This document shows positions 1 to 47,402 of a DNA stretch of 47,402 nt, piece by piece; the stretch's first letter is position 1; each line of letters starts with the position of its first letter. The notes beneath the pieces were generated by a model that saw nothing but the letters and a program-made list of their open reading frames with translations, had not been told where the DNA came from and did not search any database. Position numbers and translations under genes: made by a program. The stretch comes from SAR202 cluster bacterium. Lineage in GTDB: Bacteria > Chloroflexota > Dehalococcoidia > Lucifugimonadales > OSU-TB39. Location: NCBI GenBank assembly GCA_009392195.1, contig VFGY01000036.1, positions 1 to 47,402 of the forward strand. The letters run 5' to 3'.

Positions 1-750
1 GTTTTATTTGCAGGTGGTTTTTCACTATCTGCATCAACCCTAGGAGTACCTGACATCGGTTTACTTACAATGTCTGAAAACATAGAAAGAGTTAAGAAAA
101 TCACCAGTCATATATCAATACCTTTAGTAGCTGATATGGATACCGGATACGGCAACCCCATCAATGTAATAAGAACAGTCAAAGAATCTATAGACGCTGG
201 TGCTGCAGCAATCATCTTGGAGGACCAGTCTTGGCCAAAACGGTGCGGCCACATGGAAGGGAAATCTGTAATTCCTTTAGAAGACCATGTCGAAAAAATC
301 AAAGCTGCAGATTATGCGAGAGGAGATTCAGATTTAGTAATTATCGCAAGAACAGATTCTAGAGGTACCCATAGCCTTGATGAGGCTATTAAAAGAGGTA
401 AAACACTAGAGAAAAGTGGTGCCGATGTAATATTTATTGAAGCTCCTAAAACGGTGGAGGAAATCAGAACAATCGGCAATGAAATCAATTTACCTTTACT
501 CATTAATTTGATTGAAGGTGGCAAAACACCAAGTCTACCAAAAGAAGAACTCGAATCTCTTGGATTTAGAATAATTCTTTATCCTCTTAGTAGTATCTTC
601 GCTACTGCTCATTCAATGAGATCCTTAGCTAGTCATATAAAGTCTAATTCAACAACAGACGGATACAAAGATATGCTTAGTTTCCACGAATTTGAAAGTG
701 TGGTTGATCTACAGAAATACCAGGAATTAGATGCTAAGTTTTTGGGATAA
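1..750 (+). CDS. Isocitrate lyase / PEP mutase family protein, 5' end outside window
   Basis: The reading frame is open from base 1, so the true start lies upstream; the ATG at 70 is internal. The visible 249 residues show the family's Mg-binding core: the LGVPDIGLLT segment before base 70, then ADMDTGYGN, then the catalytic loop KRCGH, then ARTD. KRCGH is the form seen in 2-methylisocitrate lyases and related oxaloacetate or carboxy-PEP enzymes. Family knowledge points to C-C bond cleavage of a 2-hydroxy or 2-oxo diacid, but the exact substrate cannot be set from sequence. It ends 8 bp before the convergent ABC-F gene. Family assignment is firm; methylisocitrate lyase is only the best guess. 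Confidence 0.85.
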   Translation, partial: VLFAGGFSLSASTLGVPDIGLLTMSENIERVKKITSHISIPLVADMDTGYGNPINVIRTVKESIDAGAAAIILEDQSWPKRCGHMEGKSVIPLEDHVEKIKAADYARGDSDLVIIARTDSRGTHSLDEAIKRGKTLEKSGADVIFIEAPKTVEEIRTIGNEINLPLLINLIEGGKTPSLPKEELESLGFRIILYPLSSIFATAHSMRSLASHIKSNSTTDGYKDMLSFHEFESVVDLQKYQELDAKFLG

Positions 751-758
751 ATAATTAA

Positions 759-2732
759 TCAATTGTTGTTAGAATTTGTAAAAGTGGATCTCAGATTTTT
801 AAGGTCGGCGGTTATTGTTTCTAGTTCACTAGATAACTGTTCCCATTCTTTTTCTAAATCATCACGAGCTTTTTGAAAGTTTTTATGTTTTTGACCATAT
901 TCAGCTAGTTTTTGTGAATCGCTTATTCTTTCTGGATTAGCAAACAATGCTTCCAATTTGTTTATTTCGATATCTTTTGCTTCTAACTCTGATTCTATGA
1001 TTTGGATTGTTTTGTCGAGTTTTCTTGACCGGTTTTCAAGATTTCTTTGTTTTTGTTTCTCATCGCTACGTTTTGTTTGGGCATTTTCCGATTGCATTTC
1101 ATTTGTCAAATGAACACCATTGTTCGATGAATCGCTACTTTGGTTTGCTAAATAACTTTCGTAATCACCTCTGTAAACTATAGGTAACCCGTTTTCTACT
1201 TTTATTATTTTATTCGCCACCTGATGTATCAAAGTACGGTCATGAGTGATAAAGCATAATGTTCCTTGATAATCATTTAACGCATCGGTCAGAATTTCTC
1301 TAGAAGCAATATCAAGATGGTTTGTAGGTTCATCCATAAACAGTAGGTTATTTTGTTGTATAAGTAACTTAGCTAGAGCAATCCTTGCTTTTTCTCCACC
1401 CGACAAAACAGATATAGTCTTATTGATGTCATCTCCACCAAACAAGAATCCTCCTAAGATATTTTTTAGATTTTGGTCCGTAGCTGATAGCGACACTTGC
1501 TGTAATTCCTGTATCAAAGTGTTTTCAACATTGAGAAGTTCGAGCAAATGTTGGGCGTAATACCCTGTTGCAACATTATGACCCAACCGCCTGGTACCTG
1601 AGTCAAAATCTAAAACACCTGCAAGTACTTTGAGCATAGTAGATTTTCCAGCACCGTTAGGTCCTATCAAAGCAACTTTATCGCCTCTTTCTAAAACCAA
1701 ATCAACATTTTTATAAACTACATTTTTTCCATAAGATTTACTTAATTTATCCAACTTAATTACTTCTTTACCACTACGAGGAGGTTCAGGGAAAGAATAA
1801 CGCACTCTTTTAGTTGTTCTGGGCAAATCAATTTTTTCGATTTTATCTAGGGCTTTTAACCTACTTTGTACTTGGCTGGCTTTAGTTGCTTTATAGCGAA
1901 AACGCTCAACAAATTTCATTTGCTTTTCAATTTGTTTTTCAATTCTAGCCGCAGTAGCCTGTTTTATTTTCAACGACTCTTCTCTGGTATTTACATATTC
2001 ATCGTAATTACCTTTCTGTAACACAACTTGATCGGGTTCTATCGCTAATACCATTGTCGCTACTGAATTCAAAAATGCTCTGTCATGTGAAGTAATCACA
2101 ACTGCACCTTTAAAGTTATTCAAATATTGTTCAAACCATAAATTAGCTTCTAAATCTAGATGATTGGTCGGTTCATCTAAGAGTAAAACATCGGGCTTAG
2201 AAAACAATATCTTAGCCAATGAAGCTCTCATTCCCCATCCACCACTAAATTCTTTTACAGACCTTATAAAATCAGTTTCTTTAAATCCCAGTCCGGACAA
2301 AATTGCCTTAGCTTGATGTTCGCTATTATTTTCGTCTCGAAATTCGAAATAATCGTTAATTTCAGCCATTCGTCTCAATAATATTTTTTGTTTTCGCTCA
2401 TCTATTTGATTCTCTAATGAAATATGAATCGCAGTTAACTCTTTCCTTAAACCTGTAACCTCTTCAGATTCTTCTAATACCTCTTGTAGTAAGGGTTTAT
2501 CATGAAAACGAAAATTATCTTGTTTCAAATATGCTACGGATATATTTTTTTTGATAGTAACTTTGCCATTATCTGGAGTATTTTCATTTGCGATGATATC
2601 CATAAGGGTTGATTTACCTGAACCGTTAGCACCGATAAGAGCAATCCGATCACCAGTAAAAACGTTAAAGGAAAGATCAGAAAACAATATATTGTCACCG
2701 TATTCTTTACTTAAATTTATTATGTTTAACAT
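759..2732 (-). CDS. ABC-F family ATPase (Uup/YheS/YdiF-type)
   Basis: A 657-residue soluble protein with two ABC domains and no membrane segment. Domain 1 has Walker [10 protein letters not shown] at 34-42, signature SGGWG near 163 and Walker [12 protein letters not shown] near 184. Domain 2 has GPNGAGKST near 357, LSGGEKAR near 443 and MDEPTNHLD near 466. A charged linker of about 60 residues (roughly 245-305) fits the P-site tRNA interaction motif, and a heptad-rich coiled coil fills the last 90 residues, as in Uup, YheS and YdiF. ABC-F proteins act on the ribosome, relieving stalls or assisting translation; which subtype this is cannot be told. ATG start at 2732. It stands alone, convergent with the preceding gene. 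Confidence 0.93.
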
Positions 2733-2906
2733 TTAGAAACCGTTTCGGTATATATTAGGGTGATTGCTATTGATAATTCCATGAACTATTTAAGCGTATA
2801 AGAGGAAATACACTAATTCAATAGTATCTAGGAACATTTGATATTCATAAAATTAATCATATAAACGTACGTAATCAATTTAAATCTTTAAGAAATTGGA
2901 GGTTAT

Positions 2907-3665
2907 ATGCTACTAGATAACAAAGTTGCAATCATTACTGGGGGCGCCTCTGGTATAGGAAGATCTACAGCAAATTTATTTGCTGAACATGGAGCAAAAG
3001 TCGTGATCGGCGATATAGATGAAATAGGTGGCATGCAAACGGTTAATGAAATCAATAAACATTCTGGAAATGGAATATTTGTGAAAACCGATGTCAGCAA
3101 AATGTCTGAAGTAAAAACCTTGGTTGAAAAAACGATAGATGTTTTTGGGAAAATCGATATATTGCATAGTAACGCAGCTATAAACCCGAAGGTGAATGCT
3201 CTAGAAACAACAGAACAAATTTGGGACGACACTGTGGATATAGGACTTAAAGCAACTTGGATGTTAGCATACAACTCCATTCCATTCATGACACAACAAG
3301 GATCAGGAGTGATAGTTATAACTGGTTCAGTTCATTCTATTAGAGGATACGCATACAATACTCCATACCAAGCGGCTAAGGGTGGCGTTTTAGCGCTAAC
3401 ACGATCTCTGGCTGCAGATTATGCTCCAACAATAAGAGTAAACGCTATCTTGCCTGGCGCTATTGAAACTCCTTTATGGGAAAAGTTAGGCATAACACCT
3501 GAAGAGGCAAAAAAGTCAGCAAATATGTGTCCTCTTAAACGAAATGGCCAACCAGAAGAAGTTGCCCAAGCAGCCCTGTTTTTGGCATCTGACATGTCAT
3601 CGTACATGACTGGTAGTGAGGTAATAGTTGACGGAGGTCTAACTTCAATTATCCAGCAACATTAG
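2907..3665 (+). CDS. Short-chain dehydrogenase/reductase (SDR)
   Basis: 252 residues, a typical classical SDR length. The Rossmann motif TGGASGIG is at 11-18, an SNAA variant of NNAG at 88-91, and the catalytic set is Ser in TGSVHS (141/144), Tyr154 and Lys158 (YQAAK). The C-terminal VDGG is also present. GDID after beta-2 suggests NAD(H) rather than NADP(H). The substrate is an alcohol/ketone pair that cannot be named. A strong GGAGG lies at 2898-2902, 4 bases before the ATG. It is followed after 66 bp by a PhyH-type gene on the same strand and may be co-transcribed with it. Confidence 0.9.
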   Translation: MLLDNKVAIITGGASGIGRSTANLFAEHGAKVVIGDIDEIGGMQTVNEINKHSGNGIFVKTDVSKMSEVKTLVEKTIDVFGKIDILHSNAAINPKVNALETTEQIWDDTVDIGLKATWMLAYNSIPFMTQQGSGVIVITGSVHSIRGYAYNTPYQAAKGGVLALTRSLAADYAPTIRVNAILPGAIETPLWEKLGITPEEAKKSANMCPLKRNGQPEEVAQAALFLASDMSSYMTGSEVIVDGGLTSIIQQH

Positions 3666-3731
3666 AATAAGGTATGCTAATTCCACAAACACCTATACAG
3701 TTTTCAAAAATTTTGTAAATGGAGATATCTA

Positions 3732-4682
3732 ATGAATATTTTCGATGCTTACAACCTAGATCAACAAGCAGCTATAACCCACCTTAAAGAACAAGGATAC
3801 GTGGTCATTAAAAACCTATTGGATACCAATGAAATCGAATTATTGAGCAAAGCTATAAACAATATTTTCAAACAAGAACGTGAAAACCCATTTGACCCTT
3901 CAAATAATAACGACAATGAAGATGATCAATCATTGCATGAATATTTAATTAATTCTTACAAGATTAGTGAAGATGAAAGTAAACGATTAATGAATCGTAT
4001 AAAACACACTAGCAAATTAAATCATGATACCCCTTGGCCATTACCGCCTGAAAAAATGAACAAATCTTTCCTTCATGTGCCTACCCTATTCGATTACGAT
4101 AAATCTCAGCGTATATGGAATTTACCTGCTAAATTACACCAATGCGAAAAATTGATAGAACATCCAATATTGCTAAGTTTAGTAAGAGCTATGTTAGATG
4201 ACGATTGCGTTCTATCTGATATAAGCGCAACAAGTATTGGTCCAAATTCAGGAGGTAGCGGAGCTTGGCATATAGACGCTCCACTAACACAAATGCCTGA
4301 ACCATTGCCAGAAATACCTTTAGCAGTCCAAAATGCATGGATTATCGACGACTTCACCGTAGATAATGGTGCTACTCACGTAGTACCTAAAAGTCATCTA
4401 AGTCGGAAAAAGCCTGGCTGGGGTTATGATGATATTGAAAATGAAATCATCTTATCTGCTCCAGCAGGGTCTCTAGCTATGTGGACATCCCACACATGGC
4501 ATAAATCAGGAGAAAATATCACTGATAAGCCTAGAAGAGCGATTTTGGGTTACTATATTAGATCATGGATCAGACCATGGTCTGATTTCACTAGAGTACT
4601 GTCAGAAGAACAAGCTAAAAGATATTCACCAACATCTCGATATCTTTTAGGATACTCCGCATATCCACCTAACAGAGGTTGA
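3732..4682 (+). CDS. Phytanoyl-CoA dioxygenase (PhyH) family protein
   Basis: 316 residues with the double-stranded beta-helix signature of Fe(II)/2-oxoglutarate oxygenases. The iron ligands are H180 and D182 (WHIDAP) with distal H257 (WHKSG), and a 2-oxoglutarate-binding Arg lies in KPRRAI near 268. PGSH, usual in the family, is replaced by PKSH. This is a complete set of active-site residues, so a hydroxylase is likely; the substrate is unknown. An acidic low-complexity insert (NNNDNEDD, about 58-65) precedes the core. Start chosen at ATG 3732 with GGAG at 3721. It is one of three PhyH-type genes in the window. Confidence 0.88.
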   Translation: MNIFDAYNLDQQAAITHLKEQGYVVIKNLLDTNEIELLSKAINNIFKQERENPFDPSNNNDNEDDQSLHEYLINSYKISEDESKRLMNRIKHTSKLNHDTPWPLPPEKMNKSFLHVPTLFDYDKSQRIWNLPAKLHQCEKLIEHPILLSLVRAMLDDDCVLSDISATSIGPNSGGSGAWHIDAPLTQMPEPLPEIPLAVQNAWIIDDFTVDNGATHVVPKSHLSRKKPGWGYDDIENEIILSAPAGSLAMWTSHTWHKSGENITDKPRRAILGYYIRSWIRPWSDFTRVLSEEQAKRYSPTSRYLLGYSAYPPNRG

Positions 4683-4711
4683 ATTTAACAGACCATTTAA
4701 AGAAACTGTTG

Positions 4712-5545
4712 TTAAGGTTTACCAGGTTCACGACGTAAATCCTGGCCTTCTGCTAAAACCTGATGCCATCCTCCAGGATCATCAATATCGTATTTATCTG
4801 CTGACCCAGAGGGTCTCCAACCAAGTATATTTTTAGCACGGCTATTATCTCTCCAGCTATGTTTATTATCGGAACTAGCATGAAAAACATCGAACTTCAT
4901 AGATTCTGGCGCACTTAAACATAAATCCACCATTTGTATGCAATCAGAGTGAGACAGATACCCGGGATATTGCCTACGCAGTGTCGGGATATCTTCAGGT
5001 AGCACCCCTCCTAATCTGATACAAATCACTGACATGTTATAACGATCAGAATAAAAATGACCTAATGCTTCACAAAATATTTTACACGCACCATAAAGAC
5101 TCTTAGGTCGAGTTGGTGCATTTTCGTCTATGAGTTCCCATGTATTTGGTATAAGTTCATGCTCTCCAGCTGCTAATTCACCGTATGGGTACTCCATTTC
5201 ATAGCCAGTCATAGTATCTCCAGTACTACCTAAAACGACTCTTTTTATCCCATTCAACCTAGATGCTTCATAGACATTTCTGGTACCTAATATTCCAACG
5301 TTGAAATGTTTTTCCCAATCAATAACATCGGTAGTATGATTAGCTAAGTGTACAACCATATCTATGCCTTCAAAAGCCGGCATTATTGCATCTAAATCAC
5401 GTATATCTGCTTTAGTATTCGGAATACCATCTACTGAACTTCTATTAAGTCCACTGAATTCGTATTTATCCCCAAGGTTTCTCCACACCAGACCACCAAT
5501 TAATCCACTCGCTCCAGTAATCAATACTTTGATCTTTTTAGACAT
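4712..5545 (-). CDS. NAD-dependent epimerase/dehydratase, uronate-dehydrogenase-like
   Basis: 277 residues, extended SDR. The nucleotide motif is TGASGLIGG near the N-terminus and the catalytic pair is YGACK. Length, the S-x-x-DNS segment (HSWRDNS) and the GWRP box near the end resemble uronate dehydrogenases, which oxidise galacturonate or glucuronate to the aldarolactone with NAD. That reading is an inference; a UDP-sugar epimerase is less likely because the protein is short. ATG at 5545 has AAGGA upstream on the minus strand. Enzymes that could take the product onward (lactonase, enolase-type dehydratase, aldolase) occur elsewhere in the window. Confidence 0.75.
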   Translation of the reverse strand: MSKKIKVLITGASGLIGGLVWRNLGDKYEFSGLNRSSVDGIPNTKADIRDLDAIMPAFEGIDMVVHLANHTTDVIDWEKHFNVGILGTRNVYEASRLNGIKRVVLGSTGDTMTGYEMEYPYGELAAGEHELIPNTWELIDENAPTRPKSLYGACKIFCEALGHFYSDRYNMSVICIRLGGVLPEDIPTLRRQYPGYLSHSDCIQMVDLCLSAPESMKFDVFHASSDNKHSWRDNSRAKNILGWRPSGSADKYDIDDPGGWHQVLAEGQDLRREPGKP

Positions 5546-5645
5546 TTTGTATTCCTTATATAAATTTTGGTTAGTTTACCATATAGCGTTATAATGTTTT
5601 GATATATTTAAATCGTCTAGCTATATTTTGAGGTTAAAACATCAA

Positions 5646-5741
5646 GTGAAAACCATTTGGTTAAAGTGGAAAGATCGAATACTAATCGCAGTAGCGTTAT
5701 TCATTTTATTTAGATTCATTATAATGCCATCATTGTTTTAA
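5646..5741 (+). CDS. Candidate 31-residue single-membrane-span protein
   Basis: A GTG-initiated ORF in a 373-bp gap with no large gene. After a basic, Trp-rich N-terminus (KTIWLKWKDR) it reads into one hydrophobic stretch, LIAVALFILFRFII, then stops at TAA. A GAGG lies at 5630-5633, 12 bases from the GTG, which is long spacing. The charge and hydrophobicity pattern is that of a small inner-membrane protein, but such short ORFs arise by chance in AT-rich DNA. No function is proposed. Confidence 0.3.
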   Translation: MKTIWLKWKDRILIAVALFILFRFIIMPSLF

Positions 5742-5830
5742 CCAATGAACTAACTCCCACAAAATATATGTTTTGACTACAACAGTCCATCTAACCGACT
5801 GATAATATAAATCCTATCAAAGATATAAAA

Positions 5831-5911
5831 ATGCAAAACGGTGATAAAGCTATAATCGTAATAGGTGTGATAGTCGCTATACTAGTGATAGCTATTTTCA
5901 TACTCTCTTAA
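5831..5911 (+). CDS. Candidate 26-residue single-membrane-span protein
   Basis: An ATG ORF ending 7 bp before the stop of the convergent oxidoreductase gene. It has a short polar head (MQNGDK) followed by an almost uninterrupted hydrophobic segment of about 19 residues rich in Ile and Val. No convincing ribosome binding site is seen upstream. Together with the 31-residue ORF in the same gap it makes a pair of tiny hydrophobic ORFs on one strand. Conservation in relatives would be needed to accept it. Confidence 0.3.
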   Translation: MQNGDKAIIVIGVIVAILVIAIFILS

Positions 5912-5918
5912 TTCTTCG

Positions 5919-7037
5919 CTATTCAGTTAAACCAAGAGCCTCTTCGTAAGTCTGCGGCATTCCAGTCAAATCTTTTCCTAGCCATCTCCCATCCGCAGGT
6001 ATCATGGTGTGGGACCTGTCAGACAATGGCAATGTCACAGGCACATTTCCTAACTGGGCTGATAATTTCATTGCTATTGCAACTTCTAGAGCCTGTCTTA
6101 AGTCATGACCTGATATAGCAAGTTCAGAGCCGGTCTCAATTGCATTAATCAAAGATCTCATAGTACTTGTCAAATAGCCGTATTCTTTCCATTTCCAATC
6201 GGTAAATTTAATATCCAACTTTTTTCTTTTACCTGTTTCATCGAATCCTTTAAAAATCTTTACATCATCCCAAAACCATCTTAGTAATGAATCATCTGTC
6301 CAAACATCTATCCCCATCTTCTGTTGATTAATTTGTCCGGTATTTAAATCTGTTCGAGGGTTAGTAGAGGCAACAATATTACCTTCATAAAATGGGACCG
6401 TTATTCCATTGTCCATTATAAATATTCCACTTGAACCCATTAAATCATCATTGGTATCTATTGTTTCTGCAGGGTTTCCCCAGCATATAACTTCTTTAAC
6501 ATCACCATTCATGAATAATCGTATAGCAGATATAGATTGAACGCCGCCACCAGATATACGTTCACCCATATTTGCTATAACAGCACCTTTGATTTTTCCG
6601 AATTTACCTTGTTTAAGCCACTGAGCTGCTTCTTGCACATGATTATGTGTGCGAGCCAAATTACCTCCGGCAAATATTACACCCCTAGATTCACAGGCTT
6701 CAACCATTTCATCTGCATCAGAGAGTGTGGCTGCTAAAGGTTTATCAGTTGAAACACCTTTTACTCCCGCTTCAGCACATGCGATTACAGATTCTTTCAT
6801 CCATTTAGTTGGTGTAACGACTGCAGCTATATCTGGCACTATCTCCTTGAGCATAGATTCAGCATCCGGATAAAGTGCATTTACACCAAAACGTTGTCCA
6901 ACTGCTTTTCGTCTCTCTGGATTAAACTCAGCTATTGCTACAATTTCGGTATCTGGAAACGTCGAATATGCCATCCCGTATTGCTGACCTAATCTTCCGC
7001 AACCAATTATAGCAACTTTATGTTTTTTATTTTTCAT
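5919..7037 (-). CDS. Gfo/Idh/MocA family oxidoreductase
   Basis: 372 residues. The N-terminal Rossmann fold has GCGRLGQQ near residue 12, and the cofactor/catalytic loop reads TDKPLA in place of the common EKP, with the catalytic Lys kept. The C-terminal half carries SGGGVQS. This subgroup is shared with the gene at 34806-35909, which has SGGGCQT at the equivalent place. The family oxidises or reduces sugar or inositol derivatives with NAD(P); the substrate is not predictable. The ATG at 7037 has AAAGG on the minus strand. It is divergent from the DinB-like gene, with a 133-bp gap between the starts. Confidence 0.87.
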   Translation of the reverse strand: MKNKKHKVAIIGCGRLGQQYGMAYSTFPDTEIVAIAEFNPERRKAVGQRFGVNALYPDAESMLKEIVPDIAAVVTPTKWMKESVIACAEAGVKGVSTDKPLAATLSDADEMVEACESRGVIFAGGNLARTHNHVQEAAQWLKQGKFGKIKGAVIANMGERISGGGVQSISAIRLFMNGDVKEVICWGNPAETIDTNDDLMGSSGIFIMDNGITVPFYEGNIVASTNPRTDLNTGQINQQKMGIDVWTDDSLLRWFWDDVKIFKGFDETGKRKKLDIKFTDWKWKEYGYLTSTMRSLINAIETGSELAISGHDLRQALEVAIAMKLSAQLGNVPVTLPLSDRSHTMIPADGRWLGKDLTGMPQTYEEALGLTE

Positions 7038-7170
7038 TAGGGTTACCTTTCACAATAAATATTTGGCTTCGAATAAGTTTTAAATGATAACATATCGGCA
7101 TTATTTGGTTTTCACTTGATATATAATCCTGTGAAAATACAAAGCAATCCATATGATAAGGAGTATTACT

Positions 7171-7581
7171 TTGGGCACAGTAAAAGAACTTTTAGAACAA
7201 CTTACAGAATCAAGGTTAAAACTACACAAAAAAATTGCTCATGTACCTGACGATGCAATGACTTTACCTGTTCCCAACAGAGACAACTTCCAAATAAGAA
7301 CCGTATTTTACCGATTGGTTGCACACGAAATCGAACATACGATACATCTATCTAAAACACTAACTGCTCTAGACATACAATTAACCGAAGCGCAACAAAT
7401 ATTACAAGAATTGCAAGAAAGCCGGGGTAAATTGGAAAGTTTATTGATAACTTTAGATGATTCAGATTTAGATAGAAAACCTTCTGAAGAAGATTGGTCT
7501 CCAAGGGAGGTAGTAAACCACATATTGGAGGTTGAAGAAAGGTTTTATTCGGATATGATTATTGACGCCCTTAATAATTGA
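7171..7581 (+). CDS. DinB-like four-helix-bundle protein
   Basis: The TTG at 7171 is preferred because AAGGAG (7159-7164) sits 6 bases upstream; an in-frame ATG at 7153 would place this ribosome binding site inside the gene. The product is about 136 residues and all helical in appearance. It has His residues in the first half (VAHEIEHTIH) and VVNHILEVEERF near the C-terminus, the pattern of the metal-binding DinB/YfiT superfamily. Members often act as thiol-dependent transferases or have no known role. It heads a run of five same-strand genes to 10506. A TATAAT lies at 7122-7127, with no clear -35. Confidence 0.7.
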   Translation: MGTVKELLEQLTESRLKLHKKIAHVPDDAMTLPVPNRDNFQIRTVFYRLVAHEIEHTIHLSKTLTALDIQLTEAQQILQELQESRGKLESLLITLDDSDLDRKPSEEDWSPREVVNHILEVEERFYSDMIIDALNN

Positions 7582-7609
7582 ATTAGCACGGATATTACAG
7601 GAATAATCA

Positions 7610-8077
7610 ATGGTCAATAGCGATAACAAAAAAAGATTTATGGAACAAACCATACGTAAATACTTTGAAGGTTGCAACGAATCTTCTTACGATAAAATGG
7701 TCTCTTGTTTCGTTAAAGATGCCGTACATTACTTTCCTCCCGACATGTATGATGGACCATGGATAGGCGCTGATAAAATAGCAAATGGATGGATTGAAGC
7801 AGTAAAAAACATAGGTTCGTATTGGACAATTGACAACATTATAGTTGACCCAGAAATGGACCAAGCAGTTATTGAATGGACTCATTTCAAGACCAAATTG
7901 GGTGTCACCTTACGAGGTGCCGAATGGTATTTGTTTGATAAACATTGCGGATTAATCAAAGAGCTATGGGCTTACTATGCTTCTCCTCAAAATAAACAAT
8001 TAAAAAAACTAGAGATTAAAGGAATGGACTATATAGGTAGAGGATTTCCCAATTCTCCTCCAGATGGACAAAGGTAA
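7610..8077 (+). CDS. SnoaL/NTF2-like protein
   Basis: 155 residues with the cone-shaped alpha+beta NTF2-like pattern: helix RKYFEGCNESSYDKMVSCF, then VHYFPP, a helix with IANGWIEAVKNIG, and a sheet with VIEWTHFKTKLGVTLRGAEWYLF. The Trp/Tyr-rich interior is typical of SnoaL-like isomerase/hydrolase folds, where the pocket binds a small hydrophobic ligand. No specific catalytic assignment is possible. ATG at 7610 has AGGA nearby. It lies 28 bp after the DinB-like gene and 17 bp before a PhyH-type gene, so it is probably in one operon with them. Confidence 0.72.
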   Translation: MVNSDNKKRFMEQTIRKYFEGCNESSYDKMVSCFVKDAVHYFPPDMYDGPWIGADKIANGWIEAVKNIGSYWTIDNIIVDPEMDQAVIEWTHFKTKLGVTLRGAEWYLFDKHCGLIKELWAYYASPQNKQLKKLEIKGMDYIGRGFPNSPPDGQR

Positions 8078-8094
8078 TTATATGGAGTTAACCA

Positions 8095-8895
8095 TTGTTG
8101 AAATTAAATGAAGATGACATTGAAACTTATAAGTATCTTTTCGACTTACAAGGATATATCATCGTTGAAAACGTTCTTAATTCTAAAGAAGTCTCAACTA
8201 TTCAAAGCATATTAGATAAACGTTTACCTGTTTCCCATGGGCTTGAATTTGCAGATGGCGAATTTGGTTTTTCAGGAGCCACCAACAGTAAAGAACCAGG
8301 GTTGCTAGAATACGGACCACCAATAAAGAATTTAATAGATAATCCAACGATCCTTTCGATTTTACGACCTATCCTTGGTGATGGTTTTAGAATAGACCAT
8401 ATGTATGGAATACAGATGATCAAGGGAACAAAATCGCTTGAACTTCATGGCGGCTCAATTAATGCTGACATAACTGAGCAATACCACGTGCAAAATCAAA
8501 AAATCAACAGTGGACTTACTGTCGTTTCGTGGAATTTAGTTGACACTGGGCCAGACCAAGGTGGATTTTTATGTATACCCGGCAGTCATAAGCAAAATTT
8601 CGATACGCCTAAAAAGGTGTTTTCTATGCATGATAAAGCCGATTGTGTATTGGTTCCTAAAGTTAAACCTGGTTCGGCTATAATATTCACTGAAGCTTTA
8701 GCTCATGGTACAGCCAGTTGGAAATCAGATTCACCAAGGCGTTCAATACTGTTTAAATACACTCCATCTTATATGGCTTTTACCCGAAAATACGCGGAAA
8801 TACCTAAAGACACTAATTTGACTCAACGACAAAAAGACCTTTTCAATTTACCTTCCGATTCAAATTCATTCGGACGACCATCTTTATTTGATTAA
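8095..8895 (+). CDS. PhyH-family oxygenase-like protein with HGG in place of HxD
   Basis: 266 residues, TTG start at 8095 with GGAG at 8083-8086. The fold markers of the PhyH family are present: GGFLCIPGSHKQNF, distal H204 (LAHG) and the R215/R216 pair (SPRRSI). The first metal-binding motif reads H118-G-G120, so the usual carboxylate ligand is a glycine. In Fe/2OG enzymes a Gly or Ala here is the hallmark of halogenases, but other PhyH-like subgroups also lost it. Either different metal chemistry or a shifted ligand is possible. Same-strand neighbours are SnoaL-like (17 bp upstream) and VOC (28 bp downstream). Confidence 0.8.
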   Translation: MLKLNEDDIETYKYLFDLQGYIIVENVLNSKEVSTIQSILDKRLPVSHGLEFADGEFGFSGATNSKEPGLLEYGPPIKNLIDNPTILSILRPILGDGFRIDHMYGIQMIKGTKSLELHGGSINADITEQYHVQNQKINSGLTVVSWNLVDTGPDQGGFLCIPGSHKQNFDTPKKVFSMHDKADCVLVPKVKPGSAIIFTEALAHGTASWKSDSPRRSILFKYTPSYMAFTRKYAEIPKDTNLTQRQKDLFNLPSDSNSFGRPSLFD

Positions 8896-8923
8896 TTAAA
8901 TTTATGCAATAACAGGAAATTTT

Positions 8924-9370
8924 ATGATTACAGGCTTTAACCACTCGGGATTTGTCGTTAAAAACATCGATAAGCAAGTAGATTTTTATCAAAACGTACT
9001 AGGTTTGAAAGTTATACGCAAAACAAACCCAGGACCAGAAGGCAGCAAGCATACAGGCATCCCAAATGCATATAGGGCATTAGTTTTTTTGGGAAAACAA
9101 GAAAATGAACACTTGATCGAATTAGTACAATTCATAAAACCCCAAATTACTGAAGACGGACATGTACCAAACACCCACATTGGTGCAGCACATATATGTT
9201 TCAACGTTACAAATTTAATGGAAATGTATAAAAGTATGGTTGAAAAAAACATGAAATTTGTAACCGAGCCTGTAATCAGAACAACCGAATCTGGAGATAC
9301 TACCACCATATGTTATGGACAAGATCCTGAAGGAAACTGGCTGGAATTCATTGAAAAAACCTCTACTTAA
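8924..9370 (+). CDS. VOC family (glyoxalase-like) protein
   Basis: 148 residues with two beta-alpha-beta-beta-beta repeats. The first opens FNHSGFVVKNIDKQVDFYQNVLGLKV and holds the first His ligand; the second carries AAHICFNVTNL, and the end reads CYGQDPEGNWLEFIE with the C-terminal Glu ligand. Metal ligands H, E, H, E are therefore plausible. The family includes glyoxalases, methylmalonyl-CoA epimerase and dioxygenases; the LGL and DPEGN motifs do not separate these. AGGAAA precedes the ATG. It sits between a PhyH-type gene and an enolase-superfamily gene in one tight cluster. Confidence 0.83.
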   Translation: MITGFNHSGFVVKNIDKQVDFYQNVLGLKVIRKTNPGPEGSKHTGIPNAYRALVFLGKQENEHLIELVQFIKPQITEDGHVPNTHIGAAHICFNVTNLMEMYKSMVEKNMKFVTEPVIRTTESGDTTTICYGQDPEGNWLEFIEKTST

Positions 9371-9390
9371 CCTTGGTTTGATTTTATGAC

Positions 9391-10506
9391 ATGAAATTAC
9401 ACCATGCAGATTTTCTGTTATTTGAAATCAACCCTAAAACTGAATGGATTTTCGCGGAGATTTTTGATTCGGAGGGAAATTCAACTCTTGTAGAGCTTAG
9501 TACTCCATATGAACCTAATAAATTAATAAAATCATTCAATCAAGCATTAGATCATTTAAAAAAACATGATTTAGAAGAATCTAATATTGAGAGTCTCCTT
9601 GGATACGGCATCGATGAACTTAATTCAAACCTATTGATTGCTACTGTAGTAAGTGCGTTAAAAACATCGATAACACAATTTGAATCAGCAAGAAAAAACC
9701 TAAGAATAGACCATCATTTGGGCTCAAATTCTAAAAAGAAAAAAGTTCCTCTTTACGCAAACATCAACAGGGCGACTTTTCATACCGATAGGACACCAGA
9801 GGACTTCGCCAAATATGCTGTTTTAGCCATTGAAAAAGGATTTAACACAATCAAATTGGCTCCATTTGACGAAATAAATTTTCCTGCTTCATTAGAAGAT
9901 TGTAGTTCGGGACTAGCAAGGATTGAAGCTGTAAGGAATGCAGTAGGAGATAGCCCAAATGTTTTGATTGACTGCCATAGTAAATTTGACTATGAAACAG
10001 CTCAATTAGTAGCAAATACGTTAAAACAATACGACATCGGGTGGTTTGAAGAGTCTGTCAAACCAAACCCCTATTCTTTTCGCTTTGAGGAATTATCCGA
10101 CAATATCAAACTGCCGTTAGCAGGTGGAGAGCTCATATACGGTTCTCACTTTTTCGATTTACTATGCCTACAGGGGTACGACATCCTTATGCCGGATATT
10201 AAATATTGCGGAGGAATTTCAGAGGCAGTGAATATTTCAAAAATTGTTGCTTCACATGGCAAAACTACCTCACTCCACAATCCAAGCGGACCTGTTTCTA
10301 CGTTAGCAAGTGCATACACCTCTTTGGCTTTATCAAACAGCGGAATACTTGAACATGCAGTTTTTGAATCTAAATGGAGAAAAGATATTGTGAAACCCCA
10401 AGAAGAAATCAGAAACGGATACATCTATATACCGGATAAACAAGGTATGTCTCCACAAATTGACCAAAATACATTGAATAAATATGGAATGAAATTATCT
10501 TTCTAA
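9391..10506 (+). CDS. Enolase superfamily (mandelate racemase/muconate lactonizing-like) enzyme
   Basis: 371 residues with the N-terminal capping domain and a C-terminal barrel. Barrel residues visible in order: Lys in TIKLAPF, metal ligand Asp in VLIDCHSKFD, Glu in GWFEESVKP, Glu in PLAGGELIYG, then DIKYCGG and a His in SLHNPSGP. Together they suit acid-sugar dehydratases or racemases, which abstract the proton alpha to a carboxylate. The first motif lacks the KxK pair, so the base may be the His. The start has no good ribosome binding site. It ends the same-strand run that began at 7171. Confidence 0.82.
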   Translation: MKLHHADFLLFEINPKTEWIFAEIFDSEGNSTLVELSTPYEPNKLIKSFNQALDHLKKHDLEESNIESLLGYGIDELNSNLLIATVVSALKTSITQFESARKNLRIDHHLGSNSKKKKVPLYANINRATFHTDRTPEDFAKYAVLAIEKGFNTIKLAPFDEINFPASLEDCSSGLARIEAVRNAVGDSPNVLIDCHSKFDYETAQLVANTLKQYDIGWFEESVKPNPYSFRFEELSDNIKLPLAGGELIYGSHFFDLLCLQGYDILMPDIKYCGGISEAVNISKIVASHGKTTSLHNPSGPVSTLASAYTSLALSNSGILEHAVFESKWRKDIVKPQEEIRNGYIYIPDKQGMSPQIDQNTLNKYGMKLSF

Positions 10507-10529
10507 GTTTATTGCTTAATGTTTGGCGA

Positions 10530-10558
10530 TTGACAAAGTTACTTTACCGCAGTATATT
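10530..10558 (+). promoter_or_regulatory. Sigma-70-type promoter for the first sulfur operon
   Basis: A consensus -35 TTGACA (10530-10535) and a -10 TATATT (10553-10558) are separated by exactly 17 bases. Transcription would begin near 10565, leaving about 75 bases before the leader peptide at 10641. An equivalent TTGACA-17-TATATT pair stands upstream of the second leader at 13890, and the two share further bases just before the -10 (C-C near its start and GTATATTT across it), which supports both as real. Confidence 0.75.
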
Positions 10559-10640
10559 TCAGTTGTACAAATTTTTTTGCTAGTCTATAAACTGAAGCAA
10601 AACTAAATGTAACTACGAACAAATATTATAAACATATTAC

Positions 10641-10733
10641 ATGAAAAATAGAATTCTTATTAATTCATTAGTAACAAATAACTGTTCTTGTTGTAACTAC
10701 CTAAAAGCAATTAGTGAGGTAGTAACTATCTGA
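10641..10733 (+). CDS. Cysteine-rich leader peptide 1 (upstream of the YeeE/YedE operon)
   Basis: A 30-residue ORF, ATG 10641 to TGA 10731-10733. It carries the block NNCSCCNY with Cys codons at 10683, 10689 and 10692, and ends ISEVVTI. Both blocks recur in frame in the leaders at 14016 and 18242. It begins 6 codons earlier than the other two. No Shine-Dalgarno is evident. The peptide is probably not functional itself: its translation speed over the cysteine codons would report Cys-tRNA supply, as in amino-acid operon leaders. The gene it controls starts at 10803. Confidence 0.82.
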   Translation: MKNRILINSLVTNNCSCCNYLKAISEVVTI

Positions 10734-10774
10734 TTTCAACTGATTAAGTAACACTTAAAAACATGTAACTTACG

Positions 10775-10802
10775 AAACCTCACAACTCGTGAGGTTTTTT
10801 TT
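10775..10802 (+). terminator. Attenuator terminator 1
   Basis: The stem AAACCTCAC/GTGAGGTTT (10775-10783 with 10789-10797) has a 5-base loop and is followed by a T run to 10802. The ATG of the transporter gene follows at once, and the GAGG in the 3' arm (10791-10794) is the only ribosome-binding-like sequence before it. The hairpin may therefore also hide the initiation region. Confidence 0.85.
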
Positions 10803-12056
10803 ATGGGATTTTTTATGACAACTTTAACTAAAAATACATCACAAACTTTTAAGATAAATAGAAATAATTTAATTCTAAGTGGAATTATTCTTCTTATATC
10901 TATCGTTTCAACATGGTTTTTCGCATCTGTAGACCACAAGTTCGCTGCTATTTGGCTGTTATCAAATGTTGCGGGCTTTGTATTGCAACGTAGCAGATTC
11001 TGTTTTGCTTCAGGATTTCGGGATTTATTCCTTTTCGGAAGTGGAGCAAATATGAAGGGAATAATTCTCGGCTTAGTAGTATCAAGCATAGGATTTACAG
11101 CAATACTTCATTGGATAACGCCTAATATTTTAACAGGGGACGTAGCAACAGATGCTCATGTGTTCCCAGTTGGAATATCAACCATAGTAGGTGGACTTTT
11201 ATTTGGCTTTGGAATGGTTATTGCTGGAGGATGCGTTTCCGGTACATTGTACAGACTAGGTGAAGGATATCTGACGTCTATAAGTTCTTTAATCGGGATA
11301 TTTTTGGGAATGGGTGCTTTAATTTTAACTTGGAACTGGTGGTACGAAATAGTTATCAAAAATGAACCACAAATATGGCTTCCAAAATTGGGTAAAATCG
11401 GTTATTTCGGTGCCCTTTCAATCACTCTTTTGGTTTTAGGCCTGATTTTCTTGTTGATAAATTGGTGGGAAGCGAAAAACTCAATTCCAAACATGCCGGC
11501 TGTACAAAACAACCAAATAGCAATGACGTTAAAAGAAAAATTGACCTCCTACTATAAATCGATATTTATTGATGGGTGGTCAGTGGCTTTAGGTGGATCA
11601 ATCTTAGGTGGATTAGCTGTAATCATGTTTATCGTCAAAAAACCATTTGGAGTCACAGGTGGGATTTTCGAACTAACGAATACTGCTTTAGTTGAAAGTG
11701 GAATCGGACCTCAAGTTTTAAAAGGTTTAGATGACTTAGGTGGATGTATAGGAAGCGGAGGAGAAACATTATTCACAGCTGGTATTGCAATGACATTTGG
11801 AACCATTGTTGGTTCAGTCATTGGTTCTACAGCTTCAGGCGAATTTAAATTGAGGATTCCTCCTACACCTGTCAGATATATACAAGGTTTAGGCGGCGGT
11901 ATATTTATGGGCTACGGTTCAGGTTTAGCAATAGGGTGTACAATAGGAGCTCTTTTTTCATCTATCCCCTCTCTTAGTTTGAGCGGATGGGTATTTGGAT
12001 TAGCTTTGACCATAGGGGCATTCATCGGAACAAAAATTATCAAGAAAATGATATGA
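10803..12056 (+). CDS. YeeE/YedE family transporter, TsuA-like thiosulfate importer
   Basis: 417 residues, strongly hydrophobic with many membrane segments, in two related halves. The family cysteines are all visible: C67 (SRFCFASGFRD), C144 (AGGCVSG), C315 (GGCIGSGGE) and C379 (AIGCTIGALFS). In the characterised family member TsuA, conserved cysteines line the path of thiosulfate, and a TusA-like partner (TsuB) works with it. Here tusA lies two genes downstream, which supports a sulfur-compound substrate. The start is ATG 10803 or 10815; 10803 has GAGG 8 bases upstream in the terminator arm. It overlaps the next gene by 4 bases (ATGA). A cysteine attenuator precedes it. Confidence 0.9.
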   Translation: MGFFMTTLTKNTSQTFKINRNNLILSGIILLISIVSTWFFASVDHKFAAIWLLSNVAGFVLQRSRFCFASGFRDLFLFGSGANMKGIILGLVVSSIGFTAILHWITPNILTGDVATDAHVFPVGISTIVGGLLFGFGMVIAGGCVSGTLYRLGEGYLTSISSLIGIFLGMGALILTWNWWYEIVIKNEPQIWLPKLGKIGYFGALSITLLVLGLIFLLINWWEAKNSIPNMPAVQNNQIAMTLKEKLTSYYKSIFIDGWSVALGGSILGGLAVIMFIVKKPFGVTGGIFELTNTALVESGIGPQVLKGLDDLGGCIGSGGETLFTAGIAMTFGTIVGSVIGSTASGEFKLRIPPTPVRYIQGLGGGIFMGYGSGLAIGCTIGALFSSIPSLSLSGWVFGLALTIGAFIGTKIIKKMI

Positions 12057-12316
12057 ACACCTCCGACTCTAATGAAAAATCCAAAGTTGATAGCGAATTC
12101 CAAAAGTACTCCTTAGTTGGAAGTCCTTTTAAGGATCAATTAAAAGAACTAGATAGATTAATAGAGAAAACTAAATCTGGAACAAACATACAAATAGAAA
12201 CAGATCAAGAAAATTTGATCGCAATCGCTCCAATGAAAGCGATGCAAGGCAAGTTGAAATGTTCAATTTCAAAATCTGAAACTAATAACTGGTTATTGAA
12301 ACTAAAAATTAATTGA
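12053..12316 (+). CDS. Small protein of unknown function between YeeE and TusA
   Basis: 87 residues starting at the ATG of an ATGA overlap with the transporter stop, so it is translationally coupled to it. The N-terminal third is polar and charged; a short amphipathic helix follows (KDQLKELDRLIEK), then a strand-rich part with a single Cys in KLKCSIS and an end of NNWLLKLKIN. I recognise no family. The size, a lone Cys and a position between a thiosulfate-type transporter and TusA suggest a sulfur-relay or transporter accessory role, but this rests on context only. Confidence 0.75.
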   Translation: MNTSDSNEKSKVDSEFQKYSLVGSPFKDQLKELDRLIEKTKSGTNIQIETDQENLIAIAPMKAMQGKLKCSISKSETNNWLLKLKIN

Positions 12317-12331
12317 GAGGAGAATTATTAA

Positions 12332-12562
12332 ATGGCTAATCAAGAAACTTTAGACGTTCGAGGAGAAATATGTCCTTATCCTATGTTAAAAACGAACAAA
12401 CAGCTAGACGAAATCACTCCAGAAGTCGAAATACTCGATGTTATAACTGACCATGCACCTGCTTTAATGACTATTCCTCCACAAGCTGTTAAAAGAGGAT
12501 ACTCATGTGAAATTGAAGAAACCTCACAGGGAGAATGGAAACTACATTTAGTAAAAGAATAA
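12332..12562 (+). CDS. tusA: TusA-family sulfur carrier
   Basis: 76 residues, the standard length. The sulfur-carrying motif C14-P-Y-P17 follows LDVRGE, matching the family's CPxP box, and the fold ends with GEWKLHLVKE. TusA-type proteins accept a persulfide on the Cys and pass it on; with YeeE/YedE transporters they take sulfur from imported thiosulfate. A strong ribosome binding site (GAGGAGAA) precedes the ATG, 16 bp after the previous stop. It is the third gene of the attenuator-controlled operon. The gene symbol refers to the family; the TsuB-like role is inferred from the neighbour. Confidence 0.9.
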   Translation: MANQETLDVRGEICPYPMLKTNKQLDEITPEVEILDVITDHAPALMTIPPQAVKRGYSCEIEETSQGEWKLHLVKE

Positions 12563-12596
12563 ATAATTAATTTATTCCCAAAAGAATTCTACAACC

Positions 12597-12683
12597 ATGA
12601 ATATTGAAACACACAACTACTGTACCTGTATTAAGCGTTTGTGGCATGTGCAACAAACGCGGAACTGTCAATCAATCATTTAA
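12597..12683 (+). CDS. Possible cysteine-containing leader ORF before the rhodanese gene
   Basis: A 28-residue ORF, ATG 12597 to TAA 12681-12683, with codons NYCTC early and a third Cys near its end. It lies between tusA and the rhodanese lipoprotein, ending 6 bases before the latter's AAGGAG. It is not homologous to the three attenuator leaders, but its Cys codons precede a hairpin (12635-12660) much as theirs do. No clear ribosome binding site. It may be chance. Confidence 0.3.
   Translation: MNIETHNYCTCIKRLWHVQQTRNCQSII
12635..12660 (+). promoter_or_regulatory. Intergenic hairpin between tusA and the rhodanese gene
   Basis: GCGTTTGT (12635-12642) pairs perfectly with ACAAACGC (12653-12660) around a 10-base loop that can add two more pairs after a G-A mismatch. 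No T run follows, so it is not a terminator. It could set mRNA stability or processing within the operon, or act with the small ORF around it. Confidence 0.5.
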
Positions 12684-12702
12684 CAATCAAGGAGAAAATA
12701 AA

Positions 12703-13674
12703 TTGAATAAATTGAAAGGAATCACAAAAATACTAATAGCAGCAGGAATATCGGTAGCTGTTTTTGCTTTATTAGCATGTTCAACTTCTGATTCAGGACC
12801 TAGCACTTCAGATGACTCTGCAGTTGCAGCAAAAGGGTATAAAAACCCTGACAGAATTGTAAGCGTAGCATGGCTTAACAAACATATTAACGATGAAAAT
12901 TTAGTTATTGTTGACGTCAGAAGTCTTACAGAAGGAGAACCAGTTAAATATAACGAAGGACATATACCTGGAGCAATTAACATCCCAGCAAACACTACTT
13001 TCCAGCAAACAGTTGATGGGGTAAAAGGAATGTTGCCTTCAGCGGCTCATATAGAAGGGGTATTGTCAGATCATGGCGTTAAGGCAACAGATACTATCAT
13101 TTTCTATGATGATATCAAAAGTCTCTGGGCTTCTAGAGCTTTATGGGGTATGGATGTTTATGGGCACAAAGATTCAAAACTTTTAGACGGAGACATCAAT
13201 CTATGGATTGCAAAAGGTTATGCAACTTCGCAAGAGACAGCTACATTAGCTAAATCCAACTACAAATTCAGCGGAAGTCCCAATACTGAATTGATTGTCG
13301 ATTTAGATACCGTTGCTAAATCTATTGAAGGTAAAGCAGAAGTCTTAGATACCAGAAGTTCAGATGAATATGTAGGAAAGAATTTGAGAGGAAACGCAAG
13401 AGGTGGACATATTCCTGGCTCAGTTCTAGTTGAATGGAAACAAAATGCAGCGGAAGATGGTTCATTTTTACCAGCAAAAGATCTAAAAGACCTTTATGCT
13501 AGCGTTAATATAGTTTCTGGTGACGAAATATACACACTTTGTCAAACAGCAGTTAGAGCTACTCATTCATGGTTTGTATTAAGCGAATTGTTAGGCTACC
13601 CTAATATTTCGGTATATGATGGGTCTGCTATAGAATACGCAAACAGAGAAGATACGGCTTTAGAAATACGTTAA
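12703..13674 (+). CDS. Tandem-rhodanese lipoprotein (thiosulfate sulfurtransferase type)
   Basis: TTG 12703 is chosen because AAGGAG (12689-12694) precedes it and it starts directly at a lipoprotein signal; the frame is open further upstream without such support. 323 residues: basic start, hydrophobic core, lipobox LLAC with Cys26. The first rhodanese domain (VIVDVRS, EGHIPGAINIP) has no active Cys (YDDIKS at the loop). The second (VLDTRSSDEY, GGHIPGS) has the loop C280-QTAVR, the persulfide Cys. Family knowledge: it moves sulfane sulfur from thiosulfate to a thiol acceptor, here outside the membrane. It is the last gene of the attenuator-controlled operon with YeeE and TusA. Confidence 0.9.
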   Translation: MNKLKGITKILIAAGISVAVFALLACSTSDSGPSTSDDSAVAAKGYKNPDRIVSVAWLNKHINDENLVIVDVRSLTEGEPVKYNEGHIPGAINIPANTTFQQTVDGVKGMLPSAAHIEGVLSDHGVKATDTIIFYDDIKSLWASRALWGMDVYGHKDSKLLDGDINLWIAKGYATSQETATLAKSNYKFSGSPNTELIVDLDTVAKSIEGKAEVLDTRSSDEYVGKNLRGNARGGHIPGSVLVEWKQNAAEDGSFLPAKDLKDLYASVNIVSGDEIYTLCQTAVRATHSWFVLSELLGYPNISVYDGSAIEYANREDTALEIR

Positions 13675-13707
13675 AATCGTAAATCTTAGTTAACAGAATT
13701 CATATTG

Positions 13708-13757
13708 ATAATACCTGCTTTCACAATAAACACTCTTTATTTGTCAGCAGGTATTAT
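13708..13757. repeat. Long inverted repeat after the sulfur operon
   Basis: ATAATACCTGCT (13708-13719) and AGCAGGTATTAT (13746-13757) are exact inverse complements around a 26-base loop. It follows the rhodanese stop by 34 bases. There is only a short T-containing tail (TACTTGTT), so it may be a weak terminator or an mRNA 3' end structure. The rest of 13758-13889 shows nothing I can identify. Confidence 0.55.
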
Positions 13758-13889
13758 TACTTGTTAAGGCTCTTGAAATTCACTCACATCTAATGCATGG
13801 AATAGATTAAATAGTTCTAATTTTCCGATAAAGCATATCCAAATCAGGTATAAATTTGTAACAGTGGAATTTACTTTGATTTTTAAATA

Positions 13890-13918
13890 TTGACAAATAA
13901 AGATATCCACCGTATATT
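13890..13918 (+). promoter_or_regulatory. Sigma-70-type promoter for the second leader
   Basis: TTGACA (13890-13895), 17 bases, TATATT (13913-13918), the same arrangement and hexamers as at 10530. Transcription would start near 13925, about 90 bases before the leader ATG at 14016. An alternative extended -10 (TG then TAATAC at 13997-14002) lies much closer to the leader and cannot be excluded. Confidence 0.72.
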
Positions 13919-14015
13919 TTTTTATACTGAATAATTTGTAACAATAGGTACATACATAATATATAAAACAATTACATGTTAGAAAATTTAACTTTGTAAT
14001 ACTAATTTTTGAAAA

Positions 14016-14090
14016 ATGAAACCATTCGTAATAAATAACTGTTCTTGTTGTAACTACATCCAAAATATTAGCGAGGTAGTAATTATCTGA
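14016..14090 (+). CDS. Cysteine-rich leader peptide 2 (upstream of the beta-propeller lipoprotein)
   Basis: A 24-residue ORF, ATG 14016 to TGA 14088-14090. It reads MKPFVINNCSCCNY, then IQNISEVVII. Cys codons are at 14040, 14046 and 14049. It is nearly identical to leader 3 at 18242 and shares the Cys block and the ISEVV end with leader 1. Such protein-level agreement in a short ORF just before a terminator argues for selected translation. No Shine-Dalgarno is obvious. Confidence 0.85.
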   Translation: MKPFVINNCSCCNYIQNISEVVII

Positions 14091-14130
14091 TTGACCTAGA
14101 TTAAAATAGTACTAAATAACTGGACTTATG

Positions 14131-14160
14131 AAACCTCGCAAAATAGCGAGGTTTTTTTTT
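14131..14160 (+). terminator. Attenuator terminator 2
   Basis: AAACCTCGC (14131-14139) pairs with GCGAGGTTT (14146-14154) around a 6-base AT-rich loop, followed by nine T's to 14160. It lies 36 bases before the lipoprotein start, after which a separate ribosome binding site is used. Confidence 0.88.
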
Positions 14161-14196
14161 GCTCATGAAAATCAAAATACGTTAAGGAGTATAGAA

Positions 14197-15534
14197 ATGA
14201 ATTTTAAATCGTTATATAGATTTGTATTGGTGCTGATGATGGTACTTGTTACAGCAGTTGCATGTAGCTTTGCAGAAAGTTTTCTACCAGAAATGGAACC
14301 TTCCTACGAAGTATGGGCTGTTGACCAATCTCCCACTGTTAGTGACGGGACTGGAGGACTACTATACATATGGGACGGGGAAGATATTTTTCTAAAGGAT
14401 GCTAAGAATGCACCTCATGAGATTATAGATTTGGCAAAGGCAGCTAAAGACGCTGGTTGCGAAGCCCCGAAAAAGCCTCATATGATACTTTCCAACTTTA
14501 CCACCCCAAAGGCCAGCCACGCCATTCTAGCCAATGTAGGTTCTGGTAACACTTTCTTCATAAATATTGCCAGCCGTGAGATCGTCGGCTGTGTCAATAC
14601 AGTAGGGGGTTTCAATGGAGCAGGTGGAACAACAAATTCCCACGCCTCAGTTGCATCTCCTGATAATAGCATGGCCATAGTTGCAAATATTGGAGCAAAA
14701 GATGAGTCAGGATTCTTACATAAGATTCATACTGACTACACTAGTGATAATTACAAGTTAGTTGATACATTGGCATTAGACCAATTCTCAACTGACTTAG
14801 GTACTTCGGTGGCGCGACCCATCTGTCACGAGTTCACTAGTGACAGTAAATTCGCCTACATAACTTTAGCTGGTGGAGGTTTACTGGTAGTAGACGTGGG
14901 CTCTGCAGACGGAACCATACCTATGACCGTTGTGAAAGTTTATGACAAGGCCACCGTTCCAGGCATCGGTTGTGGTGTATCTCGTTTACCTTTTAATAAG
15001 ATAATGACTAATGGTGAAAGTGGGGCTAAAGGAGGAGATGATTTCCTTTATACATTTGATGCTAGTAGAGCTATAGATGGAATATTCCCTGATCCAGTAC
15101 AAATTGAACTCCCAGGTGAAGACACACATGGTGCGGTAACCTGTACTGACCAAAAGGGCGATTTATTTGCAATAACCAGCATGCGGGTAAGTAATGACGT
15201 CAACTTTGTCGACCTCCAAACCAATAAGGTCGTAGCGACTCAGTCGATGGCAACGTCCTTCAGCCCCGATCCAAAGCCCGACGTAGCAGACATCGTCGGT
15301 AATAAAATGTTCATTGCGCTACGTGGTTCTAAACCGCTGTCTGCTATCGGCTCCCTTGAGAACTCACGGACACCAGGGGTGGCTGTTCTGACAATAAGCG
15401 ATGATTGCAAAAGCTCCAGTTGGGAAGAGAAGGATCTCGCATCAATGGACGACCCAGACAGGGTGATTGCTCTTAAAGATGGAACAGAAGTATCAGCTTC
15501 CGACCCACACGGTCTGGTAGTGATACTAAGATAA
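14197..15534 (+). CDS. Beta-propeller lipoprotein (YVTN/YncE-like) under the cysteine attenuator
   Basis: The start is ATG 14197 with AAGGAG at 14184-14189; the in-frame ATG at 14128 lies inside the terminator and is not used. 445 residues: hydrophobic signal and lipobox AVAC with Cys23, then repeated blade motifs such as SHAILANVGSGNTFFINI, NSMAIVANIG, KFAYITLAGGGLLVVDV and DLFAITSMRVSNDVNFVDL. Several blades carry His, and there are six further Cys, including PICHE and GIGCG. It is probably a surface protein that binds a ligand or metal; no enzyme activity can be assigned. The G+C content is plainly higher than in its neighbours, hinting at acquisition. Its control implies a link to sulfur or cysteine supply. 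Confidence 0.8.
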   Translation: MNFKSLYRFVLVLMMVLVTAVACSFAESFLPEMEPSYEVWAVDQSPTVSDGTGGLLYIWDGEDIFLKDAKNAPHEIIDLAKAAKDAGCEAPKKPHMILSNFTTPKASHAILANVGSGNTFFINIASREIVGCVNTVGGFNGAGGTTNSHASVASPDNSMAIVANIGAKDESGFLHKIHTDYTSDNYKLVDTLALDQFSTDLGTSVARPICHEFTSDSKFAYITLAGGGLLVVDVGSADGTIPMTVVKVYDKATVPGIGCGVSRLPFNKIMTNGESGAKGGDDFLYTFDASRAIDGIFPDPVQIELPGEDTHGAVTCTDQKGDLFAITSMRVSNDVNFVDLQTNKVVATQSMATSFSPDPKPDVADIVGNKMFIALRGSKPLSAIGSLENSRTPGVAVLTISDDCKSSSWEEKDLASMDDPDRVIALKDGTEVSASDPHGLVVILR

Positions 15535-15554
15535 GAATTTATAACGGTTAAATT

Positions 15555-15591
15555 GAAATAACATGGGTTGGAATTCGACCCATGTTATTTC
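15555..15591. terminator. Terminator after the beta-propeller gene
   Basis: GAAATAACATGGGT (15555-15568) and ACCCATGTTATTTC (15578-15591) form a 14-bp stem with a 9-base loop 20 bases after the stop codon. The flanks are A/T-rich, so it may work in both directions. The remaining 15592-15842 has no gene; an AT-rich near-palindrome around 15801-15822 could end the convergent dehydrogenase transcript. Confidence 0.65.
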
Positions 15592-15842
15592 ATTAAATAG
15601 CGTTGATATAGTTTATAGAAAATCAGTATCAACTTTTTTACAAACCTTTGTTAACAATATGGAATCACGGTTGTTTTCAAGCTATATTTATTAGTCCAAC
15701 TAAATAAATCAGCATGTAGCGAATCAGCAACATGATATTCAAGCAGACAAGTTAGATATCTTGAATAATTTAATATTATCGATATTTATCTACAATTTTC
15801 ACTTAAGTAAAAATTGATTTAAAAATAAACCATCATTATTTG

Positions 15843-18107
15843 TTACAAGGTATCATTTTTAGACTTGATTGCACTTAAAACTGCAGACGGATTCATCGGT
15901 AGTGCTTCCAATCTAATGTCTAAAGCATTATTTATTGCATTAGCTATGGCAGGTAATGGAGGAACTATATTCGCCTCGCCAACTCCTCTCACTCCAAATG
16001 GATGGGATGGATTAAAAACTTCTATAATAACTGGATCAATATATGGCATATCTAGAGTCGTTGGCATCCTATAATCTAAAAAGCCATTATTTACCATATA
16101 TCCTTTTTGATTCATATAATATTCTTCATTTAATGCCCATCCTATACCTTGAACGGTACCTCCTTGTATTTGTCCTTCAACAGTATCTGGATTTACAGCA
16201 GTACCAACATCTTGAAAAGCGGTACATTTGGAGATATCGATTTTACCTGTTTCTACATCTATTTGAATGTCAATAATATTCGCTGAGTAAGACGCACCTG
16301 ATCCAGGTGGATTTATATTGGCCCTTCCAACAATAGGACCTCCCGTATCTGGCAGTAAATGAGAAATTTCTTTAAAATTCAACTTCAATTGATCATCATG
16401 CTTATGCTTTACAACCCCTTTGGAATATTCAACATCGGATTCAGGGACATCCCATATTTTTGAAGCTCTTTGTATAATTTGATTTTTAACATCATTCGCT
16501 GCGATGTATGCAGCAATGCCTGTTTTAAATGCCACTCCACTACCACCAGAATTTGAAGTAAATCCAATCGTATCAGTGTCCCCTACCTGAGGAATTACGT
16601 CTGAAATTTCAAGCCCAAGTACCTCAGCGAATTGTTGTGCTACTCCAGTTCTACTTCCTCCAATATCAACTGAACCTTCTATCAGACTTACGGTACCATC
16701 AGATAATACATTTGCAACTACACAAGATTCACCCGAATTGTTTCTACAAAACCCCATTGCAATTCCACGACCACTAATCTTGCCATTTGATTTGGCAATT
16801 GGTGCTACATAATGGGGATGTTTTTTAACAGCTTCCATTACTTCTTTAGCTCCAATTCTCAAATTCATTATCCCATCGGCTCTCCTAGTATTTTCCGTCG
16901 CTACGTTTTTCAATCTAAATTCGATTGGATCAATATTAAGTTTAGAAGCTATTTCATCAATCACTGTTTCCACTCCGAAGCTGACAATAGGCGCTCCAGG
17001 GGCACGGTAAGCCGCAGTTTTAGGTTTATTTACCACCACGTCTAATCCTTTAATTTCAACATTTTCTATATTGTAAGAAGCAAAAACTGCAGCCGATGCA
17101 CCTGGTAATGGTGCTCCTGAATAAGCTCCGGCTTCCAATGCATAAAAGGCTTTAGCTGCTAAAATTCGTCCTTCATTGTTAGCACCAATTTTTATTTTCA
17201 AATAACTGCCTGATGTTGGTCCGGTAGCTTCAAAAACTTCACTTCTTGTCATCGTCATTTTTACTGGCCGCCCTGATTTTTTTGAAAGTACGGCAGCTAC
17301 TGGTTCTAAATATATTGGATTCTTCCCACCAAATCCTCCTCCGATTTCCATAGGGATAACTTTTACTTGAGAATTGGATATCCCCAATAATCTAGACACA
17401 TTATTTGCTACTGTAAAATGCCCTTGGGTACTAGTCCATATAGTCAATCTATTCTCTGGCGACCACCAAGCCGTAGATGTTTGTGGTTCTATATAACCTT
17501 GATGAACAGACTTAGTTCTAAATTCTCTTTCTACAATACAATCCGCTGATTGAAATCCTTTCTCCAAATCACCCATTACATTATGCTGTACTTCAGCTAA
17601 ATTATTACTGTAATTATTATCAATTTGTTCCCAGTGGTCATGTAAAACCGGAGAACCAATTTGTAGGGAGGTCTCAACATCCATAACTTCTTTCAAACAC
17701 GTATATTTAACTTCAATTAATTCAAGTAGTTCTTCTGCTAAATGGGGATTAGATGCAGCAATCGCTGCAATAGGATGTCCTTTATATAAAACTTTATCTG
17801 TAGCCAATATGTTATGACTTTCGGTTTTTCTTAATACAACCTGTTGTGAAGTAGGTGGATCAATTTCTAGGTCATCACATGTTGCTACCGCTTGAACATC
17901 TGGATGTGCTAAAGCTTTACTAATATCAATTGATTCAATTATGGCATGAGCATGAGGACTTCTCAGTACTTTTCCGTAAATAATCCCTGGAAGAGTGATA
18001 TCAGCTCCATAAAAAGCTTTACCTGTTGTTTTGTCAGAACCGTCATGTTTTATAGGACTAGAACCTACCACCATATAATTTTTGTTATCGGAATCTTTAA
18101 CGGTCAT
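15843..18107 (-). CDS. Xanthine dehydrogenase/aldehyde oxidase family, molybdopterin-binding large subunit (orphan)
   Basis: 754 residues, full length for a large subunit of the XdhA/CoxL group. The small N-terminal domain (TTGKAFYGADI, about 27-37) is followed by the Moco-binding domains with QGHF at 228-231, GGGFGG at 256-261, AYRAPGAP at 366-373 and the catalytic Glu711 in GVGE. These enzymes hydroxylate purines, aldehydes or N-heterocycles with water. No FAD or 2Fe-2S subunit gene is adjacent in the window, so its electron partners must be elsewhere. ATG at 18107 has AGGA on the minus strand. The CoxL motif AYXCSFR is absent, so CO oxidation is unlikely. Confidence 0.92.
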   Translation of the reverse strand: MTVKDSDNKNYMVVGSSPIKHDGSDKTTGKAFYGADITLPGIIYGKVLRSPHAHAIIESIDISKALAHPDVQAVATCDDLEIDPPTSQQVVLRKTESHNILATDKVLYKGHPIAAIAASNPHLAEELLELIEVKYTCLKEVMDVETSLQIGSPVLHDHWEQIDNNYSNNLAEVQHNVMGDLEKGFQSADCIVEREFRTKSVHQGYIEPQTSTAWWSPENRLTIWTSTQGHFTVANNVSRLLGISNSQVKVIPMEIGGGFGGKNPIYLEPVAAVLSKKSGRPVKMTMTRSEVFEATGPTSGSYLKIKIGANNEGRILAAKAFYALEAGAYSGAPLPGASAAVFASYNIENVEIKGLDVVVNKPKTAAYRAPGAPIVSFGVETVIDEIASKLNIDPIEFRLKNVATENTRRADGIMNLRIGAKEVMEAVKKHPHYVAPIAKSNGKISGRGIAMGFCRNNSGESCVVANVLSDGTVSLIEGSVDIGGSRTGVAQQFAEVLGLEISDVIPQVGDTDTIGFTSNSGGSGVAFKTGIAAYIAANDVKNQIIQRASKIWDVPESDVEYSKGVVKHKHDDQLKLNFKEISHLLPDTGGPIVGRANINPPGSGASYSANIIDIQIDVETGKIDISKCTAFQDVGTAVNPDTVEGQIQGGTVQGIGWALNEEYYMNQKGYMVNNGFLDYRMPTTLDMPYIDPVIIEVFNPSHPFGVRGVGEANIVPPLPAIANAINNALDIRLEALPMNPSAVLSAIKSKNDTL

Positions 18108-18241
18108 TTTTATATCCTATTGAAAATTTATAAATATCTTGGTTTCTATTTTACAAAACATTGGCAATTTTTTAACCAATGAAACAATCAGTATCTAAAA
18201 CATTTCTTTCATTAACAATCTTTGGTAAAATATAAAAAAAA

Positions 18242-18316
18242 ATGAAGCCATTCGTTATAAATAAATGTTCTTGTTGTCACTACATCCAAAATATTAGTGA
18301 GGTAGTAAGTATCTGA
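18242..18316 (+). CDS. Cysteine-rich leader peptide 3 (upstream of the DUF4395 gene)
   Basis: A 24-residue ORF, ATG 18242 to TGA 18314-18316. It begins MKPFVINKCSCCHY and continues IQNISEVVSI. Cys codons are at 18266, 18272 and 18275. Compared with leader 2 only three residues differ (N8 to K, N13 to H, I23 to S), and several other codons differ silently (AAA/AAG, GTA/GTT, AGC/AGT). Silent differences beside conserved amino acids favour a translated ORF. No clear Shine-Dalgarno and no consensus promoter is seen in 18108-18241; a weak TTGAAA at 18120 is the best -35. Confidence 0.85.
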   Translation: MKPFVINKCSCCHYIQNISEVVSI

Positions 18317-18355
18317 TTGCCCTAGATTGAAATAATACTAAATAACTAGAAGTAT

Positions 18356-18388
18356 AAGACCTCACAAAAAGTGGAGGTCTTTTTTTTT
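18356..18388 (+). terminator. Attenuator terminator 3
   Basis: AAGACCTC (18356-18363) pairs with GAGGTCTT (18374-18381), extended by AC/GT across a bulged G at 18373, then a T run to 18388. It stands 43 bases before the DUF4395 start. Confidence 0.85.
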
Positions 18389-18431
18389 CTCTTGAAAATC
18401 AAAACACTTAAAGGAGTGTAGAAATCCTACC

Positions 18432-18923
18432 ATGAATACAATTAATAATCTGTTTAGTTTTCCAAATCCAGTAAACGAATTCTCTGCTAGATTCGTTGCA
18501 GGAATGGTTTCAATTTTAACCGTTGCAACAATTTTAACTGAAAATGAATTCGTCGCAGGATTTTTATTGTACGGATTTCTTGCACGAGTCGCGACCGGTC
18601 CAACATTAAGTCCAATGGGTCTACTTGCAACTAGGGTAATTGTGCCTGCATTAGGTAACCCTACTAAATTAGTGGCAGGCCCTCCAAAACGTTTTGCTCA
18701 AACCGTTGGATTGGCTTTTTCTACTACAGCTTTTGTTATGCTTATACTTGATTTTATTTTGATATTTCAAATTACATTGGCAATTCTAGTAATATTCGCT
18801 CTACTAGAATCTGTTGTAGGTTTTTGTGCAGGTTGTTTCGTATTCAAGTACTTGATGAAATGGAAAATAATACCTCAATCAGTATGCGAAAGTTGTTTTG
18901 TAGGAGGAAATGAACAAACCTAA
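18432..18923 (+). CDS. DUF4395 family membrane protein
   Basis: 163 residues matching the DUF4395 pattern: FPNPVNEFSARFVAG at the start, YGFLARVATGPTLSPMGLLATR, GPPKRFAQ, and a C-terminal part with a CxxC in a membrane segment (C132-AG-C135) and a second CxxC (C152-ES-C155). Three or four membrane spans are likely. The function is unknown; two CxxC pairs suggest thiol redox or sulfur transfer in the membrane. It is preceded by a cysteine attenuator, linking it to sulfur metabolism by regulation. AAGGAG (18411-18416) lies 15 bases from the ATG, an unusually long distance. The stop overlaps the convergent LLM gene by 4 bases. Confidence 0.88.
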   Translation: MNTINNLFSFPNPVNEFSARFVAGMVSILTVATILTENEFVAGFLLYGFLARVATGPTLSPMGLLATRVIVPALGNPTKLVAGPPKRFAQTVGLAFSTTAFVMLILDFILIFQITLAILVIFALLESVVGFCAGCFVFKYLMKWKIIPQSVCESCFVGGNEQT

Positions 18924-19855
18924 GACAGTTGTTTTAGTACTTCATCAGCAAATTTATCCAATATATCAAACAATGCAGTCAGTTGTATTTTGGGGAAATA
19001 AAATAGAACATGAGTAACACCTAATTTCTCTAATTCCAATATGTTTTCTATTATCTGACTGAAATTGTCAATAAGCATTTCATAATTATACTCAGATAAA
19101 TTTGCCCATCTTGGTTGAAAAACAACTTCAAATTCATTTATGTTTTTATTTCTTAACTCCAATTCATTTTTCAAATAACCTAAAGATAAGTTTAATTGTT
19201 CATTTGTTTTTAATGGAAAAGTTGGATTTTGAGAAAGAGGAAACCATCCATTGCCAATCCTAGCAGCTCGCTTTATAGCAGCTTCGCTTTCTCCTCCTAT
19301 CCATATAGGAGGATATGGGGTTTGTATAGGTTTTGGGGTAAACAATATATTTTCAAATTCTATATATTTACCTTTGTATGAAGGTTCTGATTGAGTCCAT
19401 AATTCTATCATCGATTCAATATATTCATTTGTAACAATTCCCCTTGAATGAAAATCATGTGCATCTAGTATTTCAAATTCTTCTTTCAACCAGCCTACAC
19501 CACAACCAATAGTTACTCTTCCTGAAGATAATACATCTATGGTAGATATCATCTTTGCAGCGTGAATTGGGTTTCTATACGGTACGACCATCACTGATGG
19601 CACAAGTCGTATATTGGCAGTAACAGCAGAAAGAAAACTTAGCAGAGTAAGAGGATCATAACAAAATCCATCACCAGGATTAAAATTGCCATCTGGTGAG
19701 TATGGCATTGTTGAATCAACACATTTTGGAATTACTATATGATCGCTAACTGTAAGGAAATCGAACCCTAAGATATCTGCTTTAGTTGCAATCGCACTTA
19801 TATTTTTACTATCTGCTAGAAATCCACTATGAGGCATTGATATACCAATTTTCAT
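18920..19855 (-). CDS. LLM-class (F420/flavin-dependent) oxidoreductase
   Basis: 311 residues when started at ATG 19855, which has GGAG upstream on the minus strand; a longer frame begins at 19948 without support. It is a luciferase-like TIM barrel: MKIGISMPHSG, FDFLTVSDHIVIP, RLVPSVMVVPYRNP, GRVTIGCGVGWLKEEFE and PPIWIGGES are the usual blocks. This composition fits F420-dependent members, which reduce or oxidise diverse organics; an FMN enzyme cannot be excluded. Chloroflexota of the SAR202 type are known for expanded LLM families. It is convergent with the DUF4395 gene. Confidence 0.87.
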   Translation of the reverse strand: MKIGISMPHSGFLADSKNISAIATKADILGFDFLTVSDHIVIPKCVDSTMPYSPDGNFNPGDGFCYDPLTLLSFLSAVTANIRLVPSVMVVPYRNPIHAAKMISTIDVLSSGRVTIGCGVGWLKEEFEILDAHDFHSRGIVTNEYIESMIELWTQSEPSYKGKYIEFENILFTPKPIQTPYPPIWIGGESEAAIKRAARIGNGWFPLSQNPTFPLKTNEQLNLSLGYLKNELELRNKNINEFEVVFQPRWANLSEYNYEMLIDNFSQIIENILELEKLGVTHVLFYFPKIQLTALFDILDKFADEVLKQLS

Positions 19856-20070
19856 ATTAACTCCAATTACATAAAAAGATTTTAGTGAACTAAGAAATCT
19901 CAAATTCAAGTGTATACATTGACATATCAATTCTCCCCTACTTTTCATTGATTTATAGTTATTAAAGGATCGTTAGGTCATTTTAGCGTATTATTCACAA
20001 ATATTATTAGTTAACATTGAAATCCACAATTAGATAAATATTTACGGTTGAATAATTTGGGAGATAGTTG

Positions 20071-21501
20071 ATGAATGAAAAAGAATTAGCATTAGCACCT
20101 GCAGTTAAATTACGAGAACTAATACAATCAAAAGAAATTTCCCCGATTGAAATAACCCAGATTTACTTAGACAGAATAGATAAATTAGATACACAATTAC
20201 ATTCTTATATAACAGTAACTGCAGACTCGGCATTGGAATCAGCTAAAATCGCAGAAGAAAAATTAATGAAAGGTGATCAAGTAGGTCCATTACACGGCTT
20301 ACCAATTTCCATAAAAGACACCCAAATGACCAAAGGTATAAAAACTACTTCAGGAACTGCAATATATAAAGACAGAATAGCAGAGACAGATGCAACAATA
20401 GTAGAAAAAGTTAAAACGGCGGGAGCAATTATCCTAGGCAAGACTAATACGCCAGAGTTAGGACTAGTTGGCACTTGTATCAACAAATTAGGAGAACAAG
20501 GGCGAAATCCATGGGATATTACACGAACCCCTGGAGGTTCAAGTGGAGGAGCGGCTGCTGCGGTGGCAGCAGGTCTTTGCTCAATGGCTACTGGTTCAGA
20601 TGGCGGAGGGTCTATCCGCATACCATCAAATTTTTGTGGGATATTCGGTATAAAGCCTACACAAGGTAGGGTTTCAGCATATAACGGTTCAATGTCTAAA
20701 AGTCACAATATGTTTTCACAAAATGGTCCATTAACTAGAACAGTAGAAGATTCCGTTTTGCTTCTTGAAACCTTGGCAGGAACTGACGTAAAAGACCCTA
20801 TCACTTACACGGTACCTCCAATCGATTTTGAAACTATTCTTAACGAGAACATTCAAGAACTTAAAGTAGCATGGAGTCCAGATTATGGTTTCGCATCAGT
20901 TGAGTCTGAAATCTTGGAAATCAATTATCAAGCTGTTTTACATCTTGAACGTTTGGGATGTAAAGTAGAAAACCCGGCACTTAACCTTTATCCTCCTTAC
21001 GACAAATATGGCGCAATAATAACATCAGATTTTTTCAATTCTTATGGACAATATTTGGATAGCCACGGAGACGACATGACAGATTTTTGCAAATTTTTCA
21101 TAGATAAAGGCTCACAAGTCACAACTAAGGAATATTCAGAAACACTTGGACATATAGATGAGTTAAAAGGCAAAATGGCGCAGTTTTTCATGAAATATGA
21201 CCTACTTGTTTCCCCTACTGCGTGTTTCGAACCATTTACTGATATTAGTTTCGAGGATAATTTCAACAGTTGCAGTAAATTCCCACTGCATTATTTCAAC
21301 GGTGCTTTTACGATGCAGGCTAACTTGATAGGATATCCAGCTGCTAGTATTCCTATAGGATTTACCTCAAATGGATTACCAGTAGGTTTCCACGTTATAG
21401 CACCTAAGGGAGAAGAAGGTAGAATATTGTCTTTAGCTCTGAAGTTTCAAGAAACAAAGCCATGGGCAAAAAGTTATTTGTCCAATGAAATCACACATTA
21501 A
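20071..21501 (+). CDS. Amidase signature family hydrolase
   Basis: 476 residues from ATG 20071 (GGGAG at 20059-20063). The catalytic triad of the family is complete: Lys82 in SIKDT, cis-Ser157 in GGSSGG and nucleophile Ser181 in GSDGGGSIRIP. It resembles GatA-like amidases, but no gatB or gatC gene is nearby, so a stand-alone amidase acting on small amides or carbamates is more likely. No signal peptide, so cytoplasmic. The 3' end overlaps the convergent PLP-enzyme gene by 11 bp. Confidence 0.92.
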   Translation: MNEKELALAPAVKLRELIQSKEISPIEITQIYLDRIDKLDTQLHSYITVTADSALESAKIAEEKLMKGDQVGPLHGLPISIKDTQMTKGIKTTSGTAIYKDRIAETDATIVEKVKTAGAIILGKTNTPELGLVGTCINKLGEQGRNPWDITRTPGGSSGGAAAAVAAGLCSMATGSDGGGSIRIPSNFCGIFGIKPTQGRVSAYNGSMSKSHNMFSQNGPLTRTVEDSVLLLETLAGTDVKDPITYTVPPIDFETILNENIQELKVAWSPDYGFASVESEILEINYQAVLHLERLGCKVENPALNLYPPYDKYGAIITSDFFNSYGQYLDSHGDDMTDFCKFFIDKGSQVTTKEYSETLGHIDELKGKMAQFFMKYDLLVSPTACFEPFTDISFEDNFNSCSKFPLHYFNGAFTMQANLIGYPAASIPIGFTSNGLPVGFHVIAPKGEEGRILSLALKFQETKPWAKSYLSNEITH

Positions 21502-22450
21502 GTGCAATCTTTAATTGTTCAATAGATAAATTACCGCCACTTGCTATTAAAGCAATTTTTTTACCCTTGATTTCATCTTTAATTTTAAGAGCAGCAGCAA
21601 GAGAAGAAGCTCCTGCATGTTCAATCAAATTATGTGTTTTTTCAAGATGAAGTACAATTGAATTGAGTATTTCTTTTTCAGAAACCAATACAAAATCATC
21701 TAGCAAGTCTCTTAATATTTTTTGTGTATATTCATAGCCCATCGCAGTTGCAAGACCTTCTGCGATAGTTTCCATTGGAGACGTAACTATTTCTCCTTTT
21801 TTCCATGATAAATATGCACCTTGTGCTTTTTCAGCCTGCACACCTATTACTTTAATACTTGGGTTAATAGCTTTAGCCACTACGCATGCTCCACATGCCC
21901 CACTTCCACCTCCAAGAGGTACTATTATAACTTCTATATTAGGTTCGTCTTCCAAAATCTCCAAAGTATATGTACCTGTACCTGCTGTTAATCTAGGATC
22001 ATTGGCAGAATGAACATAAAAATATCCTTTTTCTTCAGCCAGTTTTTCCGCATATCCTCTTGATTCATCAAATTCGGTTCCATACAAAATCAACTCTGCA
22101 CCTAGTCGCTTCATTGAAGCAATTTTGTCGGGATTTGTTGTTTTAGGTACAACAACAACCACCTTTACTCCAAAAATACCCCCAGCATAAGCAACACCTT
22201 GACCAAAATTGCCTGTGGACGAAGATATCACTCCGTTTGCTTTTTCTTTTTCTGTCAATTGGCTTACAACATTTAAAGCTCCCCTTAGTTTAAATGCACC
22301 CAGAGATTGGTGATTTTCGTGTTTCACGAAAACTTCTGCACCTAACAATTCATCTAAAGAAGGATAATGATGTAAAGGGGTACGGGTTATATATGGTGCT
22401 ATCCTGTTTTGAGCTCGCATTACTTCATTCAAGCTTGGTATTTGATACAA
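21491..22450 (-). CDS. PLP-dependent threonine/serine dehydratase-like enzyme
   Basis: 319 residues, fold type II. The Schiff-base Lys is K54 in SLGAFKLRGALN, the Asn loop is SSTGNFGQG, and the phosphate-binding loop GGGSGACGA. The family removes the hydroxyl from threonine or serine (giving the 2-oxo acid and ammonia) or racemises serine; length without a C-terminal ACT domain suits a catabolic or racemase-type member. The start is TTG 22450 with AAGGAG 6 bases upstream on the minus strand. It is divergent from the esterase gene. Confidence 0.9.
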   Translation of the reverse strand: MYQIPSLNEVMRAQNRIAPYITRTPLHHYPSLDELLGAEVFVKHENHQSLGAFKLRGALNVVSQLTEKEKANGVISSSTGNFGQGVAYAGGIFGVKVVVVVPKTTNPDKIASMKRLGAELILYGTEFDESRGYAEKLAEEKGYFYVHSANDPRLTAGTGTYTLEILEDEPNIEVIIVPLGGGSGACGACVVAKAINPSIKVIGVQAEKAQGAYLSWKKGEIVTSPMETIAEGLATAMGYEYTQKILRDLLDDFVLVSEKEILNSIVLHLEKTHNLIEHAGASSLAAALKIKDEIKGKKIALIASGGNLSIEQLKIALNV

Positions 22451-22567
22451 TATTAACTCCTTGCAATATCATGAGACAAAATCAAAAAACTTATTATGTT
22501 TGTAATTTTAGCAAACTTATTTCAAATTACCTACTTACCTTAATCAAACTAACTGGGAGTATCAACA

Positions 22568-23533
22568 ATGCCTCTATCATTTGACATGCCTTTAAAACAA
22601 CTTAAAACATACAACGGCACTAATCCTAAACCATTGGATTTTGATTCATTTTGGGAACGTAAATTATATGAAGTTAATAAAATAGATCCAGAAATCACTA
22701 TTCAACCATCAGAATTCAAAACTTCCTTTGCAGATTGTTTCGATTTGTATTTCACTAGCACTAAAAATGCAAGAATCCACGCTAAACTTATTCATCCCAA
22801 AAAAAATGTGCAGCCACCTCACCCAGCTGTAATAATGTTCCATGGATATGCTGGTGATGCTGGTGATTGGTCGGAAAAACTAGCGTTTGCAGCAGAAGGA
22901 TTTACTGTAGCAGCATTAGATTGTAGAGGACAAGGTGGCAGTTCAGAAGACGTTGGAGGCACCGAAGGTGGCACAATGCGAGGTCACATAATAAGAGGGC
23001 TCGAAGGTTCGGCTGATGATATGTTATTTACCCAAATATTTTTAGACACAGTACTATTAACGAAAATAGTGATGGGAATGGAATCAGTTGATGCAAAAAG
23101 AATTGGTGTTACTGGTAGTAGCCAAGGTGGCGGGTTAACCCTTGCTTGTGCCTCTTTGGTACCAGAAATTAAATTAGTAGCTCCTGTATATCCATTTTTG
23201 TCTGACTACAAAAGGGTCTGGGAAATTGACCAAGCCAAAGATGCATATTTTGAACTACAAGATTATTTCAAGAAATTTGACCCACTGCATTTGAAAGAAG
23301 ATGAAGTATTTACCAAATTGGGATACATAGACATACAAAATTTAACACCTAGAATTAAAGGGGAAGTGATGATTGCTATAGGATTGATGGATACTATTTG
23401 CCCTCCATCTACCCAGTTCGCAGCATACAATAAAATAACTTCGCGCAAAAAACACGTACTCTATCCTGACTTTGGCCATGAAAAATTACCCGGTTTTCCA
23501 GATACGATATTTGAATTCATGAGTGGACTTTAA
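22568..23533 (+). CDS. Acetyl xylan esterase (AXE1/CE7)-like alpha/beta hydrolase
   Basis: 321 residues, the usual CE7 length. The N-terminal DFDSFWERKL is typical, followed by the oxyanion segment FHGYAGDAGDW and DCRGQGGSS. Then come nucleophile S185 (GSSQGG), Asp275 (GLMDTICPP) and His304 (DFGHE). Such enzymes deacetylate sugars or cephalosporin C in the cytoplasm; no signal peptide is present. GGGAG precedes the ATG. It is followed, almost overlapping, by a ribokinase gene, which suggests a role in taking up and activating acetylated sugars. Confidence 0.9.
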   Translation: MPLSFDMPLKQLKTYNGTNPKPLDFDSFWERKLYEVNKIDPEITIQPSEFKTSFADCFDLYFTSTKNARIHAKLIHPKKNVQPPHPAVIMFHGYAGDAGDWSEKLAFAAEGFTVAALDCRGQGGSSEDVGGTEGGTMRGHIIRGLEGSADDMLFTQIFLDTVLLTKIVMGMESVDAKRIGVTGSSQGGGLTLACASLVPEIKLVAPVYPFLSDYKRVWEIDQAKDAYFELQDYFKKFDPLHLKEDEVFTKLGYIDIQNLTPRIKGEVMIAIGLMDTICPPSTQFAAYNKITSRKKHVLYPDFGHEKLPGFPDTIFEFMSGL

Positions 23534-23537
23534 AATC

Positions 23538-24473
23538 ATGCATCCCAACCTCCCTCCAAATATAACAGTCCTAGGAAGCATAAACATGGATTTAGTAGGT
23601 GTCTCCAACCAATTACCTAAAGCTGGTGAAACTTTAAGCGGGACATCATTTACAATGACCCCTGGTGGTAAAGGAGCTAACCAAGCGGTAGGTTTATCAC
23701 GTTTGGGAGCAAATGTCCAAATGATAGGTAAAATAGGTAATGACATATTTGGGAAAGAATTAATTCTGAATCTAAAAAGAAATAGAATTAATGTCAAAAA
23801 TATACAGACGTCCTCAGATGTTGAAAGTGGAGTAGCCTTAATTTTATTAGACAGCAATAAAGAAAATTATATTTTGGTAATTCCTGGTGCGAATGCAACT
23901 TGCGGTAAAGAACAAATAGAAGCTGTATCAAAAACACTAATCAATTCAAAATGTCTTTTGATACAATTTGAAATCCCTCCATCTATTTCATTTACCGCAG
24001 CTAAATTTGCTCGCAATTTAGGTGCAACAACGATTTTAGACCCTTCACCAACGATTAACTTCGACCCTTACAATTTTAAACACATTGACATAATAACTCC
24101 TAATCAGAGTGAAGCTGAATACTACACTGGTATTCGAGTAATTGATAAAGAATCAGCGAGCAAAGCTGCTGAATTACTAAGGAGAAAAAATATTCCTACT
24201 GTAATAATCACTCTCGGTTCAAGAGGAGCTTACTATTCAAGTGCTAACGCTAGTGGTTTGATTAATGGAAAAAAAATGAATGTAGTCGACACCGTAGGTG
24301 CAGGTGACGCTTTTAATGCTGGTTTAGCTGTTGCCATCTCAAATGGTGGTACTCTAGTTGATTGTATAAAATTTGCTGTAGCATGTGGAAATTTAGCTGT
24401 TACAAAATCAGGGGCTCAAAATGCAATGCCATACAAAGATGCTGTATCATCCTTCATTAACACTCCACTATAA
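23538..24473 (+). CDS. Ribokinase-like PfkB sugar kinase
   Basis: About 311 residues from ATG 23538; a GTG at 23523 in the same frame would overlap the esterase end by 11 bases and cannot be ruled out. Ribokinase marks are clear: VLGSINMDLV, PGGKGANQAVGLSRLGA, then the ATP/catalytic site DTVGAGDAFNAG with the base Asp. It phosphorylates a pentose or similar sugar with ATP in the cytoplasm. Coupling to an esterase gene suggests a carbohydrate-scavenging pair. Ribose is the best guess for substrate. Confidence 0.9.
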   Translation: MHPNLPPNITVLGSINMDLVGVSNQLPKAGETLSGTSFTMTPGGKGANQAVGLSRLGANVQMIGKIGNDIFGKELILNLKRNRINVKNIQTSSDVESGVALILLDSNKENYILVIPGANATCGKEQIEAVSKTLINSKCLLIQFEIPPSISFTAAKFARNLGATTILDPSPTINFDPYNFKHIDIITPNQSEAEYYTGIRVIDKESASKAAELLRRKNIPTVIITLGSRGAYYSSANASGLINGKKMNVVDTVGAGDAFNAGLAVAISNGGTLVDCIKFAVACGNLAVTKSGAQNAMPYKDAVSSFINTPL

Positions 24474-24481
24474 CATAGAGA

Positions 24482-26596
24482 TTAGTTATCTCTATCATCT
24501 CCTAAACCATATTCTCCATCAGGTCTAAAAACAGCGTCATAATTACCATCTGATGGTTTTCCAAAATGTTCTCTATTCCAAAACCATACTCGACCTTGAT
24601 CTGAACCTGCTACTAAATCATATTTGCCGTCTCCATTCCAATCAACCGGTTCCGGATGAACTCCATGCCTCCAAAATTCCAGCGGTTTCCCTTGTTGGTT
24701 CCACAGTACAACTTTAGGATGTTTAAATACTGGAGCATTATTGGTTCCCACATTTTTCAAAAAAAGGACATAACTTCCACGAAAAGGGCTTCCATGTTGC
24801 GGACCTACTCCAATCAATAAATCCAATAATCCATCTCCATCCCAGTCAACTACATTGATCTTAGTCCTTCCTCTGCCATCTCCACCACCAGGAGTATAAA
24901 TACCGTGTGTTTTTATAGTCTTCCCATCTTCATATAATAATTTTTCACCTGGTAATACATTATTTATTTCGGCATCTTCAGTTCTACGGTAAATCGCTAA
25001 ATCCAAATCTAAATCTTGGATTACAATATCGGGTTTACCAGTTCCCGTAAAATCACCAATACCTGCCTTTTGCCTCCATGGACCTCTAAGTGGTTCACCT
25101 CCAATAATAGTTAGTCGCTGCGGAGGTCCCAATTCTGGTTCCTCTTTACTACCCCAATTTGGATAATAATCATATAAACCAATCATGTCAGATACTATAA
25201 GATCCAATAATCCATTCCCATTCCAATCCACAAGCACTGGGTTACTGTAACCTCCTGTATCTCCATCATATGGACTTTGAGATCCACCCCAGGTATACCC
25301 AGCAGATGGATTAGGTGTGGCTAACCTTCTAATTTCTGTAGTACCATATCGCAACTTTTCAGGCTTAGAAAACTTAAGCGGATTTATTGATATAGTTTTA
25401 TACCACAAAATATACCCTTCAACTCCACCAACCAGCAGATCCGGCATACCGGTATTTCTCCAATCACCAACTGTTGGAACACTGAAAAAACTGTTTGACA
25501 CGTGAGGATTATGTTGTTTTATTTTTTTAGGGGTATCATATACTGGCTGTCCAGAACCATCTTTACCAAGATATTTACACCAAATGGGATTCTGTGACCT
25601 ATCGCCAGCAAATATATCAAATCTATTTGATTCAAATGGATCTGCCACTCCAATATTTATATCAATATTGTTGGCGCTATTAAAAGGTTGATCCTGTATT
25701 GTAAATAATTCAGAATAAGTGCCAAAGTCAATATCGGTTCCATTTGAGTGTATAGGCATATAGTAAACACGACCGTAATAAGTTGCTAACAAAAGACCTG
25801 ACTCAATCGATTTAGGATTAACTAATGAAATCCATTTGGTGTGTTTGGGAATCTTAGCTGAAGAAGTTTTATGCTGCTGAAAAACGATTGAAGATCCTTT
25901 TGAAATATTTTTGTAAAGTGTCAAGATTTTATCAGGAAATGCTACTGGCCATTTTCCTTCTTTTGAATATCTTAAACGCTGGTCTTCAGGAACGACGTTT
26001 TGTAATTTCTCATTGAGGCTATATTGTTCATTTTCTGTATCTAGAATAATCAAATCTATTTTACCATCAGAATCCCAGTCTGCAGCAGTTACAGTACCTT
26101 TGTCGAACTTACCTCTATCGACTTTTTCTATTTCCCCGGCAGCATCTTTAAAAATCACTTCTGGATGTTTGGATTGATATTTGTCATATTCGGTAGATAG
26201 TTTCATCGATATGTGAGGGCTTTTGGAATAATAACGAGGTTTCAAAATCACCTCTATATTTCCGTCATTATCAAAATCTGCAGCTACTAAAATACATCCA
26301 GTCAACCCTTGATCTTTTTCGTCTCTATGAGGAGCTCTAGACATTTCACCAAGTCTAACTCCCCTATCCACTACAGGGGTCCCGTCATCCAAAAACTTAA
26401 TGAATTTGTGTGAATACATATCATTGCCAGTAGATAACATTTCCATTTCACCATCACAATCCCAATCCAAAACATGTATTGTGCTAGTAGGATCGCATGG
26501 AGCATGCATATTTGAAATAAGAGAATCATCTCCTAAAACAAGAGGAGAACCATCACCGACGTTTGAACCTTCAATAGAGCGTGGATATTTCTTCAT
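24482..26596 (-). CDS. FG-GAP/VCBS repeat protein without a signal peptide
   Basis: The start is ATG 26596, behind GGAGG, giving 704 residues. At least eight repeats carry calcium-loop motifs such as DWDCDGEMEM, DFDNDGNIEV, DWDSDGKIDL, DWNGNGLLDL, DWDGDGLLDL and DWNGDGKYDL, forming one or two beta-propellers. Such domains are usually extracellular, yet the N-terminus (MKKYPRSIEGSN) has no hydrophobic core. Either it stays in the cytoplasm or leaves by another route. Role unknown; sugar or glycan binding is plausible. It lies next to a Gfo/Idh/MocA gene on the same strand. Confidence 0.85.
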   Translation of the reverse strand: MKKYPRSIEGSNVGDGSPLVLGDDSLISNMHAPCDPTSTIHVLDWDCDGEMEMLSTGNDMYSHKFIKFLDDGTPVVDRGVRLGEMSRAPHRDEKDQGLTGCILVAADFDNDGNIEVILKPRYYSKSPHISMKLSTEYDKYQSKHPEVIFKDAAGEIEKVDRGKFDKGTVTAADWDSDGKIDLIILDTENEQYSLNEKLQNVVPEDQRLRYSKEGKWPVAFPDKILTLYKNISKGSSIVFQQHKTSSAKIPKHTKWISLVNPKSIESGLLLATYYGRVYYMPIHSNGTDIDFGTYSELFTIQDQPFNSANNIDINIGVADPFESNRFDIFAGDRSQNPIWCKYLGKDGSGQPVYDTPKKIKQHNPHVSNSFFSVPTVGDWRNTGMPDLLVGGVEGYILWYKTISINPLKFSKPEKLRYGTTEIRRLATPNPSAGYTWGGSQSPYDGDTGGYSNPVLVDWNGNGLLDLIVSDMIGLYDYYPNWGSKEEPELGPPQRLTIIGGEPLRGPWRQKAGIGDFTGTGKPDIVIQDLDLDLAIYRRTEDAEINNVLPGEKLLYEDGKTIKTHGIYTPGGGDGRGRTKINVVDWDGDGLLDLLIGVGPQHGSPFRGSYVLFLKNVGTNNAPVFKHPKVVLWNQQGKPLEFWRHGVHPEPVDWNGDGKYDLVAGSDQGRVWFWNREHFGKPSDGNYDAVFRPDGEYGLGDDRDN

Positions 26597-26676
26597 AGTA
26601 ATTACCTCCAATTGTGAATGTCTTTTGCTTCAATTAACTTTATGTTTATTTCTAAACGTAACCATCATACCAGTTA

Positions 26677-27723
26677 TCATTTACTAATAGTTACTGGTAA
26701 TTTTTTTTCAATCGATTCAATTATTGATAAAACTACTGCTAAAGACTTTTTTGCATCTCTACACGAAACATATGGCAATGCATTGCCTTTTATCACATCA
26801 CAAAAATGTTTGAGTTGTTCAACCAGAGGGTCTACCTCATCAGGAAGATTAGAGGATTTTTTAATTGGGTATTGCCATCCAGATGATTCTGTATTTTCAT
26901 AATTCCATAATTCCATTTTAGGAAATGATAATGATTGTTTTGAACCTAAAAAATAATAACAGTTTTCATCAACAGGATAATAATATTTATTTTCATGAGT
27001 AGTTAATTCATAAGACCAAGGAGATGCAGAAGAATCGGAGGCGAAAATATTTCCTAAGGCACCACTAGCAAATTCGACTGATATAACCATAGAATCTTCT
27101 ACTTCAAATTTTCTGGTTTCCGAACTTGCCTTAGCATAAACTTCCACTATTTCCCCACATAAATGCCTCAGCAAATCTATTTCATGTATCAAGTTGATAA
27201 ATAGTGGCCCTCCACCTGGTTTTTTTCTTTTCCATTCAATCTCAAAATAATCTTCAGGTTTGTACAATGCCCACAACATTGACACTCCAATCAATCTGCC
27301 AAAATCATTATCATCAATTAAGTCTTTCGTTTTTTTTACTAAGGAACTATGTCTTCGGTGATGTCCTACCAAAACATGTACTTGTTCTGATTCGGCAATT
27401 TCTGTAATTCGATCAGCCGATTCGATTGAATCTGCTATAGGTTTCTCTATCAACATATGAATTTTATGTTTTGCGCAAATCCTAGCAACAGTTTGATGTT
27501 GGCTATTGGGAACAGATATGATTACTCCATCCGGTCTTTGTGTCAACAATAGGTCTTCTAATTCATTGTAGAATGCAACTTTATATTGGTCCGCTAGGGA
27601 ATTTACCGATTGATCGATATCTGATATCCCAACAAGGTCAACTCCTCGATAATTAGAAATAAGTTCCGCATGTTTAGCACCGATTACACCTCCCCCTATA
27701 ACAGCTAATCTAAGTGACTTCAA
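26677..27723 (-). CDS. Gfo/Idh/MocA family oxidoreductase
   Basis: 348 residues. The Rossmann motif GGGVIGAKH is near residue 10, the catalytic Lys sits in EKPIADS, and a His-rich helix VLVGHHRRHS and the EIDLLRHLCG segment fit sugar dehydrogenases of this family. TTG start at 27723, with AGGGG on the minus strand. It probably oxidises a sugar or inositol-like substrate with NAD. It is in line with the PhyH gene behind it (51 bp) and the VCBS gene ahead, so a three-gene minus-strand unit is likely. Confidence 0.88.
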   Translation of the reverse strand: MKSLRLAVIGGGVIGAKHAELISNYRGVDLVGISDIDQSVNSLADQYKVAFYNELEDLLLTQRPDGVIISVPNSQHQTVARICAKHKIHMLIEKPIADSIESADRITEIAESEQVHVLVGHHRRHSSLVKKTKDLIDDNDFGRLIGVSMLWALYKPEDYFEIEWKRKKPGGGPLFINLIHEIDLLRHLCGEIVEVYAKASSETRKFEVEDSMVISVEFASGALGNIFASDSSASPWSYELTTHENKYYYPVDENCYYFLGSKQSLSFPKMELWNYENTESSGWQYPIKKSSNLPDEVDPLVEQLKHFCDVIKGNALPYVSCRDAKKSLAVVLSIIESIEKKLPVTISK

Positions 27724-27774
27724 AGCACACCCCTAAATCAAATATGTATTGGAAACAGAACATCCCAATTTAAC

Positions 27775-28557
27775 TTATTCCAAACAATCATCGCCTAAAG
27801 AATTCAATGGTGTGAAATCTCTGTTATTTTGAAACCAAGGACGTGAGGATTCAGTACACGCATTACTAACAGCATTGTAATTCATATACAACACTGCTCT
27901 CCTCCACGGTGAAACATTGTTAGCAGATCCATGCACCAAAGTGCATAATACGAAAGCTGCGGAACCAGCTGGTCCAATCAATGGCTCAATCGTACTTTCA
28001 TTAGCTAATTTTTCAAGCAAAGTGTTATCGATATGATGAAGAGCATACCCTTTCCCTTTAGCATCTTCGTGCAATTTAGATTCAAAAAGCCCATATTTAT
28101 GAGAACCAGGAATTACTAAAAGAGGTGATGTCACAGCAGTGCAATCATCGATAAAAACTGTAGCCATTATACATTTCGGTTCTTTCATACCGTCAATATA
28201 TTGAAACGGGGGATAATCCTGATGCCAATCCCAAGATGCTCCTGAACCAAAACCATATTTAGGATTTAGACGACTTTGGTGTAAATATACTTCATCATTT
28301 AAAAGTTGCTTAACGGGTTCCAACATTCTTGGATGACGCAGCATATGTTCAAACGGATTTGAATAAGAATGTACACCGAAAGCTAATCGTGCTGCTTTAC
28401 TATCGTGCTTCTCTCTTACTATCTCCGGTCCAGTTCTATTTAAAATTGATGGAACTTCATTTTGCAACTTTGCAATTTCATTCTTGCTAAACAACTCCGG
28501 GAAAAATAAATATCCTTGATCATTAAATTGCGAAATATTTTCAGCCGAAAGCTTCAT
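27775..28557 (-). CDS. Phytanoyl-CoA dioxygenase (PhyH/EctD-like) family protein
   Basis: 260 residues with all Fe/2-oxoglutarate residues: H112 and D114 (DWHQDYPPF), distal H209 (LVHGSANN) and the Arg pair near 219 (WRRAV), plus PGSHKYG. WHQDYPPF and the DGM segment resemble ectoine- and proline-hydroxylase relatives. A small-molecule hydroxylase is therefore likely, with unknown substrate. The ATG at 28557 is preceded by a strong AAGGAGAGG. It starts the minus-strand unit with the oxidoreductase and VCBS genes. Confidence 0.89.
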   Translation of the reverse strand: MKLSAENISQFNDQGYLFFPELFSKNEIAKLQNEVPSILNRTGPEIVREKHDSKAARLAFGVHSYSNPFEHMLRHPRMLEPVKQLLNDEVYLHQSRLNPKYGFGSGASWDWHQDYPPFQYIDGMKEPKCIMATVFIDDCTAVTSPLLVIPGSHKYGLFESKLHEDAKGKGYALHHIDNTLLEKLANESTIEPLIGPAGSAAFVLCTLVHGSANNVSPWRRAVLYMNYNAVSNACTESSRPWFQNNRDFTPLNSLGDDCLE

Positions 28558-28712
28558 AGAGCCTCTCCTTAATCAAAATTAATTTCCAATTCAAATATTG
28601 TGTGATTGTAAATCAAAAAGATGTATATTTATACACACAGATAAATCAAACAAAATTGATATCTATATTTATTGCTGTTTATGTATATTCACAGTTGTTC
28701 TAAGGGGTAGCA

Positions 28713-30263
28713 ATGTATAAACCAAAGCTGATTTATTATCATGATTCAAGACATTATTTGCTGTATAGATTTGACCCACCAATGAGTTTAAATCAACTCC
28801 GTAAACCAGTCGACGATTTAATCGGTACAGGGATTGACACATTAGTATATGGAGTTGGAATGGGTCAAACCTTCCTTTATGATACGAATGTAGGGTACAG
28901 ATTCGGCGAAAAAATTGACCTGCACGATCGTAACATCGTATGGTGGAGAGCTTCAGAAAACTTAGAGACTGCTATAAAGGCAGGAAATGACCCCTTCAAG
29001 ATAATAGTAGACAGAGCACATGAAAAGGGAATAAGAATAATTGGAAGTATCCGAATAAATGATAGCGGTGCACCTGATGGGAACACCTATAATGTCGGCA
29101 AATTGAAATATGAAAATCCAGAAGTAATGATTGGCGAAGATCCTAACGGTAGCCCTCACGCACCAACATCACTTGATTTCGCAAAAGATATTGTGAGGGA
29201 AGAACGACTGGCTGTAATAGAAGAGATATGTGACCGTTACGGTGCTGATGGCATAGAAATAGATGAATATATACGTATATTTTTCAAATCATCTGAAATC
29301 AAACAGAATATACCTATCCTTACCAAGTGGATAACAGACGTTAGAAATTTATTAGATCAAATTGGTAAAAAAAGAAATCAGCGTTTATCTTTATCTTTAA
29401 GAATCCATCCTTCGGAGAAAGCAAATTTAGATATCGGGATCGATATAAAACATTGGATACAAAAAGGAATAATTGATTGGATTATCCCACATGGAGATAC
29501 AAGTATTGTTGACACAGTGCCCGATTTCGGATGGATGGCAAATGAAATCCACAAGGTTGGAGGAACTATATATCCTCCATTAGGTAGAGAAACATATGAT
29601 GACAGATATCAAACTCCAACTATAGAAATGCTAAGAGCTACGGCAACTAATTTTAATGCCGCAGGTGCAGATGGATTTTATTTAGCTGACAGACAATGGC
29701 CCCACACAAATAAGGAATATCAAATATTTAGAGAAATGTCTGATCCAGTTATATACTCAAGGAAAAACAAACATTATGCATTAGCCTATGAAAGACCCAA
29801 AAATGATCCTCATTTAAATAAAAGATATCTACCACAAGTCCTTAAAGAAGGTGAAACCAATAAAATACCAATAATTATAGGAGACGATATTCCAGCGGCA
29901 ATCAAAGATAACGAACTAGAAAATATCAAACTAGGGCTGAGAGTTTGCCAATACAATGTAAGAGACCAAATTAATATTAAACTAAATAATCATCCTCTAT
30001 CAATTAGTGATGCCAAACTTACTAGTTTCTATGGAGGGATTGTTCCTTACTTCCCTCAAAAATTAGGTATGCCTGGAAGGATTGACACCCATCACTGGAT
30101 TGAGTTCACATTGCCAAAAACTATAGTATTCCAAGGTGAAAACATTTTAGAAATCACAATGATGCAGCAATGGAAAGATTTTATAATTGAAAGATCTGTT
30201 AATTCTGTTGAAATATGGATTAACTACACTGATATCCCTGAGCAAATTGGGCAGCAGATGTAA
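28713..30263 (+). CDS. TIM-barrel glycoside-hydrolase-like protein (paralogue 1)
   Basis: 516 residues, ATG with AGGGG just upstream. A barrel of the family of uncharacterised glycosyl-hydrolase-like proteins: YYHDSRHYLLYRFDPP at the start, AHEKGIRIIGSIRINDSG, then YGADGIEIDEY where an Asp/Glu pair could be catalytic, then SLRIHPSEKANLD and IIPHGDTS. A C-terminal beta domain (about 380-510) follows. A related protein is encoded at 36683-38344, with the same order of blocks. No signal peptide. Substrate unknown; polysaccharide hydrolysis is only inferred from the fold. Confidence 0.72.
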   Translation: MYKPKLIYYHDSRHYLLYRFDPPMSLNQLRKPVDDLIGTGIDTLVYGVGMGQTFLYDTNVGYRFGEKIDLHDRNIVWWRASENLETAIKAGNDPFKIIVDRAHEKGIRIIGSIRINDSGAPDGNTYNVGKLKYENPEVMIGEDPNGSPHAPTSLDFAKDIVREERLAVIEEICDRYGADGIEIDEYIRIFFKSSEIKQNIPILTKWITDVRNLLDQIGKKRNQRLSLSLRIHPSEKANLDIGIDIKHWIQKGIIDWIIPHGDTSIVDTVPDFGWMANEIHKVGGTIYPPLGRETYDDRYQTPTIEMLRATATNFNAAGADGFYLADRQWPHTNKEYQIFREMSDPVIYSRKNKHYALAYERPKNDPHLNKRYLPQVLKEGETNKIPIIIGDDIPAAIKDNELENIKLGLRVCQYNVRDQINIKLNNHPLSISDAKLTSFYGGIVPYFPQKLGMPGRIDTHHWIEFTLPKTIVFQGENILEITMMQQWKDFIIERSVNSVEIWINYTDIPEQIGQQM

Positions 30264-30301
30264 TTATGTTTGTATAGAAATCAGTGATAACAGCTAACAG
30301 A

Positions 30302-31201
30302 TTAAGTGCGTGCTTCAACACCTGCTAAGGTTTCATAAGCTTTCACCAAAGCTTGGGTACCTTCATCACCTAACCCTTTCGATAATAGTGATGCAAACAT
30401 CTGACTAGCTAAAGAGGTGCCTGGAATAGGTACATTCATTGCTTGAGCAGTTTCAATAACCAACCTAAGATCTTTTTGCTGTAACTTGATCATGAACCCT
30501 GGATCAAAGTCCCCTTTTACTATTCTAGGAGCCAAATTGTTTAATTGCCAAGAAGCTGCTGCTCCACCACCAACCGCATCTATAGTTTTCTCTAAATCAG
30601 CTCCCGATTTAGCAGCAAAAACTAACGCTTCTGCTACCGCATTCATGGTTCCTGCAACCAAAATTTGGTTTACAAGTTTAGTTGTTTGTCCCATACCAGA
30701 TTCGCCAGTATAAATTATGTTTTTACCCATAGATTCAAATAATGGAACACACCGTTCATATGCAGATTTTGCACCTCCAATCATAATGGATAACGTTCCT
30801 TCAATTGCTCCCCAAGAACCACCACTAACTGGAGCATCAATCATGTAACATCCTTTGGAATTCAATTCCGCATTAAGTTCTTTAGTTATCTTAGGAGAAA
30901 TGGTACTCATGTCAATAACTATCGAATCCTTTTGAATTGTTTCCATTATCCCTTCTTCACCCAATAAAAGTTCCTGTACGTCAGGTGAATCAGTTACCAT
31001 CGTAATGATTACTTTTGCATTTGTTGCTACATCAGCTGGATTATTTGCAATAATTGCTCCCTTTTCTTCTAATTCAGTACATTTTGAACGGGTTCGGTTA
31101 TAAACCACTAATTCAAATCCATCTTTCATTAGATTACGCGCCATTGGTAATCCCATAATTCCCAAACCTATAAAACCAATTTTTTCTTTCTTTACATCCA
31201 T
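30302..31201 (-). CDS. 3-hydroxyisobutyrate dehydrogenase family (GarR/tartronate semialdehyde reductase-like)
   Basis: 299 residues. The nucleotide loop GLGIMG is at 12-17, the substrate-binding DAPVSGGSWGA near 122, and the catalytic Lys175 in GQTTKLVNQ. The length and GGSWGAIEGTLSIMIGG fit the 3-hydroxyacid dehydrogenases: tartronate semialdehyde reductase (GarR/GlxR) or 3-hydroxyisobutyrate dehydrogenase. NAD or NADP preference cannot be fixed. The ATG at 31201 has AGGA upstream. The divergent neighbour, an HpcH/HpaI aldolase, could make its substrate, tartronate semialdehyde, so the pair may act in one pathway. Confidence 0.88.
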   Translation of the reverse strand: MDVKKEKIGFIGLGIMGLPMARNLMKDGFELVVYNRTRSKCTELEEKGAIIANNPADVATNAKVIITMVTDSPDVQELLLGEEGIMETIQKDSIVIDMSTISPKITKELNAELNSKGCYMIDAPVSGGSWGAIEGTLSIMIGGAKSAYERCVPLFESMGKNIIYTGESGMGQTTKLVNQILVAGTMNAVAEALVFAAKSGADLEKTIDAVGGGAAASWQLNNLAPRIVKGDFDPGFMIKLQQKDLRLVIETAQAMNVPIPGTSLASQMFASLLSKGLGDEGTQALVKAYETLAGVEART

Positions 31202-31345
31202 TATTGTTATCCTTTAAAACATTTAGTCAATTTCAATTATAAAATATCCAAGAACAGTTAGACTAATCGAAGTTAATAATCGAGTCAACATATCTATATC
31301 TCAAACAATAATCCAAAATCAAATTAATATTTTCAATTATTCATA

Positions 31346-31376
31346 TTAACTGCATAGCATTGTGGGGTAATATAAT
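31346..31376 (+). promoter_or_regulatory. Possible promoter for the aldolase gene
   Basis: A perfect -10 TATAAT at 31371-31376, with TTAACT at 31346-31351 as a moderate -35 at 19-base spacing. It lies 43 bases before the ATG at 31419. The wide spacing makes it uncertain. Confidence 0.4.
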
Positions 31377-31418
31377 TGTGTTTTGGAACCTATCAATAAT
31401 TAAGGAGATTTAATTTAA

Positions 31419-32183
31419 ATGTACCCAAGTAATATAAGAGAACGGTTAAAAAATAACGAATTGCTATTGAGCACCTTAATTTTTGGTAGAGAACCACATG
31501 TAGCTGCAGCAATTTACCAAACTAAACCTGACTGGGTCTGGATAGACCAAGAACACTCTCCGTGGGGTACAGAATCGATTAATATGTTATGTGTTATGGC
31601 AAGGCAGGCAGGAGTCGCTGGCGTTATAAGAGTACCATGGAACACACCAGGCGATATCAAAAAAGCTTATGATGTTGGTGCTGTAGGAGTGATGGTTCCC
31701 CAAGTTGATACACCAGAAGAAGTTAAGGATGCCGTGAGATTCGCTAAATATCCTCCAATAGGAGAAAGAGGAATCGCACCGTGGTTTGCTATGCCGTTAG
31801 GTATAACTCCTCAAGAAGTAATCCAGAAAGCAAACGATGAAACTATACTGATATTGCAAATGGAAAGCGTTGAAGCATTTTCAAAAATTGATGAAATATT
31901 AGAGGTTGAAAATTTTGAAGTTATGTTATTCGGCCCAGATGATTTTACAGCATCCCTAGGAGTTTCGAGTCCGTCTCATCCAAAAGTTGAAAAAGCTATG
32001 CTTGATGTAGCCGCAAAAGTTAAAAAATCAGGAAAAGCCTTAGCAACAACTTTTGCTGATCCAGAAACAGCGAGACGCTGGATAAAAGAGGGATACCGAA
32101 TGATGAATGTAAGCAGTGTACTAGCTCTAGGAACTATACAAACAGAAAAAATATTTAATGAACTCAGAGAAGAATTCGGTTAG
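31419..32183 (+). CDS. HpcH/HpaI family class II aldolase
   Basis: 254 residues, standard for this pyruvate-aldolase family. Metal and substrate residues are in place: E45-H46 (IDQEHSPWG), R71 (VIRVPW), E149 (QMES) and D174/D175 (FGPDDF). Family knowledge: it cleaves 4-hydroxy-2-oxo acids such as 2-keto-3-deoxyglucarate to pyruvate plus an aldehyde. The ribosome binding site AAGGAG precedes the ATG. The adjacent PfkB kinase (KDG-type) and GarR-like reductase suggest sugar-acid breakdown; 2-keto-3-deoxy-sugar-acid cleavage is inferred. Confidence 0.88.
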   Translation: MYPSNIRERLKNNELLLSTLIFGREPHVAAAIYQTKPDWVWIDQEHSPWGTESINMLCVMARQAGVAGVIRVPWNTPGDIKKAYDVGAVGVMVPQVDTPEEVKDAVRFAKYPPIGERGIAPWFAMPLGITPQEVIQKANDETILILQMESVEAFSKIDEILEVENFEVMLFGPDDFTASLGVSSPSHPKVEKAMLDVAAKVKKSGKALATTFADPETARRWIKEGYRMMNVSSVLALGTIQTEKIFNELREEFG

Positions 32184-32309
32184 CATACAATTAATTTAGC
32201 ATAGTAGATTTATTAGCAACTTAGAATTGTAAATCTAGGAACATTACAAACTTTAATTTATTTTGTATTGGGTTAAAACTTTAGCCCAGAATTTAGGGAC
32301 AACTGGAAA

Positions 32310-33254
32310 ATGCCAGAAATAATCAGTATCGGAGAATGCCTTATTGAACTTTTCTCCAAGGAACCTATCCAAAAAGCGACTACTTTCAATAGATCGCTTG
32401 GAGGAGATAGTTTCAATATTCTTGTTGCTGCTTCACGACTGGGCACGAAAACGGGATATATAACTAACTTTGGAGACGACCCATTCGAACCATATCTTAG
32501 AGAAACTATTACTAACGAAAACATTGATGCTTCAAGTATAAATGTAGTGCAAGGATTTAATTCTGTCGCTTTTATAGCTATAAAGGAAGATGGAGACCGC
32601 GAATTCGTATACTATCGGAAAGGCAGTGCTGCAACTAAAATTCAAGTTAACGATATTGATGAAGCATATATTTCAAAAGCAAAGATAATGCATTGTAGTG
32701 GAATAGCTCAAGCTATTTCAACCTCAGCAAAAGATGCAGTTCTTCAAGCGGCAAAATTAGCCCGCCAAAATAATCTTGTCGTTTCCTATGACCCAAACTA
32801 CCGCCATCAATTATGGTCGCATAATGATGCAAGGGAGGCCATGCTGGAATTAATGCCATACGTAGATATTTTCATGCCTAGTTTACCAGCGGATTCTGTA
32901 CCTTTATTTAATAGCGACAACCCAAATTATGTAATCAAACAATGTCACGAAATGGGAGTAAAAACAGTAATACTTACCATGGGAGAGATAGGAGCGATTG
33001 TTAGCAATGGTAATCAACAATATACACTAAATCCTTACATCTATGACAAAATTGTTGATACAACTGGTGCTGGAGATTCGTTCAAAGGCGGAGTTCTACA
33101 TGGACTTTTATCTGGCAAAAGTATAGAAGAATCGGCATTAATTGGTAATATTTCAGCAGGTATAACCATAACTGGTAGAGGCGCCACCAACGCAATGCCA
33201 TATCGCAAACAAGTCTACGAAATTTTGAAAACCCTTAAACTTACATCAAATTAA
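32310..33254 (+). CDS. PfkB carbohydrate kinase, 2-keto-3-deoxygluconate-kinase-like
   Basis: 314 residues with the PfkB N-terminal motif (SLGGDSFNILVAASRLGTKTG) and C-terminal motif DTTGAGDSFKGG, including the catalytic Asp. The FVYYRKGSAATKI segment is characteristic of KDG kinases and related aldonic-acid kinases. It would phosphorylate a keto-deoxy sugar acid in the cytoplasm. It lies 126 bp behind the HpcH/HpaI aldolase on the same strand and could share its transcript. The KDG assignment is likely but not proven. Confidence 0.88.
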   Translation: MPEIISIGECLIELFSKEPIQKATTFNRSLGGDSFNILVAASRLGTKTGYITNFGDDPFEPYLRETITNENIDASSINVVQGFNSVAFIAIKEDGDREFVYYRKGSAATKIQVNDIDEAYISKAKIMHCSGIAQAISTSAKDAVLQAAKLARQNNLVVSYDPNYRHQLWSHNDAREAMLELMPYVDIFMPSLPADSVPLFNSDNPNYVIKQCHEMGVKTVILTMGEIGAIVSNGNQQYTLNPYIYDKIVDTTGAGDSFKGGVLHGLLSGKSIEESALIGNISAGITITGRGATNAMPYRKQVYEILKTLKLTSN

Positions 33255-33343
33255 GAGATTCAAAAAAACATTTTGATTAAATTACATTCGTGGACTGAGG
33301 ATCTCCGAAATCCGACTAATTCAATAGGATGGCTAGATTAAAC

Positions 33344-34576
33344 CTACTGGTCTTTTTTGAATTGAATAAGTAAAGTTTTTATTTGCGTTAGAATTATCAA
33401 AAGTATCATTAATATAACCAAATAACCTACAATATTGAAAATCTCTAAATCTGTTATCAACCCACTCGAAAAACTTCCTACCAAAACTCCTACGGAATAT
33501 ATTGCATAATAGAACCCGAATCCTAGTCCCCTGTTCCCACTATTAGTTGAACGGCTTAGTAGAGCACTAGATGCGGGTGATATTAATCCGTATCCAAATC
33601 CGAAAATCGCCATTGAAACCATTACGCCAGTATATTGTTGTGTTTGATAATTTAGGAACATGCTAAAACAAATAAATATTAATCCGGAAAGTAAAATCAA
33701 AGGAGCAAAACGTTTATCTACTAACCGATTTAATGGCGATAGCATAACAAAAAATGCAACTAAAGCATAAATAGAGAAAGCTAAGCCAGATTTTCCAGGT
33801 TCAACATTTTGTGTTTCCAAAAGTACTGGTATTTCTGTAACTAACACACCTACTCCAATTGTAAGTGCCAAAATAGAAAGGTAACTGATTATAATATCTG
33901 TATTAGTATTAGTGATAGTTTTATTCTCTAGCACCTCAACTGGTTGTATTTGTGATTTAGCAACATTTTCTTGACGCATTGATGTCTTATCATTTTGTTT
34001 ATCCTTAGTTTGGCTATTCAAATTGAATATACAAAAAACGATTAATGCGGTTATCAGTATCGCAGCGTCCATAAGATAGACAATAGTAAGATTTGAAATT
34101 TGTGACAAATAACCGGCTGAAGCAGGTCCGATTATCGCAGCAAGGGCTATGATCGAACCCGTTATTCCCATAGCCCTGCCTTGTTTATTAAAAGAAGTTT
34201 CATCACCTATTATTGAATAGCAACCTGGAGCCAGAACTGACGCGACTAACCCGTGGAAAGACCGTATAACCAGTAATTGCTCAGGGTTTGTAACTAAAGA
34301 ATATCCAATTAGAGATACTGCCGTAAGACCAAGGCCAATAGCCACAGGTGTTTTCCTGCCAAACTTATCTAACATGTAACCTGACACCAAATTCCCAAAC
34401 AAATTAGTTCCAGAATATATGCCTACGATCAGAGCAATCATAAAGCTATCAGCTCCTAGCTGAAGAGCGAAATTTGAAGCAGTAGAGAATTGAATGAAAA
34501 GATCTAAAAATGCGGCGAAAACAACAATCCTAGCAGACCAAACAAGCAAGTATTTTTCCCGAAAAACCCAATCCAT
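33344..34576 (-). CDS. MFS transporter
   Basis: 410 residues with twelve hydrophobic segments in two sets of six, separated by a charged loop of about 40 residues near 190-230 (SQTKDKQNDKTSMRQENV). The conserved loop between helices 2 and 3 reads GYMLDKFGRKTPV, the standard MFS motif. Direction and substrate are unknown; the first half resembles drug or sugar-acid carriers. ATG start at 34576. It is flanked by a convergent kinase and a divergent Gfo/Idh/MocA gene, both of sugar metabolism, so a sugar-acid carrier is possible. Confidence 0.88.
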   Translation of the reverse strand: MDWVFREKYLLVWSARIVVFAAFLDLFIQFSTASNFALQLGADSFMIALIVGIYSGTNLFGNLVSGYMLDKFGRKTPVAIGLGLTAVSLIGYSLVTNPEQLLVIRSFHGLVASVLAPGCYSIIGDETSFNKQGRAMGITGSIIALAAIIGPASAGYLSQISNLTIVYLMDAAILITALIVFCIFNLNSQTKDKQNDKTSMRQENVAKSQIQPVEVLENKTITNTNTDIIISYLSILALTIGVGVLVTEIPVLLETQNVEPGKSGLAFSIYALVAFFVMLSPLNRLVDKRFAPLILLSGLIFICFSMFLNYQTQQYTGVMVSMAIFGFGYGLISPASSALLSRSTNSGNRGLGFGFYYAIYSVGVLVGSFSSGLITDLEIFNIVGYLVILMILLIILTQIKTLLIQFKKDQ

Positions 34577-34805
34577 TTAATTATGTGACATGAATTTTTC
34601 TTTTATCTTATTTTATTTACAATAAACCGAATTTATGTTACCAAATCCAAAACAAATCATACACCAGTTATTGGATTACTAATTTACCATCTAAGCATAA
34701 TTGTTAAAGAGCTATTGTTTTAGTTAATATAGATACCAAATGATACAAGGTGCATATCCCTTGGGAGTACGATTTAATAGAATTATTCATAAATGAAGGA
34801 ATTTT

Positions 34806-35909
34806 GTGGTAGCTAAATATAAAGTAGGTTTTATCGGATGCGGATTGATGGCTATGCATCATGCTTCTGCATATCACTTAAATCCACAAACAGAAATTGT
34901 CGCAGCTGCGGACACAGATACTCAAAATTTGGCGCTATTTTGCAAAAGATTTTCGGTGTCTAATTCTTACTTGAATTATCAGGATATGCTGGAAGATGAA
35001 GATATAGATATAATTGCACCTATTTTGCCTGTGAACATTAATGCCAAGGCCGTAATTGACAGTACCAAAAAACAAATTAAAGGCATTTATTGTGAAAAAC
35101 CAATAGCAGCCAACTTAATCGATGCGGATACGATGGTGGATGAGTGCAACAAAAAAGATATTGTTTTCGCTTGCGGAGATGCTATGCGTAATTATCCACA
35201 ATTATGGCAAGCTCTCGCATTTATCAAAAACGGAGACCTTGGAGACATTGTATCTATAAATGCATACGAGCCAACCAATGAAATTTCCGGAGGTGGATGC
35301 CAAACCTTGAGTGTAGTTCAAATGTTTGCTTTTGATTCAAAAATAGAACATGTTATAGGATGGATGAATGATCCTCTAAGTAATAATGATCAATCTATGG
35401 GTGGCTACATTAAATTTAATAATGGTATTGAGTGTTTCTTAAACAATACAGATTCAGTAAAAAAGGGGGTTGAAGTTATAGGTACCGAAGGGGTTTTCTT
35501 TCACGGGAATTGGAACAGTTTTTCTATTCACAAAAAGAATATTGACGGTCATCTTAGAGAGGTCGACTACAATCTGATTGGCATAGAAGAATCAAACAAT
35601 CAATTAACTAAGGAAATAGGTAATTTGTACAATCCAGGATTTAGAACTACGCAAAGTATTGACTCGTTCGTGTCATCTATCGATACAGGAATCCCTCTAA
35701 GATGTCCGGGATTTGTGATGCGCAATTCCCTAGAAATTGCTATTGCATTAAGAGAATCTGCTAGACACAATAACCTACCCATAGAAATGCCTTTAACCAA
35801 TAGAAATCAAAACCTTTACCCTGTAAAAGGGCGGTTGGAAAATAAAAAAGAGTCTTTGCCATTAGGTGAATACGATACCCGAATGAATGAACAATTGGAT
35901 TTTCATTAA
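34806..35909 (+). CDS. Gfo/Idh/MocA family oxidoreductase
   Basis: 367 residues, GTG start at 34806 with GAAGGA just upstream. Rossmann motif GCGLMAMHH, catalytic Lys in CEKPIAAN and the SGGGCQT segment. It is of the same subgroup as the gene at 5919-7037, so the two are probably paralogues with different substrates. It likely oxidises a cyclic polyol or sugar derivative with NAD(P). The 229-bp gap before it holds no further gene. A small-gap neighbour, the SRAP gene, follows on the same strand after 19 bp. Confidence 0.87.
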   Translation: MVAKYKVGFIGCGLMAMHHASAYHLNPQTEIVAAADTDTQNLALFCKRFSVSNSYLNYQDMLEDEDIDIIAPILPVNINAKAVIDSTKKQIKGIYCEKPIAANLIDADTMVDECNKKDIVFACGDAMRNYPQLWQALAFIKNGDLGDIVSINAYEPTNEISGGGCQTLSVVQMFAFDSKIEHVIGWMNDPLSNNDQSMGGYIKFNNGIECFLNNTDSVKKGVEVIGTEGVFFHGNWNSFSIHKKNIDGHLREVDYNLIGIEESNNQLTKEIGNLYNPGFRTTQSIDSFVSSIDTGIPLRCPGFVMRNSLEIAIALRESARHNNLPIEMPLTNRNQNLYPVKGRLENKKESLPLGEYDTRMNEQLDFH

Positions 35910-35928
35910 AATTAGGGAATTAATATAT

Positions 35929-36654
35929 ATGTGCGGAAGATTTACATGGTTCAATAAATCAATAGAAATTAAAGATTCTTTTAAAACCATCAATTTAAAT
36001 ATACATAATGACCCGCTAGTTGATATACCTAGTTATAACATTGCTCCATCTCAACAAATCTGCGTAATTAAATCTGCATCTAAAAATTTAGCAACGTTTC
36101 AAAAAATGACTTGGGGCCTTAAACCACCAAAATCCACATCTGATTCGAGTGAAAGATTCGCCTATAAATCCAATTTATTTAATGCTCGAGCTGACAAAAT
36201 TTCCAACTCTTGGCCGTGGCAATCTTTATATAAAACTAATCGATGTTTGATACCATGCAGTGGTTATTACGAATGGAATAAATCATCAATGTTTAGTAAA
36301 ACCACAACTCCATTCATGATTCATATGATAGACAAAACACCATTTTACCTTGCTGGACTATTTTCAACATTATCAGGAAAATTAGAAGGGGATTCTACCG
36401 AATCCTGCTCTATAATAACTACTGAAGCCAATTCTTTACAAAGCACTATTCACACACGGATGCCAGTTATAATACCAGTCGAAAGTGCACCAATATGGCT
36501 AGACAATGAAATCAAGAATTATTCTGAAATCGAACAACTACTTAAACCATATCCGAGTAGATTCATGGAATTATGGCCGGTATCACCTAGAGTAGGAAAC
36601 GTAAGGAATAATGATATCGACCTAGTGAAACCAATATCGAAATTGCTACTATAA
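35929..36654 (+). CDS. SRAP (SOS response-associated peptidase, HMCES/YedK) family
   Basis: The start is placed at ATG 35929 so that the protein begins MCGRF; the catalytic Cys2 must be the new N-terminus after Met removal. The frame runs further upstream, but that would bury it. 241 residues, with N85 and R87 (NARADK), E115 (GYYEW) and H175 (IHTRMP), matching the residues that form the thiazolidine crosslink to abasic sites in single-stranded DNA. The NARAE box reads NARAD, a mild change. It protects replication forks from abasic sites. No SOS-box is evident upstream. Confidence 0.92.
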   Translation: MCGRFTWFNKSIEIKDSFKTINLNIHNDPLVDIPSYNIAPSQQICVIKSASKNLATFQKMTWGLKPPKSTSDSSERFAYKSNLFNARADKISNSWPWQSLYKTNRCLIPCSGYYEWNKSSMFSKTTTPFMIHMIDKTPFYLAGLFSTLSGKLEGDSTESCSIITTEANSLQSTIHTRMPVIIPVESAPIWLDNEIKNYSEIEQLLKPYPSRFMELWPVSPRVGNVRNNDIDLVKPISKLLL

Positions 36655-36682
36655 TGTCGATGTTAGTTTCTACAGAATTGAT

Positions 36683-38344
36683 TCAAAAACCAAATTTCAT
36701 AATATTCCGATCATAGCCACCATCATAGAGGCGAGATAGAGATTGTTTTGGATTTGAATCCGAATCATCAACACCATGTTGTACAACTACTTCTACATTT
36801 GTTAATAAAATATCAGATTTAACCTGAACATTTCTTTTTTCTAGTACCACCATTATTTTATGAGAACCTGCTGTCGCTACAGATTTTGGTAAAACTGTAG
36901 ATAACCATACCGCTGAGCTCCAGTCATAAATTTGTCCTCCAAATGGGTTACCCTGTGCATCCTCCTGTATCTGGTATTCAACTCCAACATTTTGGAGTAA
37001 ATCACCATCCCAAAATATATTTATAATGTCACCTTGCAAATACTCTTCAAACCTTAATCTCAATATAATATTTGGGGCAGAATTTGGTGTAAATCGATCA
37101 TGCAAAGTCATAATAATTTCAGGTCCAGTGCCAGTAAAGGTTTTATCAAGTTTTACAGGAACATCACCCCAAATCCGGTCAAAAGTAAATGCCCCACGCC
37201 ATTCACCGCTTTGAGGATCATATCGGTGTGTAGCAGCATACATTTTATCTCTGTCTTTAAGAGAATCTATTGTGCCTATTTCGTTCAGCAAATTTCTCCT
37301 AGATTCAGCATTTGCATGCCAATTATATAAATACAGTCCATCAACTCCAGAATTCAAATAGTTATATGCGACAGCTCTAGTACGAAGAGAATCTTTATAC
37401 TTTGGGCTCTCTGGACCTACATAGTTTTGAAAATCCCATCCGTCAACCCTAGCGTCCAAACAAGGGAATACTTTAACGGAACTATTTTTGGTCAATTTTA
37501 AATAATCTTGAACATTTATAGATGGATCTGTATGCGCAGCTCCTGCGGGTATCAAAAGGTCAATCAATTCTTCATCCACCCAAGTCTCTACATCGTAACC
37601 TATCCATTTACTAATATGGAGTGTTGGAGCAACACGAGCAGCAATATTAAAATCTTTATTTCTGGTTTTACTCAGGTCATTTGCTAAATTTTTGATTGTT
37701 TTGTGAAAGTCAGTTAAAAGATATCTTAATCTGTACCCATAACCTTGAGGAAAATGGAAAGGATGACGCTGCCAATCCAGTTCAATACCATCCCAATCAT
37801 ATAATTCACACACCTCTTTAACATGATCCAGTTTATGTCTCCGAACTTGTTCATGTTCATAATTCCAAGACAATTGGAACCACTCAGACGTTTTTTCGCC
37901 GAGTAGTAATTGTGGATTATCAATTCTGAACTTGGTTAATTCACTATGGTGCAGACTCTTTAATTGATTGATACCAGCACCACCAAAATGGTTGTCATTC
38001 ATTCGAACAGATGCGAATATGCTTAATCCAAGTTCTTTGGCCCTTTTGATCATTTCCTTGTGAGGATCTTCTCCTCTTTCAATCATCGCTAAAATATTTT
38101 CATTGAAGGTATATGCATGAGCATTTTCATATATTCTTCCTGTATGCTCTCCAACAACAGGTAATATATTACTTGCCCATTTTGCTTGATGCTCGCCTAC
38201 ACACCAAAACAATGTGTCAACCTGAGTATTTTCAATGGGAGAAAATACCTTATCCAAAAACTCGTCCATGCTTTGTGGGTACGCCGAATATCCATGAGGA
38301 TTACCATCCCAGTTATATATTAGTTGATATTTACTTTCACCCAT
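36683..38344 (-). CDS. TIM-barrel glycoside-hydrolase-like protein (paralogue 2)
   Basis: 553 residues, a longer relative of 28713-30263. Shared order: NWDGNPHGYSAYP at the start, AKELGLSIFASVRMNDNHFGG, YDWDGIELDWQRHP (candidate catalytic Asp/Glu), AARVAPTLHIS, LLIPAGAAHTDPS, then a C-terminal beta domain. The Trp/His-rich start and the WQRHP segment differ from paralogue 1, so substrates probably differ. ATG 38344 has GGAG in the end of the upstream transporter gene, which overlaps it by 8 bases; they form an operon. Cytoplasmic by sequence. Confidence 0.72.
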   Translation of the reverse strand: MGESKYQLIYNWDGNPHGYSAYPQSMDEFLDKVFSPIENTQVDTLFWCVGEHQAKWASNILPVVGEHTGRIYENAHAYTFNENILAMIERGEDPHKEMIKRAKELGLSIFASVRMNDNHFGGAGINQLKSLHHSELTKFRIDNPQLLLGEKTSEWFQLSWNYEHEQVRRHKLDHVKEVCELYDWDGIELDWQRHPFHFPQGYGYRLRYLLTDFHKTIKNLANDLSKTRNKDFNIAARVAPTLHISKWIGYDVETWVDEELIDLLIPAGAAHTDPSINVQDYLKLTKNSSVKVFPCLDARVDGWDFQNYVGPESPKYKDSLRTRAVAYNYLNSGVDGLYLYNWHANAESRRNLLNEIGTIDSLKDRDKMYAATHRYDPQSGEWRGAFTFDRIWGDVPVKLDKTFTGTGPEIIMTLHDRFTPNSAPNIILRLRFEEYLQGDIINIFWDGDLLQNVGVEYQIQEDAQGNPFGGQIYDWSSAVWLSTVLPKSVATAGSHKIMVVLEKRNVQVKSDILLTNVEVVVQHGVDDSDSNPKQSLSRLYDGGYDRNIMKFGF

Positions 38345-38981
38345 TAGTTACTCCGTCAAAACAACTTAAATCCTTGTTATTAGCTTTCCTTATTTTCCAA
38401 ACTAACAGATATACTAAAGGTGTATCCGCTAATCCAACAGCAAGTTTTATCAAATAAGTTACCCATATCATGCTCCATATAGCGCTCCAGCTATAGGTAC
38501 CTGCAAATGCAATAAGCACAAATATAACGGTATCAATCCCTTGGGAAACTAATGTGGAAGCATTATTGCGTAACCAAAGGTATTTACCCTCGGTAATTCT
38601 TTTCCACATATCAAAAGCGAACACATCGTGGTTTTGACTAACCAAAAAGGCTATCATTGAAGCAATTACAATACGGGGAACTGCACCTAAAATAGTATCA
38701 TAAGCTTCTTGGTCAATCCAAAACGAAGCAGCAGGTATCTTCCCCGAAATAAATATCATCACCACCATCATTACATTAATAGCAAATCCTATCCAAATTA
38801 TCTTCGTCGCAGTTTTCCTACCGTATATTTCAGATATTACATCTGAAATCAAAAAGGTTAGAGGATAAGCAATAATACCAGCATCGATACTTTCTGAGCC
38901 TATAGCTATAATTTTTACCGCCGTTATATTAGCGACCAATATTGACGCCGCAAATACCATAGATAAACTTACTAGATACAT
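38337..38981 (-). CDS. YhhQ/VUT family queuosine-precursor-type transporter
   Basis: 214 residues from the ATG at 38981; TTG 38993 and GTG 38990 are alternative starts with no better ribosome binding site. It has about six membrane spans and the family's characteristic VANITAVKI, ISDVISEIYGRKTA and SQNHDVFAFDMWKR segments, then a region with LRNNASTLVSQGIDT. Family members import queuosine precursors such as preQ0 or preQ1. No queuosine synthesis gene is in the window. It overlaps the downstream hydrolase-like gene, an odd pairing that does not inform on function. Confidence 0.9.
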   Translation of the reverse strand: MYLVSLSMVFAASILVANITAVKIIAIGSESIDAGIIAYPLTFLISDVISEIYGRKTATKIIWIGFAINVMMVVMIFISGKIPAASFWIDQEAYDTILGAVPRIVIASMIAFLVSQNHDVFAFDMWKRITEGKYLWLRNNASTLVSQGIDTVIFVLIAFAGTYSWSAIWSMIWVTYLIKLAVGLADTPLVYLLVWKIRKANNKDLSCFDGVTNG

Positions 38982-39045
38982 ATTTTGCACCAATCAGCTA
39001 TATAAACTGGTATAATTTTGAGAGAATTTTTATTAACATACATGT

Positions 39046-40044
39046 TTAATTTCTAAGCGGTTTACCAGTTGTCAATATATGGCTGATACGTTGAGATGTA
39101 TTTTCATTACCGCATAGATATAATACCACTTCTTTTTCAAGGTCAAGAAAATACTGCTCAGATTCTAATTTCCCCGTAGTACCATTTCCTCCTGTGATTA
39201 TGTATGCGAGTTTACTTATGATTTCTATATCATATTTGGTAGGTTGATTAGCTCCAAATATCTTTGGAATTTCATCGATAAGTCGATGCCTTACTTCATC
39301 GCCTAATACGGGTATTGAGTTATTTACTTTAGGTGAATAAGGTAGAGATGACAAATCGACAACTTTTTCCTTAGCAAATTTAATCAAATCCTCACCTTTC
39401 ATTACGATATCTGAGTCATTTAGATAACCCAAATCCTTTGCATCCTCAGCATCTTTAGATACAGTTCCCAAAGCTAATGTAGTAAAAATACTTAAAATAT
39501 TTTTATATTTTTCAATCGGATCAATCTTATCTTGTGAGTCTGCAACAGCCTTTATCAACATTTCTTTACATCCACCACCAGCAGGTATTAGTCCAGCTTT
39601 AACTTCAACTAATCCGCAATATGTATTAGAAACTGTTACAGACATATCAGATGGAAAAACCATTTCTAAGCCCCCACCTAAAGTCAATCCAAATGGGATA
39701 GAAACTATTGGAAAGGAAGAGTTTTTCATTTGTGTTAGAGAGGATTGGAATTCAGTCATAAATTTTTCTATTTGTTTCCAATTTCTATTTTCGATCGCAT
39801 TCAAAATTAATTTTAAATTGGCTCCTACAGAAAAATTTTTAGCATTTCTAGTTCCCAATACTAATCCTCTATAATTCACCTCAACTTTTGAAACGGAAGT
39901 TTGAATCATAGATATCATTTCAAACCCAATAGCTTGTTTAGGAGAATGAAAATCCAAAAATGCTATATCATCTCCAATATCATAAAGAGTAGCCCCTGGA
40001 TTCCCAGCAATTATGTTTTGGAATTTTATTTGTGATTCATCCAT
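39046..40044 (-). CDS. Enoyl-CoA hydratase/isomerase, C-terminal half of a split FadN-type enzyme
   Basis: 332 residues. The crotonase core has LGTRNAKNFSVGANL (oxyanion hole region) and FGLTLGGGLEMVFPSDM. The catalytic region reads YCGLVEVKAGLIPAGGGCKEM with the Glu in place. It hydrates 2-enoyl-CoA in fatty-acid beta-oxidation. The preceding gene encodes the 3-hydroxyacyl-CoA dehydrogenase and overlaps it by 8 bases; together the two give 775 residues in the domain order of FadN, which is one polypeptide in Bacillus. ATG 40044 has an AGGG upstream, supporting independent translation. Confidence 0.85.
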   Translation of the reverse strand: MDESQIKFQNIIAGNPGATLYDIGDDIAFLDFHSPKQAIGFEMISMIQTSVSKVEVNYRGLVLGTRNAKNFSVGANLKLILNAIENRNWKQIEKFMTEFQSSLTQMKNSSFPIVSIPFGLTLGGGLEMVFPSDMSVTVSNTYCGLVEVKAGLIPAGGGCKEMLIKAVADSQDKIDPIEKYKNILSIFTTLALGTVSKDAEDAKDLGYLNDSDIVMKGEDLIKFAKEKVVDLSSLPYSPKVNNSIPVLGDEVRHRLIDEIPKIFGANQPTKYDIEIISKLAYIITGGNGTTGKLESEQYFLDLEKEVVLYLCGNENTSQRISHILTTGKPLRN

Positions 40045-41368
40045 GATCTATTTCCCTAATATCTTTTTCAAAAAATTTATTGGATTTTTCAGATAATAAT
40101 TCAACCCATTGTGGTGCTTTCATTCCAATTTCGTTCATTAACTTTAGTGAATCACCCAATCCGAGTATATCCCATAATTCAAAAGGTCCTAATTCCCATC
40201 CGAAACCCCATTTCATCGCATTATCAATACTTGCTAAATCATAAGCTATTTCATTTGATTTTGAAGCTGTATATATCAACGTACTAAGCAATACATCTCT
40301 TACAAATTTACTGACATTATCGTTACAGTCATAAATAACTTTTTTTATTCTCAATCCAGTATCATCTATATTTGAAACAGATAAAATCTTATTCGGCTCA
40401 AATGGTGGATAGGCCGAATATTCAAAACTATTTAGGTCGATTGTCTCTATAATGTTTCTCCCATCAGATTCTGATTTCCTATAAATCCCTTGGCCAGATT
40501 TTGCTCCAATCCAACCTCTTTTCACTAATTCTCTTAAATAGCTAGGAACTTCATAGTATTCCTTTTCTGATGTTCCTTCGAAATATTCGATTAAATTATC
40601 ACAAATAGCAACTAGTACATCTAATCCCACTATATCCATGGTTCTGAAGGTAGCACTTTTAGGACGTCCCAAAAATGAACCAGTTATGGCATCAACTTCG
40701 TTTGGTTTTATATTATATTTTTCGGCGTACTTTAAAGTCGCCATAATGCTAAAAAGCCACAAGCGATTACCTATAAAATTAGGTACATCTTTACAAATCA
40801 CAACTCCTTTTTCTAATACATTTTCAGCAAACTCAGTTACTGAAGCAATAATTTCCGAATCGGTTGCTTCAGTTGGAATAATTTCCAACAATTTCAAGTA
40901 CCTAGGCGGATTAAAGAAATGCGTTCCCATAAACCTATTTTTCATTTTTTTGGGCAAAGATGACATTATTGAAGAAATCAATATGCCTGAAGTATTAGTA
41001 CTTAAAATAGTATGAGTATCTACATACCTGCTAATATTCTGCCAGACAGTTTTTTTTATGTTTATATTTTCTGATACAGCTTCAATAACCCAATCAACCT
41101 CATTTAACGTTTTCATATCTTCTTTGGTGTTACCAGTTTCTATTAATTCCAAAACCGACTCGTTGATTATTGGTGAAGGTTTAATTTCTTGAAGTCGTTT
41201 TATTGCGGCTTCTGCTATTTCACTTGTATAAAAGCCATCTTTTTTTGTTTCAACATCTAGTAGTAATACAGGGATACCGTAATTAGCGAATAAAGCAGCT
41301 ATTTGAGAACCCATAGTACCTGAACCTACAATTCCTACTTTATTTATTTTTGTTTTGTTTAAATCCAA
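40037..41368 (-). CDS. 3-hydroxyacyl-CoA dehydrogenase, N-terminal half of a split FadN-type enzyme
   Basis: 443 residues. The NAD motif GSGTMGSQ is at 15-22; HFFNPPRYLKLLEIIP carries the catalytic His and is a signature of the family; KDVPNFIGNRL and two C-terminal 3HCDH domains follow. TTG start at 41368 with AGGA upstream. It oxidises 3-hydroxyacyl-CoA to 3-ketoacyl-CoA. It ends overlapping the hydratase gene by 8 bases. No thiolase or acyl-CoA dehydrogenase is visible in the window, so the rest of beta-oxidation lies elsewhere. Confidence 0.88.
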   Translation of the reverse strand: MDLNKTKINKVGIVGSGTMGSQIAALFANYGIPVLLLDVETKKDGFYTSEIAEAAIKRLQEIKPSPIINESVLELIETGNTKEDMKTLNEVDWVIEAVSENINIKKTVWQNISRYVDTHTILSTNTSGILISSIMSSLPKKMKNRFMGTHFFNPPRYLKLLEIIPTEATDSEIIASVTEFAENVLEKGVVICKDVPNFIGNRLWLFSIMATLKYAEKYNIKPNEVDAITGSFLGRPKSATFRTMDIVGLDVLVAICDNLIEYFEGTSEKEYYEVPSYLRELVKRGWIGAKSGQGIYRKSESDGRNIIETIDLNSFEYSAYPPFEPNKILSVSNIDDTGLRIKKVIYDCNDNVSKFVRDVLLSTLIYTASKSNEIAYDLASIDNAMKWGFGWELGPFELWDILGLGDSLKLMNEIGMKAPQWVELLSEKSNKFFEKDIREIDHG

Positions 41369-41553
41369 TACTTTTTCCTAATTGATACTTTTAGGTTTTG
41401 AAATGTAATTTATTCTTTAAACCACGCGATGTTACATTAATAAGTAATTAACCAAATATATAGTAATATATTTTGCTAAAGAGATTTTAGGTTTACATCC
41501 TAACTGAAAATACGTAACCTAATCATATTAGTTATTTATTCTAGGGAAATCAA

Positions 41554-41796
41554 TTGGAATATTCAAAAACAATTACAGTGTACGGAGCGGACTGGTGCTC
41601 AGATTGCAAACGTAGTAAAAGGTTGTTGGACAGCAAAAACATAAGATATATATGGATTGATGTTGATAATAATGAAGCAGCACTTCAAACTGTTAAATCA
41701 TTAAACCAAGGTAAAAGGATAATACCTACCATAATATTTCCTAATGGAGACATCCTAGTAGAACCTACAGATAGTGAATTATCTTCAAAACTATAG
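41554..41796 (+). CDS. Glutaredoxin/mycoredoxin-like thiol-disulfide protein
   Basis: 80 residues with a thioredoxin-fold redox motif C15-S-D-C18 (DWCSDCKRSKRLL), the cis-Pro region RIIPTIIFPNG and a short beta-alpha-beta core. This resembles mycoredoxin-1 and glutaredoxin-like proteins that reduce mixed disulfides. The TTG at 41554 has AGGGAAA upstream. It lies 5 bp before an ABC transporter ATPase gene, probably in the same transcript. Which low-molecular-weight thiol it uses cannot be told. Confidence 0.85.
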   Translation: MEYSKTITVYGADWCSDCKRSKRLLDSKNIRYIWIDVDNNEAALQTVKSLNQGKRIIPTIIFPNGDILVEPTDSELSSKL

Positions 41797-41801
41797 TTTC
41801 A

Positions 41802-42698
41802 ATGAACAACATCATAGAAATTTCCAACGTTACCAAGAACTATGGCAGAGTCAAAGCGTTGTCCAATCTTAACCTTTCAGTTGAGGAAGGAGAAATATTC
41901 GGGTTTCTAGGTCCAAACGGTGCTGGCAAAACAACCGCTCTAAGAATACTAGTTGATTACATTAGAAGTTCATCTGGGACTTGCAAAATTTTTGGTATGG
42001 ACACTGTCAAAGATAGCACAACAATAAAAAAGAATATTGGTTATTTGCCTGGGAATATTCAGATGTACAAATCAATGAAAGCTATTGATTTACTAAAATA
42101 CTTTGCAAACCTTCGGGGACTTACCGACTTGGATTACGCTCGAGATTTAGCAAAAAGATTTGATTCTGATATCGATATAAAAATCGGGAATATGTCTAAA
42201 GGTAATCAACAAAAAATCGGTTTAATCCAAGCAATGATGCATAAACCAGCACTTCTAATATTGGACGAACCAACATCAGGATTAGACCCATTAATCCAAG
42301 AGCAATTCTTCAACATGATGGAAGAAATTCGGGATTCTGGCAAAACGATTTTCATGTCATCCCACATACTAAGTGAAGTTGAAAGAATCTGTGACAGAGT
42401 TAGTATATTAAAAAGCGGCACTATAGTTGCTACTGAAAACATCGAATCATTAAAAATTAAAAGTGCGCAAGAATTCGAAATACATTTTGACACCGACATA
42501 AAAAAAGAAGTTTTTATGGGTTTAAAAGAAATACGAGATCTGAAAATCAATGGCAACAAATTGAAATGTACTGTTATTGGAACTCCAAACAATCTCTTAA
42601 AATTGGCAACACAATACACTATAAAGAAAATTGTGACAAATGAATCTAATCTTGAAACTACGTTTTTATCTTTTTACGAAGATCAGGCAATCATTTAA
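41802..42698 (+). CDS. ABC transporter ATP-binding protein (ABC-2 exporter type)
   Basis: 298 residues. Walker A GPNGAGKTT at 37-45, signature MSKGNQQKIG, Walker B LLILDEPTSGLDP and switch His in MSSHILSEVERI. A C-terminal extension of about 75 residues is usual for exporter ATPases of this group. It drives an ABC-2-type permease, whose gene begins at the stop (TAATG overlap at 42698). The substrate could be a drug, polysaccharide or lantibiotic-like compound; nothing in the sequence settles it. Confidence 0.92.
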   Translation: MNNIIEISNVTKNYGRVKALSNLNLSVEEGEIFGFLGPNGAGKTTALRILVDYIRSSSGTCKIFGMDTVKDSTTIKKNIGYLPGNIQMYKSMKAIDLLKYFANLRGLTDLDYARDLAKRFDSDIDIKIGNMSKGNQQKIGLIQAMMHKPALLILDEPTSGLDPLIQEQFFNMMEEIRDSGKTIFMSSHILSEVERICDRVSILKSGTIVATENIESLKIKSAQEFEIHFDTDIKKEVFMGLKEIRDLKINGNKLKCTVIGTPNNLLKLATQYTIKKIVTNESNLETTFLSFYEDQAII

Positions 42699-43489
42699 TG
42701 CTTAAGAATATTTTTCTCAAATCAATTCACGATTACAGGTGGGCAACTCTTTGGTGGTCTATAGGAGTTAGTTTGACCTCAGCGTTAATTGTTGCTATTT
42801 ATCCTGACTATTCAAAGGCAGGAAACGAATTAAACGAGTTATTTAACAATCCTGCGATGAAAGCTTTCGTCGGTGAAATAGTTGACATTACAACGCCAGA
42901 AGGCTTTTTGACAATGGAAGGTTACAACCTTTTTTTCCCAGTATTGATTATCATATTTTCTGTTATGCTTGGCACTGCTTTCGTATCTGGTGAAGAAAAG
43001 GAAGGAACTCTAGAAATGCTCACAGCCACGCCGGTTAGTCGTGCATCAATAATTGCTCAAAAATGTTCAGCTCTTTTTATCCTAACTATTTTCCTTGGTT
43101 TTATCTTCTTTATAAGCATCACCATTGGAGCAATCATTATTAACATGGATGTTTCAATTGTGAACATCACAAATATTTCTATACATTTGGCTCTATTAGG
43201 TTTAGTGTTTGGGTGCTTAAGTTTATTTATAGGAAGTATAACCGGTGTAAAAAGTTATAGTATTGGTGTACCAGCTAGTATTGCTTTAATCAGTTACCTT
43301 TTAAATGCTTTTAGCTCATCCATAACTTTATTTGACACTCTAAAATACTTATCCCCTTTTTATTATTATATTGATAAAAACCCGCTTATACATGGATTGA
43401 ACCCATGGCATACAATAACTCTGATATCTATAGTTACAATTTTAGCCTTAGTATCTTTATTTACTTTTAAAAACCGGAACTTAACCTAA
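42698..43489 (+). CDS. ABC-2 type transporter permease
   Basis: 263 residues with six hydrophobic segments. An N-terminal span (WATLWWSIGVSLTSALIVAIYP) is followed by a large extracytoplasmic loop (about 31-75). The segment VSGEEKEGTLEMLTATPVSRASIIAQK is the conserved cytoplasmic element of ABC-2 permeases. It starts on the stop of the ATPase gene, so translation is coupled. Together they form one exporter, with an unknown substrate. Confidence 0.9.
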   Translation: MLKNIFLKSIHDYRWATLWWSIGVSLTSALIVAIYPDYSKAGNELNELFNNPAMKAFVGEIVDITTPEGFLTMEGYNLFFPVLIIIFSVMLGTAFVSGEEKEGTLEMLTATPVSRASIIAQKCSALFILTIFLGFIFFISITIGAIIINMDVSIVNITNISIHLALLGLVFGCLSLFIGSITGVKSYSIGVPASIALISYLLNAFSSSITLFDTLKYLSPFYYYIDKNPLIHGLNPWHTITLISIVTILALVSLFTFKNRNLT

Positions 43490-43607
43490 AGGTATGGATA
43501 TACTCGTTTAAATAAATATTTTAACAATTAGAAAGCTTATCGGATATTATAATATTAAACTAAACTATTATTCAGAAGATAATGCTAAGTAAGAAGCGAG
43601 GAATTTT

Positions 43608-44609
43608 ATGAATAGCAATAGCACCAATAACTTTGATAATTCAATTTTAATTGACGCTTTAAACACAAGTAATTGGGGAAGTAGCAATATCTTCGACAGC
43701 CTTCAGGCAGGCAAGGTGACTGCTATCAACGCTACTACTGTATTTTGGGAAGGTTTCGAAGAAACAGTAAATAAAATGATGCTATGGAAAGAGCGTTTTA
43801 GTTTATACCAAGACAAAATCATACCAGCTCTGAATGTAGATGATATATACAATGCCAAATCGAATAATAAAACAGGAATAATTATCGGATGGCAAAATGC
43901 TTGTCCAATAGAAAACGACTTAAATAGATTACATCTATTTTATGAACTTGGAGTCAGAATAATTCAAATCACTTACAATGAGCGTAATTTGCTTGGAAAC
44001 GGTTGTTATGAAAGAAATGATGAAGGACTCAGTAATTTTGGGTTAGATGCAATAAAATTAATGAATGAATTGGGTATATTAATTGATTTATCTCACGTAG
44101 GGGATAAAACAACAAACGAGACCATCGAAAAATCTACCTTACCAGTTGCGATAACACATGCTAACTCAAGAGAATTATTCAACCACCCACGGAACAAACC
44201 AAATGACACGTTGAATTTATTGAGAGAACGAGATGGTGTTATAGGTGCAAACGGATTCCCTACCCTACTTCGTAAAGATTATGAATCAACAATAGAAGAC
44301 TATGTAGATGCAATAGAAGATCTTATAGAAAAGGTCGGGATAAACCATGTTGGAATAGGTTCTGATTTTTGCCAGGACCAACCATATTCATTTTGGAAAT
44401 ATCTATTTTCGCAACAAGGAACCAAATTCAAGGGAATACCTACAATGACAATAAAAGATCCTCATCATCACCCAGATGGAATAGAGGACCCGTCTCAAAT
44501 GCCTAATATAGCAGAACATTTATCAAACAGAGGGTATCCCAAAACAGATGTGGATAAAATAATTGGAGGAAATTGGATTCGATTATTTAAAACAGTTTGG
44601 AAGCAATAA
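43608..44609 (+). CDS. Peptidase M19 (membrane dipeptidase) family, altered metal site
   Basis: 333 residues, GAGGA before the ATG. The barrel markers of the family are seen: GWQNACPIENDL, IDLSHVGD, PVAITHANSREL, IGIGSDF-like VGIGSDFCQDQP and GGNWIRLFKTVW at the end. The canonical HxD zinc motif at the start (DGHND) reads IDALNTSNW instead, so at least one zinc ligand is missing, whereas the two later His are kept. A related non-peptidase hydrolase is possible. No signal peptide or membrane anchor, so cytoplasmic. Confidence 0.83.
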   Translation: MNSNSTNNFDNSILIDALNTSNWGSSNIFDSLQAGKVTAINATTVFWEGFEETVNKMMLWKERFSLYQDKIIPALNVDDIYNAKSNNKTGIIIGWQNACPIENDLNRLHLFYELGVRIIQITYNERNLLGNGCYERNDEGLSNFGLDAIKLMNELGILIDLSHVGDKTTNETIEKSTLPVAITHANSRELFNHPRNKPNDTLNLLRERDGVIGANGFPTLLRKDYESTIEDYVDAIEDLIEKVGINHVGIGSDFCQDQPYSFWKYLFSQQGTKFKGIPTMTIKDPHHHPDGIEDPSQMPNIAEHLSNRGYPKTDVDKIIGGNWIRLFKTVWKQ

Positions 44610-44658
44610 ATAGGTTAAACTTTATTTACAGTCACATTTTTTAGTTGGAGGAATAAAT

Positions 44659-45807
44659 ATGGGTTCACATTATAAAGGTCACGAATACGTAGTTTACGTG
44701 GGCACCTATACTGACAAAAACGATCCCGATGATCCTGCAACTAAAAGTGAAGGGATTTATGCATTTAAAACGGATTCACTTACTGGAGCTTTTACTCCTG
44801 TTTCGGTAACTTCTAATATAAAAAACCCAACATTTATAACAATTGATGATAACCAAGATTACCTATATTCGGTTACTGAAACAGGAATGGAACCAGATAA
44901 CTCTGAAGGTAATATCTACGCTTATAAAATTGATAAACAAACTGCCCGATTAGATCTTGTTAATGTACAACCTACAAACGGTCTTGGGCCATGTTATATT
45001 AGTATTAACTCTAAAGAGCCCAAATGTGTTGTTGTGGCAAATTATGGTAGTGGTAGCGTTGCATTATTTCCGGTTTCAGATAATGGCTCAGTTGGAAACA
45101 TGATCGGATTCAATAGCCATGCTGGATCAAGCGTCAATCAAGAAAGACAGGAAGCCCCTCATGCACATTTTGCAGATTATTTCATTTTGGGCAAAGATGA
45201 AACATATGTATTTTCGGCAGATTTAGGTACAGATAAGTTGTACATATACAAAATCAAATCAAATTCTTTGCAGCTTTCTCTAACGAGAGAAATCAAATTG
45301 CATGATGGTGCAGGACCAAGACATTTAACATACGATGACTCAAAAAAATATATATATCTTCTAAACGAACTAGATTCAACAGTTACTGTTTTCGACTGGG
45401 ATAATAATATGGAAATTATTCAGACAGTAACGTCACTTCCAAACGGATATTCAGAAGAGTCTTTCGCAGCAGACATACACATATCACCTAGCGGCAAATT
45501 TTTGTTAGCCACAAATCGAGGACATGACAGCATAGCAGTTTTTGCCATTGACCAATCTAACGGTCAAATAAATATTGTCGGTCATACCCCTACACAAGGA
45601 GAACACCCAAGAAACTTTGCTATGATTCAAGGCGCTAAAAACGATACCTCTTTGGTTTTCGCAGCTAATCAAGACAGCAACAATATCGTAACATTTGAAC
45701 TTAATGAAACGAGTGGTGAGTTGACTCCAAACGGTCAAATAGTCTCAGTACCTGCTCCGGTATGTATAAAACCTTTACACGCCTCTGGCTTATACAATAT
45801 ATATTAG
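44659..45807 (+). CDS. Lactonase family protein (6-phosphogluconolactonase YbhE-like)
   Basis: 382 residues forming a seven-bladed beta-propeller. Characteristic segments are YVVYVGTYTD at the start, EGIYAFKTDSLTGAF, HAHFADYF, DGAGPRHLTYDDSKKYIYLLNELDSTVTVF and GKFLLATNRGHDSI. Such proteins hydrolyse sugar-acid lactones; the family also includes muconate-cyclising enzymes. GGAGG precedes the ATG, and no signal peptide is present. With the uronate-dehydrogenase-like gene it could open the aldarolactone. It is followed by an MDR-type dehydrogenase gene on the same strand. Confidence 0.88.
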   Translation: MGSHYKGHEYVVYVGTYTDKNDPDDPATKSEGIYAFKTDSLTGAFTPVSVTSNIKNPTFITIDDNQDYLYSVTETGMEPDNSEGNIYAYKIDKQTARLDLVNVQPTNGLGPCYISINSKEPKCVVVANYGSGSVALFPVSDNGSVGNMIGFNSHAGSSVNQERQEAPHAHFADYFILGKDETYVFSADLGTDKLYIYKIKSNSLQLSLTREIKLHDGAGPRHLTYDDSKKYIYLLNELDSTVTVFDWDNNMEIIQTVTSLPNGYSEESFAADIHISPSGKFLLATNRGHDSIAVFAIDQSNGQINIVGHTPTQGEHPRNFAMIQGAKNDTSLVFAANQDSNNIVTFELNETSGELTPNGQIVSVPAPVCIKPLHASGLYNIY

Positions 45808-45827
45808 TTATTTTGGGTTTTACAACA

Positions 45828-46823
45828 ATGAAAAAATTAGTAGTAACCGGTCCAAATACAGCCGATTTCATAACAACTGAAATACCAAGCATAAATACAA
45901 ACCAAATCCTAGTAAAGACGATTTGTACAGCTATTAGCACAGGAACCGAAATCAGAGTGTATAAAGGTATTTCTATTGATGCAGACAATAAATTCATGTT
46001 TCCAAACATGCATTGGAGTTATCCAGTTGAAAATGGATATTCAACTGTGGGTGAAATAGTGGAGATTGGAAAAGATGTTTTAGGATACGAAATCGGTCAG
46101 CGAGTATTTACTTCTGAAACACATAAACAATATTCAGCATGTAATCCTCAAGATGTGTTTAAAATCCCTAGCGGTATACCAAGTGAATATGCTGCTATGT
46201 TAAATATTTTGCAAGTAGGTCATATTGCACTACGGTCTGCAAACCCAACTTTTGGAGAAAATTTGGTCATAGCAGGGCTTGGAGTAATAGGATTATCAGT
46301 ATTGGCCTATTGTAAGACATTTGGTTTTAACGCAATTGGCATTGAAACAATCTCTAAGCGCCAATTAATAGCTGAATCAATGGGAGTTTTGTCAGTTTTG
46401 AACCCCGATGACTCCAACCTTCAAAAAATAGTTGAACAAAAATTTAATGGCAATCCGCCAGATTTCGCAATAGAAGCAGCTTCCAATTGGAACGCAATCG
46501 AAATGTGCCAAGGCCTTGTTAAAGAAGACGGTAAGATAGTGGTTGTATCACGACATACAGCTGCACCCAAATATAATCCGGTAGGCCACCCATATTTTGG
46601 CAAAAGACAATCTATAATTAGTAGCTATGGATTCTCAGAAAATAACACCCGCTGGAATCGGTTGAATTGTATGAATTTAACAATACAATTATTAGAAAAT
46701 AAACGACTAGATATCTCTGCACTAATAACCGACAAAATTCAATGGGATGAACTACCCAGTATGTATGCTAAATTAAGTAACAATCCAGAAACAACAGTGG
46801 GCGTTATAGTGAATTGGAATTAA
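45828..46823 (+). CDS. Medium-chain (MDR) zinc-type alcohol dehydrogenase-like protein
   Basis: 331 residues from ATG 45828; the upstream extension of the frame has no ribosome binding site. It has the GroES-like N-terminal domain (ILVKTICTAISTGTEIRVY), then the nucleotide site VIAGLGVIGLSVLAYCKTFGF and ALPHA/beta core to the end. ISTGTE replaces the zinc-binding CGTD-type site, and the four structural-zinc Cys are absent, placing it among the BchC-like or sugar-oxidoreductase MDR branch. Substrate unknown. It is 20 bp behind the lactonase, so the two may act on the same sugar. Confidence 0.83.
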   Translation: MKKLVVTGPNTADFITTEIPSINTNQILVKTICTAISTGTEIRVYKGISIDADNKFMFPNMHWSYPVENGYSTVGEIVEIGKDVLGYEIGQRVFTSETHKQYSACNPQDVFKIPSGIPSEYAAMLNILQVGHIALRSANPTFGENLVIAGLGVIGLSVLAYCKTFGFNAIGIETISKRQLIAESMGVLSVLNPDDSNLQKIVEQKFNGNPPDFAIEAASNWNAIEMCQGLVKEDGKIVVVSRHTAAPKYNPVGHPYFGKRQSIISSYGFSENNTRWNRLNCMNLTIQLLENKRLDISALITDKIQWDELPSMYAKLSNNPETTVGVIVNWN

Positions 46824-46848
46824 TTTTCTTGTTATTATAATTTTTTAT

Positions 46849-47402
46849 ATGATACACCAAAACAACAATTCACTAAAGAAATTATATTCCTGGAACACCT
46901 ATAGAATTAATAATGCCTCAACATCTATTTTATTCGTTTTATTAACAATATTTTTATTTATCTCTTGTACTGATTCTAGTAGCGATCTAACTACCAGAAA
47001 TAATACCAACTCAAATTCTTTAGAAACATCCAATTCCAACAACCAACTAAATGAAATTCAGGATTCTCCACAAAAAAATCAACCTGAGTCGATTAATACA
47101 ACTACTAATTCGTCCAGTACTTCTAGTCCTGACTATGTCCAAACCGCTATTCAAAATCCTAAAGATACACCAACTCCCACCAATACTCCATCTCCAAAAC
47201 CAAATCCTAAACCAGAACCATCAAATTCGAACAACAACGCCACTTCCAAATCAACACCAATAGCTACGATTACTCCAATTGCTACTAAAATACCACTAGC
47301 AACTACAACACCAACAGCTACTCCTATAGTTATTCCAACAGCTACTCCTACAGCTACAGTTACTCCTACAGCTATTCCAACAGCTACTCCTATAGTTATT
47401 CC
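46849..47402 (+). CDS. Thr/Pro-rich stalk lipoprotein, cut by the right window edge
   Basis: An open frame from ATG 46849 to the last base, at least 184 residues, with no stop inside the window. A hydrophobic signal (SILFVLLTIFLFISC) ends in a lipobox with a Cys near residue 40. A long Ser/Asn/Gln-rich linker follows, then Pro-rich PTPTNTPSPKPNPKPEP, then Thr/Pro repeats. Such stalks are common in surface proteins of Chloroflexota. The repeated part is encoded by 66-base units (47311 on). The functional domain must lie beyond the window. The ribosome binding site is weak. Confidence 0.75.
   Translation, partial: MIHQNNNSLKKLYSWNTYRINNASTSILFVLLTIFLFISCTDSSSDLTTRNNTNSNSLETSNSNNQLNEIQDSPQKNQPESINTTTNSSSTSSPDYVQTAIQNPKDTPTPTNTPSPKPNPKPEPSNSNNNATSKSTPIATITPIATKIPLATTTPTATPIVIPTATPTATVTPTAIPTATPIVI
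47311..47402 (+). repeat. 66-base coding tandem repeat at the window edge
   Basis: The 24-base string starting CCAACAGCTACTCCTATAG occurs at 47311 and again at 47377, exactly 66 bases later. The intervening bases repeat the smaller ACAGCTACT-CCT element in altered form. It encodes PTATPIVIP followed by PTATPTATVTPTAI. It continues past the window, so the copy number is not known. Confidence 0.8.

Follow-up and report, generated by a model that had tools for sequence, protein, structure and literature searches.

Cysteine-rich leader ORFs with terminators precede sulfur genes of SAR202-type Chloroflexota and appear to act as cysteine gauges

The trp, his and ilv operons are the classical cases of ribosome-mediated attenuation. 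The leaders described here resemble these attenuators in their codons for the sensed residue, the alternative pairings 1:2, 2:3 and 3:4, the intrinsic terminator and the stall geometry, but they use cysteine (also methionine, or a mixture of the two), often look leaderless, belong to Chloroflexota and would control sulfur uptake and transfer. Mycobacterial polycysteine leaderless sORFs (Canestrari 2020, doi 10.1111/mmi.14498) are said to respond to cysteine, and PMC1262725 reports actinobacterial cys leaders without a conserved terminator hairpin. The shared features are Cys-rich short ORFs before sulfur genes, whereas leaders of the SAR202 set collected here typically have a terminator that their end can match. 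The uORFC-8-2 motif also combines tandem Cys codons with an intrinsic terminator; PMC8632094 reports it only before cysS of Rhodobacterales, in contrast to the SAR202 leaders, which stand before several other genes and before none of 49 cysS anchors.

SAM riboswitches and T-boxes likewise act by transcription attenuation of sulfur or other amino-acid genes. An Rfam search of the window region up to an E-value of 1 yielded no relevant match (T-box, SAM riboswitch), and the leaders at 20 further loci likewise gave none at the gathering score. A single SAM_alpha match was observed in locus L268, outside the leader, and by eye three loci (L383-L385) carry a SAM-riboswitch-like leader before MetY that is not called at the Rfam gathering score. 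NCBIfam holds no family for seven leader types (nine entries searched). Among the matches listed in our literature search, which covered few subscription papers, none described attenuation by cysteine or methionine leaders in SAR202 or other Chloroflexota. The attenuation principle is already known; we did not find it reported in Chloroflexota.

The window, a stretch of 47,402 nucleotides from a SAR202 cluster bacterium (contig VFGY01000036.1), contains all three leader ORFs that an initial annotation had proposed, each on the forward strand, as are all features below. Leader a (10641..10733) encodes 30 aa (MKNRILINSLVTNNCSCCNYLKAISEVVTI) with Cys codons at 10683, 10689 and 10692; leader b (14016..14090) encodes 24 aa (MKPFVINNCSCCNYIQNISEVVII) with Cys codons at 14040, 14046 and 14049; leader c (18242..18316) also encodes 24 aa (MKPFVINKCSCCHYIQNISEVVSI), its Cys codons lying at 18266, 18272 and 18275. 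When the entire window was scanned for short ORFs that have at least three Cys in five codons and an intrinsic terminator, the three matches were exactly leaders a, b and c, while 20 first-order Markov shuffles of the window gave one match in total. Neither terminator-like sites alone (3 found, 4.9 expected) nor promoter-like sites alone (23 found, 32 expected) were in excess in the region; the unusual feature is the pairing of a Cys ORF with a terminator, not either site alone. Over about 133 aligned nt, leader c is 86% and leader a 79% identical to leader b. Judged by this similarity the three are paralogues, so that the window by itself does not provide three independent observations.

Gene a (10803..12056) matches PF04143 Sulf_transp (E = 1.6e-59) and, judged by spacing, forms one transcription unit with TusA (12332..12562, E = 1.7e-17); a rhodanese follows (12703..13674, E = 4.8e-29), whose ORF opens at 12604 with 12703 as the likely start. 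These matches agree with the earlier description of unit a as a transporter with TusA and rhodanese, and gene c (18432..18923) is indeed a DUF4395 protein (PF14340, E = 1.4e-34). Gene b (14197..15534, with its likely start at 14197, 3' of terminator b) encodes a lipoprotein that had been called a beta-propeller. We could not substantiate this fold: searches of Pfam and of PDB sequences returned no match for gene b, and single-sequence structure prediction gave a mean pLDDT of 37 and no usable fold.

Sigma70-like promoters of the form TTGACA-17-TATATT precede unit a (10530..10558, 11/12 matches) and unit b (13890..13918), and the best promoters of leaders a and b lie 80-100 nt upstream. As the unit a promoter is located about 80 nt 5' of leader a, this leader would not be leaderless from that promoter. 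The layout of the three leaders is trp-type, with the Asn/His-Tyr and ISEVV codons forming the pairing regions. In copy a, region 1 (10696..10702, ACUACCU, within and after the Asn-Tyr codons) pairs in the predicted fold with 10717-10723 (AGGUAGU), and region 2 (10713..10721, AGUGAGGUA, the codons of ISEV) has its antiterminator partner at 10776-10784; regions 3 and 4 make up the intrinsic terminator, which spans 10774..10798 with its U run. Region 2 of b (14070..14078, AGCGAGGUA) is partnered by 14132-14140 (AACCUCGCA); where a and c have T it has C, and regions 3 and 4 carry the matching changes. Terminator b lies at 14130..14155. In copy c, region 2 (18296..18304, again AGUGAGGUA) finds its partner in the 5' arm of the terminator, which with its U run occupies 18356..18381. 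A terminator thus follows each leader, as had been claimed, those of a and b being called by a consensus scanner and that of c, with one stem mismatch, only by our own scanner. The 1:2 hairpin is present in the folds of copies a and b and absent from the best fold of c; the three leaders fold with modest z-scores of -2.0, -1.7 and -1.1.

We propose, with a probability of about 0.86, that all three elements work as ribosome-mediated transcription attenuators reading the supply of cysteinyl-tRNA. Translation of the short leader ORF would follow directly upon its transcription. When charged tRNA-Cys is plentiful, the ribosome would reach the stop codon and cover region 2 (the ISEVV codons), region 3 would pair with region 4, and transcription would end before the sulfur gene. 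When cysteine is short, the ribosome would stall on the clustered Cys codons and cover region 1 (the Asn-Tyr codons), leaving region 2 free to pair with region 3; no terminator would form and the genes would be transcribed. Without translation, regions 1 and 2 would pair and the terminator would form. Such a device would control at least the PF04143 transporters, TusA/rhodanese, peroxiredoxin, DUF4395, gene b and some MetY genes. The sequences themselves show the ORFs with their codons, the terminators, the alternative pairings and the geometry, as well as the spread and the gene association; that the leaders are translated, that ribosomes stall, that transcription reads through and that cysteine is what is sensed we infer. 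The original suggestion that stalling at Cys codons relieves termination gains support from the spread, the codons and the antiterminator statistics.

Every collected leader had to have a terminator, but pairing of the terminator 5' arm with the leader end was not a criterion. Among 42 divergent representatives, pairing between this arm and the leader end reached p ≤ 0.05 in 15 cases (Fisher 2.6e-14, Wilcoxon 1.2e-8, combined values that are overstated because the sequences are related), and a control segment upstream of the Cys codons did so in 2 (Fisher 0.33). The antiterminator is weak in G+C-richer genera, with p over 0.5 in, for example, L162, L166, L189, L203 and L216. In 41 of 42 representatives, 15 nt or more separate the first Cys codon from the start of region 2; the end of region 2 falls -15 to +18 nt from the stop in 41 of 42, a figure partly imposed by a search zone reaching 9 nt beyond the stop codon. 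These distances fit a stalled ribosome that leaves region 2 free and a ribosome at the stop that covers it. Self-folding of the leader (1:2) is mildly supported overall (7 of 41 representatives with p ≤ 0.05, Fisher 1.4e-4). The gap between the -10 box and the leader start peaks at 9 nt (25/94, a peak taken without a shuffled control) and measures 6-10 nt in 46/94; by this spacing, many of the collected leaders look leaderless or nearly so.

Alternatively, the main effect of the leaders could be on translation or Rho-dependent termination and not on the intrinsic terminator, a mode proposed for mycobacteria, whose cys leaders lack conserved terminator hairpins according to PMC1262725. The sole GAGG between the stop of leader a and the start of gene a is part of the 3' arm of terminator a, so the hairpin could mask a Shine-Dalgarno sequence, and this GAGG may double as that of gene a. 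However, the Shine-Dalgarno sequences of b and c lie outside the hairpin, and the terminator 5' arm also partners the leader end, which the collection did not require. We consider this alternative unlikely.

The comparative set for the attenuator comprised 250 genomes of the order (SAR202-type Chloroflexota). Since the leader sequence is hardly shared among relatives, the check proposed earlier, a search for the leaders in relatives, was run by anchor genes instead of a covariance model, and a leader was sought upstream of each anchor. The families (DUF4395, PF04143, peroxiredoxin, MetY, gene b and cysS) were chosen by us, and the regulon was assessed within those. Anchors with less than 250 nt upstream were excluded from the 350-nt gene-set counts, and those with less than 300 nt from the residue comparison on 108 anchors; about 15 of about 130 PF14340 places, mostly fragments or weak matches, were left out. 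The outcome was positive, with divergent Cys leaders and terminators across the order. Within 350 nt, both were present at 23 of 49 PF04143 anchors (genomes G081 and G087 entered twice), 16 of 21 peroxiredoxin anchors (a partly biased set, as L012, L013 and L018 were originally found via the leader), 10 of the 15 testable homologues of gene b and 34 of 111 DUF4395 anchors. Chloroflexota loci found by peroxiredoxin similarity (L069-L076) carried a leader in six of eight cases. Several counts hold duplicates (L012/L069, L013/L070, L071/L242, L072/L243, L076/L223, L167/L190). Conversely, 77/111 DUF4395, 26/49 PF04143 and 42/47 MetY anchors are without a strict Cys leader within 350 nt. On these counts, the predicted regulon extends beyond the three window genes.

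No Cys leader within 350 nt was found at peroxiredoxin anchors of other phyla (0/72) or at DUF4395 anchors outside the order (0/43). The latter came from 70 loci, 43 of which gave a passing anchor and two of which belong to the same class, the rest to the same phylum; a scan of all 70 returned two weak chance matches and no attenuator. Membership of cysS in the regulon is not supported (0/49 anchors). A pattern search with AAYTGYTCNTGYTGY across the 250 genomes gave a match in 99 of them, along with many control matches, and the 30 loci L039-L068 showed no clear new attenuator, their matches being mostly chance ones inside long frames. As to the residue, within about 1100 nt of 108 DUF4395 anchors a Cys leader with terminator occurred 45 times, followed by Leu with 8 and all others with 0-3. 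Cys codons in the collected leaders are TGT (242) and TGC (111).

At MetY, Met-rich leaders precede 11 of 47 anchors and Cys-rich leaders 5 of 47. Examples with terminators are TMNMNMMMMTF and HMMCCVMGSCMT; some leaders mix Met and Cys in the same design as the Cys leaders. The leader end pairs with the terminator arm in the seven Met-rich leaders tried (without shuffles). None of the other sets tested has Met as its leading residue; at this methionine gene the device would be re-tuned by exchanging its codons for Met codons or a Met/Cys mixture.

Relatives that lose the Cys codons and keep the terminator had been named as counting against the proposal. A few relatives do keep a terminator while having one Cys codon or none, within a different conserved peptide, a KDDLFHL leader used by one clade. 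In relatives G041 and G042 the terminator is kept, with one (once two) Cys codons in the conserved peptide RFKDDLFHLC. The KDDLFHL-type leader of G039 has a hairpin that fails the terminator rule, and four of five such leaders in G031 are without any Cys, with no terminator found for two. We give even odds to a broader reading, in which SAR202-type bacteria would run a whole sulfur amino-acid regulon via fast-evolving leaders whose sensed residue is freely recoded, with Cys runs at sulfur acquisition, Met or two-signal Met/Cys leaders at MetY and, in one clade, a conserved arrest-type KDDLFHL(C) peptide replacing them at these targets.

Soft metals are bound by Cys-Cys and Met-Cys strings. The Cys-rich nascent peptide could itself sense metal (copper, zinc) or oxidants and stall or release the ribosome, with no role for cysteinyl-tRNA. 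There is a peroxiredoxin among the target genes, and a copper-responsive upstream ORF is reported (PMC9426467). Yet the remainder of the peptide is unconstrained, ranging from CLC to CCCLCCCLCCC, and among the tested sets Met leads only at MetY. No metal-transport gene was found behind a Cys leader, a weak point since the target families were our choice. Metal or oxidant sensing strikes us as quite improbable. That short ORFs, which are common, stand by chance beside ordinary terminators has a negligible probability, even with paralogous window copies and no excess of terminator-like sites alone. Taken together, the leaders refute it by their antiterminator pairing and by a signature that, in the sets tested, is specific to Cys (and at MetY to Met), to particular sulfur genes and to the order; a few weak ones could nevertheless be chance matches.

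The SAR202 bacteria form a large ocean group, most of it uncultured, and to our knowledge little is known about its gene regulation. Its sulfur-acquisition genes appear to be switched by tiny Cys-rich ORFs acting as cysteine gauges. If true, this cysteine-attenuation regulon would mark sulfur-assimilation genes, including DUF4395 and lipoprotein b, and would provide native cysteine and methionine sensors. Leader-peptide attenuation would then reach one more phylum, in which the exchange of Cys for Met codons amounts to a natural codon-swap experiment.

The three cysteine-rich leader ORFs proposed in the initial annotation, each with a terminator ahead of a gene, are present on the forward strand at 10641-10733 (leader a), 14016-14090 (leader b) and 18242-18316 (leader c). 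A scan of the whole window for a Cys ORF plus terminator returned these three matches only, while shuffled windows gave 1 match summed over 20 shuffles. Terminator-like sites by themselves showed no excess around the leaders (3 observed vs 4.9 expected). In all three, roughly 42 nt separate the ORF from a hairpin with a U tail, behind which lies the gene: a sulfur transporter (PF04143) accompanied by TusA and rhodanese (a), a lipoprotein without a Pfam family in a Pfam search (b) and a DUF4395 protein (c). The leaders are paralogues, with c and a being 86% and 79% identical to b, respectively. The source genome is a 2.05-Mb draft (97.9% complete, 9.2% contamination), and the G+C content of the window is 36%. 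Lipoprotein b (14197-15534) is 72-91% identical among the relatives found and often preceded by a Cys leader. The stretch separating units b and c holds, on the opposite strand (15843-18107), a molybdopterin-binding hydroxylase subunit of the aldehyde oxidase/xanthine dehydrogenase family.

The sequence ACUAC, in the Asn/His-Tyr codons, is complementary to GUAGU within the ISEVV codons, and this hairpin is predicted for a and b, whereas c is predicted to fold differently. AGYGAGGUA (Ile-Ser-Glu-Val codons) is complementary to ACCUCRC, the 5' arm of the terminator. The Ser codon is AGC in b versus AGT in a and c, and the partner base in b is altered to match in the terminator 5' arm and again in the 3' arm. 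RNA pairing can explain the shared "NY" and "ISEVV" codons but not the Cys codons, an arrangement typical of classical attenuators. Searching the source genome at the DNA level picked up a further element through its terminator only (E = 2.4e-4). The fourth leader upstream of it ends in MMDCCCKTLHKNVRLH and encodes a peptide unlike those of a, b and c, and it keeps their pairing logic (ATGTGAGGCTACA with GTAAACCTCACAA). The gene behind it encodes a Cys/Met-metabolism PLP enzyme (PF01053, E = 4e-131), which we read as being of the MetY type.

The expectation that such leaders would recur in Chloroflexota was borne out across the order, which we call SAR202-type (250 genomes, the source genome being the sole member of its family) and in which divergent Cys leaders precede sulfur genes. 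DUF4395 is present in 115/250 genomes, with attenuators at 43 of the 110 loci examined and leader peptides that are unrelated outside the Cys cluster (e.g., TDCLCCCTTSEEMAL, NCCCCRNDRFLL, FCCCPNNNFGVA, NCACTCRTNHEIVAGGQV). PF04143 is present in 54/250 genomes (48 above cut-off), many with Cys leaders too, and gene b homologues in 17/157, with a Cys leader at 10/15 testable anchors (genes whose upstream DNA was scanned) and Cys runs reaching CCCLCCCLCCC. One genome has a Cys leader ahead of a TusA-rhodanese operon (locus L264). Strict leaders occur in at least 11/41 families (f1, f2, f5, f27, f32, f35, f36, f37, f38, f40, f41), as mapped by us from the DUF4395, PF04143 and gene b searches. At four loci (L153, L158, L169, L175), DUF4395 lies downstream of an ORF resembling, by eye, the C-terminal end of a cysteine synthase (GGWKYLSTGLW or similar).

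When 108 DUF4395 anchors were scanned with each amino acid, Cys leaders were found at 45/108, the best of the other 19 residues being Leu (8/108). Relaxing the rule to two Cys per three codons, with longer loops permitted in the hairpin, brought Cys to 57/111 within 1000 nt, against 20 for the runner-up, Thr. Within 350 nt, a Cys leader preceded 34/111 DUF4395, 23/49 PF04143, 10/15 gene b and 16/21 peroxiredoxin (Prx) anchors, counts that include some loci entered twice and a partly biased Prx set (three loci entered via their leader); of the 8 Chloroflexota loci retrieved purely by Prx similarity, 6 have one. The same distance yielded none at cysS (0/49), at Prx of other phyla (0/72) or at DUF4395 outside the order (0/43). 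At PF04143 anchors, Asn and Leu reach 8/49, so the background of the leader scan is not nil.

Antiterminator pairing was evaluated in 42 representatives clustered from 91 leaders, as the duplex of the terminator 5' arm with the leader segment that opens at the first Cys and closes shortly after the stop. The duplex beat shuffled leaders at p <= 0.05 in 15/42 and at p <= 0.5 in 37/42 (Fisher 2.6e-14, Wilcoxon 1.2e-8; the representatives are related, making these values indicative). A control segment upstream of the Cys codons gave only 2 with p <= 0.05 (Fisher 0.33), and several G+C-rich leaders lack the signal. The pairing zone starts at least 15 nt past the first Cys codon in 41/42, and 36/42 have at least two Cys codons at which a stalled ribosome would not cover it. 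From its sequence-testable features, present but with mixed support for the 1:2 (protector) hairpin across the set, the device appears to work like a trp-type attenuator. In a scan for the best sigma70-like promoter up to 60 nt upstream, using the best start codon where several were possible, the commonest gap from -10 box to start codon was 9 nt (25/94; 6-10 nt in 46/94), a peak without a shuffled control. For leaders a and b the promoter is instead a strong one some 80-100 nt upstream, so these two may differ from the leaderless-looking leaders.

The MetY search covered 247 genomes (47 with E <= 1e-60) and revealed leaders of several kinds. Cys leaders precede MetY in the source genome and four others (G107, G123, G090, G092), mixed Met/Cys leaders (e.g., FAHMMCCVMGSCMT) do so in one genus (six genomes, L391-L396) and Met leaders (e.g., TMNMNMMMMTFSEGEA) at eight loci of another (L409-L412, L414, L415, L417, L424), whose members place Cys leaders ahead of DUF4395 and PF04143. 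MetY is the only gene tested at which Met ranks first (11/47), as judged from the four best residues besides Cys for each gene; about 31 MetY anchors have neither leader. In our view this codon swap is the best evidence that codons, not peptide chemistry, would matter, and the mixed leaders (HMMCCVMGSCMT) are possibly two-amino-acid sensors. Upstream of MetY at L383-L385, a structured leader resembles a SAM riboswitch by eye (CCGGCAACC...AAGGTGCC), with no Rfam match at gathering score. Near a PF04143 locus, L268 996-1071 (minus strand) matches the Rfam SAM_alpha riboswitch (37.0 bits; cut-off 36).

A second leader class is a conserved short ORF, K/E-DDLFHL(C), with many synonymous changes in G031, G039, G041 and G042 (loci L497, L513, L516, L519, L521, L498, L499, L514, L517, L520, L500, L515, L518), the only genomes with exact matches among 75 searched. 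The genes behind it (Prx, MetY, DUF4395, b, TusA/rhodanese) are of the same kinds as behind Cys leaders, often after a terminator GCCCGTTC...GAACGGG. With one mismatch allowed, the pattern occurs in 17/75 genomes; in G042 a single copy is exact and two differ at one position, and outside the four genomes such near matches are about as frequent as in a reversed-pattern control. By eye, one ThiF/MoeB-like gene and two membrane proteins also follow such leaders. As each contains one, no or once two Cys codons, Cys-codon starvation cannot account for all of them; our guess is that the peptide may be an arrest peptide.

Available excerpts of earlier work describe Cys-rich leaders in mycobacteria (PMC1262725; Canestrari 2020), lacking conserved terminators (PMC1262725), and a Rhodobacterales Cys-rich leader with terminator before cysS (PMC8632094), a gene with 0/49 such anchors in the order. 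An excerpted 2010 survey added Firmicutes to leader-peptide systems previously known only from Proteobacteria and Actinobacteria (PMC2965389). Our literature search gave no report of such leaders in Chloroflexota among the matches listed. The attenuation principle is therefore already known. What appears to be new is the regulon, the group of bacteria that carries it, the recoding between Met and Cys, and the second class of leader.
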